A stretch of DNA of 64,000 nt from Dromaius novaehollandiae (Eukaryota > Chordata > Aves > Casuariiformes > Dromaiidae): NCBI RefSeq assembly GCF_036370855.1, contig NC_088132.1:60178841-60242840 (forward strand), read 5' to 3'. The position numbers were made by a program, and so were the translations under genes. Below the pieces are notes generated by a model that was not told where the DNA came from, did not search any database, and saw only the letters and a program-made list of their open reading frames with translations. The number at the start of each line of letters is the position of its first letter. Position 1 is the stretch's first letter. This document shows positions 1 through 64,000 of this stretch, piece after piece.

Positions 1-1313
1 AGTAATTAAGGTCTGAGAGCTCCTCTAATTGTTAACGAGGGCTGAGCATGGCTGTTTCCAATCTGCGGCTTTGCATTTCAGCTACACCCAGGCTTCCTTC
101 CCTATGAGTGCACAAGCACGTGTGCCCAGACAGGACTGCCCTGGAGTGGGCAGCTGCTTGGCGGGGCTAGAAGTGGCCCCAACACATCACACTGCAGTGC
201 AGCCCGGCAGGTGCTCACCATCTCAGCTCTTGCTTACCTGGGGCCCTCCTCACTCCTGCATCCAGACAGTGCATCCGCAGCTTAAACCCCCTCTGAAACA
301 GAGATGGTTATGTACATAAACTAAGGCACACATCCAGTACTGGGATGGCTACTCCACTTTGCAGGGAGGCTGTCTGCCCACAAGCATCAGATCGATTTGG
401 GAGCTGTATTACTCACCTCCTGCAGCACTGTACGTGTTCTCTACTGCTTCCTAATGCTTGGTGCTGCCCATCCTGGGCTTTGCATATCTCTCAGCTATGA
501 CGCAAAGAAAACCTGCAGTGGCAGTCAATGAATTGTTAGTTCTGTTTTCCACTTCACAGCAGGTGTGCAGAGACCCTGAAGCAGTACACACTTGTGCCTG
601 TGGAGTTTCTTCGCTGACTGACTAGAGGCCCACTGGGACGTGACGGATGTTTCCTCCTGCATGCACAGTCCCGGCTTCATTGGCCTCCCTGTGGCAATAC
701 TCTCCCCTCGCCAGCTTTCTCGGCAAAAGGGAGAACAGCTGCTCGTGAAAGAATAGGAGTCTGGAGGAGCTCCCCCCGCCCCCCTGCCATGGGAATGGAG
801 AAAGGAAAGCTGGTGAGAGTGGGCAGAGAGGAGGGAGAGCAGGAGAGACATACCCAGTGGCGTCTGCTCCAGTCTGCCCCGCGCTACCCTGACACCAGGA
901 GAGAGGAGCAACTGAGGCTACAAACACAGTGAGCGGTGCTCAGCACCAGGCCCCTGGCCCTTCAGGAAGAACCAAATGTCTGTGCTTTAATGAGGAGTTA
1001 CTTGACGTATGCTCTATAGCAACACTCCCTCCACATGCAGGTGCTTAGGCATGTGCTGGAGCTCCCCCTCAGAAATCCCTCTCCCCTGTTTCCCAGAAGG
1101 GACCGCCTGGGCCCTAGCCTGCAGCATGCCTCTCAGGCTGTGCTCGTCCTGCAAGGCTGAAAAGGTGTGAGGTTGCTTTCATTTGCAGTGAGCACAGCCA
1201 AGGGAGGCTGTTTGGGCCATACAACCTGACCCCAGACTTTTCACAAGTCCACTTGGTCCACGGTTTATAAGAATTTCTTCACTAATTTTCACTGAATCTC
1301 TTTGCTAAGAGGC
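1..1313. other. Unique non-coding DNA, nothing recognised
   Basis: I see no gene, RNA or repeat family in this stretch. Short frames on both strands overlap one another and show no domain, signal peptide or credible exon boundaries. A purine-rich patch lies at about 760-860. The DNA is moderately GC-rich and probably intergenic or intronic. Confidence 0.6.
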
Positions 1314-1365
1314 CCTTGAATATCTCCATGGGCAGCCTGTTCCAGCACCAATTGCCCTATTCACA
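1314..1365 (-). mobile_element. CR1 LINE scrap, antisense
   Basis: This resembles the reverse complement of the CR1 3' region. The phrase 'gaatatctcca' is followed by 'gcctgttccagcacc', matching the conserved CR1 stretch around 'gggcaacctgttccagtgc'. The usual bases between these two blocks appear to be deleted. CR1 is the dominant LINE of birds and other sauropsids. The copy is short and diverged, so the boundaries are approximate and the assignment is moderate. Confidence 0.45.
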
Positions 1366-4300
1366 CACCTTCTAGAAAGCAGCAAGAGTCCTTGTCTGAG
1401 GCAATTGCACTTTGCTGTCTCAGCCTGGGGAAAAGTGAACTATACCCCTTGACCTGAGCTGTCTGTATCTTGAAGGTATAAATACGAAGCATTTTCTGTG
1501 ACAGGTTCTGAATCAACTGAACTCTCTCTCAGTTCTTTCTTTTGCCTCATCTGGAGCTCTCTCCTGTTGCTGTGGTTTTCAATGTCATGTGGAAATTCTC
1601 GTATTCTGGAGACCATCCCTCTTGCTCCATTCACCACCTGGTCTGGTGCAAAGCGGTAACTTCCATCCCAGCATCAGCCAATGAAACCAGACTGCAGGGT
1701 GTCAGAGTAATTTTCTCTTTCTCTGCACCTGAAGCACAGCCAGCTCTGAGCAGGAAGGCATTACGAGGCAGTTACCAATGCACAGCTCAGTGCAATGGGG
1801 ATAGGAAGACATTTTCTACCACTGCATCAGGAACATGACAGGTAAAACGGAACATGGCATTTGCAGCTGTGTAGAAAAAAATCTCCTTCACTGTAAACCA
1901 CGGAGTCAGCATGGACTGCAAATACCCAGACCTCTGCTCATCCATCCTTCTGCACGTATTGACTGACTGGTCACATCTGAAGCACAGCACTATACACTTG
2001 ACCTTCCATGGTGAGGGTGGCTGCCCCCCCTGCACTGCCCATCATCCTGTCACACATGGCAAGGCTTGTTTCTGGCCACCCAGATATGACAGCTTTCAGC
2101 ATTGCAAGTGATGGAAATATCCTTGATATGCTTATGTCTGAGCTCTCTCATTTTCTTGCCTGATGCAAGCAGCCAAGTATGTCTGACTAGACTTATTCTC
2201 CAGGTAACACCTCCATGCTATCATGCTCCACCAGAAGCAATCTGCTTCAGACATCACTGATTAGTATCATTTCTCTTATTCTGAGTTTCACCATGACATC
2301 ATGCCTCTTCCTGGTGTGTCAGGTGGGATCCCTAAGTGAGACAGGAAGGACTGTGGTGGCTTTCAGCTGTCCCTCAGCTTTCTGCAACTGCAGGCATTCA
2401 ACTGAATTTTGTTTTCCTAAGCTCAGATTTCCCAGTGGTGCCAACATTTCTTGAAGATGAGGTGTAACTTTGGGAAGTAAAACATCATTCCTAATATATT
2501 TTCCAAGTCAGTGCCATTGCCTAGCAGCCACAAGCCATGGATTGCTAACCATTTCTTCAGAGCTATGTTGGCCATCCATGATTAATACGATCAAAATATC
2601 ATAGCTCAAATTCCAGATGTCACTTTTACCTGGCTTCCATTAAATTAGTACCAAATATCATCCACTGAAAAAATCATCTATTTCAGAAGAATTCAGTCCT
2701 TATTCAGCTGTTCTAAATCTGCTGTGATGTGTAGTAAAGTTCTCCATATGCTGCTCTTTGGCTCTTCCACGTCATTTGCCCAACTGTAGTCAATATTGGT
2801 ATTTTATTTTATTTTGTTTGTTTATTAGAAGCACTCAGTTTCTTTGTTCAGAATAGGTGTCAGGCTCAGTGGTCAATCATTTTCTGCATTTCCTTTGCTA
2901 TCCTTTTCAAAACTAAACATCATCATAGAACTAGAGGAATACTTGAAAAGTTCTGCAAATTTTGGCCTCAGTAAACCAAAATTAGTTTCATCTACATTTG
3001 TTGAATTTGCTTCCTGGGAATGTTTTAGTAAATACTAGCAGCACATTATCAAAGAGAAGTGAATTTGAAATAATTCTGACAGAACTTTCAGCAAAGTTAA
3101 TTAAAAGCTCATAATTGTGCCTGTTTGCAGTCAAAATCATATTTTAGGAATTAAACATATACAGCAAGACAGCAGAAACATTTCTCTGTATTATTTTGTG
3201 CCTAGTTAAGCATTACTAATATACTTCAAATGTCAAATACTTGGAACAAGCAATTCACAATCAACAGACCAAGAATTTTTTATAGAATCTGATTTCTTCT
3301 ATAACTAATTCTGAATAGCAAATGCATTCAAGAAAGTCACAGCCATGAAAAACAGGTAAAATGGAATAAATTGCTGGTTTTATCCGATTTGTAAAAATCT
3401 ACATAATTGCGTATTTTGCGATGCATATAGAAAGTACAAATGGTGCCTGTAAAACAGAAGTACTTGGCCTCCAGGTGAGCTATTTACTGCTTCACAGACA
3501 TCTTCCTGCAATGAAGTAATCATTTTCAGGATGCTGAGAAAAATATTACTACTATTCATCGGCTTCCATGTTTCTTTTTCCCTAGGCATATGAACCACAT
3601 TTACTCTGAAAATGTCCCATCTCCATGACACCAGCACCAGTGGAGGAGATGGGATCCTGGGTTGCCCAGCCCAGTGCTCTCCCACCGTCCTTTCTCTCCG
3701 TCCTGGCAAATCAGCAGCGAGGTGCTGGGATAACTGACCAACTCCCTATTTGCGTCCTGCTTTTCATTTTCAAACTGCTTGCCGGCGGGAGGCCGGGCTG
3801 CCTGCAATCTGTGCTGACGGGAGCCCGTGCAGAGCCCATCGCCAGGCCTGGCAGTGGCGAGAAGCAGATGGTGCCGTGTTCCTGCAAACTCCCCTTTCTG
3901 AGGTGTCCTGTTCTGCCCAGCACAGGCGGACATCAAAAGCCGATATTGCTCTTTGGCAGTAGCATTCGCCAAACAGCCTGGGATGTGACAATTTTGTGTG
4001 TGTCTACTGCAGCTTTTCCCCTCCCTGGTTGCCCAAGAGGTTTTGTCCATGGAAATTTTAGTTTAAAAAATAAGGAAGTGCAGGTCCTACTTGTTGGACA
4101 CAAACACGATGCCATATGGCTCGGGAGAAGCATGCTCTGACACAGGAGCGCGGCGTGTCCTACCTCCAGCCCCAAGAGTGGGGGTGCATGTCAGCCAGCA
4201 CCCTGCCTGACAGCAGTCTTCAGGGACGTGTGCTAGCTGCACACAAGCCAAGCCTCATTATAAGACAACAGAGATAGACCCATAGAAAAACATGTCTATG

Positions 4301-4507
4301 GCCAGGCTGGATTCCTTGAGGATCCCCAGCAAACAGCAGGCATGTGGCCACCCCCACAAGGACCCGCGTGTCTGTCGGCTCTCATTACACAGACTTCAGC
4401 ACAGGAGAAAGGAGAAAAATGCGAAAGCACTGACTGTGCATCAGGGAACAGAGAAGGGCAGTTTGCCCTTTCTGCTGCCAGCACAAGGGACTCTGTCCCT
4501 CAGGAGC
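1366..4507. other. Unique non-coding DNA
   Basis: No supported gene. The left part (about 2200-3600) is AT-rich, with a small ATTTT-type simple tract near 2800-2826. The part from about 3620 to 4200 is GC-richer and carries overlapping frames on both strands (up to 171 codons) that look like composition artefacts. No repeat family was recognised. Confidence 0.6.
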
Positions 4508-4586
4508 ATTGATCTTGAAGTCAACAGGATTAGGCACCTGCTGGAAGTTAAGCAGATGCTTACCTGTGCAGCTGGATCAGCACCAG
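4508..4586 (+). mobile_element. MITE-like sauropsid repeat fragment
   Basis: The sequence has the form 'ttgaagtcaacaggattagg', then 'cacctgctggaagttaagca', then 'gctggatcag'. These phrases resemble palindromic, MITE-like repeats that I recall as common in birds, crocodilians and turtles, with the pattern 'gaagtcaatgggagttaggc' and 'gctggatcagggcc'. A related reverse-oriented fragment lies at 28787-28825. I cannot name the family without a repeat library. The copy is diverged and not flanked by visible target duplications. Confidence 0.4.
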
Positions 4587-4881
4587 CTCCATGTGTGGGT
4601 GAGCACTGACTAATGACTCTTGTGATGGTGCTAAAGAAAAGCAGACAGACATACGGATGGGGTCAGCTGAACTTCCAGGCATCCACCAAAACATTTGCAA
4701 TAGCCCAATACCTCAAAGCAATTATATGTATATTTTTGAATGAATATATATTTGGGGAGGGCAAAAAAAAGAGACATAGTTCAGCTCCAAAGACCTACAC
4801 ACAGAGGGGCAGCATAGCTAATGCTTGTGCTCACTCTCCCCAGTAGCTGCAAACACCCTTGGCTCTTCATAGCCTTTGCCT

Positions 4882-4966
4882 TACATGCATGCACGCATGC
4901 ACACATGCATATCCACACACACACACAGATATAAATATATATATATATACACATATATATATATAT
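4882..4966. repeat. Compound CA/TA microsatellite
   Basis: An alternating purine-pyrimidine tract runs from 'catgcatgcacgcatgcaca' through a (CA)n run and two (TA)n runs separated by 'cacat'. Such tracts are length-polymorphic, and the CA/TG part can adopt Z-DNA while the TA part melts easily. There is no sign of a gene around it. Confidence 0.9.
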
Positions 4967-5565
4967 CCTTCACATTACTGGTGTGAAGTTAGTCCTGAAT
5001 ATTTGTGTGGGAGTAGGTCAAAGGAGTGAGAGAACAAGCTTCCTGCTTTGACGGCCTCTCCAGGGGAATCTGCTCCTGAGCGCAATGGGAAGAAGGGATG
5101 CAGCAGTCCTGTGACCTCCTTCCCCGGCTTGTTGTGGATGACCATGTGAGTCACCCCAGCACGGCGCTCCGTGACTCCGATGGGCATCTACACAGCAGGT
5201 GGCCTGTATGTCTGTCTGTTACATTTTTAACATTATGTGCTCCAGTTGCAGCTTAAAAATGACCAAGCGATCTTTATTCTAAATGCAAGAAGTGCATTTC
5301 ATTTGCATAGCTCTGATGGGATTAAAGGAGGCATTAGAGTAATTAAGGTCACTGGGGTTTGCCATTTGCTTAATCCCTAAATCCAGCTCTGCTCCAACAT
5401 TATTCAGTAATATCATGGGGCAAAAGGTCACTGCAACAATATATGCCTGTCTAACCTTCCATCATAAAGAGATAAATGATTTTTGGACAGTTAAAAGGAA
5501 TAAAGGCAGAATGCTTTGTGTGCACAGCATAGGCGCAAATCAGTGACACCACCACACCTGCAGAC

Positions 5566-5584
5566 AAGGTAGGTAGGTAGGTAG
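5566..5584. repeat. Short GGTA tetranucleotide repeat
   Basis: Four tandem copies of a GGTA/AGGT unit. This is an ordinary microsatellite, too short to be strongly unstable. Confidence 0.85.
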
Positions 5585-7341
5585 AAGCAGCCCCTCGCGC
5601 AGCAGGTGGCACACAGAAGACAGTAGGAGCCATAAAGAGCTGTGTCTCCATGGGTTTGCAGCACAGGCAGGTTTTCATATGTTACAGGTGAGAGCATGTC
5701 CTGGATGTGACAATGGCAGACTTAGACCGACATGCATGGTTTGTTATGAATGGTTTTTGCACTTTGCACTGGTAATGTGAAAATGATAGAATATAACAAA
5801 AATTGTCATGATGCCGCACTGTTTTCCTTTCATTGTTCTGACACCTGACTTCAAAAAAAAAAACAAAGAAGCAACTTTTCCTGCTTTCAAAATTCTAGGT
5901 TTGGTAAAATCAAAAATATTTAACTAAGGAGAATATAAGAAATGAATACATGTGAAATTTTAAGTTTCACATTTGTAATACTGCTATTTGAAGAAAACTA
6001 GAAAAAAGGAAAAAAAATGCCTATGACCATGTGTGTCAGTGAAAATCTGTTTTATAAAGGACATATACATTATTTTCCACATAGACTTCACAAGAAACTT
6101 TGCCTCAGATACCATCTGAATCCAAAGCAAACCATGTATCATACTATCTCTTATGTTTATCTGTTTTTTTCTGGTTCTAGATGGGAAGATTTATAATACT
6201 TTTTATGCACAAGAGTTTATATGGTTTCGGGAAAAAAACCCCAAATGATCCACATCCTACGTAGGCATTGCAGTAAAGTTCTTTCAGAGTTTAAAATACT
6301 AAATGATCCCTCTGTTAAAATGATAGTAATAAATGCACAGGCAGCATTTGGAAGATATTGTATTGTTGAATATTATGTGTTCTTCTCAGTAAGCTTGCAG
6401 CAGTTATTCCTTTTAATTAAATCTACATGCATTTCATACTGCTGAAGGCCTTAACTCCCAAGGCTTCATTGTTATTGGTAACCCAAAGCTGCTCTGATTC
6501 AATTGGAAGAGCCCTAAAACAGAATTATGCTGACTGAAACTACTCTGGGGACCTAAAAGCATGTATATTTTCCCTTTCACAAGTTCAGTTAGCTCCAAGG
6601 CAAATGGACAGATTGTACTGGGTGTATTTTTCTATTAATATCGTTTAGAGCTAATTCACTGTAAGTTATGTCACTTTGAAGGAATCCTTTAGTGGCACTC
6701 CAGCACGCGGTGCCAGAGGAATAGGTGCGTCGCCAGACAAAAATAAGCTTTGCAGAACTCTCGGCCAGGTAATTGGTTCATAACAATATTTTAGTGATGA
6801 TCCTGTCACTATTTTGTACTTGACCCATCATGTCTCTGAGGTCTCTCCATTGGCCAGTTCAAATCTCCAAGCAAAATAAAAGGAGCTAAAGGATAAAGAA
6901 AAAAATGGATTTGAAACTGAGTGGGATAATTGAAATAGTTTTAGCCGTGCTATGGATGAAGAAATAGTGGATTCAGAAGTAACTGAAGCAGCTTGAGCTG
7001 TGCTAAATGCTGTCAAAAAGTTGTCAGGTTTTCTCAAAACAGCTTTGGTGACACACCTGTCCCTGGCTGTGACCCATATGTGGCTCCAGTCCTGTGTCTT
7101 ATGGAGTGGAAAATGGTCTCACAGTACTGGGACAATATGTACAAGTGGGAATTAAAACACCAGCAACACATTTCTTTTCATGCCATAGATAAACAAGAGT
7201 TAGAAGGAATTATTTTGCCTCTAAGCTCTTTGGGACAATAAACATACAGCGCTGGAAAGAGCAAGGCTTCAGCCTGTGGCCAGGTCTCTACATGCTGCAA
7301 CACAGATAAATGGAAAGGAATGAACTGGGGGTTTCTGTAGT

Positions 7342-7353
7342 GGGGGGGGGGGG
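7342..7353 (+). repeat. G12 homopolymer
   Basis: Twelve consecutive G residues are followed by CGG and preceded 15 bases upstream by a G5 run. The region could form a G-quadruplex on the plus strand. Homopolymers of this kind are also prone to sequencing error, so the exact count should be treated with caution. Confidence 0.8.
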
Positions 7354-10300
7354 CGGTTCGTGTGTTACTGTGCACAGCTTCACCCCCAGGATGGACTGTC
7401 TGGTGAGCCAAACCACGGAAGAGAGGGGACAGGTGGGAAGGCCTTTTCCTAGCCTCTGGCTTGCCAATTTGCATTTACATAGAAGAACAACTTTTGTCGA
7501 CTTTCCTGTCCCTATTGCTTTTCTTTTCATCCTCAACCACCCTAGATGAAAGCATGTCTCCACTGCGGGCAAACTCATGCCCAGCTCTTGCGCAGAGGTG
7601 CGTGTTCCCACGCTCTGTGTCCTCCCTCCCCCAGCACACTGGTGCAAGGCTGATTTCAGGAGAAGCCCAATGAGCAGAAACTGGCCCTGCCTGGCTGGTC
7701 CAGGGAGCTTTAGCTGAAAGAACTCAAATCATCCCTGCACTGCACCAGGCTATAAACAGACCAACACAGCAAGAAGAGAAAACCGAGCCAACCTGATGTA
7801 TAATGCAATGAGTGCTGAGCCACCCTGCTGATGCACAGGTTGCGCTGGTGTTTTATTCACTAGCACAAGCCAAAGGTATAATCTAGCCCTGAAGAAAGAG
7901 CCCTGTGTAGCAATGCTGTCATGTGCATGGGATGTTAGTTAGCTTGCTGTTCTTATAGCATGGTTTTGAATGAGTACAGCAACACTGCTTCTGAGTGCGC
8001 TCACGCCTCTTTGTTTATGCCCTCCTGCCTCCTGAAGCCCTTCTGCTAAGACACCCAGGGACTAGCAAGCGGAATTAATTTCCAGAGGCAAATGTAGGCT
8101 GAATCTGCAAAAACCTGAGGATGCCTCCCCACGCTGGAGCTTCGCAGTGAGCCAGGCCCTGTTCCCAGCAGTGACATCCGAAGGCGCAGGAGGCTGTGCC
8201 GAAGGTGCTCGGGGTGTGGGCGTGCTGCGCTGTGCAGGCATGGCAAGGCTGCAGTATCCCAACCGCACGATTGCAACATTTTCTCCACCCAACAAGCCAA
8301 AGAGACAGGTATTTGGGGATTAGCTTATTTTTTTAAAGAAATCTTCCAAGTAAATGAAGAAGAAAAAGGAATGTGCAGAATGTTTGAAAGGATGCAACTT
8401 CACAAATATAAAATAAACAAAGAACAGTGCGTTGTGGAACAGGGAACTTCTGAATACTTTTCTTAATCAAAGAGATATCAACACTACTTTTTGGCCCCTG
8501 ACTGTTCCCAGCATCGCAAGAAGAGTAGTTGGGAATTCTGTTTTAAGTAAACAGCATCTGCCATTTCCATGGGCTGTCTGAAAGTGCTGACTAGCTGGTA
8601 AAGAGATTAGCACTGTCTGACTTCTCTGCTAACAACCGATTCATTACCCAGGCTTGGCAGTGCCTTTGTAATTGTCAGTTATAAACGCTGACATTCTTGA
8701 ATATTGTTCTTCAGATGTAAACAATATTTATTTGAAGGGTACCGTGGCCATTGTTTTGATCTCGCAAGTTCAGGTGAGTTTTATCTCATTTATCTCATTG
8801 TGAAAAGAAAACAGCGTTTAGGAGAAAAGAATCAAAACAAGTTTTACCTTAGATGGCACGTCCGTTTCACAGCTAATGCATCATTATAATTCTCTCTCTT
8901 AAAAGGGCATATTTTAAACCATACACTTGAAATTTAAGAAAGTATCTTGACTGAGTCAGCCTCTGATTGGTAAAGCTGCCTCATATTGGGTCTCCTCTTT
9001 TGGAAAACACTAAGCAACTCTTCTGAGTGCTGAAGAGTGACTTCTAAGCAGTTGTGAGCACTTCCATGGCCAGAAAAAAAATTGAGATGCAAAATTTTAG
9101 ATGATTCCAGATTCTTATCAGTAAAAAACAAATGCAGAAAGGGCACAGTTATGTTCTCTCTATGATTTGTTTATATAGACTATATACTGAATAAAGGAAG
9201 TGCCTTTACTGAAATTCTCATTAAGTTTATTCTTTTCATTGTCTTTTAAATTACTCTAGGAAAAATGTCCTCATGAAAATCATAAGCATTTGATTGCTTT
9301 TGCTTAAAAATATCAAATAACAGAGATGTGTTTTTATTCCGCATTCCCCTATTTTAATTTCTTTATGCTTTATACTACATCTCTGCTGAACAGATGGCAG
9401 CTAGCTCCTGACAACGATATTTCACTAGTCTTGGCAGGATGATGATGGTTCAATCAGCCATTAATCCCACAGCAGATAACGGCTGAAAGTACCGGATCAG
9501 GTCACTCTTGTTGACCAGATTGTGCAAATCTGTACGCTTTTTTCACTGATTCCTTTGAGAGCTTTTTAATTTGAATATGCAACATTCAAGTGTCCCTCAT
9601 TCTGAACCTCATCACAAATATTCACTCTGTTCTCAGATGATCCTCACATCTGGTGAAAAAGTCTTTGCATGAAAGATAAAAATTGTTCTCAAAAAAAAAA
9701 ATTGCTGCTGGGCCCACAGTTTGTCCCACGCTGTGGAGGCAGTGCTCGGCCACCCCGCCACAGAGCCGCCAGGCCCACAGCTCACCCCACACTGCGTCGG
9801 CAGCCCCAGGCCATCAGCACCTTGCAGCCTCCGCTCCCTCCCCATTCTCCCGTGTGGGCACCAGCTCCAAAGGAAACCGGGTTTCCAAGAGCCAGGCATG
9901 GAGACCTGATCAAGGAGGCATCTTGCCTCCGTTTGATTGACTCTGCGTTTCTTTTGAAACTCCTTCAGGCTCCTGAGTAACCCCTGTCCTTCAGGGGCCT
10001 TAGGTTGACTAGAAATGAGAAAATCAAATCTGATGACAGCACTCAATTGGAAACACACCCCAGCTCACTCTCTCTTTGTCATGCATCCAACTTTGAAATG
10101 TCCCGCTTTTCTAAACACCATAATTTCAAGCAATTTCTTTACAGGAAAAAAGTAACTAGTGAGAAATGAGAAGAGCAGACCATTGATCAACACTGCTATT
10201 TTACTTCTTATCTAAACAGGGAAAATACTCAATAATTTTACATGCCTCATTTCTTTCCTGGCTACTTGTATTTTACCTTTTTTCTCATGATTATCTGGAC

Positions 10301-10931
10301 ATTGAACAATCTGTCTCTCTAATGAATATAGACAGCAGTGGTAGGTGGGGAGTTGCTTATTTGCATCTTTTGCACTTCTATGTGAAATTCATTACCAGCT
10401 TATGTTACAGTGAAAGCCTCTTGGAAGGCGGTCAAAACATTTGCAAACCCACGCTGTCACAGCCTGATGAATACTGCACACAGGTCCGAATTGTGAAGTC
10501 ATTATTCAGCCCTTACCCTGGCAAAACTCTTCACGCAGCCAGCGGTGGGGAAGGAGTTCAGGTCTGCAATCAGAGCCGTTCAGCCCTGAGCCATCGCCTC
10601 CTTGCAGCAACAGCTGCAGCTTCAACAGCTGATTGAGAAACTCTCAGATTTAGCAACTGCCTCAGAGAGTCAGGTAAACAGGTACTCCAACAAATGCACA
10701 CACAAAGAAACTGTGGAATGGGATTTTTAAATGCATTCAGGAGTCACCTAACACTGCTCCTGTTTAAGTCAAAGGCTGAGGCTTACCGCCAGGCTCAAAG
10801 CAGGCAGAGGTAATCCAAGGCATTCAGACAATCTCCCCTGGTGGAGCAAGGGAGGCTTAGCAGTCCTGTTGAATCACTTTCCTGATTTTAGCCTGGCCCT
10901 GCAGACTTCTGTCAACACCTGTGAAAACAGC

Positions 10932-10978
10932 AAAAAAAAAAAAAAAAAAAAGAAATAAAATAAAAAAGCAAAACAAAG
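10932..10978 (+). repeat. A20 run and adjoining A-rich tract
   Basis: Twenty uninterrupted A residues are followed by AAATAAAATAAAA-type A-rich sequence. There is no poly(A) signal just upstream and no recognisable retroposed body, so I call it a simple tract and not a retrocopy tail. Confidence 0.8.
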
Positions 10979-11669
10979 AAGCAGCAGCATTTAGCTGTGC
11001 ATAGAAAATATTAACATCCTTAGGCCATGCCATACAATGGAGAAGAGAGGTGAGGAGCCTCCCACCAGACGCTGGCACCCACAAGCATTTCCCACGGAGC
11101 TGCCGGTGCTGGCTGCCTGTCGCCAGAAACCCTGCATCCCGGGCTGCCCGCACCCCGGGGCCTGGGCCAGAGCAACACAGAGGTAAGTTCCTGCCAATTT
11201 GCCATCGGCTGTTTGATAGCTGTGTTCAGCCCAGATGCCTTTGGTTCAGCCTGGCCCATCGCCGTCCTCCTGAAACGGTCGCCGGAGGAGCTGTGGCTCT
11301 GTTCTCGCACCAAGGACTTGTCCGGATGCTCCCACTCCTCTGGGCGCTCCTGGAGAAGGAGCTCATAGCGTCCCAAACCCACATGCACAGCCTTGCTGGA
11401 ACAGCAAGGTTTAGGTCTTGACTGGGATGTTCCCGAAGTTCAAGGCTATTTGGACCCCAAGTTCTGGCATAAGCATATTTTCTTTCTTTTTTAATACATC
11501 CCACCAACATAAATGGCCCCTCTGAAATATCCACCCTAGTCAAGTATCTGCCTACATAAAGTCAAGGCCGGATTTTCTCCAAACACATTTTCTGGCTCCA
11601 GCTAAGCAAAGGAAACAGCACCCCCCGTAACGCCTGGGGCTCAGCCAGCAAAGACCTCCCTGGGGTCCC

Positions 11670-11825
11670 ACAGCCGTGCCCAAGAGAGAAACTGCAGGAT
11701 GTAGCCTCGGGGTAACCCGGCCGGGGCTGCGTCAGCCTCGCGCCAGGAGTCAGGCAGCGCAGGGGCCGTGTGGCCGGATCCCGTCCCCCCCGGCTGGCCG
11801 GCCGGCACCGCACGAGGGGAGAGGG
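11670..11825. promoter_or_regulatory. CpG-rich patch (possible small CpG island)
   Basis: By eye there are about 16 CpG dinucleotides in roughly 150 bp, with runs such as 'cccggccggggctgcg' and 'ggctggccggccggcaccg'. This is far above the surrounding density, because CpG is normally depleted in vertebrate DNA. Unmethylated CpG patches often mark promoters or orphan regulatory elements. I see no TATA box or convincing first exon next to it, so promoter function is inference only. Confidence 0.35.
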
Positions 11826-13454
11826 CTGCCCGCTCAGAGGCTGAAGCTGGCCTCACCAAAGTGGTCCAAATGGATGTTTATGGAAGAAAATGCACCCCCC
11901 GCCCTGCCCGGACGCTGAGGGTCCATCTTATTTGATGTGTTTGTATATAAACCTGTATTTCCGACAAGGCTGTTTCCTGTTAGGGCCTATTAAACACTAT
12001 TCCTGGTGCCCTGGCTTCCTGTGTTTGAAAGACCTGAAGGCTGTTTGTCATTTTTCCATATCTACATACCCTAACCTAAGCAATGGTTCATTTACAGATA
12101 CATGAAATAAATGTAAACAATGACAAATATACTTACAGTAACAAGTATGCAGAGAGATGACCGGAATAAATCAAAATGCACAAGCACTCTTTGCAGAAGC
12201 CAGAAACCTTCCAGAAAACTAGCATTTCAATGTTTAGGAGAAAACTGAAATAAACTATAGGGACTATAGACTTCCATAACTTGAGAATTTTGTAATAGCT
12301 GCCCTAAACCTCCTTAATGTAAGAAAGCATATATCAAAAAATAAGCAAATTCTATTCTATTTATAAACACGGCTACTATCTAACGATAGTTTTCACAGAC
12401 TTTTTGTATGTCGTGGGTTGACTTTTCTATGTCTATTATCTTCTCCTTCCTGATTCCCAGCTAGCCTTAATTCCCTTGACGTTGTAAACACTCTGTGCAT
12501 TTGGGGTATATATTTCCTCATGATAAACAGGTGGAGCAGCAAATCAATTTTTCTTCCTAAGAATTTCCCTGCCATTTTACAAAGAGTTTTCCATAAGGCT
12601 TTTCTAAGAGATACAAAAAAAATACACCTGTCCGAATTGCAGATTTCCCTGCAGTCTTCCAGTTCATCATCTGCAATCCCTGCAGTGTTTCTGCATAAAG
12701 CTTGTGAGCAGCTCCAGCAGGATTTGCAAAACTCAGAACAGGACTGCTTACAGATATGGGTGCATCCAGTGCTCGTGGAGGTCAACAGTACGCTGGAAAT
12801 CTTCAATTGCTACTAGGAATACCCTATCCATGGAGTAGTTAGGGATGTAAGTAATGTCACCCCGGACATCTGATAGGTCCTTCGTGTTTGGGTTCTGTTA
12901 GCCAAAAGTTCACACTGTACAGCAGAAGGTACACGTGCCATGTGGCACATTACCTAAATTAAGTTGGGAATATAGTTGGACAAACCCAAGTCCTTCACTT
13001 GGATGAAAGAACATCCTGTGATATGCTCACCAATGTGATCTATGAGTATTTATAAATCATTCGCAGACCAAGAACAATTTCCTGCTGGAATTCATGACTG
13101 GTTTGGAATAGGAGTGAAATTCAAAATTTCACAATCTGTTTACAAACAATCTGCAAACAGTAAAAAGGGCCAAAGTAATGTGTGTGTATCCATTGCAAAT
13201 TATTAGTTCACAATTAGCTGCACATGCATAGATAGTTTCAAGTTTAGTTTTGAAAGAAATCACAGCCTTAAAGACTAGAATTCTCTTTCACTTGCTTTTC
13301 CACTGAAGTAGTTATGTTGACAAGGACCCAGTAAGTTGAAAATATTTAAATGCCATTGCATAAAATAATCAATGAATAAAATATGCTTACATGGAAAAAT
13401 GCTTACATGTTTCACTCCTATTCAATTATTTTTGTCACACATAAATATAGGAAT
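11826..13454. other. AT-rich unique non-coding DNA
   Basis: No gene, RNA or clear repeat. Two overlapping frames on opposite strands near 12393-12816 (137 and 98 codons) have no recognisable domain and look like shadows of one another by chance. Confidence 0.6.
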
Positions 13455-13523
13455 GAAATCCTGGCTCTGTTGAGGTCATTGTGAGTTTTGTCACTGACTT
13501 CAGTGGGGCTCAGGATTTCCCCC
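13455..13523. mobile_element. Palindromic MITE-like repeat
   Basis: This 69-bp element starts with 'gaaatcctgg' and ends with its near inverse 'ctcaggatttc'. The outer nine bases pair perfectly, and the inner arms ('ttgaggtc' against 'gacttcag') pair imperfectly. It closely resembles a palindromic repeat I recall from sauropsid DNA ('gaaatcctggccccattgaa' and its mirror). A half copy of the same pattern occurs at 53790-53825. Terminal inverted repeats without coding capacity fit a non-autonomous DNA transposon remnant. Confidence 0.55.
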
Positions 13524-16500
13524 TATCAACTGATTAGTGAGCAGGTCATATTTCAAACAGAAGACTAAATACAGCCATTAGATCCTGGCATTATGAACTC
13601 TTTAGTCTTCATATTGTTGAATGATTACAATTTTGCACTATATGTCTTTTCTATGTTGTTTGAGCATGCTTATTTTGTCCAGAACTTTCAAACAAAGTGT
13701 GAAGTTAAGTTAACAGAAGCAATTCATCACAAGTTTAGGGGCATTTAGTACCACGTCCAGGAATGAATGGCTATAAATATGTGCCAGGAGCATCATGCAG
13801 GAGGTGTGTATAGAAAAAAAAATTCTGAAGTGGAATGTGCTGAAACTTGGATCTGCACAAGTTACCAACATCTTTTTCCAGACAGTCCAGATCATTTTAC
13901 TTCCCACCTTGGGCAGCTACTTCTCAGGAGGGACAAGGTTCCTTATGACACTAACAAAAGTACTTTTTCTTATAAAATCAGTTAAACTGATCAGTTACAC
14001 TATCCTATGTGTCAAGTATTAGAAATATCACTAGAAGCCCTCAGTTCCTTTCCTTGTTTGTCCTTGTTCTTTCTGTTCCCAATATATTGAGTCATATGAG
14101 GTGGTCTCTACTCCAGACAGGCCTGAGCAGCAACTTTCCAGGTTTTATCATACTTGTAACATATGAGTCACCTCACCTAATGTTTTCGGGTAAACCAATT
14201 CACCTAATTTGCTGTCTATAAATGTAATACTTACTCTAATTTAAATGTCTGAATGTCTGCACTTGCGTGTGACTTGAGGGAAATGTCAAAAACCTTTGAG
14301 CAAGAGCAACTGTCAAAAGGAGGGAGGGAAAGGAGTAAAGAAGAATGGCCCTTTCCCGAAACAGCCCCCTTTCCCCACCACCACCCTCTCTCCTGCTTCC
14401 TCGGGAGCTGGAGCAGCCAGCCCGGCTGCCTGCGTTCTTCCTGCACTGTTGTTGGTCAGATCTCCACTTCTCCTTCCTCCACCCAACACTTGTTCATCAG
14501 TTAACATGAGACATTTTTCCTACCTGCCGAGAGGCACTGTGTCCTCTCTGGTTTGCGGGAAGACGTTATGTACTTGAGATACATCTGCATCTGAAGGCAG
14601 TAGTCACCTTTCTGTGACTGTTTTGTGTTCACAAAAAGGTGCACAACGGGTATAATTTGGTGGGCTGTGATTGGAATTTGAGTTGCCAAGAAGGAAATGA
14701 GTCTCTTTAAACCATGTCTGACTGCCTGACCAAGGGCTACATTAGAAAAGAGCCTTGAAGAATTAAATCAAAGTCCAGTGAGAAAAATATTGAACCTCAT
14801 CACTTCTGTGAGGCTGTAAGATGAAACAGGTGGCCTAAAACTGGCAAATGCAGATAGCTTAATGTGGATCCCACCAATTAATATTACTATTTTTATTCTT
14901 TATACACAGAGCCAAAAAAATAGTGTCATGCAAGGTCTCAGGAAAACATCTTAAACACATATCTTGATGTTAAAATTGTAATCATATATCTTTAATATTT
15001 TCTGAGAATAAATACTTTTTCAGAAAACATTTTTCTTACTGAATTTTTAGAGGTTCTATGTCACCCATATAGGAATTATGAAGAACAGGGAAATTTCCAT
15101 TTTCATACCCTGGGTTCTCAGAAGTAAGTTTGCAGCTAGCAGTCCTTGCTGTTGAAAGCTAAAGCGAATTCTCTTCCAGGAATGTTCTGGCCCTAGAACA
15201 GTTCTTATAGGGAGAGTTTTGCTATTTCTGTGTTATTAATGTACTATAAGTGATGTTACTCAAGTAACTGATGAATGATAAAAGTAAGGGGCACAGTGCC
15301 AGAAATGCTTCCAAGCAGAAGTAACAGCTGGAGCTATTTGCTGCTACATAAAAAAGATGCTCGTGATCGTTTTTGTCAAAGAGAAATCATTTTTTAAGAA
15401 TTATCATCATCATTTTAACTCATGACTATGCTGCTATTTTGAGGACTATATCTAGTAAGGAAGCACATCGAATTTACCAAAGAGGAAAGCAGGCAGTAAG
15501 TAGAGACCCCTTAACAGCAAAAGTGTTGGATCTCACTCAGAATACCACTCTGGTAAAAAATCAGTTCTGGAGTGTTCACATCTGCTGAGATTATTATACA
15601 AGCAAAGGCCACAGCTTTCTCCAAATTACACTTACACACAGACTGTTGCAGGCAGCTCATGAAGATGACTTTGTTTCCTGACCTGTAGACACATTTCTTG
15701 TTGCACAGCTGCACTGAATGTGCTCAGGAAACCCATCATGTAACCCAAAAGGAAGAAAATTTTCTAGCAGTCTCTTATGATTCATGATGCAACAAAACCT
15801 TCCAATTAGTAACCATAGAGCAAGGAAGAAGTCAACTGATTGGAAAAAACATAAAGATCCTCAGTTTCATTACATGCAAATGTCATTCTACACAATATAC
15901 AGATAGGAGAATGTGAAAAATATAAAGTATTTGAAGGCAAACATCCAGCTGAACTCCATCAGGATTTAATTTCTGAAAGGAAATCCTTCATGAACTACTG
16001 CTGGCCCAGCTAGAGAGAGTTTTGTTGATGGGTTCTTTATTTGTAACTGTTTCTAAAGGTGGTGATCAGACTTCCCAGCAATGTCCCTTGCAGATACAAA
16101 GCCATAATCAACAGACATCTCTTTTTTAAATCTGTGCCTAATTGATTTCTGCGTATACAGGAGCTCTGCATGCGTAAACCACTGGAACCCCCTCCTGCAT
16201 TCGCAGCCCTAGGCTCTCGCGTAACCCTGAGCACGGCAATGTAATCAACATGTCTGAACTCACCACTGCTTGCAAAGGTATAATCTCACCATGAACTCAC
16301 TATATCAGGAGATCTCTTAGCTGTGCCAAAACATCTGCAAGGTGCAGTAGAAACCTGAGGAAATAAGATCGCTATCAATTAGATATTTCTAGTTCAGCAG
16401 TCTCATCACAGATTTGCTGCTCTCTCCAGTGAGAGAATGAAACCATTTTTCGCATGTTCTTGCAGTTATTGTGTATGTTTCTGAGAGTTTATTTTGACTC

Positions 16501-18175
16501 GAGCATTGCCCTGCATCATTCTGCCTGCGTCAGCAAATACCAGCAATCTGCTTTCTGGCCTCTCTTACAGCAAATACTTTTGTTCAAGTGCATATTACTT
16601 GAACAATTGGATTGAATATAGCATATTCATTGCATACGCATACTTCTCCCCAACCTGTGTGCAAGTTCGACCACAGTATGTTTCAATTCTTATTTCCTTC
16701 AGATTGTCAGATAACAACATTTTACCTCCTCATTATTTCATTTCAGGGGCCTCCTGACTCAGATTTGGTCCCTGCTCAGATCTTCCCAAGTAATCTAAAG
16801 CATTCCTGCTTTTCCAAGTTTTTTTTGCACCACTTAACTCCAGCAAAGTTAGCACTGCTGCCCTTTTCTGTTGGTAGCAGCTTCAGCCATGGGCCCTGCG
16901 ATGCTTCCTGAGCTGGGATGCAGCCCACATCATCGTCAGTCTCCCTGAGCTCGGCTGAGTGATGTGAACACCATGATTCCCACCTCTGTTTAAAATCACA
17001 CTACAGCAGACAGACAGTTCAAGGACAAGAAAATACAAGTTCAGAATGTCTCTATTACTTTACCTCCAAAATACAAACTTTCCCAGACCAAACTGGAAAA
17101 AAAATGTTTGCCTTATGATGACAAAACCCAAGATGCAGTGTTCTCTTTTTAACCTGCCACCATCTGTGTTCTTATAAGGTCGGCACTTATAAAGTGCCAG
17201 CAGTTGTCTGGAACAGCTTTCTGGACCAATCAGCCAATCCTCAGTCACTTTAAATAAGCGTAACTCCTAACATTTGGCTTAAAATGGAGAAAGGCCAGTG
17301 TTGGCTAGAAAGCAGCCCCCACCACCTAATTCCACGCTCTAGATGCTCACTCTCTGTGCACTTCTGTTGGATCAGCCGTCCTCCATCTTCATACTCTAAC
17401 CACCAACAGCAAGGGGAGGAGTGTCCCACACCACAGCCCCAGGGACAGAACCAGCTGGGTATCATCTGTGAGCAGCACCTAATGAGAAGGGCTTTTCCAT
17501 GTGTTGGGGCCACATTTAAGGGATGATTTCACTGCTACAAAATAGAGTCCTTAAATTTGAATTTATGGCAAAGCAAGGCAGGTCAAAAACTTTTGCAAAA
17601 CTAGTGCAGCTGGTTGAAAACTTTTTTTGAAAAAAAAAAAAGGATTTCATTTTGATGTTTGCTTTGCAATAAAAGACATGGAAGATTTTCTGCCAACTTG
17701 TATGATGGATTTCTAAGTGCCCAGAGTTTTCAGGGTCAAAAGCTTCAGGGCTGATTGCTCCAAGGTAAAGACAGCAGGGTTTCCAGGTCCTTTTCTCAGC
17801 TGCTCGGAGCCTGGAAGCCCTGGAGAGCTAACAAGGCTGCCAGACTCCCCGCCGAAGAAGTAGATCTTGAAAGTGCTGGGAGGCCCAAGTCTAGCTAGGG
17901 CTTGGTGCCATCTTTATGAGGGAACAGGACTGCCAGCTCATTGGCAAGCCCTGCTGCTCTGTGATACCCCAAGTTTGGTCAAAGGAGAGATGGAAATAAG
18001 TGCCAAAAATTTTGATAATTCTAATTGGAAAGATGTTTTATAACTTCCCTGTACCTGTGGGAAAAAAAAATAAAAATGAAGTCATGCTTAAAAAAACTAT
18101 AAAAGCAGGACACAATGCAATTCAGCAGCATCCTCATTAGCATACCTGAGTATGCACTGTAGCTTGGGATCATTT
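13524..18175. other. AT-rich unique non-coding DNA
   Basis: No supported gene. A short A11-type run lies near 17630. Frames are below 100 codons and unremarkable. No CR1 or LTR sequence was recognised. Confidence 0.6.
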
Positions 18176-18396
18176 CTCTGGGGAAGGAAGCAGTTTCTTT
18201 TCATCCTCTGAGCTACTGGCCTATAAAATACTCATTACCATAGTTATATGGAAGTTTGTATCCAAGGCTAAAGTTCAGCCAGCAGCGTTTGGCAAAATTG
18301 CAGCACTTTTTTTATACAGCAAGGATGCCAACTCCAACACTTTCAAATGTTTTTATATTGTATCATAGCAATCCTTGCTACCAGAGAACTCTGAGC
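18176..18396 (+). repeat. Copy A of a diverged inverted repeat pair
   Basis: This segment is the reverse complement of 20921-21143, 2.5 kb away. The core is the striking part. A run of 36 bases (from 'aaaatactcattaccatag' to 'gaagtttgta', 18226-18261) is identical between the copies. After two substitutions in five bases comes a second identical 18-base run, 'ggctaaagttcagccagc'. Outside the core, similarity falls to roughly 70-75% with small gaps, but it continues through 'ggatgcca', 'tgtttttatatt' and 'gagaa.tctg'. The left limit is soft; clear homology starts at 18208. Either this is an unrecognised repeat family or a locally duplicated and inverted non-coding element whose core is constrained. 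I do not recognise it as CR1. Confidence 0.75.
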
Positions 18397-20204
18397 ACAG
18401 ATCCAATATATGCATATGTATATATGTATGTATATTGTGTTTACTTATGCATGTTCCTTGCAGACTTCTGGACTGGGAACATGCCACATAATGTCTTCTT
18501 GGCAGTGCACCAACAAGTGGGCCTCGGAGCACAGGGCGGCTCTGAAGGACCTGGAGCCTGCGGAGGCCTCTCCTCTAATATATTTTTTACAGCTTCTGAA
18601 GTCTTTACCAAATCTCTTTCTAATGTCACTCAGCACTTCTAGAACCTTTAATTACCAGGGGGATATTGCTGAATGAACTCACGCATCAAAGCTCTTCTCC
18701 TTGCCACAGCCACCACCTGGGAGATCTGCAGGGTTTGCATTTCGCTAGCATGCCTCCAGCCAGCCATGCTCCTTTGGAGAGTGCTGGGTGCTAGTGCTGC
18801 GTCCTGAGGGAAAGGGGGGCCTCTTTTGGCCTTCAGAAGTCCTAGTTTTATAAAAGCTAGATTTGTTGGTAATTCTTAAGTGGATTCATATCCCAAGTTA
18901 AAATTAGGTTGATGGAGAAAAGAGGCCTTAATGAGACCATCAGAACAAGCCACGAGAACGTCGGACTTACAGATATATAGCTATTTTGTCTCTTCAGCTG
19001 AAATAGCCTTTCTGCTTTTCTGGCCCTTACTGAATCCTGCAGTATTTTCCATTTCATTTCAAATTCCCTTGCAGCAATCAATCAGGCCTATAACTTCTGG
19101 TCCTGCCATCTTCTGCCACAGGACTGCATGATCTACCCCAAAATCTAAATCGTGCAAGGAGAGGAAGATGATAGTCATTCTCTCTAGAATCAGACCACTC
19201 ATTTTCATGCTCAGACCTTAATTTATTAGATTTGCACACACACATGGTCGCATTCAATCTTGCTAACAGAGTTCTACTGAAGGCAATGTCACTGAACCAC
19301 TTGCTCAGGGCTGGAAGTTGGCATTTAGACCATTAGCCTGTGAAACATTTCACAGTACTAAATGACTGTGTAACCCAGTGATACAATAAATAACATTTTA
19401 TTCTACAGACAATCAGAGCCCCAAACACCTCCCCATTTGCTCTTTTAATATTGCTGTGCCACTACAAATTTCAGCAGAGTTATTCCTGAGTTATGTCAGT
19501 AAAACTGAGATACGACAAAATAGCTGTGCTCCCATCAGTGGGCTTTGGGTTATATATCCTTTCTCTTGCCCTGAAATCTCATCAACTTCTCTTGAACTGC
19601 CCCTATGGTTCAATACACAGAAAATGTCCCTCTCAGTGTGATATCTATTTTTCTTAAAGTAGATCCATAGAATGGCCTTGAGTCGGACTTCAGACAATGC
19701 CAAGGTGTCTCAGTGCATTGCAACCTGGAGAAACAGGCCCAGGGTATTCAATAACTAGCAGATGGCCATATTCGTTAGTTTTAACATACCTTTGCTCTTT
19801 GGGATCACACTTTCTGTTCATGCCTCTGAACAGATCGATACATTCAGTGAAATGATAGCTTTTACAAACACGGATAGAAATTTTAAGCCTCTTGCTAGCT
19901 GGCAAAATTATTTGCCAGGTGGGGCAGGAGGAGTTTGGCACAAAACAAACCCATCCAGTCTGATATAACTATTTCATTTTGGGTATATCTTAATGCCACC
20001 TTTCTCCTTTTTTTTGCCTTGCTGCACTGCCTTGAAACACTTGTATGGTTATATAACCATGTTTTCTGCCAGTGCGTTTCTAATTATCTCTGCAGCTTAG
20101 ATCAAAGAGTGCTATCTGCCCTTGGTTCTTCTGCGATACTGCAGTGCAGGGGAAATAACGCCAAACCCAAACTAAGAGCATCCTGCCCCCTTGTTAACTC
20201 GGCA
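18397..20204. other. Spacer between the inverted copies
   Basis: Unique DNA with a small TATATG-type tract at about 18403-18437. No gene or coding capacity was recognised, and no transposase or integrase-like frame explains the flanking inverted copies. Confidence 0.6.
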
Positions 20205-20335
20205 GCAGGAGGGCCGCAGGGGAGGCGGGAGCCGCAGCCGGGGAGCCCGTCCCTCTGCCCTCCGACGCCTCGGGAGAGCGGCCCTGCGGCCCACAGGTCA
20301 CGCGCCTTGGGGCCAGCGCACCTGCGCTCACCAGA
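20205..20335. promoter_or_regulatory. CpG-rich patch
   Basis: About 14 CpGs in roughly 125 bp by eye, including 'gaggcgggagccgcagccgg' and 'cacgcgcc'. The patch contains Sp1-like GC boxes such as 'gaggcggga'. It lies between the two inverted copies, about 0.6 kb from copy B. Function is inference; there is no defined transcript start. Confidence 0.35.
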
Positions 20336-20920
20336 GCAGGCAACACAATATCGTACAGGAATAACAAACCGAGGAAATCAAATGGCCCTTTAGGGAATGC
20401 CCCTCCAAATGCTAGAAATACGTATCAGATATTTCATCTCGGAGTAAATTAAAAAATATCCATCTTTCAAAACTCAGCATTTTGAAGGCCCAGGGAGGCC
20501 CCTGTTCTCTCAGGACCCAGCACTAACCCGGACACTGCTCCCTCCAGAGGAACATGCCTTGCTGGAGAGACCCTACAGGTTCCTGCAGACCGCACAGGTG
20601 CTGCCTGTGGCAGGGAAGAAAGATTTGGTGTGTGAATTCGCTTGGTGACTTCCCTTGGTAATTAAAGCTCCTAGAGGGCAAAGTGACTGCAGAGAGACGA
20701 CAGTAAAAACGTTGGAAGCAGCAGGTAGACAAGAACCCAAACTGCCAGAAAACCATCTCCAGCAGATGCTGGGGTAGGACCCCCCTACCACAGCCCTTGC
20801 TGCTGACTCCAGCTGCCCTCTGCCAACAGCCCGCTCTGCGGTCTGCTCCGATTCACTCTGCCAGAGCTCCTGAGAGGATACAAACTCCCAAGGAAATACA
20901 AGAAAAAGTGAAGGGATTTG

Positions 20921-21143
20921 GCAGAATTCTCTAATTGTAAAGACTGCTAGGATATAATATAAAAACACTGGAATAAACATGGATGGAATTGGCATCCCTG
21001 TTTAGAGATATGTGCCAGCAGTTTTAAGACGTGGCTGGCTGAACTTTAGCCCTGGTTACAAACTTCCATATAACTATGGTAATGAGTATTTTTCAGGCCA
21101 ATAACAATAGCTCATGGGAGAAGGGAGTTTTTTCCCACTCAGG
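20921..21143 (-). repeat. Copy B of a diverged inverted repeat pair
   Basis: Reverse complement partner of 18176-18396. In plus orientation the perfectly shared 36-base core runs from 'tacaaacttccatataac' to 'ggtaatgagtatttt' (21057-21092), flanked by 'gctggctgaactttagcc'. The inner side is also homologous ('cagtttttatat..' type blocks appear as 'aatataaaaacactgg' and 'ttggcatccctg'). The right limit is soft beyond 21116. Compared with copy A it has small insertions near 21100-21108. Sharp conservation of the core against the decayed flanks is the notable feature. Confidence 0.75.
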
Positions 21144-21468
21144 TTATCTTGATCTCCGGTGCAGCATTGGGTCTGTTTTTGGAGGAATGTTGCAATGTGT
21201 TAGCTTTCTAACCTCAAATTCTGCATACGCATCGCTGCACAAGGTTTGCTTGCACATGCTTTTTTACAGCTTGCATGCTTAATTACTTAATGGTTCATGG
21301 TTGTCATTAAATACTGCTCCTCTTTGTTTGGGAGGCTCCAAGAGTAAATGGAAGTGATTCAGAATAGCTCAATTTCTCTGCCTCATGACAAACAGAGAGG
21401 TTCAAATATGTAAGTGCTCCTCCATGCCCTTACTGCCTGCCTATGGTCTTCTGCAGAGTCCAGGCTCC

Positions 21469-21520
21469 CCCAGATCCACAGGCACAGCAGTTATTTATAA
21501 CTGTGCCCTGTGGATCTGGG
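21469..21520. repeat. Strong 19-bp foldback (hairpin)
   Basis: The left arm 'cccagatccacaggcacag' (21469-21487) pairs completely with the right arm (21501-21520), leaving one bulged C and a 13-base loop. Weaker pairing may continue outward ('tccagg' against 'cctggga'). The outer sequence 'cccagatcc' matches the ends of the palindromic MITE-like repeats of sauropsids, so a MITE origin is likely. If transcribed, this length of stem is in the size range of a microRNA precursor. No known microRNA sequence was recognised in it. Confidence 0.7.
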
Positions 21521-22444
21521 TAGACACTTGGATCCTGGGACCATCTCAATTTGCAATATGAGAATCATTTAAATGTTTCTTGAATCTGGGAGCTGCAGTG
21601 GCACCCCCGGAGCCTGGTTCCCCACGGAGCATAGCGTGGGGCACAGGAGATCACTTCCCCCCCTTTCTGCCACCTGGTTACATATTCTCATGGCCAGAAA
21701 CTGGCCTGCGTAAGCATTCACCTGTGAGTGAGGACACAGCGCTGAGCTAGCTCCTGCGTCACTTGCATCCAACCTGAGCTCAGCCTCTCCCTAGCCAAGG
21801 CTGGGTCTTGCCGTTTCCCTCCCAGGACTCTTGGAAGTTTCCACGCTGTTCTCTGCAGGCTTGAGAAAGGAGCAGTCTTGCAAACTCTCACAGTGATTAG
21901 ATGAACATTTCACAAAGAGGGCAGAGTTAAGGTTGTTGTGAAAGTAGTGTAATAGAAGGCAAGTTTGAAATTTCCTGGTACTGGGCGGTTTAAGTTAATT
22001 TTGCTTTAAGCCTTCGAGTACTGATTGCACTTTCTGGAAGGTATCAGGTACCACTTAGCCTTGTTATGTTATAGCAATTCTTATTTTATTTTGTTTTGAG
22101 GATGTGCCAACAGTACTACTTTTCCTATGTAACCCTGGTTTGTTCCCATCAAACCAGGCACGATAACCCAGTGCTGCCTGTATAAACTGTTGCAAGGAGA
22201 GAACAGGGAAAATGGCACTGCAGTCCTGTGGAGTGAGCCTCCCAAAACCTGCACACGTCTGCACACCTCCCTTGCTCACACCTCTCGGTGGCATCAGACA
22301 ACGGCAAGAGTGGGAGAGGATCTGTGTGTTCAAAGAGCAACGCTCAGTCCCGTAAGCTGCTTTGGGCAAGTTTCCTTTGGGGAAAGAGGGAGGGAGACAA
22401 ACCAGGGACAAACCCAGAGACGAGCTTGCTCCAGGCTGGCAGCC
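21521..22444. other. Unique non-coding DNA
   Basis: No supported gene. Overlapping short frames on the minus strand near 22064-22411 have no recognisable product. Confidence 0.55.
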
Positions 22445-22562
22445 GTACAGCCCCGTCAGCGCAGCGCTGCGCCCGCGGATGCCACGGGCACGGGCAGGCC
22501 CCGCGCGGGTTCACTGCTGGGGCGGCGTCCCTCCGCAAGGAGTCTCGGAGGAAATACGAGAT
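22445..22562. promoter_or_regulatory. CpG-rich patch
   Basis: About 18 CpGs in roughly 115 bp by eye, including 'gtcagcgcagcgctgcgccc' and 'ccccgcgcgggttc'. The latter contains the self-complementary 'cccgcgcggg'. It is one of the densest CpG clusters in the window. Open frames on both strands across it are a composition effect. Promoter or enhancer activity is inference. Confidence 0.35.
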
Positions 22563-25148
22563 GCCAGGTTTCTTCAAACAGAGGCAGTAAAGCATTTAGA
22601 CTGTAATAACATGACATACTTGAAGACTGGTGCAAGGTCAGAGAGCCTATTTGTGAAGGGTTTGGGTGTTTTTTTTCTCCTATGCACTGAAAAAGTTGTA
22701 TGAATCTGGAAAATAGTCTAGGCAGCTCCCTTTCTGGGGTTCCCGTCGCCGGGACCCCTTCACAGAATGGCTCTTCATTTCCACCAAATGTTTGCTGTAG
22801 CAAATCAGTATTTGCGGTTGTCAGGGGTGAGCAGGTTGGAGGTTTTCGAGCAGTCTGGATACAAAAAGCAGCTGCGTATGTGCATGGGGGAGGCAGTATC
22901 TACCAAACAGGCTGTGTCAAGTGACCCCAAGCTAAATTTATCCTCTGGCCCTGCTAAGGCATAGCAAATTTCAGAACAGCTTGAGCATGCGTGTGGGTTT
23001 CAGAGCACTTTGAAGTGTTGGCTCTGAAAGTGAAGGCTGTGCAGTCAGGGCAGAGCTGTGATGAGAAGCCCTTGCAGCATGCAGGGGGAAAGCTAGCAGT
23101 ACTGCAGTTCATTCCTCCTCGAGCTGCTGGTGACCCCCCAGATGTCCATAAATGACATCCTTCTGTGCATGCATCCCTAATTTCCTTGTCATCTTAAGCC
23201 AAAGAGATCCAAATTGAACCCCCATTGCATTTTTCAATATTACCTCTCAAAAGGGATGCAGGGTGTCAAACACTATACCGTACCAACCACCATACTCCAA
23301 GTAGAGGACATCATAACAACTTGGGGAGGATCAGAACCATAGTTTGATATCCAGATGTGTGCAACATTCAGTAAAAAAAAGTATTGTAACAGCAGTAACA
23401 TTTGGATGATTTTCTTTTTAAGGAGGGGCTGTATCTTAGGAATTCCTTGCTCAAAAGACCTTGAATTTGGCCTCTAAGCCATGCTAGGAGAGCAACTTTC
23501 AAGGCAATTCTACCACTCGGATGAATTAACTGAGTATGCCTGCACTGCACAAGGCAATGTATTGCAGAGCTCTTCAGTCTAATGCTGGATGAGCCACTCC
23601 CGAGCCAGAAACAGTATAGCTGCATCCGCATAGACGAGATGCTTCCAGTAGCCCAACTTACCTCTGCACACAGAGACACAGTGTCATAGACATGAAGGAT
23701 CAATCAGAGCTTGCTCAGGACCCAGCAAGGTACTATACTGCCCTGTACCAACATGTCTTCAGTATACAGAGAAAAAAAACCTGTAAAAAGTAATGCTAAG
23801 GTCATTTTTAGCCTGACTTCCTAAGGAAACCAGACTTTTGTAATCACAGTGTTTGTGTGTTGTCTGCCAATCCTCCATCTCTCTTGCAAACTTTTTAACC
23901 TGTTGGCTTTCTTTCCAGTCAGACTGGACAGAGAGATGGAGGCTACACGCATCATGAGGTTAGGCGGCTGCATAAAAGGAAGGAAATACAAATTGATCTT
24001 CCCAGTGGAAGAAGGGCTGCAGTGTGAATTCACCTCCATTACTGGACAGCAGAGAGACCCGTGGGAGAGAGCCCCAGAAAATGAGGTTCACTGTGCTCCA
24101 GACCTGCTCAGTACGTAGTGTGCTAACGCCATCTCAGGAGAGCAGAAGTTGAACACACTTCATAACCGTTGAACAAACCTTCCTCCCATGCATTTTAAAA
24201 TGTTTCTGCCTCCACTGGCACTGCTTAAGATGACAACATTAAAAGGCCTGGACTTTTCACTACTTATCTTAAAAGGCAGTTTATTTTGCATGTTTCTCTC
24301 ATACTGTACTGCAAAGCCATGCGAGTCCAGTTCCCCCAGTCCTGGTTATGGGCTGTTTCGTGTCTCTGGTTCTCAGGCTGCAGGACCACAGGACTAGGCT
24401 CTGTAGGGACTTGTGCTCATGCAGAAACTTTAAACAAAACAATACAAACACAATTCAGGCGAAGGGAAAGGAGGAATGCCAATTTTCTAAAACCTTGTAT
24501 GCCTCGATACAAAAGACAAGGTTTGGTTTAGGTGATTTGCAAGCACCCGGACCATTTCTGTCAGGTTGGGACAGGATTTCTGTACTGGAACAGAAAATGG
24601 TGGGGTCATCCCTGGCAGCTGCTTCAGAAAAAGTCCCAACAAATTCCTGTCAGCCTTGCCTAACAGCCTCCTAGAAAGGGAGGGACATGGGACACCAGGA
24701 AAGGGCACTCACCTGCAGATGTGTCCCACAGCCGGAGCCCCTGCCCAGCACCCCTCGGGCTGAGGAACTCCTGACCTGCACGAAGGAAAGCGCTGTGCTC
24801 GCAGAGGGGAGGGCCGCTGGGGCACCCGCCAGCTGTGCTAATGCTGCCCTGGGCTGCAGCAAAACCACCCTGCCTCCCAGCAAGGCTGCCACGTTCGGGC
24901 ATAGTACCGCTTTGCCATGGCTTCACGGCTTCCAGTGCTGCACGGGCTGTCGTCCTGCCAGCCCCGAGCGTGAGCAGCACCCGATTGCATCTACACCCAC
25001 CTAGGCAGAGGGATGTCAAGGCAGCGGTTCCTGAACTTTTCTGAGCCAAACCTCCCAGCCTTACCCTCGTCGCACTCCACCCTGCCCCTTGCACAGAAGG
25101 GAATGCCCGAACTTCCTCGTCCACGGGCCTTTGCTGTCACCCTGATAA
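22563..25148. other. Unique non-coding DNA, GC-rich to the right
   Basis: No supported gene. From about 24660 the sequence becomes GC-rich and accumulates long overlapping frames on both strands (up to 154 codons). None shows a recognisable domain. Confidence 0.55.
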
Positions 25149-25175
25149 CTCCTCCTCCTCCTCCTCTTCCTCCCT
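25149..25175. repeat. Short CTC trinucleotide tract
   Basis: About six CTC units are followed by related pyrimidine-rich sequence. It would read as a glutamate or glycine run in the minus-strand frames, which explains low-complexity frames here without implying a gene. Confidence 0.8.
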
Positions 25176-25269
25176 TCCTTCTGAGGCCCAGAGAGCTGCA
25201 CGAACCCCCTGCTGCAAGCCCACAGCCCGCTCCCTGCCAGCAGTGCTGGCAGCCCCAGCTGGGTCTGGG

Positions 25270-25455
25270 GCCCAGCCGTGAGCTGCTCCGTCTCGACTGA
25301 CTCTGCCCGACGCCACGCAGGAGGCTCTGCCCCACGTTCCTCGCACCGCTCCGAGGAATGCGCTGCAAGCGTGCCAGGGCCGGCCCCGCACAAGCCAGCA
25401 TAGGTCTGGCAAGGCTTATTAGCCTGGCTTTAGCACCTCGTCGGCGCTGTGATTG
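25270..25455. promoter_or_regulatory. CpG-rich patch (best CpG-island candidate)
   Basis: About 17 or more CpGs in under 200 bp by eye, with 'ctctgcccgacgccacgcag', 'ggccggccccgc' and 'cctcgtcggcgctg'. It continues a generally GC-rich domain that begins near 24660 and ends abruptly near 25500, where AT-rich sequence begins. The sharp boundary is typical of a promoter-associated or orphan CpG island. I see no TATA box and no first exon I can defend. Confidence 0.4.
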
Positions 25456-28400
25456 CAGCTCAGTTCAGAGGCACGCCTCTGCAGCTGCGAACTGGTGCCC
25501 TCAGGCTCCAGAAAGCTGGATGGAGAAAAACAGGAATGTAATTTATGCCACAAATTCTTATCTCCTCTTATCACCGCCAGGATGCAAATTAGTCATAGCT
25601 TTAGTAAGTGATTACATAAGCATCATATTAATTCTGTTCATATTTCCCCAAAGAAATCAGCAAATTATTAGAACAATTGGGACTCATAGATTTATTTTCC
25701 AGGCATCATGGACCATTGGCAACAGAGGTGAAGTAATTTATCATTTCACAATGAAGATAATCAGGTTAACAAACCCAATTTCTTCCACAAGAAAGAAGCA
25801 ACAATAAACGGATAGGCAGTGACAGTCAAAAGCCACTGGAGGATTTGGAGGAGAAAGAAAATTTGGTTCAGCCCATTGTTTTTTTCATTGTAGTTCTCTA
25901 AAACTGTCTGAAGATTCATTTGTTCCTATCCAGAATACTCTGTTATGCAAAGCATTATTCAAAGAGAGAGAGAGAGAGAGACTGCACACACACAGATGCA
26001 AAAGGTCTTGAGGGAATTCAGCATAAAAACTCCCAAACCCCAGAATCCTGCGAGCCTCCGATAGTCCCAGGAGATTTGTCAGGGATGCACACCTCCCACT
26101 GACTGCTGCCTCATGTGATTCTCAGCTTAATAATATGCACACGATTCCCTCACTGAAAGGAAAAATAGTTCAAGGAGAAGAGAAGATTCTCTGCTGATTT
26201 TTCTGAGTGCAGCAGTAAGAGGGAGGAAGGGGCTCTTGGAGGGCACGTGAAATTGCCTAGCACAGCTCAGACTGACCTGAAGTGTGCCAGATGAAGTAGA
26301 TCTTTAGGGCCACATCTCAATGGCCAGCCACGGCTCCACTCCTCCTCATCACTACATGCCCTCCTTGGAAGAAGCAGCTCCTCAAACTCCCTGCTTGCTC
26401 TGAGGTAACCTGACTAACTCCTCTTCAAGCAGCAGGTTTCTTCTGGCTTCAAAACTGGGACCCAGAGCCTGTGGAAGGCCAACACTTGCAATGTCTGCCT
26501 GAAACCTGGGAGCAGAAACAGAGCTCATTCTGTAAATAAAGTGAAATTCTTTTAGGAGAAGGAATATTCTCAGCCATGAGAGCTCTGGCTGGGGACAGGC
26601 TGATAAATACCAGGAGTCTCAAACTGACAGTTTTATTATTTGTTTCTTGAAGCAGACAGCCTAACATGCAGAGAGAACGAAGGATGTTGCAGCCTGAGCG
26701 CAGGGCTGCAGAAGGTGTCCAATGGACAGTACCTCTCTATTAAGCAATAAACAAATGCAGACCAACATATGGGTGAAGCAAACTTCTCACCACCACCTGA
26801 GTAACTGGTCATGTTAGGGCTGAATTACACAGTCCGTACCAGGTGGCCGTGCAGTTTGCAGTTTCGCTATGGAGACAACTAGTTACAACAGGCTTGGCTA
26901 GATTCCTGCCTAGGACATAGTGGTGTTCATGAAAGCTAGAGGAGACAAATATTTTTTACGATGACCAGCCCATGGAGAGGAAGGCTGCGTGCCCGGGAGC
27001 TGCCTGCCACAGGGCCCAGGGCCAAGCGGCGCAGCAGCGGAAGCGGAGGGATCTCAGGGCTGCCCAGCAGTGGGCTGCCTCCTTCTAGCATCATTGCCTC
27101 CCTCCTCCCGGTCCCCACAGTGGCAGCAACAGCCAACAGCTTTGCCACCCTACCGTGGGGTCCAGATGTTTTTCCCTGCAGCATCCCGCTGTCTGCTCCT
27201 GGAGGCTCCCAGCAAGGCACTCCTGCCAACCATTTCACACCCCTCACATAGAGGTCCTCCAACTGACTCCACTGGGAGAGAACAGGACAGGAAAGACTAT
27301 GTTAAAAAAATATGGGGAGTGTATCTTCCTCAAGTTTTATGCATGGGGTATCAGGTATCTGAAAAACAGCTGAAAAGCTAGCAAGAGCATGCCCTAAATC
27401 CTACCAGTCTCAGGAACCTTTTTTGGACTACTGGTAACCCTCTACCTCCACACAGGATCATCCCCAGGCCTACTCTTGAGGTAGTATAATCATTACAAAA
27501 TAAATAAGAGGAAAGGGTGTAAAAAAAATCCTTTCAAACCAAATAACTGAAGAAGACCATGTTCCTCTGCTACTCAGCGGCAAAATGGTGAGGGCACTCG
27601 CCTATAGCAAGAGAAAGCAGAGTCTGATTCCCTCCTCTGCTCAATGGGGTTCAAACAGAAAGCTCTCACCTCCTGGCAAAGCCTCCTCCAACCCAGCTCT
27701 GGAGAGGTCATTTTCTTACCTCAGAACTGTTCTGCCCTGTGTAAATAAATATTTACTGGGCCTAGAGAGACAGAGAACATGATTCATCTGTACACAATCT
27801 CTCTCTTGCAATATTATCCCAAAACAGTATCAAAAGAAGAGGATGAGCTACACAGACATCAACACCTACACACACCTGTGAATACCATATAATGTAGCAC
27901 TACAGAGCCTGCAGGTCAGATCCTTGTCCTCCGAGACATAGTTTCAAGCAGCAGTGCACTAAACTCCTGCATCTTTTGGGGTGCTTATAGCAAGCACCAG
28001 GAGCAAGTGTTGGGTATTAAAGAGGGTGGCCACATTTCTTCTCCAGTGCTCCTTGAAGTGATTACCCTGTTGAGTTCCCTCTGCAAACACCTCCCAGATC
28101 AAGCCCTTTGGGCAAGGCAGGACAGGAATGTCCATCCTCCAGAGACTGCTGCAACACGCGTGTGAAATTGCCAAGTGGCTCCCTACCATCGTGAGTGAGG
28201 CCACTCTGCATACAGCCAGGAGCCAAGCTTTGGGGGCAGAGGAAAAAGTAATGCTGAAAACACTATGTGCCCAGGGCCTCAAAGCACCTCCACAGTTCAG
28301 AGGAGGTTTTGTGCTTTGAAATTTCAGACCTGCAAGTGTTGAGTGGCAGCCAAGAACTTAATCTGTTTTCAAATGAGGTGACCATGCACTGTGAACTTAT

Positions 28401-28786
28401 TTGAAAGTATTAAATTTCTTACAAACTATCTTGTGGCCTTCAGCTGGAGGCAGCACCATCACTGCTATCATGAACTGCATTTGACCCAGGCACAGGATTT
28501 CAGATATCAAGCAGCTATAGATACGTAGCATAAGGAATATTTCTGCATTGGTAAAATAATAAACAGAATGGTCCAACTCGGTCTTTTTTATCTTTGGCTT
28601 TTCATTATTTGATACCCAGGAAGTTATTTCAACAAACAAAACTGTATTCTGTGGAGATAGATTGATGTCTACACTGAATTAATAGCCAAAGTAGGTCTCC
28701 TAGAACATCCTGGCCTTTCTCTATGTTGATTGATTTCATTCCCTCCTCTCCATTCATCTAAGAAGTTTAAATCCTGAGACACTTAC
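25456..28786. other. Unique non-coding DNA
   Basis: No supported gene. About 25540-25770 is AT-rich and carries an octamer motif 'atgcaaat' (25582-25589) among homeodomain-type TAAT/ATTA cores (see findings). About 26960-27250 is GC-rich with chance frames on both strands. Confidence 0.55.
25963..25994. repeat. (AG)9 and (CA)5 microsatellite
   Basis: Nine AG units (25963-25980) are followed after a few bases by a short CA run. Ordinary simple repeat. Confidence 0.85.
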
Positions 28787-28825
28787 GGCCTAATCCAGCA
28801 AAGCACTTTGGCATGTGCTTAGCCC
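28787..28825 (-). mobile_element. MITE-like sauropsid repeat fragment, reverse
   Basis: Read on the minus strand, this gives 'taagcacatgccaaagtgct' followed by 'ttgctggatta'. That resembles a repeat pattern I recall as common in bird and reptile DNA, and matches part of the plus-strand fragment at 4508-4586. It is short and truncated. Family name not determined. Confidence 0.45.
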
Positions 28826-31800
28826 TAGCAACACAAAAAATTCTGCTGGAAAGGTAATGAGAGAAGCCAATTCAAGCTTTATTTTATTTAGAAGATATTT
28901 AATTGAAGTTGTCAGAGAAAGCAACAATAAAAGGCTATAAACTTTCACTCTATATACCCAGATTATATCACAGTAATGTTCATATCTACATAGCTCAGCT
29001 GTATTGGCCATTCTGCTGCACACCCTGTTATTCAGAGGTTAGCTACATGCAGAATGCTTGCAGGGGTTTGTTTTAAAATGCTTGAAGGAATTTCATTAGC
29101 ATAAGATAGCCTTTTCCACTTTATCATATAAACTATGGTTGTTGTACAACGAGGCAATCCAAAAGCAGCTGGTTTTCATTGATAGGTGAATTGTTTCCCT
29201 TAAGTTACCGAGAGATGATGGGCAATATATAAGCACCCTTTAGATTATATTTTTAAAAAGCAGAAGCACAACATATTCTTAAATAACTACTAACCTCTAG
29301 CCAACTGGATTTCTTCGTAGTTCTGTACAAACGATGATTTGTTTCCAAGCTGAGATTTGATATACTGAGTTCCAGCCCGAAGCACAATTCTGAAGCCAAG
29401 CTCTAACTTCCTGAAAATGAAAATTCATTATGAAACATAAACAAGTCTTTAACCATGACATGGAGAATGGGAACAAGAGGTGAAATCATTCTGTTGTGAT
29501 AAGAATAATTTTTCTCTGCAGTTGAATCATTGTTCTAGACTGAGCATGTAAAAAGAATTAGGTTAGCTTTACCCTCCCTGTCTTAGATTTGGACAAACAA
29601 TTAAAAGTTAACAGCAGGTAGATTAAAATTAGCTCAAAATACCACAGCCATATGATAATCCAGGGGAAAAAAACCCAGAGGCCTGTCCATTGTGATTTAA
29701 ATCTAAACCAGAAAGCAATGAGATTAGACCTAAAATGGTTCCCACTGAATTAACTTTGGGTCTGTCTCTCTGCTCTGCTTGCCCGCCTGCAGACCGATTT
29801 TCCAAAAGCTCTCCCCCTTGCATCCTCCAAAGGAAGCCCTTCCCTGATCTTATCTTCTCCAGGGTCTCATCTCTCAAATTTTGCCCACGTTTTTTCATAA
29901 TTCTGCAAATACTTGGCCCTCTGAGTGGCAAAGGCACGGATCCCATAGCTCCAGCTCAGGTGCTGGTCAGACAATCCCTTGCGTCTAGCATTTCCCACTG
30001 TCTCTGTAGCTCCGTGTCAGCGTGCTGGAGCCTGGCATAGCCCAAGGGGCACACTTGGGCTATTCGTTTGGTGGAGAGAGAAAATCTGCCATCTCTGACA
30101 TGAGCTGGAGGACTCGATGGATCCTGAATGCCAACAACTTTCTAACGGTGGCTGGGTGTCAACAGCTTTATCGTGAAGGCATGGGCAAGGAGACTGAAAA
30201 TGACCCTCCAGCATAGGCTGTGGCATGGGGGAGTAAGACTCTCTTTGATGCCTAAGCACACAAAGACACTCACTCAGACACTGACTGCAAGCTGGGAGAA
30301 GTCAGGCTCACAGGGGTGGCCTGGAGAGCTGGTCTGTTGCTACCTGGAGCAGTGAGGAAGGCACCATCATGGAAGAGTGTTTGGCCAATGCCGGCCTGTG
30401 GCAACGAACGGGCTGGACCCCAAGCTTTCCCTCTAGGCTTCTCCTGGCGCCTGGCACTGCTCACTAATGGGCCACTTGCATCAGGATGTGGTGAGGATTG
30501 GGATGCAGGAACACCTCCTGCTCTAGTCTGCTGCACGTCTGTCCTTTACTGGTCAGCAGCCAAGCAGCCCTGTTTCCAACATACCGCAACACACTTTGGT
30601 GACAAAAAGCAGGCACTGAGTCTGAAATGGCTTTTGTTCCTAGGAGTGAATCAAGCAGCAGTCAGGCAGGAGCTCATGCGCAGAGCAGACCAGAGCATGT
30701 CGTCTGCCTGCACTCACTCGTGCCCACTCATCTTCCCACAGGCGAGCAGGAATAGTACCTGATCACATTGCACATGTGGCTCGTGTTCCCCTGAGAAAAG
30801 TACTGCAACTTTCAGCACAATTTATGCTCCAAAACCACCCTTCCAGTCCCACAAATGGCAGGCTCCTGCATCCCCACATTTGCAAACAGTGAGTTCGTTC
30901 CTCAGCATAGTCAACGGGACCAGAGATGCATACCTACAAGGTTCATCTTCAGGGCTGCGAAGATGTAACTCAGCTGCCTTTCTGCTAGGTAACCTGGAGT
31001 CAGGGATGCCTGAGGAATATTAGAGCAATTGTCAATAGGAGGTGCCTGCTTCTGCCTCTCCCTTCTAACCTCTGTCCACTGGGACCCACACAGGGTCCGT
31101 AGTCCACGCCACCTTTCCCTCCAGGGTCATGACCATATTTCGAGGACAGTGCTTTGCCACACGCAGCTCTGGTGAGGTTGTTTCAGAAACCACTGGAGCT
31201 CTAACTCTTAAGATACAAAATCCCTCCGCAATAATCCAATGTTATATTTCTTGCCTGCAAGACAGAGTATCCTCAGCCTTCCAGAAGCCACAGTTAAGCT
31301 GTGCAGCTAATGCACTGCTACCAGCACTGGAGAAAACCGGGGCCAGGCAGAAGATACACAAGTCTCCAGGAGGCATTACAGGGCCACAGGGAGGTAGGAA
31401 GAGGGTTTGGCTAGACATGCTCTCTGAACTGGAAAGTTCATGTAAGCGTGTCCAGGAGAAGGATCTATGTGGTGTTCAGCGGACATATCCCAGGAGCCCG
31501 TGGACATCAACGTTTAATTGGATGGGAGAGGGAAGACACCTGCCTGAAAGCGTTGCAAAAACAGCTGGTCTTGCTGATTAACCTCCAGTTCATGCTCTCC
31601 TTATTTACCCTTGGTCTCTTCCCTCATACTTGCTCCTCATGCGTGTCCTTAAGAACCAACATTCTCTCTGCACTGCAGAGCTACAGTCCCTAAACATCCT
31701 CCAGCTGCCTGAGAACATTTCCCCTCGGGAATAGCAGGCAGGGCTCGGGAGGCCTCTGCAGCTGCAGAAAGCCTGGCTGTACTTGTGTCTTCCTCCTCGC

Positions 31801-34800
31801 TCACCTTTCTGGCAGCAGATTAATTTCCACCCCCAGCAGGCACACAGAGGCCTGAAGACACAGTGATCCAGAGCCAGAGCTCGTGGTTGCTTCTGAACTC
31901 CCAGAGCATTATCCCCTTGCCAAAACTCCGGCTGCTGGGGGTTGCACACGCTGTTTGTGTGGAGAGTCTTGACCTTCCTTTTGCTCCTTTTTGTTTGTTT
32001 TATTTGCACTTTCACCCCATGGTTAAGTGATTTTCTTTCACAAATTGCTGCACGTTTTTAGTTGAAAACCTAAAAATGGTATCTTTGCCACACTGAGGGA
32101 GGGGCAAAGCACTGGGATAATTTTGTCACTTATTGCCCCAGTATATCTAGGGAGTGTCAGCTACACAAGTTTGTCTGCAGACTGCTGTTTGTCTCTAGAC
32201 TGTGCAGCTTGGGCCAAATAACCATTTTATAGCAATGTACACCTCCTGAGCAGCAGCCCCTACTGCTGATTTACTCACTCTGAGCTGGCTGGCAACAAAG
32301 CATGGGCAGTCAAGAGCTGCATGCCAGCTAGAGGTGGTGGCTAGCTGAGATCCTGCGTATCCCTGGTAGGGGCTGGATGCCGTGGTCAAACCCCAGAGCA
32401 GAGGCTGCATTTCACCACCAGCAGATGTGTCATGGTGCCACAACATAAGCACTGGATTCCCAAACTCAGGCATCTCATCAGAGTTCCCATCTCACAAGTT
32501 AGATAACAATCTGTAACGGAGCTAAGTAGTTTGAAGTTGCTTCTCTGTGAGAGTTAGAAGGGTGCTTCTGGCTTGACTCAGTGATTTTTGGAAGTCCTTT
32601 GCAGGATAGCAACAGAAACAGCAGTGGAGAGAAGCACACCCTCACCACACAGCGCACAGGGGCTTGTATCCTGCGTGCGCTGGCAGTAGTTTGGAGCTAG
32701 CTCCCTGCCCTCTGTGCTGCACTGCTTTTGGTTCCAACCAGCGTGAGGGCGAGGACTGTCCCTGAGGCGCTAAAAGTGGTGTAAGCAATAGTTCAGTGTG
32801 TTTAAAAGTATTCTATACTCAGTTCCAGGACCCTTTTCAGATTTCTTAGTGCCACTGACCACCTCAATATGTAGGAGTCAGTGTAGGATTGAGTAATGAT
32901 GGCCAGCTCTCTGGTATGTCCCTGCACATGTGTGCATATACACAAATACTGGGGTATTGCAAAGGGAGGAGCCTGGAGCAGCACGTCATCTGGATGTGCC
33001 ACAGCTCCCAAAGCTCGTGCCATGATTTCCTATGTGTAGAACCACGGGGTAGGTCGGGAGGGAGAACAGAAGGAATGTCTGCCTGTGATGGGATCCCCAG
33101 TGCACACGCCCGAATCCCAAATTTGAGATGTGCTCTCACGTGCTGTGATTGCTGTGCATTCCTAGCAATATGTTCTGCCTGGAAAATTCAGTAGCTAGCA
33201 ATTTCCCACTCATCCAGCAAGTTATAGATAATAAAGAAATGGTGGTTAATATATTCCCTGTCAACTACTCTACAAATCATGGGGAAGGAGACTGCAGAGG
33301 AGCCCAGATCATAAGAGGGAAGGTTAGGATGTCGCTACTCTGCTGGGTCCTGAGAGACAAGGAAAATTAGCTCTGCTCCGTGCTGAACTGAAACAACACC
33401 AAGCAGCCAGGGACTGGAATTGCCTCGTCTGAGCCAGCGCACGGTCCAACCCAGATATGCCCAGGGAGCGCAGCACCCGCTCCTGGGGGTCATGTTGCCA
33501 GAAGCCAGAATTCAGCCAGAACAGTCAGAAACAAGAAGGTCCAGGGACCCACACTCGTGCCAGCATGGCACAGCTGCTTTTGTGGTTTAAAAGTGTATGA
33601 GAGCCATCATCTGCTAATGGCCCCAGTCCATTCCGTCAGCTTCTAGCCCTGCTGTGGCATGGACCATAGTGCTGAGCAACGGGGCAGGCGCTCGCGTAGG
33701 AAATACGGCTCGCGTTGTAGCTGCCATGGCTTGGCCAGGAGACGGGCAGCTGACCAGGCTGTCCCGGGAAGGAGAGGGAAGAGGGGCCAGGACTGTCTCA
33801 AAGAGGTTAGAAAGAAGGGGGGACATGATATATACATGGCTATAATGACTCCCCTGTCTCATGCCATTCCTGGTCATATCACCTTCAGCCTTAGGAGTAA
33901 ATACCTTAAAAGTCAACCCTGGCTCCTGTGAAGCCATGGTTCTCTAGCTTTAGCATCTATATGGATATCCCTTTCGGAAATGCAAATTGAACGGCCCTTA
34001 AATCACTTTCTTTGATTTTTTTAAGCACATTTGGGGCATGACTCTTAAATCACAGGCTTCTTTTCTGCATTCGTAAATAACTTTCAACATAATTACAGGG
34101 TGCAAGTGAGGATATAGTCTGCAAATGATCAATTACTTGATTGCAGCAAATCAGACTGGTAGATGTCTGTGTATTCTCACTTGAATCCACAAGGAGTTGC
34201 AGGGACAATTATTGGACATATTAAAATTATAACATGCAGAACAGGAAGCTAAGTAAAGGATGCTTTAAAAATTGGAGACAGTATTCTGTGGGCAGTAAAC
34301 CAAATCTGTTACCCTCTTCACTCTTATGTGTGAGAAAGTATTACTATAGCTCATTGAGATACCGGATAATAGCTAGATTTTTTTTTCTTTCCAGTTTTTC
34401 CTCTTTCTAAATGTGCATTCCAAAAAGGTTGCATTGTTATATATTATACAAACTTAACTGTATTTTTTCTGTTTTTAGTGCAATTGTGCCTGTCTCCAGA
34501 GAATGATATTTATTAGATTATGACTCTCTCTCAACTAAAGTTCTTCCTTTTTATATAATCCTTGAACAAATTACGTTCTCAAGCACTTTTACACAAGCCT
34601 AAGAGTTAAGAATGAAGCACTGCATGTTTCAACTTGTAGGTACATACTTATCCTATGTATGCTAGCACTGAACCAAATAGTCCTTAAAAATTCACTCAAG
34701 ATACGCCGCTTTCCATTCCTAGCTAGTTCAGTAAGTTCTCAAGTGCAATCATTTTAAAAAACTATTTATGTATTGCTTTGATAATTTCTGCTCAGCCAGT

Positions 34801-36605
34801 TACTTGAATAGCTAATATGCAAGATATAAACTACAATTTCTTATGTTCTGAACTGAAGTGTGAATGACATTTCACAGTTATGGACCATATAGAAAGAGCT
34901 TTTTTAAAAGAATTCCACTGCCTTAGTGACATGCCACCTCGATTGCTTGTGCAGTACTTTCTTGGCCAAATGAAGAATTCTCTGTTTCTTTTAAAAACCA
35001 CAGTAGCACACAGGAGAACCATATCCTTGGAGTGAGGAACAGCTTATGAAACGATAGCAATTATTTCTTTTCCAAAACATTTTCTGGGGAAAAAAAAACC
35101 CCACAAGGTCAGAAGTTTGCCTCTTAGTATAGTTTTTTGGCCAAGGGCAGTCCAAATTCGACCCATAGGGATTATCACATTATGTAGTATGTCCATGCCA
35201 AACCCCAAAACAATGCCACACCAGTTTTACTCCTACCCTTGGTGCTGCAGGCAGATCCGAGCTGTCCACACTTAGCAAGAAAGGGGCATCTTTAGGAATG
35301 CGCTGGTCAGCAGCAGCTCTGCAGCGAAAGTTCAGGGAAGCGTTAGAGGTTCTTTGGCGTCAGCTACAAGATGGTCTTCACACAAACGAAGTTGAGTGTG
35401 CTACTGGGATGTCTGTTCAGGTAGCAGTTCTCTGCAAACAGCTGCCAGGAAGAGACCTTGTAATATTCCAGCCATAATAACTAGAACAGAGAAAGCCTGA
35501 CGTTCAGCTGTGGAAATCTTTCTTTACTGATTATGAGGATCAAGAAGAACAAGCAATCATGCCAAATATCTCTTCTCAGAGTGACCATGCTGACTACTGT
35601 TAAAGGTGGAGGTGAGCATCTGATTGGCTGCACATTCCTTTTCATTTATTTTCTATCAGTTTAACCAAGGACTCTAAGCAATCACAGAGCCACAGAGTGG
35701 ACAGTGTAGCAGCATATACTGCTTCCATTCTAGCACACAAGCTAGCAGCCTCCCAGTAGGCTATCTTGCTTACTCTTCCAGCTCTCAAACAATACTGCCC
35801 TCTCAAACGACTTTCTACGAGGAATTCCTTTCCAGAGAACTTACCATTAAAAAAAGAAAGAAAAAAAGACAGCATGTGGGTGTAACGGATCACTTGAAAG
35901 ATATTTTTAACTAGCTCGCTAGAGGCCTGTGCTGTTGGCCTGTGCAAGACATCCAAGCAATCCTGGTTCTACAGAGACAGTAGGGTGCAATAATGCATCC
36001 TTTCAATGTTTAACATTTTTGTAATTGGGGAAAATGTTGGGTGGCAAAATGAGTTAGTTTCACACTTGCCTAGGACTTCCATATGCCTCTAAGAATTTTG
36101 CTTGTTCTGGATAGTGCAGCCATTCCCAAATGAACAGAGGTCCTCTTCTATACAGATGTATCTGCTTTCTCTCTGTCTCCCTCCATGAACATTTCTTCTT
36201 TGGATACACAACAACATCATTGTGTAGGGCCTTTTTGGCCCTCTGTTGTAACTTTCCAGCTGATACTCTGACCTCAGAAGACAGAAGCAACTTCCTGAGA
36301 TGGGCTCGTCTGCTCTGAGCGCTCATCCCAGGCTCTTGCACCTCAGCTAAACAGGCTGAGATAACAGCTTGGCAGGTCAGTATTCAGATGAAGCTAACTT
36401 TAGTCCTATGAATCCTTATGCTTAATGCACCATTCTCTGTCAACTCATGTCTTCAGTGCAAATGGAGGTCCATTTTTAGTATCAGGATATCTAATTCATG
36501 ATAAAATCTTATCCACTGGCCATTTTACCATTATAACTAGTCCAATAAAAACTAAGAGTATGCATGAATTTGCAGTGAACTTTTTCAGTAGGAACATGGT
36601 GCCAC
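28826..36605. other. Unique non-coding DNA
   Basis: No gene I can support. About 30200-33500 is moderately GC-rich with chance frames up to 150 codons. About 33950-34850 is AT-rich. One interval (35251-35420) has splice-like borders and an open frame, and is discussed in the findings. A 14-base palindrome around a CAGCTG E-box is at 31755-31768. Confidence 0.5.
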
Positions 36606-36784
36606 ACTGGAAATGATTGCCCAAAGACACCATGGAACCTCCATCCTTGCAGGTTTTCAAGGCCGAGCTAGACAAACCATGACTGACCCGGTCCAGTGTT
36701 GGTGATACTCCCAATCTGAGCAGGAGGTTGAATTCGATCTCCAGACGTCCTGTCCAAGCAATAGTTCTAGGATTCTATGATTTA
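36606..36784 (+). mobile_element. CR1 LINE 3' end
   Basis: This is a 5'-truncated CR1 retrotransposon tail. In order it shows 'acctccatccttgcaggttt', 'gagctagacaaa', 'gagcaggaggttgaa', 'gatctccagacgtcc' and the terminal 'ttctaggattctatga'. All are diverged forms of the CR1 3' consensus, and the end is the characteristic ATTCTATG-type tail used instead of poly(A). CR1 is typical of birds and other sauropsids, and this is the clearest taxonomic marker in the window. Extreme 5' truncation is normal for CR1. The copy is old and has no coding capacity. Confidence 0.9.
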
Positions 36785-37942
36785 TATGTACAGAAAAGTA
36801 AAAACTACATGTACTTTGCCTCTAGCAGTCTCTATTAGTCATCTTGATATAAAAACCAAAACATTTATTTTCAATGGAGATCAGGCTTTGGCAAGAATGA
36901 TCTGAGATGTATTAAAAGAGCAGCAGCAGCTGCTGCTCTGTTAACATAGCAAGATGGCAAATGAATAATTGCATCGTCCTTATAATCATATTCTAGCTAT
37001 GGAGATATTTTATTGTTTTATAATGACTTTTTAATCAGCTTATGTGAAATAAATTATAAGCAGGAAACCTCAGTAGGAACCTCAGCAATAAAGCAGGAAG
37101 AGACACATGTCTGTGTCTTGATTTTGCGAAGGAATTCAGATAGATTGATTTATTGGATGTGATTTCCACTACCGCACGCCTTGCACAAGCATGTACAAAG
37201 TGAGGGCAAAGGAAGCATCAAATGTGGCCATCCACACTGAGAGTCACCCAGGGCAGAATGCAACTTCCACATTAGCTGTTGAAAGGCACCGAGTTTCCCA
37301 AAGCAGCACTTCTTTCCTTGGCTGCCCAGCACCAGGCCCAATGTGCAGGGCTGTTTTGTCTGGAAGGAAAGTGCTGGGATAGAAAGACAGTAGCCAAGAA
37401 CACTTTTTCTAATTTCTAAAAATAAGCACAGATAAATCATCTCAGGCTGTTCTGGCCTAAAATTATCCTTGCCTATAGATGAAACTGTTATTGGAGATTA
37501 GATGCTGAGAAAACTCCCAAATTTAGGAGGCTTGGAAAATGTAGGGTTTGGGAAATAATTTGCAACAAAAAAAAATTCTCCAAGGCAGGTTCCATAAATC
37601 CAAAATGAACAACCAAAATGCTTCTTCTTGCTTCACTTTCACAGATAATTAAGGGCACTTTTACTCACTTTCTTACTATATCTTACTTTATGTCTGCCTG
37701 AAAGAATCACTATACCTGGAAAAAGATCCCTGCCACTCAAGAAAAGTAGAAGATTTGTATTGAATTGCTGTTTTTCCTAACTCCACCTTTAAGAATAACA
37801 TTTACAGTAAAGCACATACAAAGAAACTTCCTATAAATATAACACTAAAGACAATATTTAGTCAGTCATTGAGAAATGAACAAAGAATTTTCCACTCATG
37901 TTATTGTAGCTGGTAAAGGTTTACATTCTGATTCTTATAAAA
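36785..37942. other. AT-rich unique non-coding DNA
   Basis: No gene or repeat family seen. It includes a 16-base perfect palindrome 'agcagcagctgctgct' (36922-36937) centred on CAGCTG inside a short CAG/CTG run. Confidence 0.6.
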
Positions 37943-38050
37943 GATTTATATAGTGCTGTAAATGTATAAAGCACTTTCCAAACATAGATAAGACATATTC
38001 CCTGTCAAAAATGCTGAGGAAGACAAATGCAGGAGGAGATACAGGACAGA
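37943..38050 (+). repeat. Possible ancient dispersed repeat
   Basis: The phrases 'tatagtgctgtaaatgtata', 'aagcactttccaaacataga' and 'gacatattccctgtc' resemble an old amniote repeat pattern ('gcgctttacaaacata...gacagtccctgcc') that I recall but cannot name. A repeat-library search would decide. Boundaries are approximate. Confidence 0.3.
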
Positions 38051-38163
38051 AGAGAGAACCCTTAGTAAGAATTAGGGAGTCCAGAGTCCTGAAACTGCAT
38101 GTTAAGTGGATATCATAGTGCTCTGGGAAATACACAGCCCGAGTCTTCAGCTTCTTGCATCAT

Positions 38164-38192
38164 TTTACACAGGTATAAATCAGTTTCTTCAG
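38164..38192 (+). repeat. Possible MITE-like repeat scrap
   Basis: The sequence 'ttacacaggtataaatcag' followed by 'tttcttcagg' resembles part of a sauropsid MITE-like repeat ('ttacaccagtgtaaatcag'). It is very short and uncertain. Confidence 0.25.
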
Positions 38193-38317
38193 GGGCCCAA
38201 TTTCTCCTCTATACCAATAAAAGCAGAAAAATCCTCTTTCTTTCATTTTCACATCAAAACATTCTTTAGAAATTAGTAAGAGGTAGAAATCTGGCCTCTA
38301 AATTTGCATCGAAGAGT

Positions 38318-38354
38318 CAAAACTGGGAATGTTCAAAACCAAATCCCAGTTTTG
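38318..38354. repeat. 11-bp perfect hairpin
   Basis: The arms 'caaaactggga' (38318-38328) and 'tcccagttttg' (38344-38354) are exact reverse complements, separated by a 15-base A-rich loop. Beyond a two-base offset, a further GTC/GAC can pair. It lies in AT-rich DNA next to possible repeat scraps and may be a MITE remnant. Confidence 0.6.
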
Positions 38355-38900
38355 TGACAAAGATCAGTTTTAGAATGGACTTTTCCAGAATTCTAAATCA
38401 AAACATCACAAAGATATTCAGATTTGAGTCCAGTTTTGGATCCAAACCTCAGACCTACACCAACTACATTAGAGATTTAAGGATTCCTTCCATGCTATCC
38501 CACAGTTGATAAGACTTGGGAGCTCAGGACTGCTTTAAGCTACTGAGCTAGCACAAACTATCTGAAGCATTCTGCAGAATTAACACTGGAAACTTTTTTT
38601 AGAACAATTCTGTTCAAGTCATGTATTTTCTCGTTTCTCATTGGATTTAGCTACTATAGCAGTTTTCTTTGAAATGCTACATTTCATTTTAGGCAAGTCA
38701 ATCATCCACTAAAACACCATTCCATGAAAGCTTTTTTAAGACTGAACTTTAAAATCTCTAAAATACTGCTGTGCTCCTTTTAAACTCTACGCCTTACTTC
38801 CAGAACCTGGGCTTGGGCCTTTGGATGGGAAATTTTTGTCCACCTCTGTTGCTTTAAATCCAAAAGTCTGCTTGTGCCATCACTGTATTCTCCAACAGCA

Positions 38901-38975
38901 GGGAAGGGAAGGGAAGGGAAGGGAAGGGAAGGGAAGGGAAGGGAAGGGAAGGGAAGGGAAGGGAAGGGAAGGGAA
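38901..38975 (+). repeat. Perfect (GGGAA)15 pentanucleotide array
   Basis: Fifteen uninterrupted GGGAA units run from 38901 to 38975. Every unit supplies a G3 tract separated by two bases, so any four consecutive units meet the usual G-quadruplex pattern. The strand is pure purine and mirror-symmetric, which also favours triplex (H-DNA). Perfect purity suggests recent expansion and length polymorphism. Frames reading through it give periodic low-complexity peptides on both strands and are artefacts. Confidence 0.97.
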
Positions 38976-41900
38976 AAGGTCTTCAAGCAAACAAGCAAAG
39001 ACTAGAAGAGAGATTTAGAGAAAAGGACTGCCTTGAATGTGTCCTTGGCATCCAAATCATGATCTATAAACCACACTTAGTTTAAAGCAACCTCTGCACA
39101 ACTCTCCCTTACTTCCAAATTAGCACCACCAATTTATGGTGAGGGTCGCATCCATGCATTTTTTGGTACGCCAGTATTTCCTGAGATGCCGAAGGTTAAA
39201 ACATAAGTCTGGGTGGTGGACAAAAAAATTATAATAAACATTGTCAGAGCTCTTTGGATAGCTCACTTCCTTTATTACCCTTTCCATCAGCAGGAGCCCT
39301 GGCCAGATTTCAGTGGAGGAAAAGGTTCAGAATTTCTCATGGGAAAAATGTTTTTTCTGACAATATTAAGAAAGAATATGAATATAATAATAATTCAAAT
39401 GTGCACATCAGGGCCAAGCTATTTTACAGCTCTGCAATGATCTCTGAGCAGCGCAGACCCCCTTTTTCAGTTGTGTGAAGCAAACACCTGTGGGGTTTTG
39501 GCACCCTGCTCTGCTGAAGGACGGGAAATTGAAAGACTTCCAAGACTCAAAGCCATGGTCTCATCCTTTCTTTATCACATGCCTCATTCGTGTGTAATGG
39601 TTTTCCAGTTCAATTACTGTTATTTGTTTGGCCATCTTTTGAGTCTCCCAGCCAAGGGAGGTGACAGAGCTCTCACCTACCTCCCCACCCCTGAGCCTCC
39701 TGGAGCCTCTCTCAGTGTTACAAACCTCGGCTGCAGAGCCACTTCGTCCGCAGTGTCCAAAGGTCACGTCAGTGTTCGCCTGGCATACGGAGCCTGTCTT
39801 GGGGCAGTTCTGCAGCACAGCTAGCGCAGGACAGACTATGGAATGGGCTGTTCCAGTCAAGTCAACATGATTCCAGCCTACGCCTTTCTCCTGAGCCTCA
39901 TAAGAAAAATGAGAGGAAGGCATTAGGAGCAAAGACATGCAGAGCAGGTAGATGTCAGACCTGGGGCTGAAATTTGGACGTTCAAAGGTGGAGAGGATCC
40001 TGACTCACACAGAAAGGCAAGGGGAAATAAAAAGAGCTGGAGTGTTGGATAACAAGCTATAAAACTGTATCCTGAGAAAATAGTAGGTGGATTTATAGTA
40101 AAAAGCTTTACTGGCATTTCTACTGTCATTTACCTTTGAACCCCTTTGTAGTATCGTGCTTTAACTGAGAATAGACTCCTGTCTAATAGTATTATATAAC
40201 ATATAATAAAATACACTGATTAGCACTGATGTATCTGCAGCCATGAAACTGTTAGTTTTAAAGGTAGTATTGAGAGAGAATTTGAAGACCAAATTCAGGT
40301 AGGAAGGTTGACTCATGGTTTATATGAGTGCACTTGTCAGCCAAAATTTATCTCCTCTTGTTCAAACTTTGAGAACTGCATATATTAGTCTCCATAGCTC
40401 TATAGCAAAATAGGAGCAACAGGAATAGTGTCAAAACCAAGACTTCCCAGCTTTTTGACAAAATTTGCATAACATTCAAAATGCCTGCAGTGTTCCTGAG
40501 GTAAGTGGTCTGTCAGCATCTGTAATCAAGAGCTGCTGGGAAGAACCAAAGCTCTCTATGCCAGGTTTCCAAAGGTGCTTTGGTGACTGAAGATGCAGAC
40601 AGTACCTAGAAGGGTTTACAAATTTGTCAGTCATGAATTCCTATTGTAAATTAGGATTGAAATCATCCATCTGCTGGGGTGCTTTTAAAATTCAGTGGAG
40701 GTGCTCTCTGTATTTTAAGGCACCAAGGTGAATTTGAAAATCTAGACCTTCCACTGCCTGGTGAGATGCTCAGTTTAGCAGAGCCCTTGGCCAGCACCCA
40801 TGCAGTTCTGCGAATCTCAGACTGCAGATCCAAGCTCAGGCTGCAAAAGATTGCTCAAGAAACCTCCAAGATGACTTAAATTTACCTTTAGTCCTGGCTT
40901 CCAGCTAGCATTCATCTCTTCTTGAAAGTGAGTTCTCACTTCTGCCATGCGTGTAAGACATATGGACATGCTATTTGTTCAGCTTTATCTAGAGCTAGAT
41001 ACTGGTTTGATAATTCCTGTATTAACCACACTGAGAAGCAAAGAAAGTCATTGTTTTTCTTCATAAATGCAAGAGCATAAAGCAAGGTTCATGTTTCTAG
41101 GACAAGCCATTCTAGAAAATAGGAGAACAAAAAGCATGTATGGAAAAATCTTCCCAAATGAATTGGCCTGTGTTTTTCCTATGACCTATTTCTGTCACTG
41201 GATTTTCCCAATATCTTCATAAAGAAACAGACTGTAGCTTGACCAAAAGGCTTAGTATTTCCAGCTAGCTGGTTGTGTTTTGGATTAGCTGACAAGGTTG
41301 CTGGAGATATTTAATGATCATCCTAATCTTTAACCTCAGAGAGATTTAGGTTACACTGTGATGCTGTTCAAGCTGAATGCGTTCCCTTATGTTGATTTTG
41401 ACCCTAGGCCAATTCTGAGAATCCTTCAAGTTCGATGAAAAGACACTCATATGTCTTTCTGGAAACACTTCTTATAAATCCCAGAAGAGCTTCCAAAGTA
41501 CAGTCAGTTGGTATTATTTATCCAGATCACTGCATGAAGCCACACTTTTTATCACTTCATCCCTTTAGCCACAAAACTTCAGTTTGTGTATGGTGCTACA
41601 GGAGAGATCTGTTTCTTACTTATTTCCTACAGATCAGCTTGCAGAAGCACCACGAGACCAGCGGTGCTATTACATAGGTATTATTACTCAAGACAAAAGC
41701 CAAGAGTGATGACCAGTTAAACACCAATGTTGTTCTACTGGAAAAAAGAAATAACAAAAACAAAAACACAGAAACCTTCTGCGTTCATCTTTTGCCAGAT
41801 GATTGCTAATGGGCCCATTTACAGTCATTCTGACTTGTTTTTAACAATATCCTTGCCTGTCCCATTGCAATGAGAGATGTCACATTAAAGAAGCTATATA

Positions 41901-43839
41901 TCAGCAGCCTTACTCTTTGTAAACTTTGGAATTGTTAATGACTTTACGGCACATTGTTTCATTAATGAGTCACAGCAAGTTACATATGTATTGCATCCTT
42001 CCCTCTGCATTCACCTTTTTGGAAAGGAACCACTGTTTAGGAGAGCAAGTCTTAAACTGTGGGCAATAAATATCAACTGCCTTGAGGAGAGCTCGCTGGT
42101 CATATCATCCTGGCTCTCCTCCCCGTCTCCAGCTGCTAAAATCACATTAAAAAATAGCTACAACTCACAAAACTTTTCCCAGTATTATTTTGTCCTTTAA
42201 GCCATTGACACCATTCCCAGAGGAGTATTAGTTGAGCACAGAAGAAATAGGAGCAGTTTTGTGGCAAGATGAAAGTGCTCCTATGAAAAGTGGTAGCAAC
42301 CTTGGAAGCCAAGCAGAAAGCTAAGTCTCGAACTGCTCAGTGGTCTGACTCTACTCAAGTCAGTTTGAGGTTTTCAATTCAGGGTATCTAAGATTTCGTT
42401 TCTCACCTCTTATCATTGCTTCAGGATACTTCTTGCTAGTCTAGTAAGTGCTAGGCACCTTAAAGTTTGGCTTATAGTTCTTCGTGCTAGACAACCAGTC
42501 TCCAGCATGATCCCTGCCTCCTTGCATCCCAATAAAATGTAGGGACATGAGAAGGGGACCCAAAACACCTATCCCAGTATGAAGGGAGCTGCCTTGCTCC
42601 CATAGCTGCCCAAAGCTGACCAACAGACCTAATCCCATCATGCATTGCTGTCTAGTGTCTGGACCTGTCTGGATCTACACCCCCAAACCCTGCCTGGAAG
42701 TGACCTGTCTACAATGGTCCTTTCAAAGCATTTTCTATAAATGAATGGTGGTCTCCTGTTAGATGACAGAAAACAGAAGACCAGTTCCTACCTCGGCCTA
42801 GGGAGTACCAACATAGACCTTCCACCTACTCCAATAACCAAGCCACAAGCTTTTCTTCTTTTTGTGTGGAAATTGTCCCACTGTCTATAAAATAGGACAA
42901 AACTCATCAGCCCAGAAAGAGATCAGGTCTGCAAATTCTACTTTATAGTAGTTAGGGTCACTCATCTGTAGGGTGATGACCCATCATTGCCTCACTACTT
43001 CACCTAGTAATTCAATTTAAGATATATAAACAATTTTGGGAGCAGATTCAGGACCCTAAGTGTCTCCCCTCCCATCTGATAGCCATACCCTCTTCCTCTT
43101 ATACAGCACCCTCCATCACGCCTCTATTGTGTTCTTGAATAAGTAGCTATTGTAACGCTTTTTTTTATGAGAACATTAATCCCTTTGATGCAAGCTAGGT
43201 GTGCCCTGGGAACACCTTTCAGTTTGAGCTGTGCTGTTTGCAAAGACATCTAGTTCTTCTTTCCAACAGGCTTCAATATGAGTTAGGTTTTAAATTACTC
43301 TGCCCTGCCAAAATTGGAGTGCTTTGGGAATGAAAAGAAGAAAACACAAGGCATCTAGAAAATTTTTTATTTAAAAGTGAGATACCAGTGGAGTTCAAGT
43401 GACTATTGCATTTCAAGATGTTTTGGAATTATGTGTCTAAATTCTGCTTAAGTCCCAGTTAAAGTGCCTAAGGCTATGTCTGGATGTAGCCACTAGGACC
43501 CTGGGAAAATGTATTGGTGTCAGCCTTGATGTGTGTGGATACTGGGCATCTCTGTGATTAGACAGCAAACTGATGGGTTTAGAGAATCCTTTAAAAAGAA
43601 GTTTCATTGCCCACTGTGACAGGTAGATAGGAACTGACAAATGAGTCTTTTTGTGGATCTAAAATTTCCCTGTCTACAGTTCAAAACCCTTACGGCTTAT
43701 CAATTACAGCACCCACATAAAAAAAAGTCCCACAGCAAACATCTAACATGCTCTGTTCACAAGACTATTACTGCTAGTACAGCTGCAATTTTGTTAATTG
43801 CTTCAAAATAGTAGTAGTATACAATTACATGTATGAATG
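38976..43839. other. AT-rich unique non-coding DNA
   Basis: No supported gene. Frames near 39471-39938 on both strands overlap and carry no recognisable domain. No CR1, LTR or RNA gene seen. Confidence 0.6.
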
Positions 43840-43880
43840 CATAAATACATATATATATTTATAAACACACACATACACAA
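43840..43880. repeat. TA/CA microsatellite
   Basis: An imperfect TA run ('acatatatatattt') is followed by an ACAC-type run. Simple repeat in AT-rich DNA. Confidence 0.8.
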
Positions 43881-46800
43881 GCACTTTCAGATGAAGACTT
43901 CAAAATACTAAAGTGTCATATTGTTCAGTCTGTATCTTGCCATCAGTTAGAAAAAAAAATCAAGTTATAAAATGATGAAAGAATCAAGTCAGATAGATGT
44001 GCCAAATTTTCTTGTAATGTATAATGTCAGAGCTACCAGATATAGGCTGATTCAACATATCTTAAAAGAGCTAAGATTGCAGGGAATTTTTTATTATAAT
44101 ATTATTTTTTCTAGTTCATAGTAATGTTCTGAGTTCATCATTTCAGATATATTCCTGATCATGGTAATAAACGCACTCTAAGCAGCATGTCATTTCCTTT
44201 CTTTTCTTTTTCTGATCTTCACTATACTTCCATTACCTCCATTCCTGCACCTGCTCCATCTGGCAGTCTTGGCCTACTGATAATTCCCACACAGGGTATC
44301 TGTGTTTATAATTGGACAGCACTTAAAATTTCAAAGGCAAACTCTACCTGTTTCAGTATTCTCTTCAGAATATCAATATACACCATGTCTATTGCTTCAC
44401 CAGCAATATAGCATGCCCTCAGATTCCCGAAAGCACCTTAAATTGCCTTGTGTTCTCACACAAGAGTTCCAGTTTCCTGAAAACTTGTGTCAGGCACTGG
44501 TATTCTCCAGGGATACATGCTCAACACCAGTCTCCTGATACTCCTATAGTGCTTTCCTTTCTTGCTTTGCTTTACAGAGAAAAGGGAAAAGCCATTTCCC
44601 TGCCCTGTTATATTGGCATTGTAGATTTGATTGCCAGCTTCATCCATCTGAAATGTTTTACTGCAAGCTTGGAGGTGTGCAGAAAGCACCTGTATCCCAT
44701 TCACCACTATTTATCAAATTGCATAGCTGCATTGCCAAACATTTGGGATGCTGTGGTCCTCTATGTGTAATACCATGAATAACATGGCTTCAATTGAACA
44801 ATTACATCACTGAAGACCTAAAGTATTTTGTATCACCCTTATTTTTCTTGGGCTATGAATAAAGTCCTAAACAAGTTATGATCACCATAAAATGGAAAAA
44901 CCAAAACATTAAAACAAGTCACAAAGGACAGAGTGTTCCAAAATGAAGCCAAAGTCCCAATTACAACCTGAAAGGAACACATAATTTGCACGTACAGAAA
45001 GGCACTCTTGTCCCAAAAATTTGCTGAACACCATAAATACATGGAGCGTCACATGACACTTATAAAATTTTTACTCCAGGCAACCACTGAAAAACCAAGA
45101 TGGCAAAAAATCAAGTACAGTTGCCAGCCACAGGATCTGTAAATTCTCAATTTCCCTCTTTCAGCTTTTCAGAAAAGTGCTGGCTCCACATGCAGACTCT
45201 ATTAACCATTCTCTTTGAGTTTTACACCTGTTCCACTACCATAATATCTACCAGACATTGACTACAGATTTCATTTTATCAAAGAGTTTAGACAAAGAAA
45301 ATAAGTATCTATTCAGCTTTGGCCAGTCAGAGATTACAGACCCTGTTCAACATGTTTCTTTGCCAAGGAGAGCAGGAATGCTTTACTAGGCCATACAGAG
45401 AGTGTGTGATGGATCCCTTTAAAAATCTGATGTGGATAAACTTCATGGAGTCAGCACAAAACCAGCTCCAAGTAAACAAGATAATAATCATACTGCAAGT
45501 TTCTTTTTACTCTAATTAAGGAAGCATTTCTGCATAGTGTGCAACCATCCCAATTCATTAACATCTGTCCAACAGGTCATTGGAGATCCACCACCTGCTT
45601 TGACAAACAGACCATCAAGTTCTCCATAGACGTTTGAGAAAAAAGGACACTTGAACAAGAATGTGAGCAAGTGAGAGAAGTTACAGCTGCAACAGAAAAT
45701 TCTTCATTTTTTAGTAGCATGACTTAGGATCACCTGGTCAGATAAGAGTCCTGATCTTTCCTATCCCCCAGCTTTTTGTCTTTCCAACCATTCAGTTTCC
45801 CACTACCCTTTTTCCATTTCTCCTGTGTAATTTCAGGAGGATTCCCCGCTTACTTAAGACAAATTGGAAATAAAACAGAAATGCATTGTGTGTTTTGGCC
45901 TGCCAATAGACCGGGTTGAGAGACCACCTTTCAGCAGCTCACTCCTCCTGTCCAGCAGAGTCTGATTTTCCCCTCAGTACAGCAGAGCCCACTGGAGCAC
46001 CAGCTGCTTGGACGCCTTCCCGTTACTCCATCCCCAGGTCCTGTTGTCCCCTCTTCCTCTGCACATATCGTATTATTTTTACTAGCTCGTAATAAAGCCT
46101 AGTTTTCTGATACTGCATCTCTCTCTGAGCTTCTTCCAATGTAGCAGCTACCTCTTCTGTGTCCTCTTCCTTATGAAATTACTTTGACATTACTAGGCAC
46201 ATTGGAAGTGCTGACAAGTGTTAGTTGTAGTCATGACTGACCTAGCTGATCTTCTTCCTATATTACAGCAGCTTATAATGAATAAGAAAATTTTCAGCTG
46301 CTCTCCCTAGCCAATAAATAGAAAGCATAGAGAGAAAGAAGAAGAATCAGAGATGCATCCTGCCAGCCTTCCACAGACCCCAAGTAAACACTTAAGAACC
46401 AAAGCAGGACAAGGAGCCACAGCCTGAGCCTTAACAGTGCTCCATCACTTCTAATTACATACTAATTTTGCCCCAGAGATGCTTCACTTTCCTTCTGAGT
46501 GGACAGTATGACTGGAAGATAATCTTCATCACAACCCCCTCTTTAATCACACCTAGACAAGTGCATGTATTTTGTTCCTGGAAAATTTCCCCATAAGCCT
46601 ATTCCTCCAGCACTTAAATATTTTTGTGGTTTTTCTAATAGTACAACAGAAAAAACAACCAAAATAGATAGAGCAAATCTGAGCTAACTTCAAGAAGTCC
46701 AGATGTTTGGAAGGTATCCAAATGTCTAGATTAAAATCACTTTTTGGTCTAGAAATTAATCTGGAAAAACCATGCCAAGAATATTAACAAAGCTAATTTT

Positions 46801-48423
46801 GGTAGCTTTTCTGATTTTATCTCTCTTGGAAATGCTAGAAAACCAGCCTTTGACATTTCCTTTTGGACTCCCACACAAATCAAGGAAGTGGAAAGGCAGA
46901 GGAAATGATAAGTCAATGGTTGGCTTGCTTGAGGCTTGGGAAGAGAGTCTGGGTAATTTATATCTTTGTTCATTTGCTTATCCCTAATTTAGGACTCTTG
47001 TCAAGCTCTAGTCTCTGTCAAAGCACAACTCTTTGTCAGCTTATCTCCCTTACATCTCATGTGACAAGCATTGGTGGGCTGAAGCTTAACATGGGCAATC
47101 AAGCTCTTCGTTTGTCCCCTCAAGTCCCCTCGCTCCACAGATATGTATGTCCCATCTTTGCATCTCTGTGAACAGCAGCTCCAGTCCTGCCTGACACCTC
47201 AGTTGAGAGCACAACTGTCAGCCTGGAGCTGCTACTCCATCCACACATCCGGGGTGCTTCCAGATCTTCCACCCAACCTAAGATACTGGCTAGGTCATCC
47301 CAGCATCCATGGCATGACCTAGCTACATTTGCCAACTCCTCTCTTGTGAGCAGCAACCCCTTTCTCTCCAGTATTACCAAAGGAAGCTTTCAACACTCAC
47401 AATACTGCTGCAAAGATCTTTCCCCAGTTGCTTATCGTGTTAAACCACCCGCTATGGACTACTCCTCGCCTATCAAATCCAGGATAAGTGATCCAGCTCA
47501 GCTTTAAAACCCCTTTTGTTCTACCCCAAATCTCGCTTATCTTTCACTTGCTGACTCCTGCCTCCAGAAGGACATTTTCAAACTCAAACTTCTGCTCCTC
47601 CTTCCGTATTTTACTTCCTGTCAGAAAATTTCACTAAATAAATACCTGTGACATTAATTCATCAGCTTTCTTTGAATCCTGCCTTAAAACTCTACTTTGC
47701 TCTGAAGCCCACGAAAATCTCGGCACTGGCCAGGGTGCCTCTTTGCAGATCCCACTGCCTGTTTCACTGACTGGTCCCCCTAGCATGGTGGAGGGGAAAA
47801 GGAGGCAGCCCCTGTTTTTGGGAGAGGCAGGGCTGGTAGGTGACAACCTGACCCAGGCAAAATACAAAATAAGGGCGCCATCTCCCCTGCTTCTGTGTTT
47901 ATCAAGGGCCAGTGGCGCGGTGGCAGCCTCCCCGCCGGGGCCGGGCTGTGAGCAGGAGGAGGAGGGCAGCAGCCGGGGTAGCCTATGCACCAGCTCTTGC
48001 CACAGGCGGCAAATCATCGCATTTGAAGCTCAGCAGCGGCTAAGCAGTCCCACCACTCAGCTTGGAAAAACACTCAATTTTCCATGAACTCCCTCTTTCT
48101 CCTGGGCTGATTTTTCTACCCAAGTCTTCCTTAAGGGCAGAGAGAGGTCAAAAATACATCTCCAAGAGATTGTTTATGATCTGATCTTAAGTCCACTGGA
48201 ATTTTTCTACTGACCACAGCAGGCTTTTTGCTGGGGACCACAGATAATGTGCTACCTCCTGAGACCCGTAGGAATTTTTGCTCAGAACATGAACATAAAT
48301 CAGCCATGAACATGGCTTCCATGGAGCTAGCCTATGTCTCATTTTCAGTGAGTGGTGCCTGTGTCAGTTCTCCATTAAGAATCTGCAATTTGGGCAAACG
48401 TATGTCACGTGCAAGACACACTT
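43881..48423. other. AT-rich unique non-coding DNA
   Basis: No gene or recognised repeat family. A long polypyrimidine stretch at about 44187-44215 and several short frames are present. A small GC-rich patch at about 47910-47960 has a few CpGs. Confidence 0.6.
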
Positions 48424-48490
48424 AGTATAAATATAGAGTATACATTTTTATATATTTATTTTTGTATATATATATATAAAATTTTATATG
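48424..48490. repeat. AT-rich tract with (TA)n
   Basis: Almost pure A/T sequence including 'gtatatatatatataaaatt'. It is low complexity and probably an unstable, easily melted tract. Confidence 0.8.
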
Positions 48491-49004
48491 CAAGTATAGA
48501 TTTTTTAAAAATTAGAAATTTGTAACATTTTAAAATGTATAAATACAGAGGTTCATATGCTGACATTTTATGCAATCCAAGCCATAGGATGCCAAACCAT
48601 TACCCCATATACCTTTTGAGGGGGAAAAAAGCCTCATGAGCCTCAAGAGCCTCACTTTTAAAAAGCATCCAGTGTCATTACACTGAGAGGATACTCCTTG
48701 CTAAAAGACATGGGGCCACTCAAGCAGGAGTTTTAGGCTTTGTGGAGTCCTTCATGAGCTACTATTGACAAAGCAGTTTGGTGGCAGTTTATAACACTGC
48801 TTATGATGCTTAGAATCACATCTCTGATATGAACATTCGTAATTACGTATTGAGAATATCTTGTTTCTAATCCATCACAGTTTGTGCCTCACAGACATAG
48901 GGATTTCACCCTGAACTCTGTTTTCTAAACTGCCACCTGGGATTTATTTTCTTTATTCTTGGGGCAGATGGTTGCTCTTAGACCCCTGAAGACCTTATGC
49001 AAGC

Positions 49005-49058
49005 TCCCTGCTGATTTCAATGGGAGATCTCCCTGGGCAGAGAGCGCAGGCTTTGATC
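49005..49058 (+). mobile_element. MITE-like sauropsid repeat fragment
   Basis: The phrases 'ctgctgatttcaatgggag', 'ccctgggcagag' and 'gcaggctttgatcc' resemble a repeat pattern I recall from birds and reptiles ('attgacttcaatgggagt', 'tgcaggatttggcc'). It is diverged and its family name is not determined. It supports a sauropsid source. Confidence 0.4.
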
Positions 49059-51394
49059 CCCGGCGAGCAACGTGGAAGTGCAGAATCAATTACAAATTTT
49101 TCCCTTCTGCTTTACTAACCTCTAAACTTCAGGGCTGGAGGTGAGGTGTGGGGGGGAAGTGGCAGCCATCTGCAATAGCTATTGCTTTTCATATCTCAGC
49201 TGCGGCCAAGGCAGCGCGAGTCTGCCCTGGATCACGAGCTCGTAGCTGAGGAATAAATGGTGCCGGGGACACTGCTGGCCGAGGGCTGCCTCGGCTGCTG
49301 CAGCCTGGCAGATTGACTTGAATAAATAGGAGGGAGGAAAAAAAAAAGGCAGCTGTGCAGGTGAGGGAAAAGGGGCTCTTTCTCTGAGCAGGAAAATAAC
49401 ACTTGAATGGCACTGTAGCCCAGGGCTGAACTGATATCTGAATGGGACTCTTGCTTCTGAGACATCCCGTGTGACTTGGGATCAGTCCCAACTTCTCTCC
49501 ACCCAAGTTTTCTATCTTTAAAATGAAGACCATAACATTTCCATTTTCTTACCCCTAAACAGGAGATGAGGAGGAGGGACTTTTGGTAGGGAGGTACTCT
49601 GCAAAACACTCAAAAATATAGATTGATTTCAGTTAATTATTTTGATGGACATATTTTTTCTTGATTGGTAAATGTTTAATTTCAACATCCTCTGAATGAA
49701 CTCTTTAGACTTCACAGCCACCCTTTGTTTAGGAGGTTGTCTAAACTTTCTGTTTTTAAACTGTTAAAGGAAAATAAACAAGAAATATTTTGTGCTGAGG
49801 CAAAGCAAAATGTTTGTTCCACCTGACACGAACTTATTGTCAGCTTTTTGTTTCTATTAGTGTGAAAATCCATCTGCAGACATACCACAAAAGAATTTCT
49901 CTCTTCCCTTTCCTCCAGTGTTTCAGTTAGGCCAACACATTGAAAAGCAAATCTGTGCATAGCACTTCAGGAGCCAACTCCTAAGCCAGGTCTGTATAGT
50001 GCTTTACTATCCAGGACTGCTGTCAAAGCAAAGGTCTCCTGGCTTGTCTGGAAAAATAGATATAAGTAAAATTCACAACAGCAGTAACATAGGCTTCATA
50101 AGTACAGTAAAGTAGAGAGACCATGGCAGACACGGAAAGGCAGTTGCAGATGACAGTACCATAAGAGAATAAAGCTTTCAGACTAATATTTGACATTGGG
50201 GACAGAGAGAAAATCACAGCTTTACAGAGCTAGCAGTAAAAGGCGTAAACTAAAAAACAAGATCATAAAATAGTGGTTCCTCGGTCACCGATAATAAGCA
50301 AAATGGTTTAAAAAAAAGTATAGCTGGTCAATGTTTCCCATTTTAACATTTTAATCTCATTTTAAAATGCTGGATTTTTACACAAACAGATAATCCTTTT
50401 TTGATTACTTTAATGAACTCTGAGCAGATTTAACTTGCACAGCTGTAGGACAGATAAGGGTGGATTATGGCTGGAGAGCTGAGGAGGAGGTACCACAAAG
50501 GGGAAGGGGAAAGGACTGCAGGGAGAGCAGTGACGGGTGATGGGAAATACATGAATTCTTTTTGCATCACTTTTCCCACCTGCAGTTTAAACAGTGTAAT
50601 AAGGCTTCCTCAGAAATTTGGGAAATTATGCTTTCTAATTGCTTATGTAGAAATTGTAAATAACATGCTAACATTTTAAGGTGAAATGCATTAGATAAAT
50701 TTTTGTGTGACAGATGTTTTTGATCCTGAACTCTATTTTTGAAAGATATGGGAAGATGTGAAGACTAATAACCACTGACACTGGAATTCTAGAAGTTCTC
50801 TAGTCTTGGGATTTTTCCTTTTATTTTTTTTTCCTGCAGGGCTAGACCTCTGTTTTGAAACCTCCAAGCTTTTTCCTACCTGTCTTTAAGCTGAGAAGAT
50901 AAGTGTGTGTTTGTGTTTATTTTGGCCTATGGCTATGTAGAAAGGAAATTAAAAGTTTTATTGAAAAAAAAAAATCTCTTTTGTAATAATGCCATTTGTG
51001 GGGATTTATTTTTCCTTTTTAGAGGATAAGCTGATCTATGTTGAGGTGAAGACCCTCTGCTGGAAATGCTTGAAAATGTGCATGGAAAGGCTTTTGTATT
51101 GATTAATTAGCTAAAGATAATGAATAACACCAAGTTTCCCAGCAAGGCACAGGCATGGCTCCCAGTCTCCCCCGGCCCCATCACTACTTAGGACAGCATT
51201 TTTTAAAAGAGATAATTTTGCATTGCTGCACAGTTTGTACTAAGCTAATCTCCTGGGGGTAAATTTGGTTTTGATCACAAAATACTGAATACATAATACA
51301 CGCCTCCGCTGCCCTCCCAAGCCCTACATTTCCTAAGCAAACAAATTTGCTCTTCCTGCAGGGCCTGATCCTGCCACCGGCTGCCCCAGGTGTC
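49059..51394. other. Unique non-coding DNA
   Basis: No supported gene. A retrocopy-like 3' end (ATTAAA then A11) is at 50948-50974 and a strong splice-acceptor-like site ends at 50839 (see findings). A short A9 tract lies near 49340. Confidence 0.55.
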
Positions 51395-51500
51395 CCCAGG
51401 CACCCCGCATGCCCGGGATGCCCGGGGGAAGGCGGCCGCCCGGGCTGCGCGTGCCCAGGGCAGGGCCTGGACACTGCAAGCAGCGGTCGGGAAGGACAGC
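51395..51500. promoter_or_regulatory. CpG-rich patch
   Basis: About a dozen CpGs in roughly 100 bp by eye, including two 'cccggg' sites and 'gaaggcggccgcccgggc'. The longest open frame in the window (214 codons, minus strand, 51184-51828) crosses it, together with frames on the other strand, as expected from GC-driven loss of stop codons. Regulatory function is inference. Confidence 0.3.
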
Positions 51501-53322
51501 ACCTTTTTTCACCAAGGTGTTTGCCACACGGAGCTGGGGCTGATCTGCAGAGCTGCATCTGTCCTCCCGTCTGCTCGCTTGATTTCCCACCAGTACCCAA
51601 AGAGTCACTCCTAATCCATGGGAGCATCCGATGAGGAGGTTTCATTCGGGCAAGGGTGAGGGCCTGTGGATAAATTATTATTAAAGACAGGAGAGCGCAC
51701 GTATCCGCAACTGCGACCAGCCCTGCGTGCCCATGCTTGTCTCCTGTGGGGCCAACAGGAGAAGATGGACCGTGTGTCTGCATGCACTGGTGGCTTTTTC
51801 CCCTTTCTTTGCACACAGACATGACCACCAGGGCTAAGATAAGGCAGGACCCATGGACAGGACAAGGAGGCCTGGCAACGTAGCGAGGGTGGTGGAGTAA
51901 GAAGGCACTTCTTCCAAATACACATGCACAGAAATATGGTGAAGCAGGTTGCCCAGGGTGTTTTATGTTTAGTTGTCAAGGACAAGAAGCATCATCTAAA
52001 GGATTTAAGTTACATCACAGCCATGAACTGAATATGCTGTAGAGGTTTAAGTAATATAAACCTAGAACATGATGTTCACAGTGACACTCAACATTTATTT
52101 TCAGTTCATGCTAATGAATTCATGGGTGTCAGATGTTTGCTAATTAAAATGGTTTTCATGTAATTAAAGACTACAGCTCAATATTTCAGCTCAGTAGAGC
52201 TATCATAGTCCTAACAGCATACCCAAAATTCTCATTCTGGAGATAGGAAAAGTCTTTGCAACTCTTCACTGTGCACAAGGCAAGCCCAGGAGTGTGGCAT
52301 GCTCAGACAGAAGCACAGGAGACGTGAGAGGTGTCCTGACCTGCCCATCAGCATCCCTCCGCTTTGCGTCCCAGCTGCAGGACCAGCATTTTCCAGGGCT
52401 CTGTCCCCCTGCCCGCCATCATCCCCCGCTCCGTGTTGCCATCTCCCACATGCACTTACCATCTGAAGGAGCTCCTCTGCTGCCTGGCACTGGGGAGGCC
52501 CCACGCGGCCCCGCAATGAGTGCCCCCGCCACGGGCGAGGGTCTGTCTTCAGGGCACATGTGCTGGGGCTTCTCAGGGTTCAAACCAGCCCAGGTCTCAA
52601 ATGCAGTTCAGCATGGAGCAGCATGAACGCAAATGCAAAAGGAAGGCGGCAACGGGAACTGGGGGAAGGAAAGACCATTTCTTGAAGCAGCAGCACCATA
52701 ACATCAGCATACAGTGACTTTAAGTTTCCTGTGCACAAAGAAGGAATAAATGTCCCTCTAATCTCGCGCTGCAGTCTGTGCACATGTTGCACAACGTAAG
52801 GGTGAGCGAGCTGCACATGAGGGCATCTGGCCAGTGGCTCCCTTATGAGCTAGAGTCAGTTCCTGGCTCGTCTCCACCTCACGGCAGCACATCCCCAACC
52901 CGCATGCACACCTCCATTCCTCGTTTCACACACGCAACCAGCCTCCTCGCCTCCCAGGGACAAAGCCTCCCTGGTGAGTGCCACTCTTACACTGAGTGTA
53001 AGGGAAAATAACATTGTGCCTAATCAAATAGACTGAGGGTTAATATTTAATCTACTTTAACGGAAACAACATGACAGATTTCCAGTCTGAGTACAGCAAA
53101 ACTATCTCAACACATAAAGCCAAACCACTTTGAATGGATCTAAGATTCTCGTGTGCTGAGAGTCCTATAAAACCTAAATAAACAGAGAAAATGAAACTGA
53201 ATAAAACTGAAATTCTAGATCTTCAGACTGTCCAGTACAGACTCAATAAATTGCATTTACACACAAAATATCTATAGAAATACTCATTGCTGCTTACAGC
53301 TTTCATAAAATGACAGTGGAAT
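51501..53322. other. Unique non-coding DNA
   Basis: No supported gene. About 51960-52215 is AT-rich with several TAAT-type homeodomain cores (see findings). About 52260-52980 is GC-richer with chance frames. Confidence 0.55.
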
Positions 53323-53362
53323 CCCCCCCCCCTTTTTTTTTCTTTTTTTTTTTTTTTTTTTT
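53323..53362. repeat. C10-T9-C-T20 homopolymer tract
   Basis: Ten C, nine T, a single C and twenty T residues directly abut the 3' end of an antisense CR1 copy. On the CR1 strand this reads as a poly(A) run followed by G-rich sequence after the element's tail. Confidence 0.9.
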
Positions 53363-53363
53363 G

Positions 53364-53535
53364 TGGCACAGTTGAGGTCAGAAGAGACCTCTGAGTGTTA
53401 TCTGACCCAACCCTCTGCTCAAAGCAGGGCCGGCTTTGAAGTTAGAGCCAGCTTCAAAATGATAGGCCAGGTTGCCCAGGTCCTTTGAGCATCTCTGAGG
53501 CTGGCGAAGCCACCCCTCTCCAGGCAGTGTTTGTC
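53364..53535 (-). mobile_element. CR1 LINE 3' end, antisense
   Basis: Reverse-oriented CR1. Reading on the plus strand, 'agttgaggtcagaagagacc', 'ctgacccaaccctctgctca', 'aagcaggg' and 'aggttgcccagg' are diverged forms of the CR1 consensus complement. The left end (CR1 3' terminus) lacks the usual ATTCTATG octamers and meets a poly(T) run instead. The right part (to about 53535) is increasingly diverged ('cccctctccaggcagtgttt'). No coding capacity remains. Confidence 0.85.
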
Positions 53536-55552
53536 AGGGGCTCTGCCTGAGATGCTTAAAATTTCTTATACCCCATTCAAAGGCCAATGGAGCCAAGAAT
53601 ATAGAGACCTCTGGGATAAAAGTTTGACTGTACACACTTAAGCCAAGGCTGGCAATAGGGGGCCAGTGGAAGTGATGGAATGAAAAGCTAGAAAAGAGCT
53701 CAGAAAAGCAGAGGAAGGGACTGAGAACTAAGAAACCAGCGTAAATACTGAAATGTACAAGATTATTTCCATCTAAATCACCAGGATCTTTGCCATTGAC
53801 TTCAGTGAAGCCAAAATTTCACCCAGGTCCTGATGGTGCCAGGGAGGAGGGATAGCAGTAAGATTTCATTATCCAAATAAACAGTGTGACCCAGTTTCTT
53901 CAACTTACTTTAAACTGAAGGCTAATGTTCGAATAATTAAAAGGCATCGGTCATCATGATCTGTGACTCATTCTTTGCACTGTTCAGTCAAGCTGCTTTT
54001 AAATCAGTCAACAGGCTTCTTACTGATTACTGGAGCATGTCAGTGCTTTCGACCCATTTTCAAGAGAAGATTATACAAGCATGCCCTGATCTCATCCTCG
54101 AGATTTCTTAATACAGTTTTCTTTGCAAATCTAGCCCAGTTGTACTTTTTGCAACTCTTTAGAAAAGAAAACAGCATTTTTAATAAAAACAAGGTATTAT
54201 GAGAGTAATTAAAAATAAAGAAACCTTTGCCTCTGTAATTCCTTATAGGTGCCTTGGTTTCAGTGATGGGAAGTGGCCACACTCAGCCATCCAAGGGGTC
54301 CATTTCAGACTTGGTAATAGCTGTCTTAGAGAGGCTAAACACAGTAACCAAAAGCAAAACAGTTTTCCTTTTGCTAATGAAAGAGAGATTTTGCAACTGT
54401 TGGTTCTGCAAGTAACAATCGTCTGACCTTCAAAAACGCATGCCTAAAATTGTCCTAAATCCTTTTCCCGCGTGCACAGCTAAGTGGGCAAATTTTCAAA
54501 CCAGTAAACATTTCCGTTGACTCAAATAGAGTGCAATAAGAATTGCTTCAAATTGTAATTAATAATGTATGTAGTACTGTACATACACAACTGCCTTCTG
54601 AGAAAAATGTTTTCTATTAAATATAATTAATATCTACCTAATTATTGATATATAATAACTCTAACCATATACTTGGAATGGTAGATTTTTCGGTCTTAAT
54701 TAACCTGCAGAAGACATGACCAGAAGATATCTCTGATGTCAAGAATTTAATAAGATTCAAATAAATATGAACAGGGAGAATATCCACAATAATATTCTAC
54801 AATGAGCAATTTCATATGAATGAATTTTGTAGTATCATCGAGATATTCAGTAACAGGGGTTAATCAGGAGCTTCCCTAGCTGGCCATCTATTTCCCAGCT
54901 GCCCCTTATGGGTTTATTGCTGCATCTTCCTTCCAAGGGTGAGGCGCTGGCCTCTCAGATCCAGACTGCTGTGCTGAATGGACCAGTTCAGTTATCTGAT
55001 GATTTCCAAGTGCCTACTACATTACCCATGCATAGTTTTGACCTAATTGCAAAATACAATCACTATGCAATATCCAGGAAAATGCAGAAGACTGATAATA
55101 AACTTCAGGTCTTGTGTCACTAGTTCAAAAATCCAGTCCTGGTAGTAAGTAAAGGTAACTTTCTGGCTGTTGTTTTCACAGCCTTTTAAGCCAAAGGAGC
55201 TGGGAACAGCCATGCACGTGTCCTTGTGCTAAAGCTGGGTTAGCAGGCTGCCTCATCGGCCCAGGGACTGCCTGCTCCACCGCACCATCGGAAAAATGGA
55301 AAAGTCTTCTTTCAACAAACGCTCGCAAAGAGATGTGATAATTCAGCATCGAGAGGTGCCATTCAGAAGAAATGATTGCTTCCCTTTCCTTGCAGTTTTG
55401 TTACTCTGTTTGGCATTGTCCATCCATTGTCAGTTTTTCAGCAGCTTTTAGGGTTTTTTTCTTCCTCCCTTCATTCTCACTTCTTTGTCTTTTCAAAGAC
55501 AAACTGGAAAAAAAAAGGAGGAAAGGAGAGGTAGAGAAGTGAAAAACAAGGG

Positions 55553-55555
<3 letters not shown>
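53536..55555. other. AT-rich unique non-coding DNA
   Basis: No supported gene. It contains one MITE-like half copy (53790-53825) and an 8-bp arm hairpin at 54566-54587 in very AT-rich sequence. Confidence 0.6.
53790..53825 (+). mobile_element. Half copy of the palindromic MITE-like repeat
   Basis: The sequence 'ttgccattgacttcagtgaa' followed by 'gccaaaatttcaccc' matches the right half of the palindromic element at 13455-13523 ('tcactgacttcagtggggct', 'caggatttc'). The left half is missing or decayed. Confidence 0.5.

Positions 55556-55581
<26 letters not shown>
55556..55581 (+). repeat. A26 homopolymer
   Basis: Twenty-six A residues follow a purine-rich stretch. I see no poly(A) signal or retroposed body upstream, so it is listed as a simple tract. 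Confidence 0.9.
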
Positions 55582-55584
<3 letters not shown>

Positions 55585-58293
55585 TTTCCAGGAAAAAGTT
55601 TTGCTTCTCTCAAAAACTGTTGAGTGAAATGTGTGGCCAGCACTTCTTACAGCTATTAAACTCACCGTGAAGAACAAAGAAAGAGGTTATTGCTGTGTGA
55701 GATGCAATAGAAAGCCATTGAGTCTTCCAGCTGATGTACTCACTGCACAGGTCAGCGAGTGCTTCTTGGTGCGTCTGTTGCTGAAGCTTAACGTCCCTGT
55801 GGCACAGCTGTGCTGCGATGCCTGTGTTGTCATCCATCCCCTCATGCACTGCACCTCCTGCAGCTCCAGCTAGCGAAAAGCTGCGGGGAAAGTGCAGCCT
55901 CTCACTCCAACTCCACCATTACCTTGGCCAAGCCTGAACATGACAACTTGGTTCAAGCTCTCCTCCATCTGCCTCCTTACTCCTTTTCCATTGTTTATCA
56001 GATTTAGGCTTCGTTTCCTGTGTGACTGACTTTATTCCTCCCATCCTGTTTCATGCTTTGTTTTTTCTTTTTTTTTAAATCTGTTACTGATCATCTTCAT
56101 TACCGCAGTTTCTTGTGCCATGCCCCATGCCAGGCTGTTACATTTATGCCTTCACTGCTGTTAAAGTGATTAAAATTTTGAGTGCTGTGGAGCTTTCTCT
56201 GAAGTCAGAGATGCAAATTGCATTAATTCTGCCACAGTCATAGGAACAGCAGAAAAAAGACTAACATGGGAGCAGGCAGAGGCTCAATAATAAGGTAAAG
56301 AGATAGCAGGGAAGAATATAAATAAGATTTCTGTATACAGAGTTTGCACCCATTCAGGTTAATTAATGTGATACTCTATATGAACACTTACTTCAGTTTT
56401 AGAGTGACTTGGCTGTTCCTGATCAGCTAGCGCAAAGCCGAGATAAACCTGGATTAAGTCAAGGCTGGAATGCACAGAGAAGGACTACTTGGATATTGTG
56501 TCCCAAAGCACACATTTACTTCAGCCAGCTGAAACACTGATTTATATGATGATGTTTCAGGATGGAAAGTATATATTAATGGAAAGGCATATCAACATTT
56601 AATTGGATGTACAGGATGTTTTGGAAGACCTTTCTTAGGTTGTTTGTTTATACAGCATTTCATGAGACTGGGATCTTTGAAAACTACTAGAAACAAAAAA
56701 AAATAGCAAATGATAATAAAATATATTTGGCAATAGCTACTTTATCTAGATGAGAACAAAGAGCTGCATGTATTCTGAATGGCAGAGGATCAGAAATGGA
56801 CCTGAACTTATATTATTTTCATAATTAAAAAGAAACACCTGTTTTTCCCCCTTTAAAAAAAAAGATGACAGGGAAGGAAAATATCCCAAAGTTCTATGGG
56901 CAGCTTTACAAGTTTTGAAAGATCAGATAAATCTCATACAGACTCATATACGAAGTCTAGTGTTTCAGGAGAGGAGACACTATCTCTGCACCGCCAGTGG
57001 TCAGTCGTGCTGATGCCTGGAGAGACCAGGTAGCTCCAGATCCAGGGTATGGACTGCCAAGCTGCTTGGTTTAAGGTACCTGGCTTGCATTCAGCTCCAA
57101 TCTGCAGTGGCCGTGATCTATACACTGAATTTAATGAGCTAACTTCATTTTGGATTAGAACTGTGCTGTCTGAGTTGCAAACACATACTTCCACTGTTGT
57201 TGGAAGGTATGCCAGAGAAATTAGTTGAATAGCCGAAGACTGATTTATCATTTTTTTCACAGGGTATACCCTTCACAGCTGGGCGTCATGCTGACAGGGA
57301 AACATAAGGAAGTTTACACTTTGTTTTTGTAATATTCTAAAAGTAATTAAGGGGGAAACACAGAAGCAAGCAGTTCCCCCTCCTGGTCTGCTTCAGATGA
57401 GGAGAGAGAAAGGTCAATTGAAATTTTTACTGAGTCTTGTTTCAGAGCTGCAAGACATGCTATTCATATTATTAATCCTACATTGTTATTCCTACGCACC
57501 AGACCTGCTTGGTATGCATTCCACTTGCGAGGAATAATGATAATTTCAGCTATCTTCAGACCAAGACGTACAAATCATAGCTATTAGCAGAGAAGTAATT
57601 TTAAAAATAGTGATATTTCATTTCAAGTTAACATTGTCCCAGTGCTAATACCAAAACTTGTCTTTTATAAGAATATTTATAAAATTGCTGGTAACATTCC
57701 AGCAATAGAATTTAACTCTTTAACCTACAGTTCTCAGAGTAGCACTAGGAGAGATTCATCTCAGCAAATAACCTGCAGGTAGGTTGGTCAGACAAAAATG
57801 TGGAGAAATTCATAAAAAATTGATCAGGTTTATGTCTGTGACCTCATTCCACCATACTTGGGCATTGGTGAGAAGATCTGAGGAATTCGGTCTTTTCTTG
57901 TCTTGGGCAATGTCCTGCTTCATCTATACTATGCACCACTAGCTGCTGAGTCCACTTAAACAATTTTAAAATGAACAAATATATGTGAGAGAAAAATCTA
58001 GCTGGTTAAATGTTTGTGGAAAGCTATTATAAGGGACTTGCTGGCAAGGTCAGCCTTAGTTTTCTTTTAACTCCATATGCGTATTCCTAGGATAGGGTAT
58101 TTAGTTGTTCCTATTTCCAGGTCCTGCACCTAAGTCACAATTTCTGGTTTGCAAAATTAGAAATTAATGAAGTACGCTGGCATTAGGAGGACTCCTCAAG
58201 AGAAAAATCCAGCAATAAAAGGCTGGTAATTGCCACAGAACAAGGAACTGATGGATAGTGCACCATGCTCTGGGTGCAGGTAGGTAGGCAGAG
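55582..58293. other. AT-rich unique non-coding DNA
   Basis: No supported gene. Two stretches (about 56110-56260 and 57480-57740) have the look of AT-rich regulatory sequence with octamer and homeodomain cores (see findings). No recognisable repeat family. Confidence 0.55.
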
Positions 58294-58345
58294 TGACTCA
58301 TGTCGTAGACTATATAAAGGGATGAGTAATCAGTGAAAGCAGAGT
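58294..58345 (+). promoter_or_regulatory. TATA plus AP-1 promoter-like site
   Basis: A perfect AP-1 motif 'tgactca' (58294-58300) is followed ten bases later by a strong TATA box 'tatataaag' (58311-58319). The predicted start would fall about 25-30 bases downstream, near 58340. The arrangement resembles a compact RNA polymerase II promoter. No convincing first exon or donor site follows, and such motifs also occur by chance. Confidence 0.3.
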
Positions 58346-61300
58346 GAAAGAACAGCTTGTCTTATATGAGACAGGCAGCTTCAACTGGAGATCACCTCTC
58401 TATGACAGAAAAGCAGTAATGAAAAATCTGTTGAGTAGAAGAAAGAAGGGTAATGGAAGAAAGCAGTAGAGTATCAGTTCCCAAACTGAATCTGCCCGAG
58501 AACTGACATCACGCACAGCAACAGCAGCAATTCGTGGCCATGGGCAGAGGAGAAGGCGTTCAGCTGTTCATGCAATATACTCTGCATACTGCTGTGGATA
58601 TGCAAGCAGTATGCAAAGTGATGTGGCAGAGGCATAGAGCCTATTGCAGGTGGTAGCTAAAAATGCCTCCATTGTGGGCCCTGCGATAAAGCTGCCTGGA
58701 CAGTACAGATTCAGAAGTAAAGGGGGACATGCAGTTTTTTCAGGCAGAAGCAACATTGTGGTGTTTGAATGTTACAACATTAACATCTGTGTGGTTAACT
58801 GTCATGATATTCATTGACACCCAGCGAAAATAGTGAAATGAATAGGTGCTTGCTCACAAGAAAATTGCCATTCGCTGCAGAGAACAGCAGAGCTGAGTTG
58901 GTACAAGAGGCTTCTTCCCGGTTCCCGGTAAAGAAGACTTATGTTCCAGTGCAGTATCCCCCAGCACGGTGCCAAGGAAGCTCCCTTTCCTCTTTGCACT
59001 CTCCCGGCTGTACCTCGGGCCGCCTGTGGAGATGCAGCACAGCCCATGCCTCGTGTCTGCCCCAGAGCAGGGCCCCACTGCAGCCCCTGCCACGGCTGCC
59101 ACCGAGCTCCTCTGCCCAAGCATCCTTCTGCGCAACCTGGGTGCTGAGGGAGTTGCAGCTGGTCTCACCCACGTGAAGACCTGAAATGGCAGCAGGACAT
59201 GGCAGCACACGTACTCGGTTCGGACCCAAGAGTGCAACAACAGCTGTGTCCCCAGCGCAAGATACAATGTGCTGGGACTTCTTCCTTATTTGAAGAGGTG
59301 TGGTCCATTAACACGTTAAATGAAAGCCAGATCACCACTTCTCCACTGGTCTTGGTAATCACATTCAGTAATAGAAACAGAGGAATATTCTGACACTCTT
59401 AGCTCTCTAATATTTTGTGCACCCAGTTCTCTTGGACTCTGTTAAAACTTCAATTATTCCCCCAATTTCTGATTTTGTGCGTTTGTTGTGTATATCCAAG
59501 CAAGGCGTTGGAGTTATTCACAACACTAGTCATCGTGACTGAGCAGAAATGGGATGGATTTGTCTTTGTTCTCTGGCAGGATAAGCCTAAGCATTAGGAG
59601 AAAGTCTCCTGCTCTTGCATTTGAAAAACGGAACTCCATAACTGCACTATTCTTGCTTAGATTCTATCCCATAAACAGTCTCGCTAAACATTTGCAAAGA
59701 CGAGCAAACACAGCCAACTCCTAGTAAGTTATACTGAGCAACAATCCCATCGCAAGACATTTATGTTTTCTGCATGTTCCACTAGGAGAGAGGTCCCTTT
59801 AAAGCTTTCAGTATGATTTAAACACAAATGCTTTTTATATAGGTCAGGAAAGAGAAATGTAATTTCCTCTAGTTTTGTTTGGTCAAAGTTCTCTGTTCTA
59901 GCACTTAATTAATGACTCTGGCGAAATGTTTTGAAGGCAGCAATGTTTCTAACCCCAAATGCGTTGCCAAATTGAGTACTTCCTCCTCATTGTCTATTTT
60001 GGAGAGGAGGCTGAACTCACATCTATGCACTGCTAATAAAACCAAGGAAACTATTTTTATGGCTCTGGAAAAAAAGGTATTTCTTCCTCAGTACTCATCT
60101 CTGTCAATTATAGCTGCAGAAAAGAAGAAGGTGATATAACAGGTTTGGAAAGCAAGGAAAAGGAGAAAAGGGAAATCAAATAGAATGGTGCAATGTTATA
60201 CCAGATGGAATAATCAGCTTCACTGGTTGGCTTTGACACATAATTTCCTTATTTATATATCCACCCTTGAAACCCAAGCATTTAGAAAGAAGTCCACATA
60301 AGGACATGAGCACCCAGAGTGGAAATTAGGCAGAACTGAGTCCAGAACACAACGCTCAAATCTTTACCTAAATCCATGAGTGCTTGATTTTTTACCAGTA
60401 AATTTCCCTAGGTTTTTAAGCTTTCACATCTCTTATGGCTCCATCATGCCAGGCAAGAGCAGCTCAGCCCCTGTCCCAGGGCTGAGATACCGCAGTGCTG
60501 AGGGGCCTAAGTCGGCAAGCGCACCCAGGGCTCCTCTTCTGTATTCCTACAGATGCAACTCCAAACAGACAGAACTGCCTTCAAAAACATATCCAGGAGA
60601 GGAGATAATTCACTACTATTGCATCACAGTCTAGAGACCACTGGATTCGAGATCCTCAAGTTCAAGACTTTCTGCTATCTAAAGGGCACAAAATCACATC
60701 TTCTAGTTCCACACTTAATATCCTAATGGCCAAAGTCTAGATTCATTTCACCAAGATTTTGCACTGAAATGAGATACCAATAGAAAGATTTAGGGACTTT
60801 CAGAAGATGATTCAGCCCAGCTGAACTTCCTGGTTTGGTCACTATCGAGGGAGCCTAGGTAAATAACTTAGCTCAGCACCCAGTCAGATGGTTAAGCCAT
60901 GCTGGGATGGACCCACACTCAGGTGCTAGCAGCTGTCTGTGCAAAGCGGAAATCTCAAAGCCTCTATTCCCACAGATGAGCATCCCGCATCCTGCACCGC
61001 TTCCATTTCCACTGTGATTGCTCCAACCTGGCAGCCCCTGACCCAGCACCACGTGAGTCTGGAGCCCTCCCAGCAGGATACAAGTAGATCGACCAGGTGG
61101 ATGCTACAAAACAGAATGAAAACAAAATTGCTCTGTTGTCTTTTCCTTAGTGGGGGGACAGTGACACAGATCTCTCTCTTCTACCTGTATGTGCTTTTCC
61201 CATGAAACTTGCAGGAACAGGAGGGTTCTGTTTTGCAGTCATATTTCGCTGGCATTTCAAATGGAGGAGAACTTTTTTCACTGGGAATGACAGATGGTTA

Positions 61301-63710
61301 GAGAAATCACATGAATCTCATTCCCTTAGACAGCTGTACAACCCTGGAGCATCTGTTGAGTCAAAGACAATGATTTCCCCGTGGTAAGCTACAAGCATGG
61401 GCTTCCTCTCAGATGGCTGTCCTGCTCTTCCTGAGTTGCCTTCTGCTCAGGAAGAACTATTGCACCTCCCAGGTGCTAAGGAGGGTAGACTTAAGGATAG
61501 GCATAACTATTTTGAGAGATTCAGGAAGAGACAGATCAAATAGAAGTTGCCACTCCCTGACCAAAGTCCCTCAATCTTAGAGATCGTTCATCTTTCAAGG
61601 CAAGACTGTGTCACTAGCTGCCTGCCTATGAAATAAGTCAGAACCGAATATTCAGCTGTCATAAAACACACTTGGTCTGGAATACGTTGCTTCTTGGAGA
61701 CAGCTCCAAAAAGAACACACAAGACTTTAAAGCATCCAAAGCATCATCCCTCTTGTAGACACGACTGCACCAGACAGTTTCCAGTTGCCATAGCTCCTGA
61801 CTGCCCATTTCCCAAGGCTTTGTGCTCTTAGACATATTGATAGGACTGCCCTGTCCCTGAGTGATGTCAGACCTCACATCCGAACTCTTCAACTGGTTTG
61901 TTCCTACAACCACAACTCAACAGTGAGAGAAAAGCTTGCTGATAAAGGCTGTCCTGCTTCTGAACAACACCCCTTGCCAGCCCTTGCCGTGCTGTGATAC
62001 CCTCAACGTGAAGGAGCACTTTGGGGAGGACGGCCCTGCTGCATGCCCCAATCCCACTGGGAAGCTCTGCTCAGGGGGTGGCAGCAGGCAGCAAGCGGTT
62101 CCCAGGCCCTCCTGCCCATTAAGCTCAAGGTACCTCCTTCTTGCGGCAGGCTTTCCCCTCAAGGAGCCAAGACCTTTCCTCAGAAGTAGCCAGGACTCCC
62201 AGCTCCCGTCCAGGGACACGGTCTCCTGTGGAGCACCAAGTTCCGTGGCAGCCACGAGACGTTGCCTCTGCAGCAACAACTCTACCCAACAGCTCTGAAC
62301 TCCACCTCAGAGAGGCTGAGCTTTGGCCCTGGTGCCTGGCTCTCTTCTCCTGAGCTCACAGCACAACCCTAGATCCTGAGCTGAACTACTGCTAAACCCA
62401 CAAATGCCATACACTCATTTTCTCCCAGCTACAATCCTTACCTCGTAAAATCAGAAGACTCTAAGGACTACATCAGAGATACTCAAAAATCTCAAGAAGA
62501 GCCACAGGCACATCTTCACTGCAAGTTATTATTAGGGAAGGAAACTCTGTAAAGGCTTATCAATGTTGTAACTATAAAACACTGAATTTCCATGACAGAC
62601 AAAGCATGGAATAATATGAGGCCTGAATTTCTTCTGGATGATTGGAATAAGCCCATATCCTGACACTAACCCTGATGCAGGGCAGGCTGATGCGAGTGGT
62701 GGAAATGACCAGGTGAAGTCGCTGCAAAGAGAGCTGGAAGTTTCACTGCTAAGTAAGGGTGGTAATGATTTTGGTTTTAATGCAACAAGACAGCTTTCCC
62801 TGAAATAATAGATGGTAAAATAACAGATCCGTGCACAAGAGACAACAAAGCAGCAATCTCAGGGAAGAACAACAATATGGACAACAGCTAAAAAGTAGAC
62901 CACAAAGCTACTACTGAAGTATTTGATGGGTGCATTGCCTATCTTCAACAGCAGCTCACTTAGCACAAACACTACTCACTTTTTGTTGTTCTACAGACTC
63001 ACAGCATCTGAGAAAATAAATGACAGTCAAGGACTTCTCATTTGGCATTTCTGCTTTCTGCTGGAACACAGTGATATTGGTTAAGCACGTGTCTTGTAAA
63101 CATCTTCCTGCAGTGTTCTTGCTTTGTATATTCACACAGCCAATGCAGATTCTGTGCTTTATTTTTGACACAGAAAACTTGTAGTGATTTTTATGTTTAA
63201 GGCATTCATTCTACAATTACTGCTTCATTTACTTCACCTAATGTCAATATACTCTTTTTGTGTGAAAGAACTTTAGAACATATTAAGAAAACATATTTGC
63301 ACACATAACCCTCACACTGCCATTACAAGTTTCAGTGACCCAAAAAGTGATCCATTCCCAAAGTGTTTGGATCAGTGAAGTTTCTCTGTACTGTTAGAGT
63401 GACCCGGCAAAGCCAAGAAAGCAGAGCTCAAAAGACCAGAGAAATCCCCATTCACGAGCCGGCACAGTCTGGGAACAAAGAAGCCAAGGCAATACAGAGT
63501 CACAGACACTGACTTTGCAAAGCTGGACAGTGTTAGCAGGAGGTGCAAAGCTGGATGAAGGGGAGAACAACAGCCCCGAGGCTTTCTCTTAAGAGCAATG
63601 TGCAACATCCCAGAAGAAAACTGACTGGACTATCTGCCTTCAAGTTAGTATCTTCATTTTAAGCTGGGTACAGGTGCACATGCTTTATGGGGACTAGTTA
63701 TATTATCAGA
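58346..63710. other. Unique non-coding DNA
   Basis: No supported gene. A moderately GC-rich patch at about 58900-59260 carries overlapping frames up to 137 codons on both strands without any recognisable domain. A similar patch lies at 61940-62300. No repeat family or RNA gene recognised. Confidence 0.6.
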
Positions 63711-63778
63711 GAAAAAAGCAAGCCACAGAAGACAATAAAGAAATGAAAAAAGCAAGCCACAGAAGACAATAAAGAAAT
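63711..63778 (+). repeat. Perfect 34-bp tandem duplication
   Basis: The 34-base unit beginning 'gaaaaaagcaagccacagaa' occurs twice in direct tandem (63711-63744 and 63745-63778) without a single difference. The next bases start a third unit ('gaaa') before diverging. Perfect identity implies a recent duplication by slippage, or possibly an assembly artefact. Confidence 0.97.
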
Positions 63779-64000
63779 GAAATACAGAGCTCTCAGTGCT
63801 GATCAAAAGGGGTCTCACTAAAAGAATATAAGATCTGGTTGTTACAAATATTTACAAAAATACAATCAGGGATTGCAGCAGAGATACTAAAATACTCATT
63901 GTTTTAAAAAGAGATCACACATGGATCTCATCAAGCTGACACCCCTAGGAAGAACAGGTCATCTGTACAGTTAAGGAAGAGTGTGAGGGCACGGAGAAAT
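63779..64000. other. Unique non-coding DNA at the window edge
   Basis: AT-rich sequence with no gene or repeat recognised. Any feature extending beyond the edge cannot be judged. Confidence 0.6.

Follow-up and report, generated by a model that had tools for sequence, protein, structure and literature searches.

An inverted pair of two-module noncoding blocks between PIK3R1-like and MAST4-like exons of Dromaius novaehollandiae

What keeps a short core nearly unchanged in two inverted copies when the DNA around it has diverged? The question arises at a locus of Dromaius novaehollandiae that we analysed within a window of 64 kb (C35:60178841-60242840, from an assembly of 1.47 Gb in 271 contigs; positions without a contig are those of the window). 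A sequence-only reading had described the segments 18208-18396 and 20921-21116 as reverse complements with a nearly invariant core. They are reverse complements: aligning 18208-18396 with 21110-20921, which covers block A (see below) and a few flanking bases, yields 149 identical columns among 182 ungapped ones. The core is likewise as described, with an identical run of 36 bases (18225-18260 and 21057-21092) and one of 18 bases (18266-18283 and 21034-21051), separated by five bases that hold two substitutions.

Anatomy of the inverted pair

The window contains a single match to itself at E ≤ 0.001, namely 18214-18874 against 21103-20447 in inverted orientation (694 columns, E = 8e-54). When the search is widened to E = 10, the next-best self-match has an E-value of 0.002. 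The pair is real and extends beyond the segments first described. The sequence-only reading had suspected weaker similarity outward on both sides; this is borne out on the inner side, where a collinear second block (block B) follows, and fails on the outer side, where flanks tested separately score 13.5 against a shuffle mean of 14.2. One long local alignment continues to 18102 and 21207, at about 57% identity.

Each piece of the arms was scored separately, with 300 dinucleotide shuffles for comparison, which gives the following features.

18214..18393, plus strand: block A of arm 1, the outer module (score 99, shuffle maximum 19)
18225..18283, plus strand: core of block A in arm 1 (36 and 18 identical bases with 2 substitutions between them)
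18394..18614, plus strand: between-block stretch of arm 1 (221 bp, resemblance lost)
18615..18874, plus strand: block B of arm 1, the inner module (score 90.5, shuffle maximum 19.5)
18875..20446, no strand: spacer between the arms (1,572 bp, halves mutually unrelated)
20447..20697, minus strand: block B of arm 2, the inner module, aligned to block B of arm 1
20698..20921, minus strand: between-block stretch of arm 2 (224 bp, resemblance lost, near-equal length)
20922..21103, minus strand: block A of arm 2, the outer module, aligned to block A of arm 1
21034..21092, minus strand: core of block A in arm 2, the counterpart of the arm 1 core

Block A (about 180 bp, 82% identical) contains the core that was first noticed. 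Block B (about 250 bp, 73%) has 180 of 247 columns identical, including an identical 12-mer, CTTTAATTACCA, at 18646-18657. Between the blocks, the comparison of 18397-18600 with 20700-20920 reaches a score of 13 (shuffle mean 10.9, maximum 21, z = 1.2), and these stretches share no identical run of at least 8 bases. Since A and B exceed their shuffles and the stretch between them is at chance level, each arm consists of A, 221 or 224 bp, and B. The overall layout is A-B, spacer, B'-A', with the arms facing each other.

The two halves of the spacer resemble each other at chance level (score 13.5, shuffle mean 14.0). The spacer also holds a patch of 131 bases at 20200-20330 with 79% GC and a CpG observed/expected ratio of 0.74 (window mean 0.26). 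The patch resembles a small CpG island and could be the promoter of an unannotated transcript.

The arms are noncoding. In 6 of 7 gap runs in block A and all 7 in block B the length is not a multiple of three, which argues against coding sequence, and coding exons in the arms were rejected on these gap lengths. A Pfam scan of 10 of the 57 reading frames of at least 110 aa, three of them around the pair, gave no match above the cut-off; four frames had weak matches (E 0.06 to 0.9). Neither the arm frames (18244-18642 on the plus strand, 20573-21001 on the minus strand) nor the spacer's longest open frame, which was among the 10 scanned, matched Pfam above the cut-off.

Copy number and genomic setting

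A query of 225 bases around block A of arm 1 matches both arms on C35, and the pair recurs on a second contig, C33. With 776 bases of arm 2 as query, six matches were obtained at E ≤ 10 in the 1.47 Gb, all of them to this pair on C35 and C33. A 34-base core sequence, allowing at most 3 mismatches, occurs in four places in the assembly, all exact and all belonging to the pair on these two contigs, and the reversed 34 bases used as control gave no match under the same conditions. Individual matches may be missed by such a search, yet any repeat family of usual size would be expected to appear. Being restricted to the pair and its homologous copy, the core is no dispersed repeat; the arm 2 and core searches speak against a transposable element with many copies, the dispersed family that the sequence-only reading had considered. 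The pair is apparently unique in the genome. As an exact match, the core is also absent from viral contigs and from contigs of prokaryote genomes and was not found in literature text, both weak tests.

Over 30 kb, C33 (72 Mb) and C35 (86 Mb) show 42 mismatches (99.8% identity). Among the homeodomain and forkhead matches listed, four are common to both contigs, displaced by 13.70 to 13.88 Mb; each contig also has one forkhead match that lacks a partner at this distance (C35 8.75 Mb, C33 11.49 Mb). No comparable doubling of other large contigs is seen among the homeodomain and forkhead matches listed; the small contigs C21 and C168 have one forkhead match in common. From the near-identity, the shared offset matches and a doubling not seen for other large contigs in the listed matches, we infer that C33 and C35 are the Z and W chromosomes of a palaeognath bird whose pseudoautosomal region is large. 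The available portion of a report on palaeognath sex chromosomes describes the retention of large pseudoautosomal regions (PMC6735826).

The pair lies at 60.1971-60.1999 Mb of C35, within an interval of about 407 kb bounded by PIK3R1-like and MAST4-like exons. For the neighbours on this contig, the family was taken from curated exon matches. Single gene names are our presumptive assignment from the human gene order, and OTP and ISL1 were presumptively named also by eye from the protein.

C35 53.98-54.02 Mb: EDIL3-like
C35 55.29 Mb: SSBP2-like
C35 55.60 Mb: MSH3-like
C35 56.00 Mb: CARTPT
C35 56.77 Mb: FOXD1-like
C35 58.46 Mb: OTP
C35 59.61 Mb: THBS4-like
C35 59.975-59.977 Mb: PIK3R1-like exons (about 220 kb from the pair, which lies on their 5' side)
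C35 60.384-60.402 Mb: MAST4-like exons (about 184 kb from the pair)
C35 66.67 Mb: ISL1

Relative to the human order, the CARTPT-FOXD1-OTP-THBS4 block is inverted between MSH3 and PIK3R1 (C35:55.6-60.4 Mb). Two local repeats were seen as well. An exact 34-base tandem repeat (2.1 copies, 100% identical) lies at 63711-63782 of the window, and about 20.0-20.3 kb to the left of the window start there is a self-complementary stretch of about 250 bases (68% over 256 columns, E = 1e-21) that is possibly an old hairpin-type element.

The search for genes near the pair covered 234 kb, with about 170 kb of the interval of about 407 kb lying outside this stretch. Inspection by eye of the 70 frames with the highest codon scores in the 234 kb made no coding exon evident, at a resolution that short exons would escape. 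The human PIK3R1-MAST4 interval contains CD180. A part of transportin-1 had no match in the 234 kb, and a zinc-finger motif scan of the same stretch gave two matches that were taken as chance and no gene.

Two further PIK3R-MAST neighbour pairs occur in the assembly, at C8:31547945-31630524 and C25:2249342-2278514, which we take to be ohnologues. The distance between the matched PIK3R and MAST exons is about 55 kb on C8 and about 23 kb on C25, compared to about 407 kb at the locus of the pair. Local scores of the four blocks (A1, A2, B1, B2; the digit denotes the arm) were computed for the 234 kb around the pair (pair masked), the 23 kb separating PIK3R and MAST on C25, and, on C8, 50 kb of the corresponding interval plus 10 kb past it, the C8 stretches leaving out about 5 kb of the interval and most of the PIK3R 5' side. 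Against 4 to 12 letter shuffles each, 5 of the 16 comparisons exceed the highest shuffle, all for block B: B1 on C25 (18.5 against 17.5), B1 (24 against 23.5) and B2 (26 against 20.5) in the 234 kb, and B1 (21 against 18.5) and B2 (22.5 against 19.5) beside the C8 PIK3R. With more shuffles, the B2 score was exceeded in 0 of 25 (234 kb) and 0 of 100 (beside the C8 PIK3R), the B1 score in 0 of 25 and 4 of 100, respectively. A profile built from the alignment of the two copies detected no third one at E < 0.3 in 317 kb from the three loci; the pair apart, no match fell below E = 0.38 for B or E = 2.2 for A, and the best other match in the surrounding 234 kb had an E-value of 0.38. The pairwise scores are no evidence of a further copy and leave room for a very decayed copy of block B.

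Constraint, age and competing readings

We consider it probable that a noncoding cis-regulatory element with two modules was duplicated locally, and in inverted orientation, long ago, and that both copies are constrained. To assess the contrast between core and flanks, the differences in block A (145 of 175 columns identical) were reshuffled over the block in 20,000 trials. Of these, 90 matched the best 59-column window and 285 the 36-base run; the contrast is beyond chance and identity along block A is not uniform. The proposal of an old local duplication with a constrained core, made on first reading, stands as far as one genome shows and is extended by block B.

The age of the duplication was approached via the stretch between the blocks. 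A stretch of 218 bp was evolved neutrally in 300 trials per divergence and compared with the observed score of 13 (pieces of 204 and 221 bp). A score of 13 or less occurred in none of the 300 trials at up to 0.5 substitutions per site between the copies, in 2.3% at 0.6, in 17% at 0.7, and in 72% at 1.0. The divergence of block A is far below these levels. At an assumed bird rate of 1 to 2 substitutions per billion years per site, with an assumed indel model and a neutral stretch, 0.7 substitutions per site would correspond to roughly 175 to 350 million years, and the duplication would be older than crown birds.

The mechanism that we propose is the following. A two-module element A-B would have been duplicated locally, and inverted, in the PIK3R1-MAST4 intergenic interval. 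The two copies would most likely be related and partly redundant distal enhancers that are used in either orientation, and the target would be a gene of the interval, with PIK3R1 as first candidate. Purifying selection on transcription-factor sites would keep A, most of all its 59-base core, and to a lesser degree B, and the DNA between and around the two modules would have drifted to saturation. Both copies retain a strong and a weaker block, and the DNA within and around the arms has drifted, which points to purifying selection on two related modules; as judged from a single genome with two copies, selection is more probably behind the retained blocks than another cause. A word containing TAAT or its complement is kept in both arms, TCATTACCA in A and TTTAATTACCA in B, and we presumptively read both as homeodomain-like sites. 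Enhancer function is plausible but putative, as are redundancy and target gene.

Some points count against this explanation. The differences in block B are evenly spread (14,306 of 20,000 permutations for the best window, 16,229 of 20,000 for the longest run). The homologous contigs differ at 3 sites in block B (18778, 20650 and 20684, in 511 bp), where about 0.7 differences are expected from the 42 mismatches in 30 kb overall, which is unlike the prediction of strong constraint; block A has no differences. Finally, conserved noncoding clusters usually adjoin developmental transcription factor genes, and to our knowledge neither PIK3R1 nor MAST4 is a classic gene of this kind.

The strongest rival is gene conversion between the arms, in which short tracts keep A and B alike without selection. 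Inverted copies less than 3 kb apart are, in general, suitable partners, and short tracts would produce patchy similarity of the kind seen here. Every tract would, however, have to miss the chance-level stretches of 221 and 224 bp and hit both of their neighbours, and the identity of block A peaks at the core instead of forming one uniform tract. On balance we regard conversion as unlikely.

A bolder form of the constrained duplication, to which we give little credence, takes the mirror arrangement itself as the functional unit. In a palindromic A-B/B'-A' locus pre-dating crown birds, selection would have acted in common on both arms, on how they are oriented and on their near-equal internal spacing, and the arms would have to act together, as a paired enhancer, on the PIK3R1-MAST4 interval. 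A palindromic architecture of this kind was not found for conserved noncoding elements in the literature searched.

The pair might also be the relic of a mobile element, with the arms being long terminal inverted repeats (TIRs) of an old DNA transposon or two insertions of one old repeat, of which this locus alone would still be recognisable, possibly recruited later. Inverted arms around a spacer are the general shape of a long-TIR element, and conserved noncoding elements are known to arise from recruited repeats, according to the available part of one report (PMC3234267). The arms are inverted, and their outer ends fade with no sharp boundary. What makes the whole reading quite improbable is that the 1.47 Gb held no other copy of arm 2 at E ≤ 10 or of the core at up to 3 mismatches, that the profile found no third copy in the surrounding 234 kb, and that the longest open frame of the spacer lacks a Pfam match.

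Very unlikely, in our estimate, is that the arms pair as an imperfect stem within one long noncoding RNA that is edited or processed; pairing within a transcript had also been raised by the sequence-only reading. Any transcript across both arms could pair along the 36-base perfect stretch, and the complementary duplicated elements of HOTAIR and HOXD offer a precedent, as far as the accessible portion of the publication goes (PMC7139118). Differences that preserve G-U pairing are not in excess (7 versus 12 on the two strands for A, 19 versus 17 for B), and the loop would measure 1.57 kb. The core alone folds unremarkably (z = -2.3, -1.1, 0.0 and -0.1 for both strands of each copy), on which ground a core hairpin was rejected. 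A scan of the 64 kb window with Rfam at gathering scores gave no match, and a known structured RNA was rejected likewise. A long stem in a transcript, as originally envisaged, thus finds no support in wobble pairs or core folding.

The mirrored layout would fit a pair of oppositely oriented CTCF (architectural) anchors, which we hold to be the least credible reading and rejected: a 14-base CTCF consensus has no match with fewer than 2 mismatches in 17000-22500, and by eye there are no matches at mirrored positions of the two arms.

Relation to known duplicated elements

Two related modules acting on one gene, as in shadow enhancers or local enhancer duplicates, are a natural reading of the constrained pair. 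Shadow enhancers usually have their output in common, not their sequence. In the present pair, by contrast, the sequence is common and mirrored, and regulatory function is putative. The literature searched, mostly excluding subscription papers, gave no report of the pair or its locus, be it on duplicated or inverted conserved elements or on enhancers and gene deserts around PIK3R1, CD180 and MAST4.

A second point of comparison are the duplicated conserved noncoding elements (dCNEs) of McEwen et al. (2006), as described in PMC1896008. In the available part of that report they comprise 124 families of noncoding sequences with more than one genomic copy, associated with nearby paralogous developmental genes and dated to the duplications at the origin of vertebrates; a number of them acted as enhancers in reporter assays. 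The pair is likewise noncoding and multi-copy (two copies each on C35 and C33). As far as dCNEs are described there, it differs from them in occupying one locus, inverted and about 2.6 kb apart, where dCNEs lie near different paralogous genes. The profile search placed no copy in the C25 interval or the covered C8 stretches. With noncoding, multi-copy sequence present and the association with paralogous genes lacking, the pair may work like dCNEs without being one.

The nearest published inverted duplicated core that we encountered is the 32-nucleotide CNE of HOTAIR and HOXD, on the evidence of the accessible text (PMC7139118). Common to both are a duplicated core of about 30 bases, limited similarity of the flanks and inverted complementarity. 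In that system, each of two Hox clusters holds a copy and it is the transcripts that are complementary; the pair occupies one locus, where nothing points to selected pairing.

Most conserved noncoding elements are single copy, and the duplicated ones described in the available part of the dCNE report lie near paralogous genes (PMC1896008). A local inverted duplicate of two modules is an internal control: what is kept in both copies marks needed sequence, and what has lost its resemblance marks dispensable sequence. Should both copies turn out to be present throughout amniotes, deleting one or both of them would directly test what makes conserved noncoding elements so conserved, and whether redundancy or joint action maintains the two copies.
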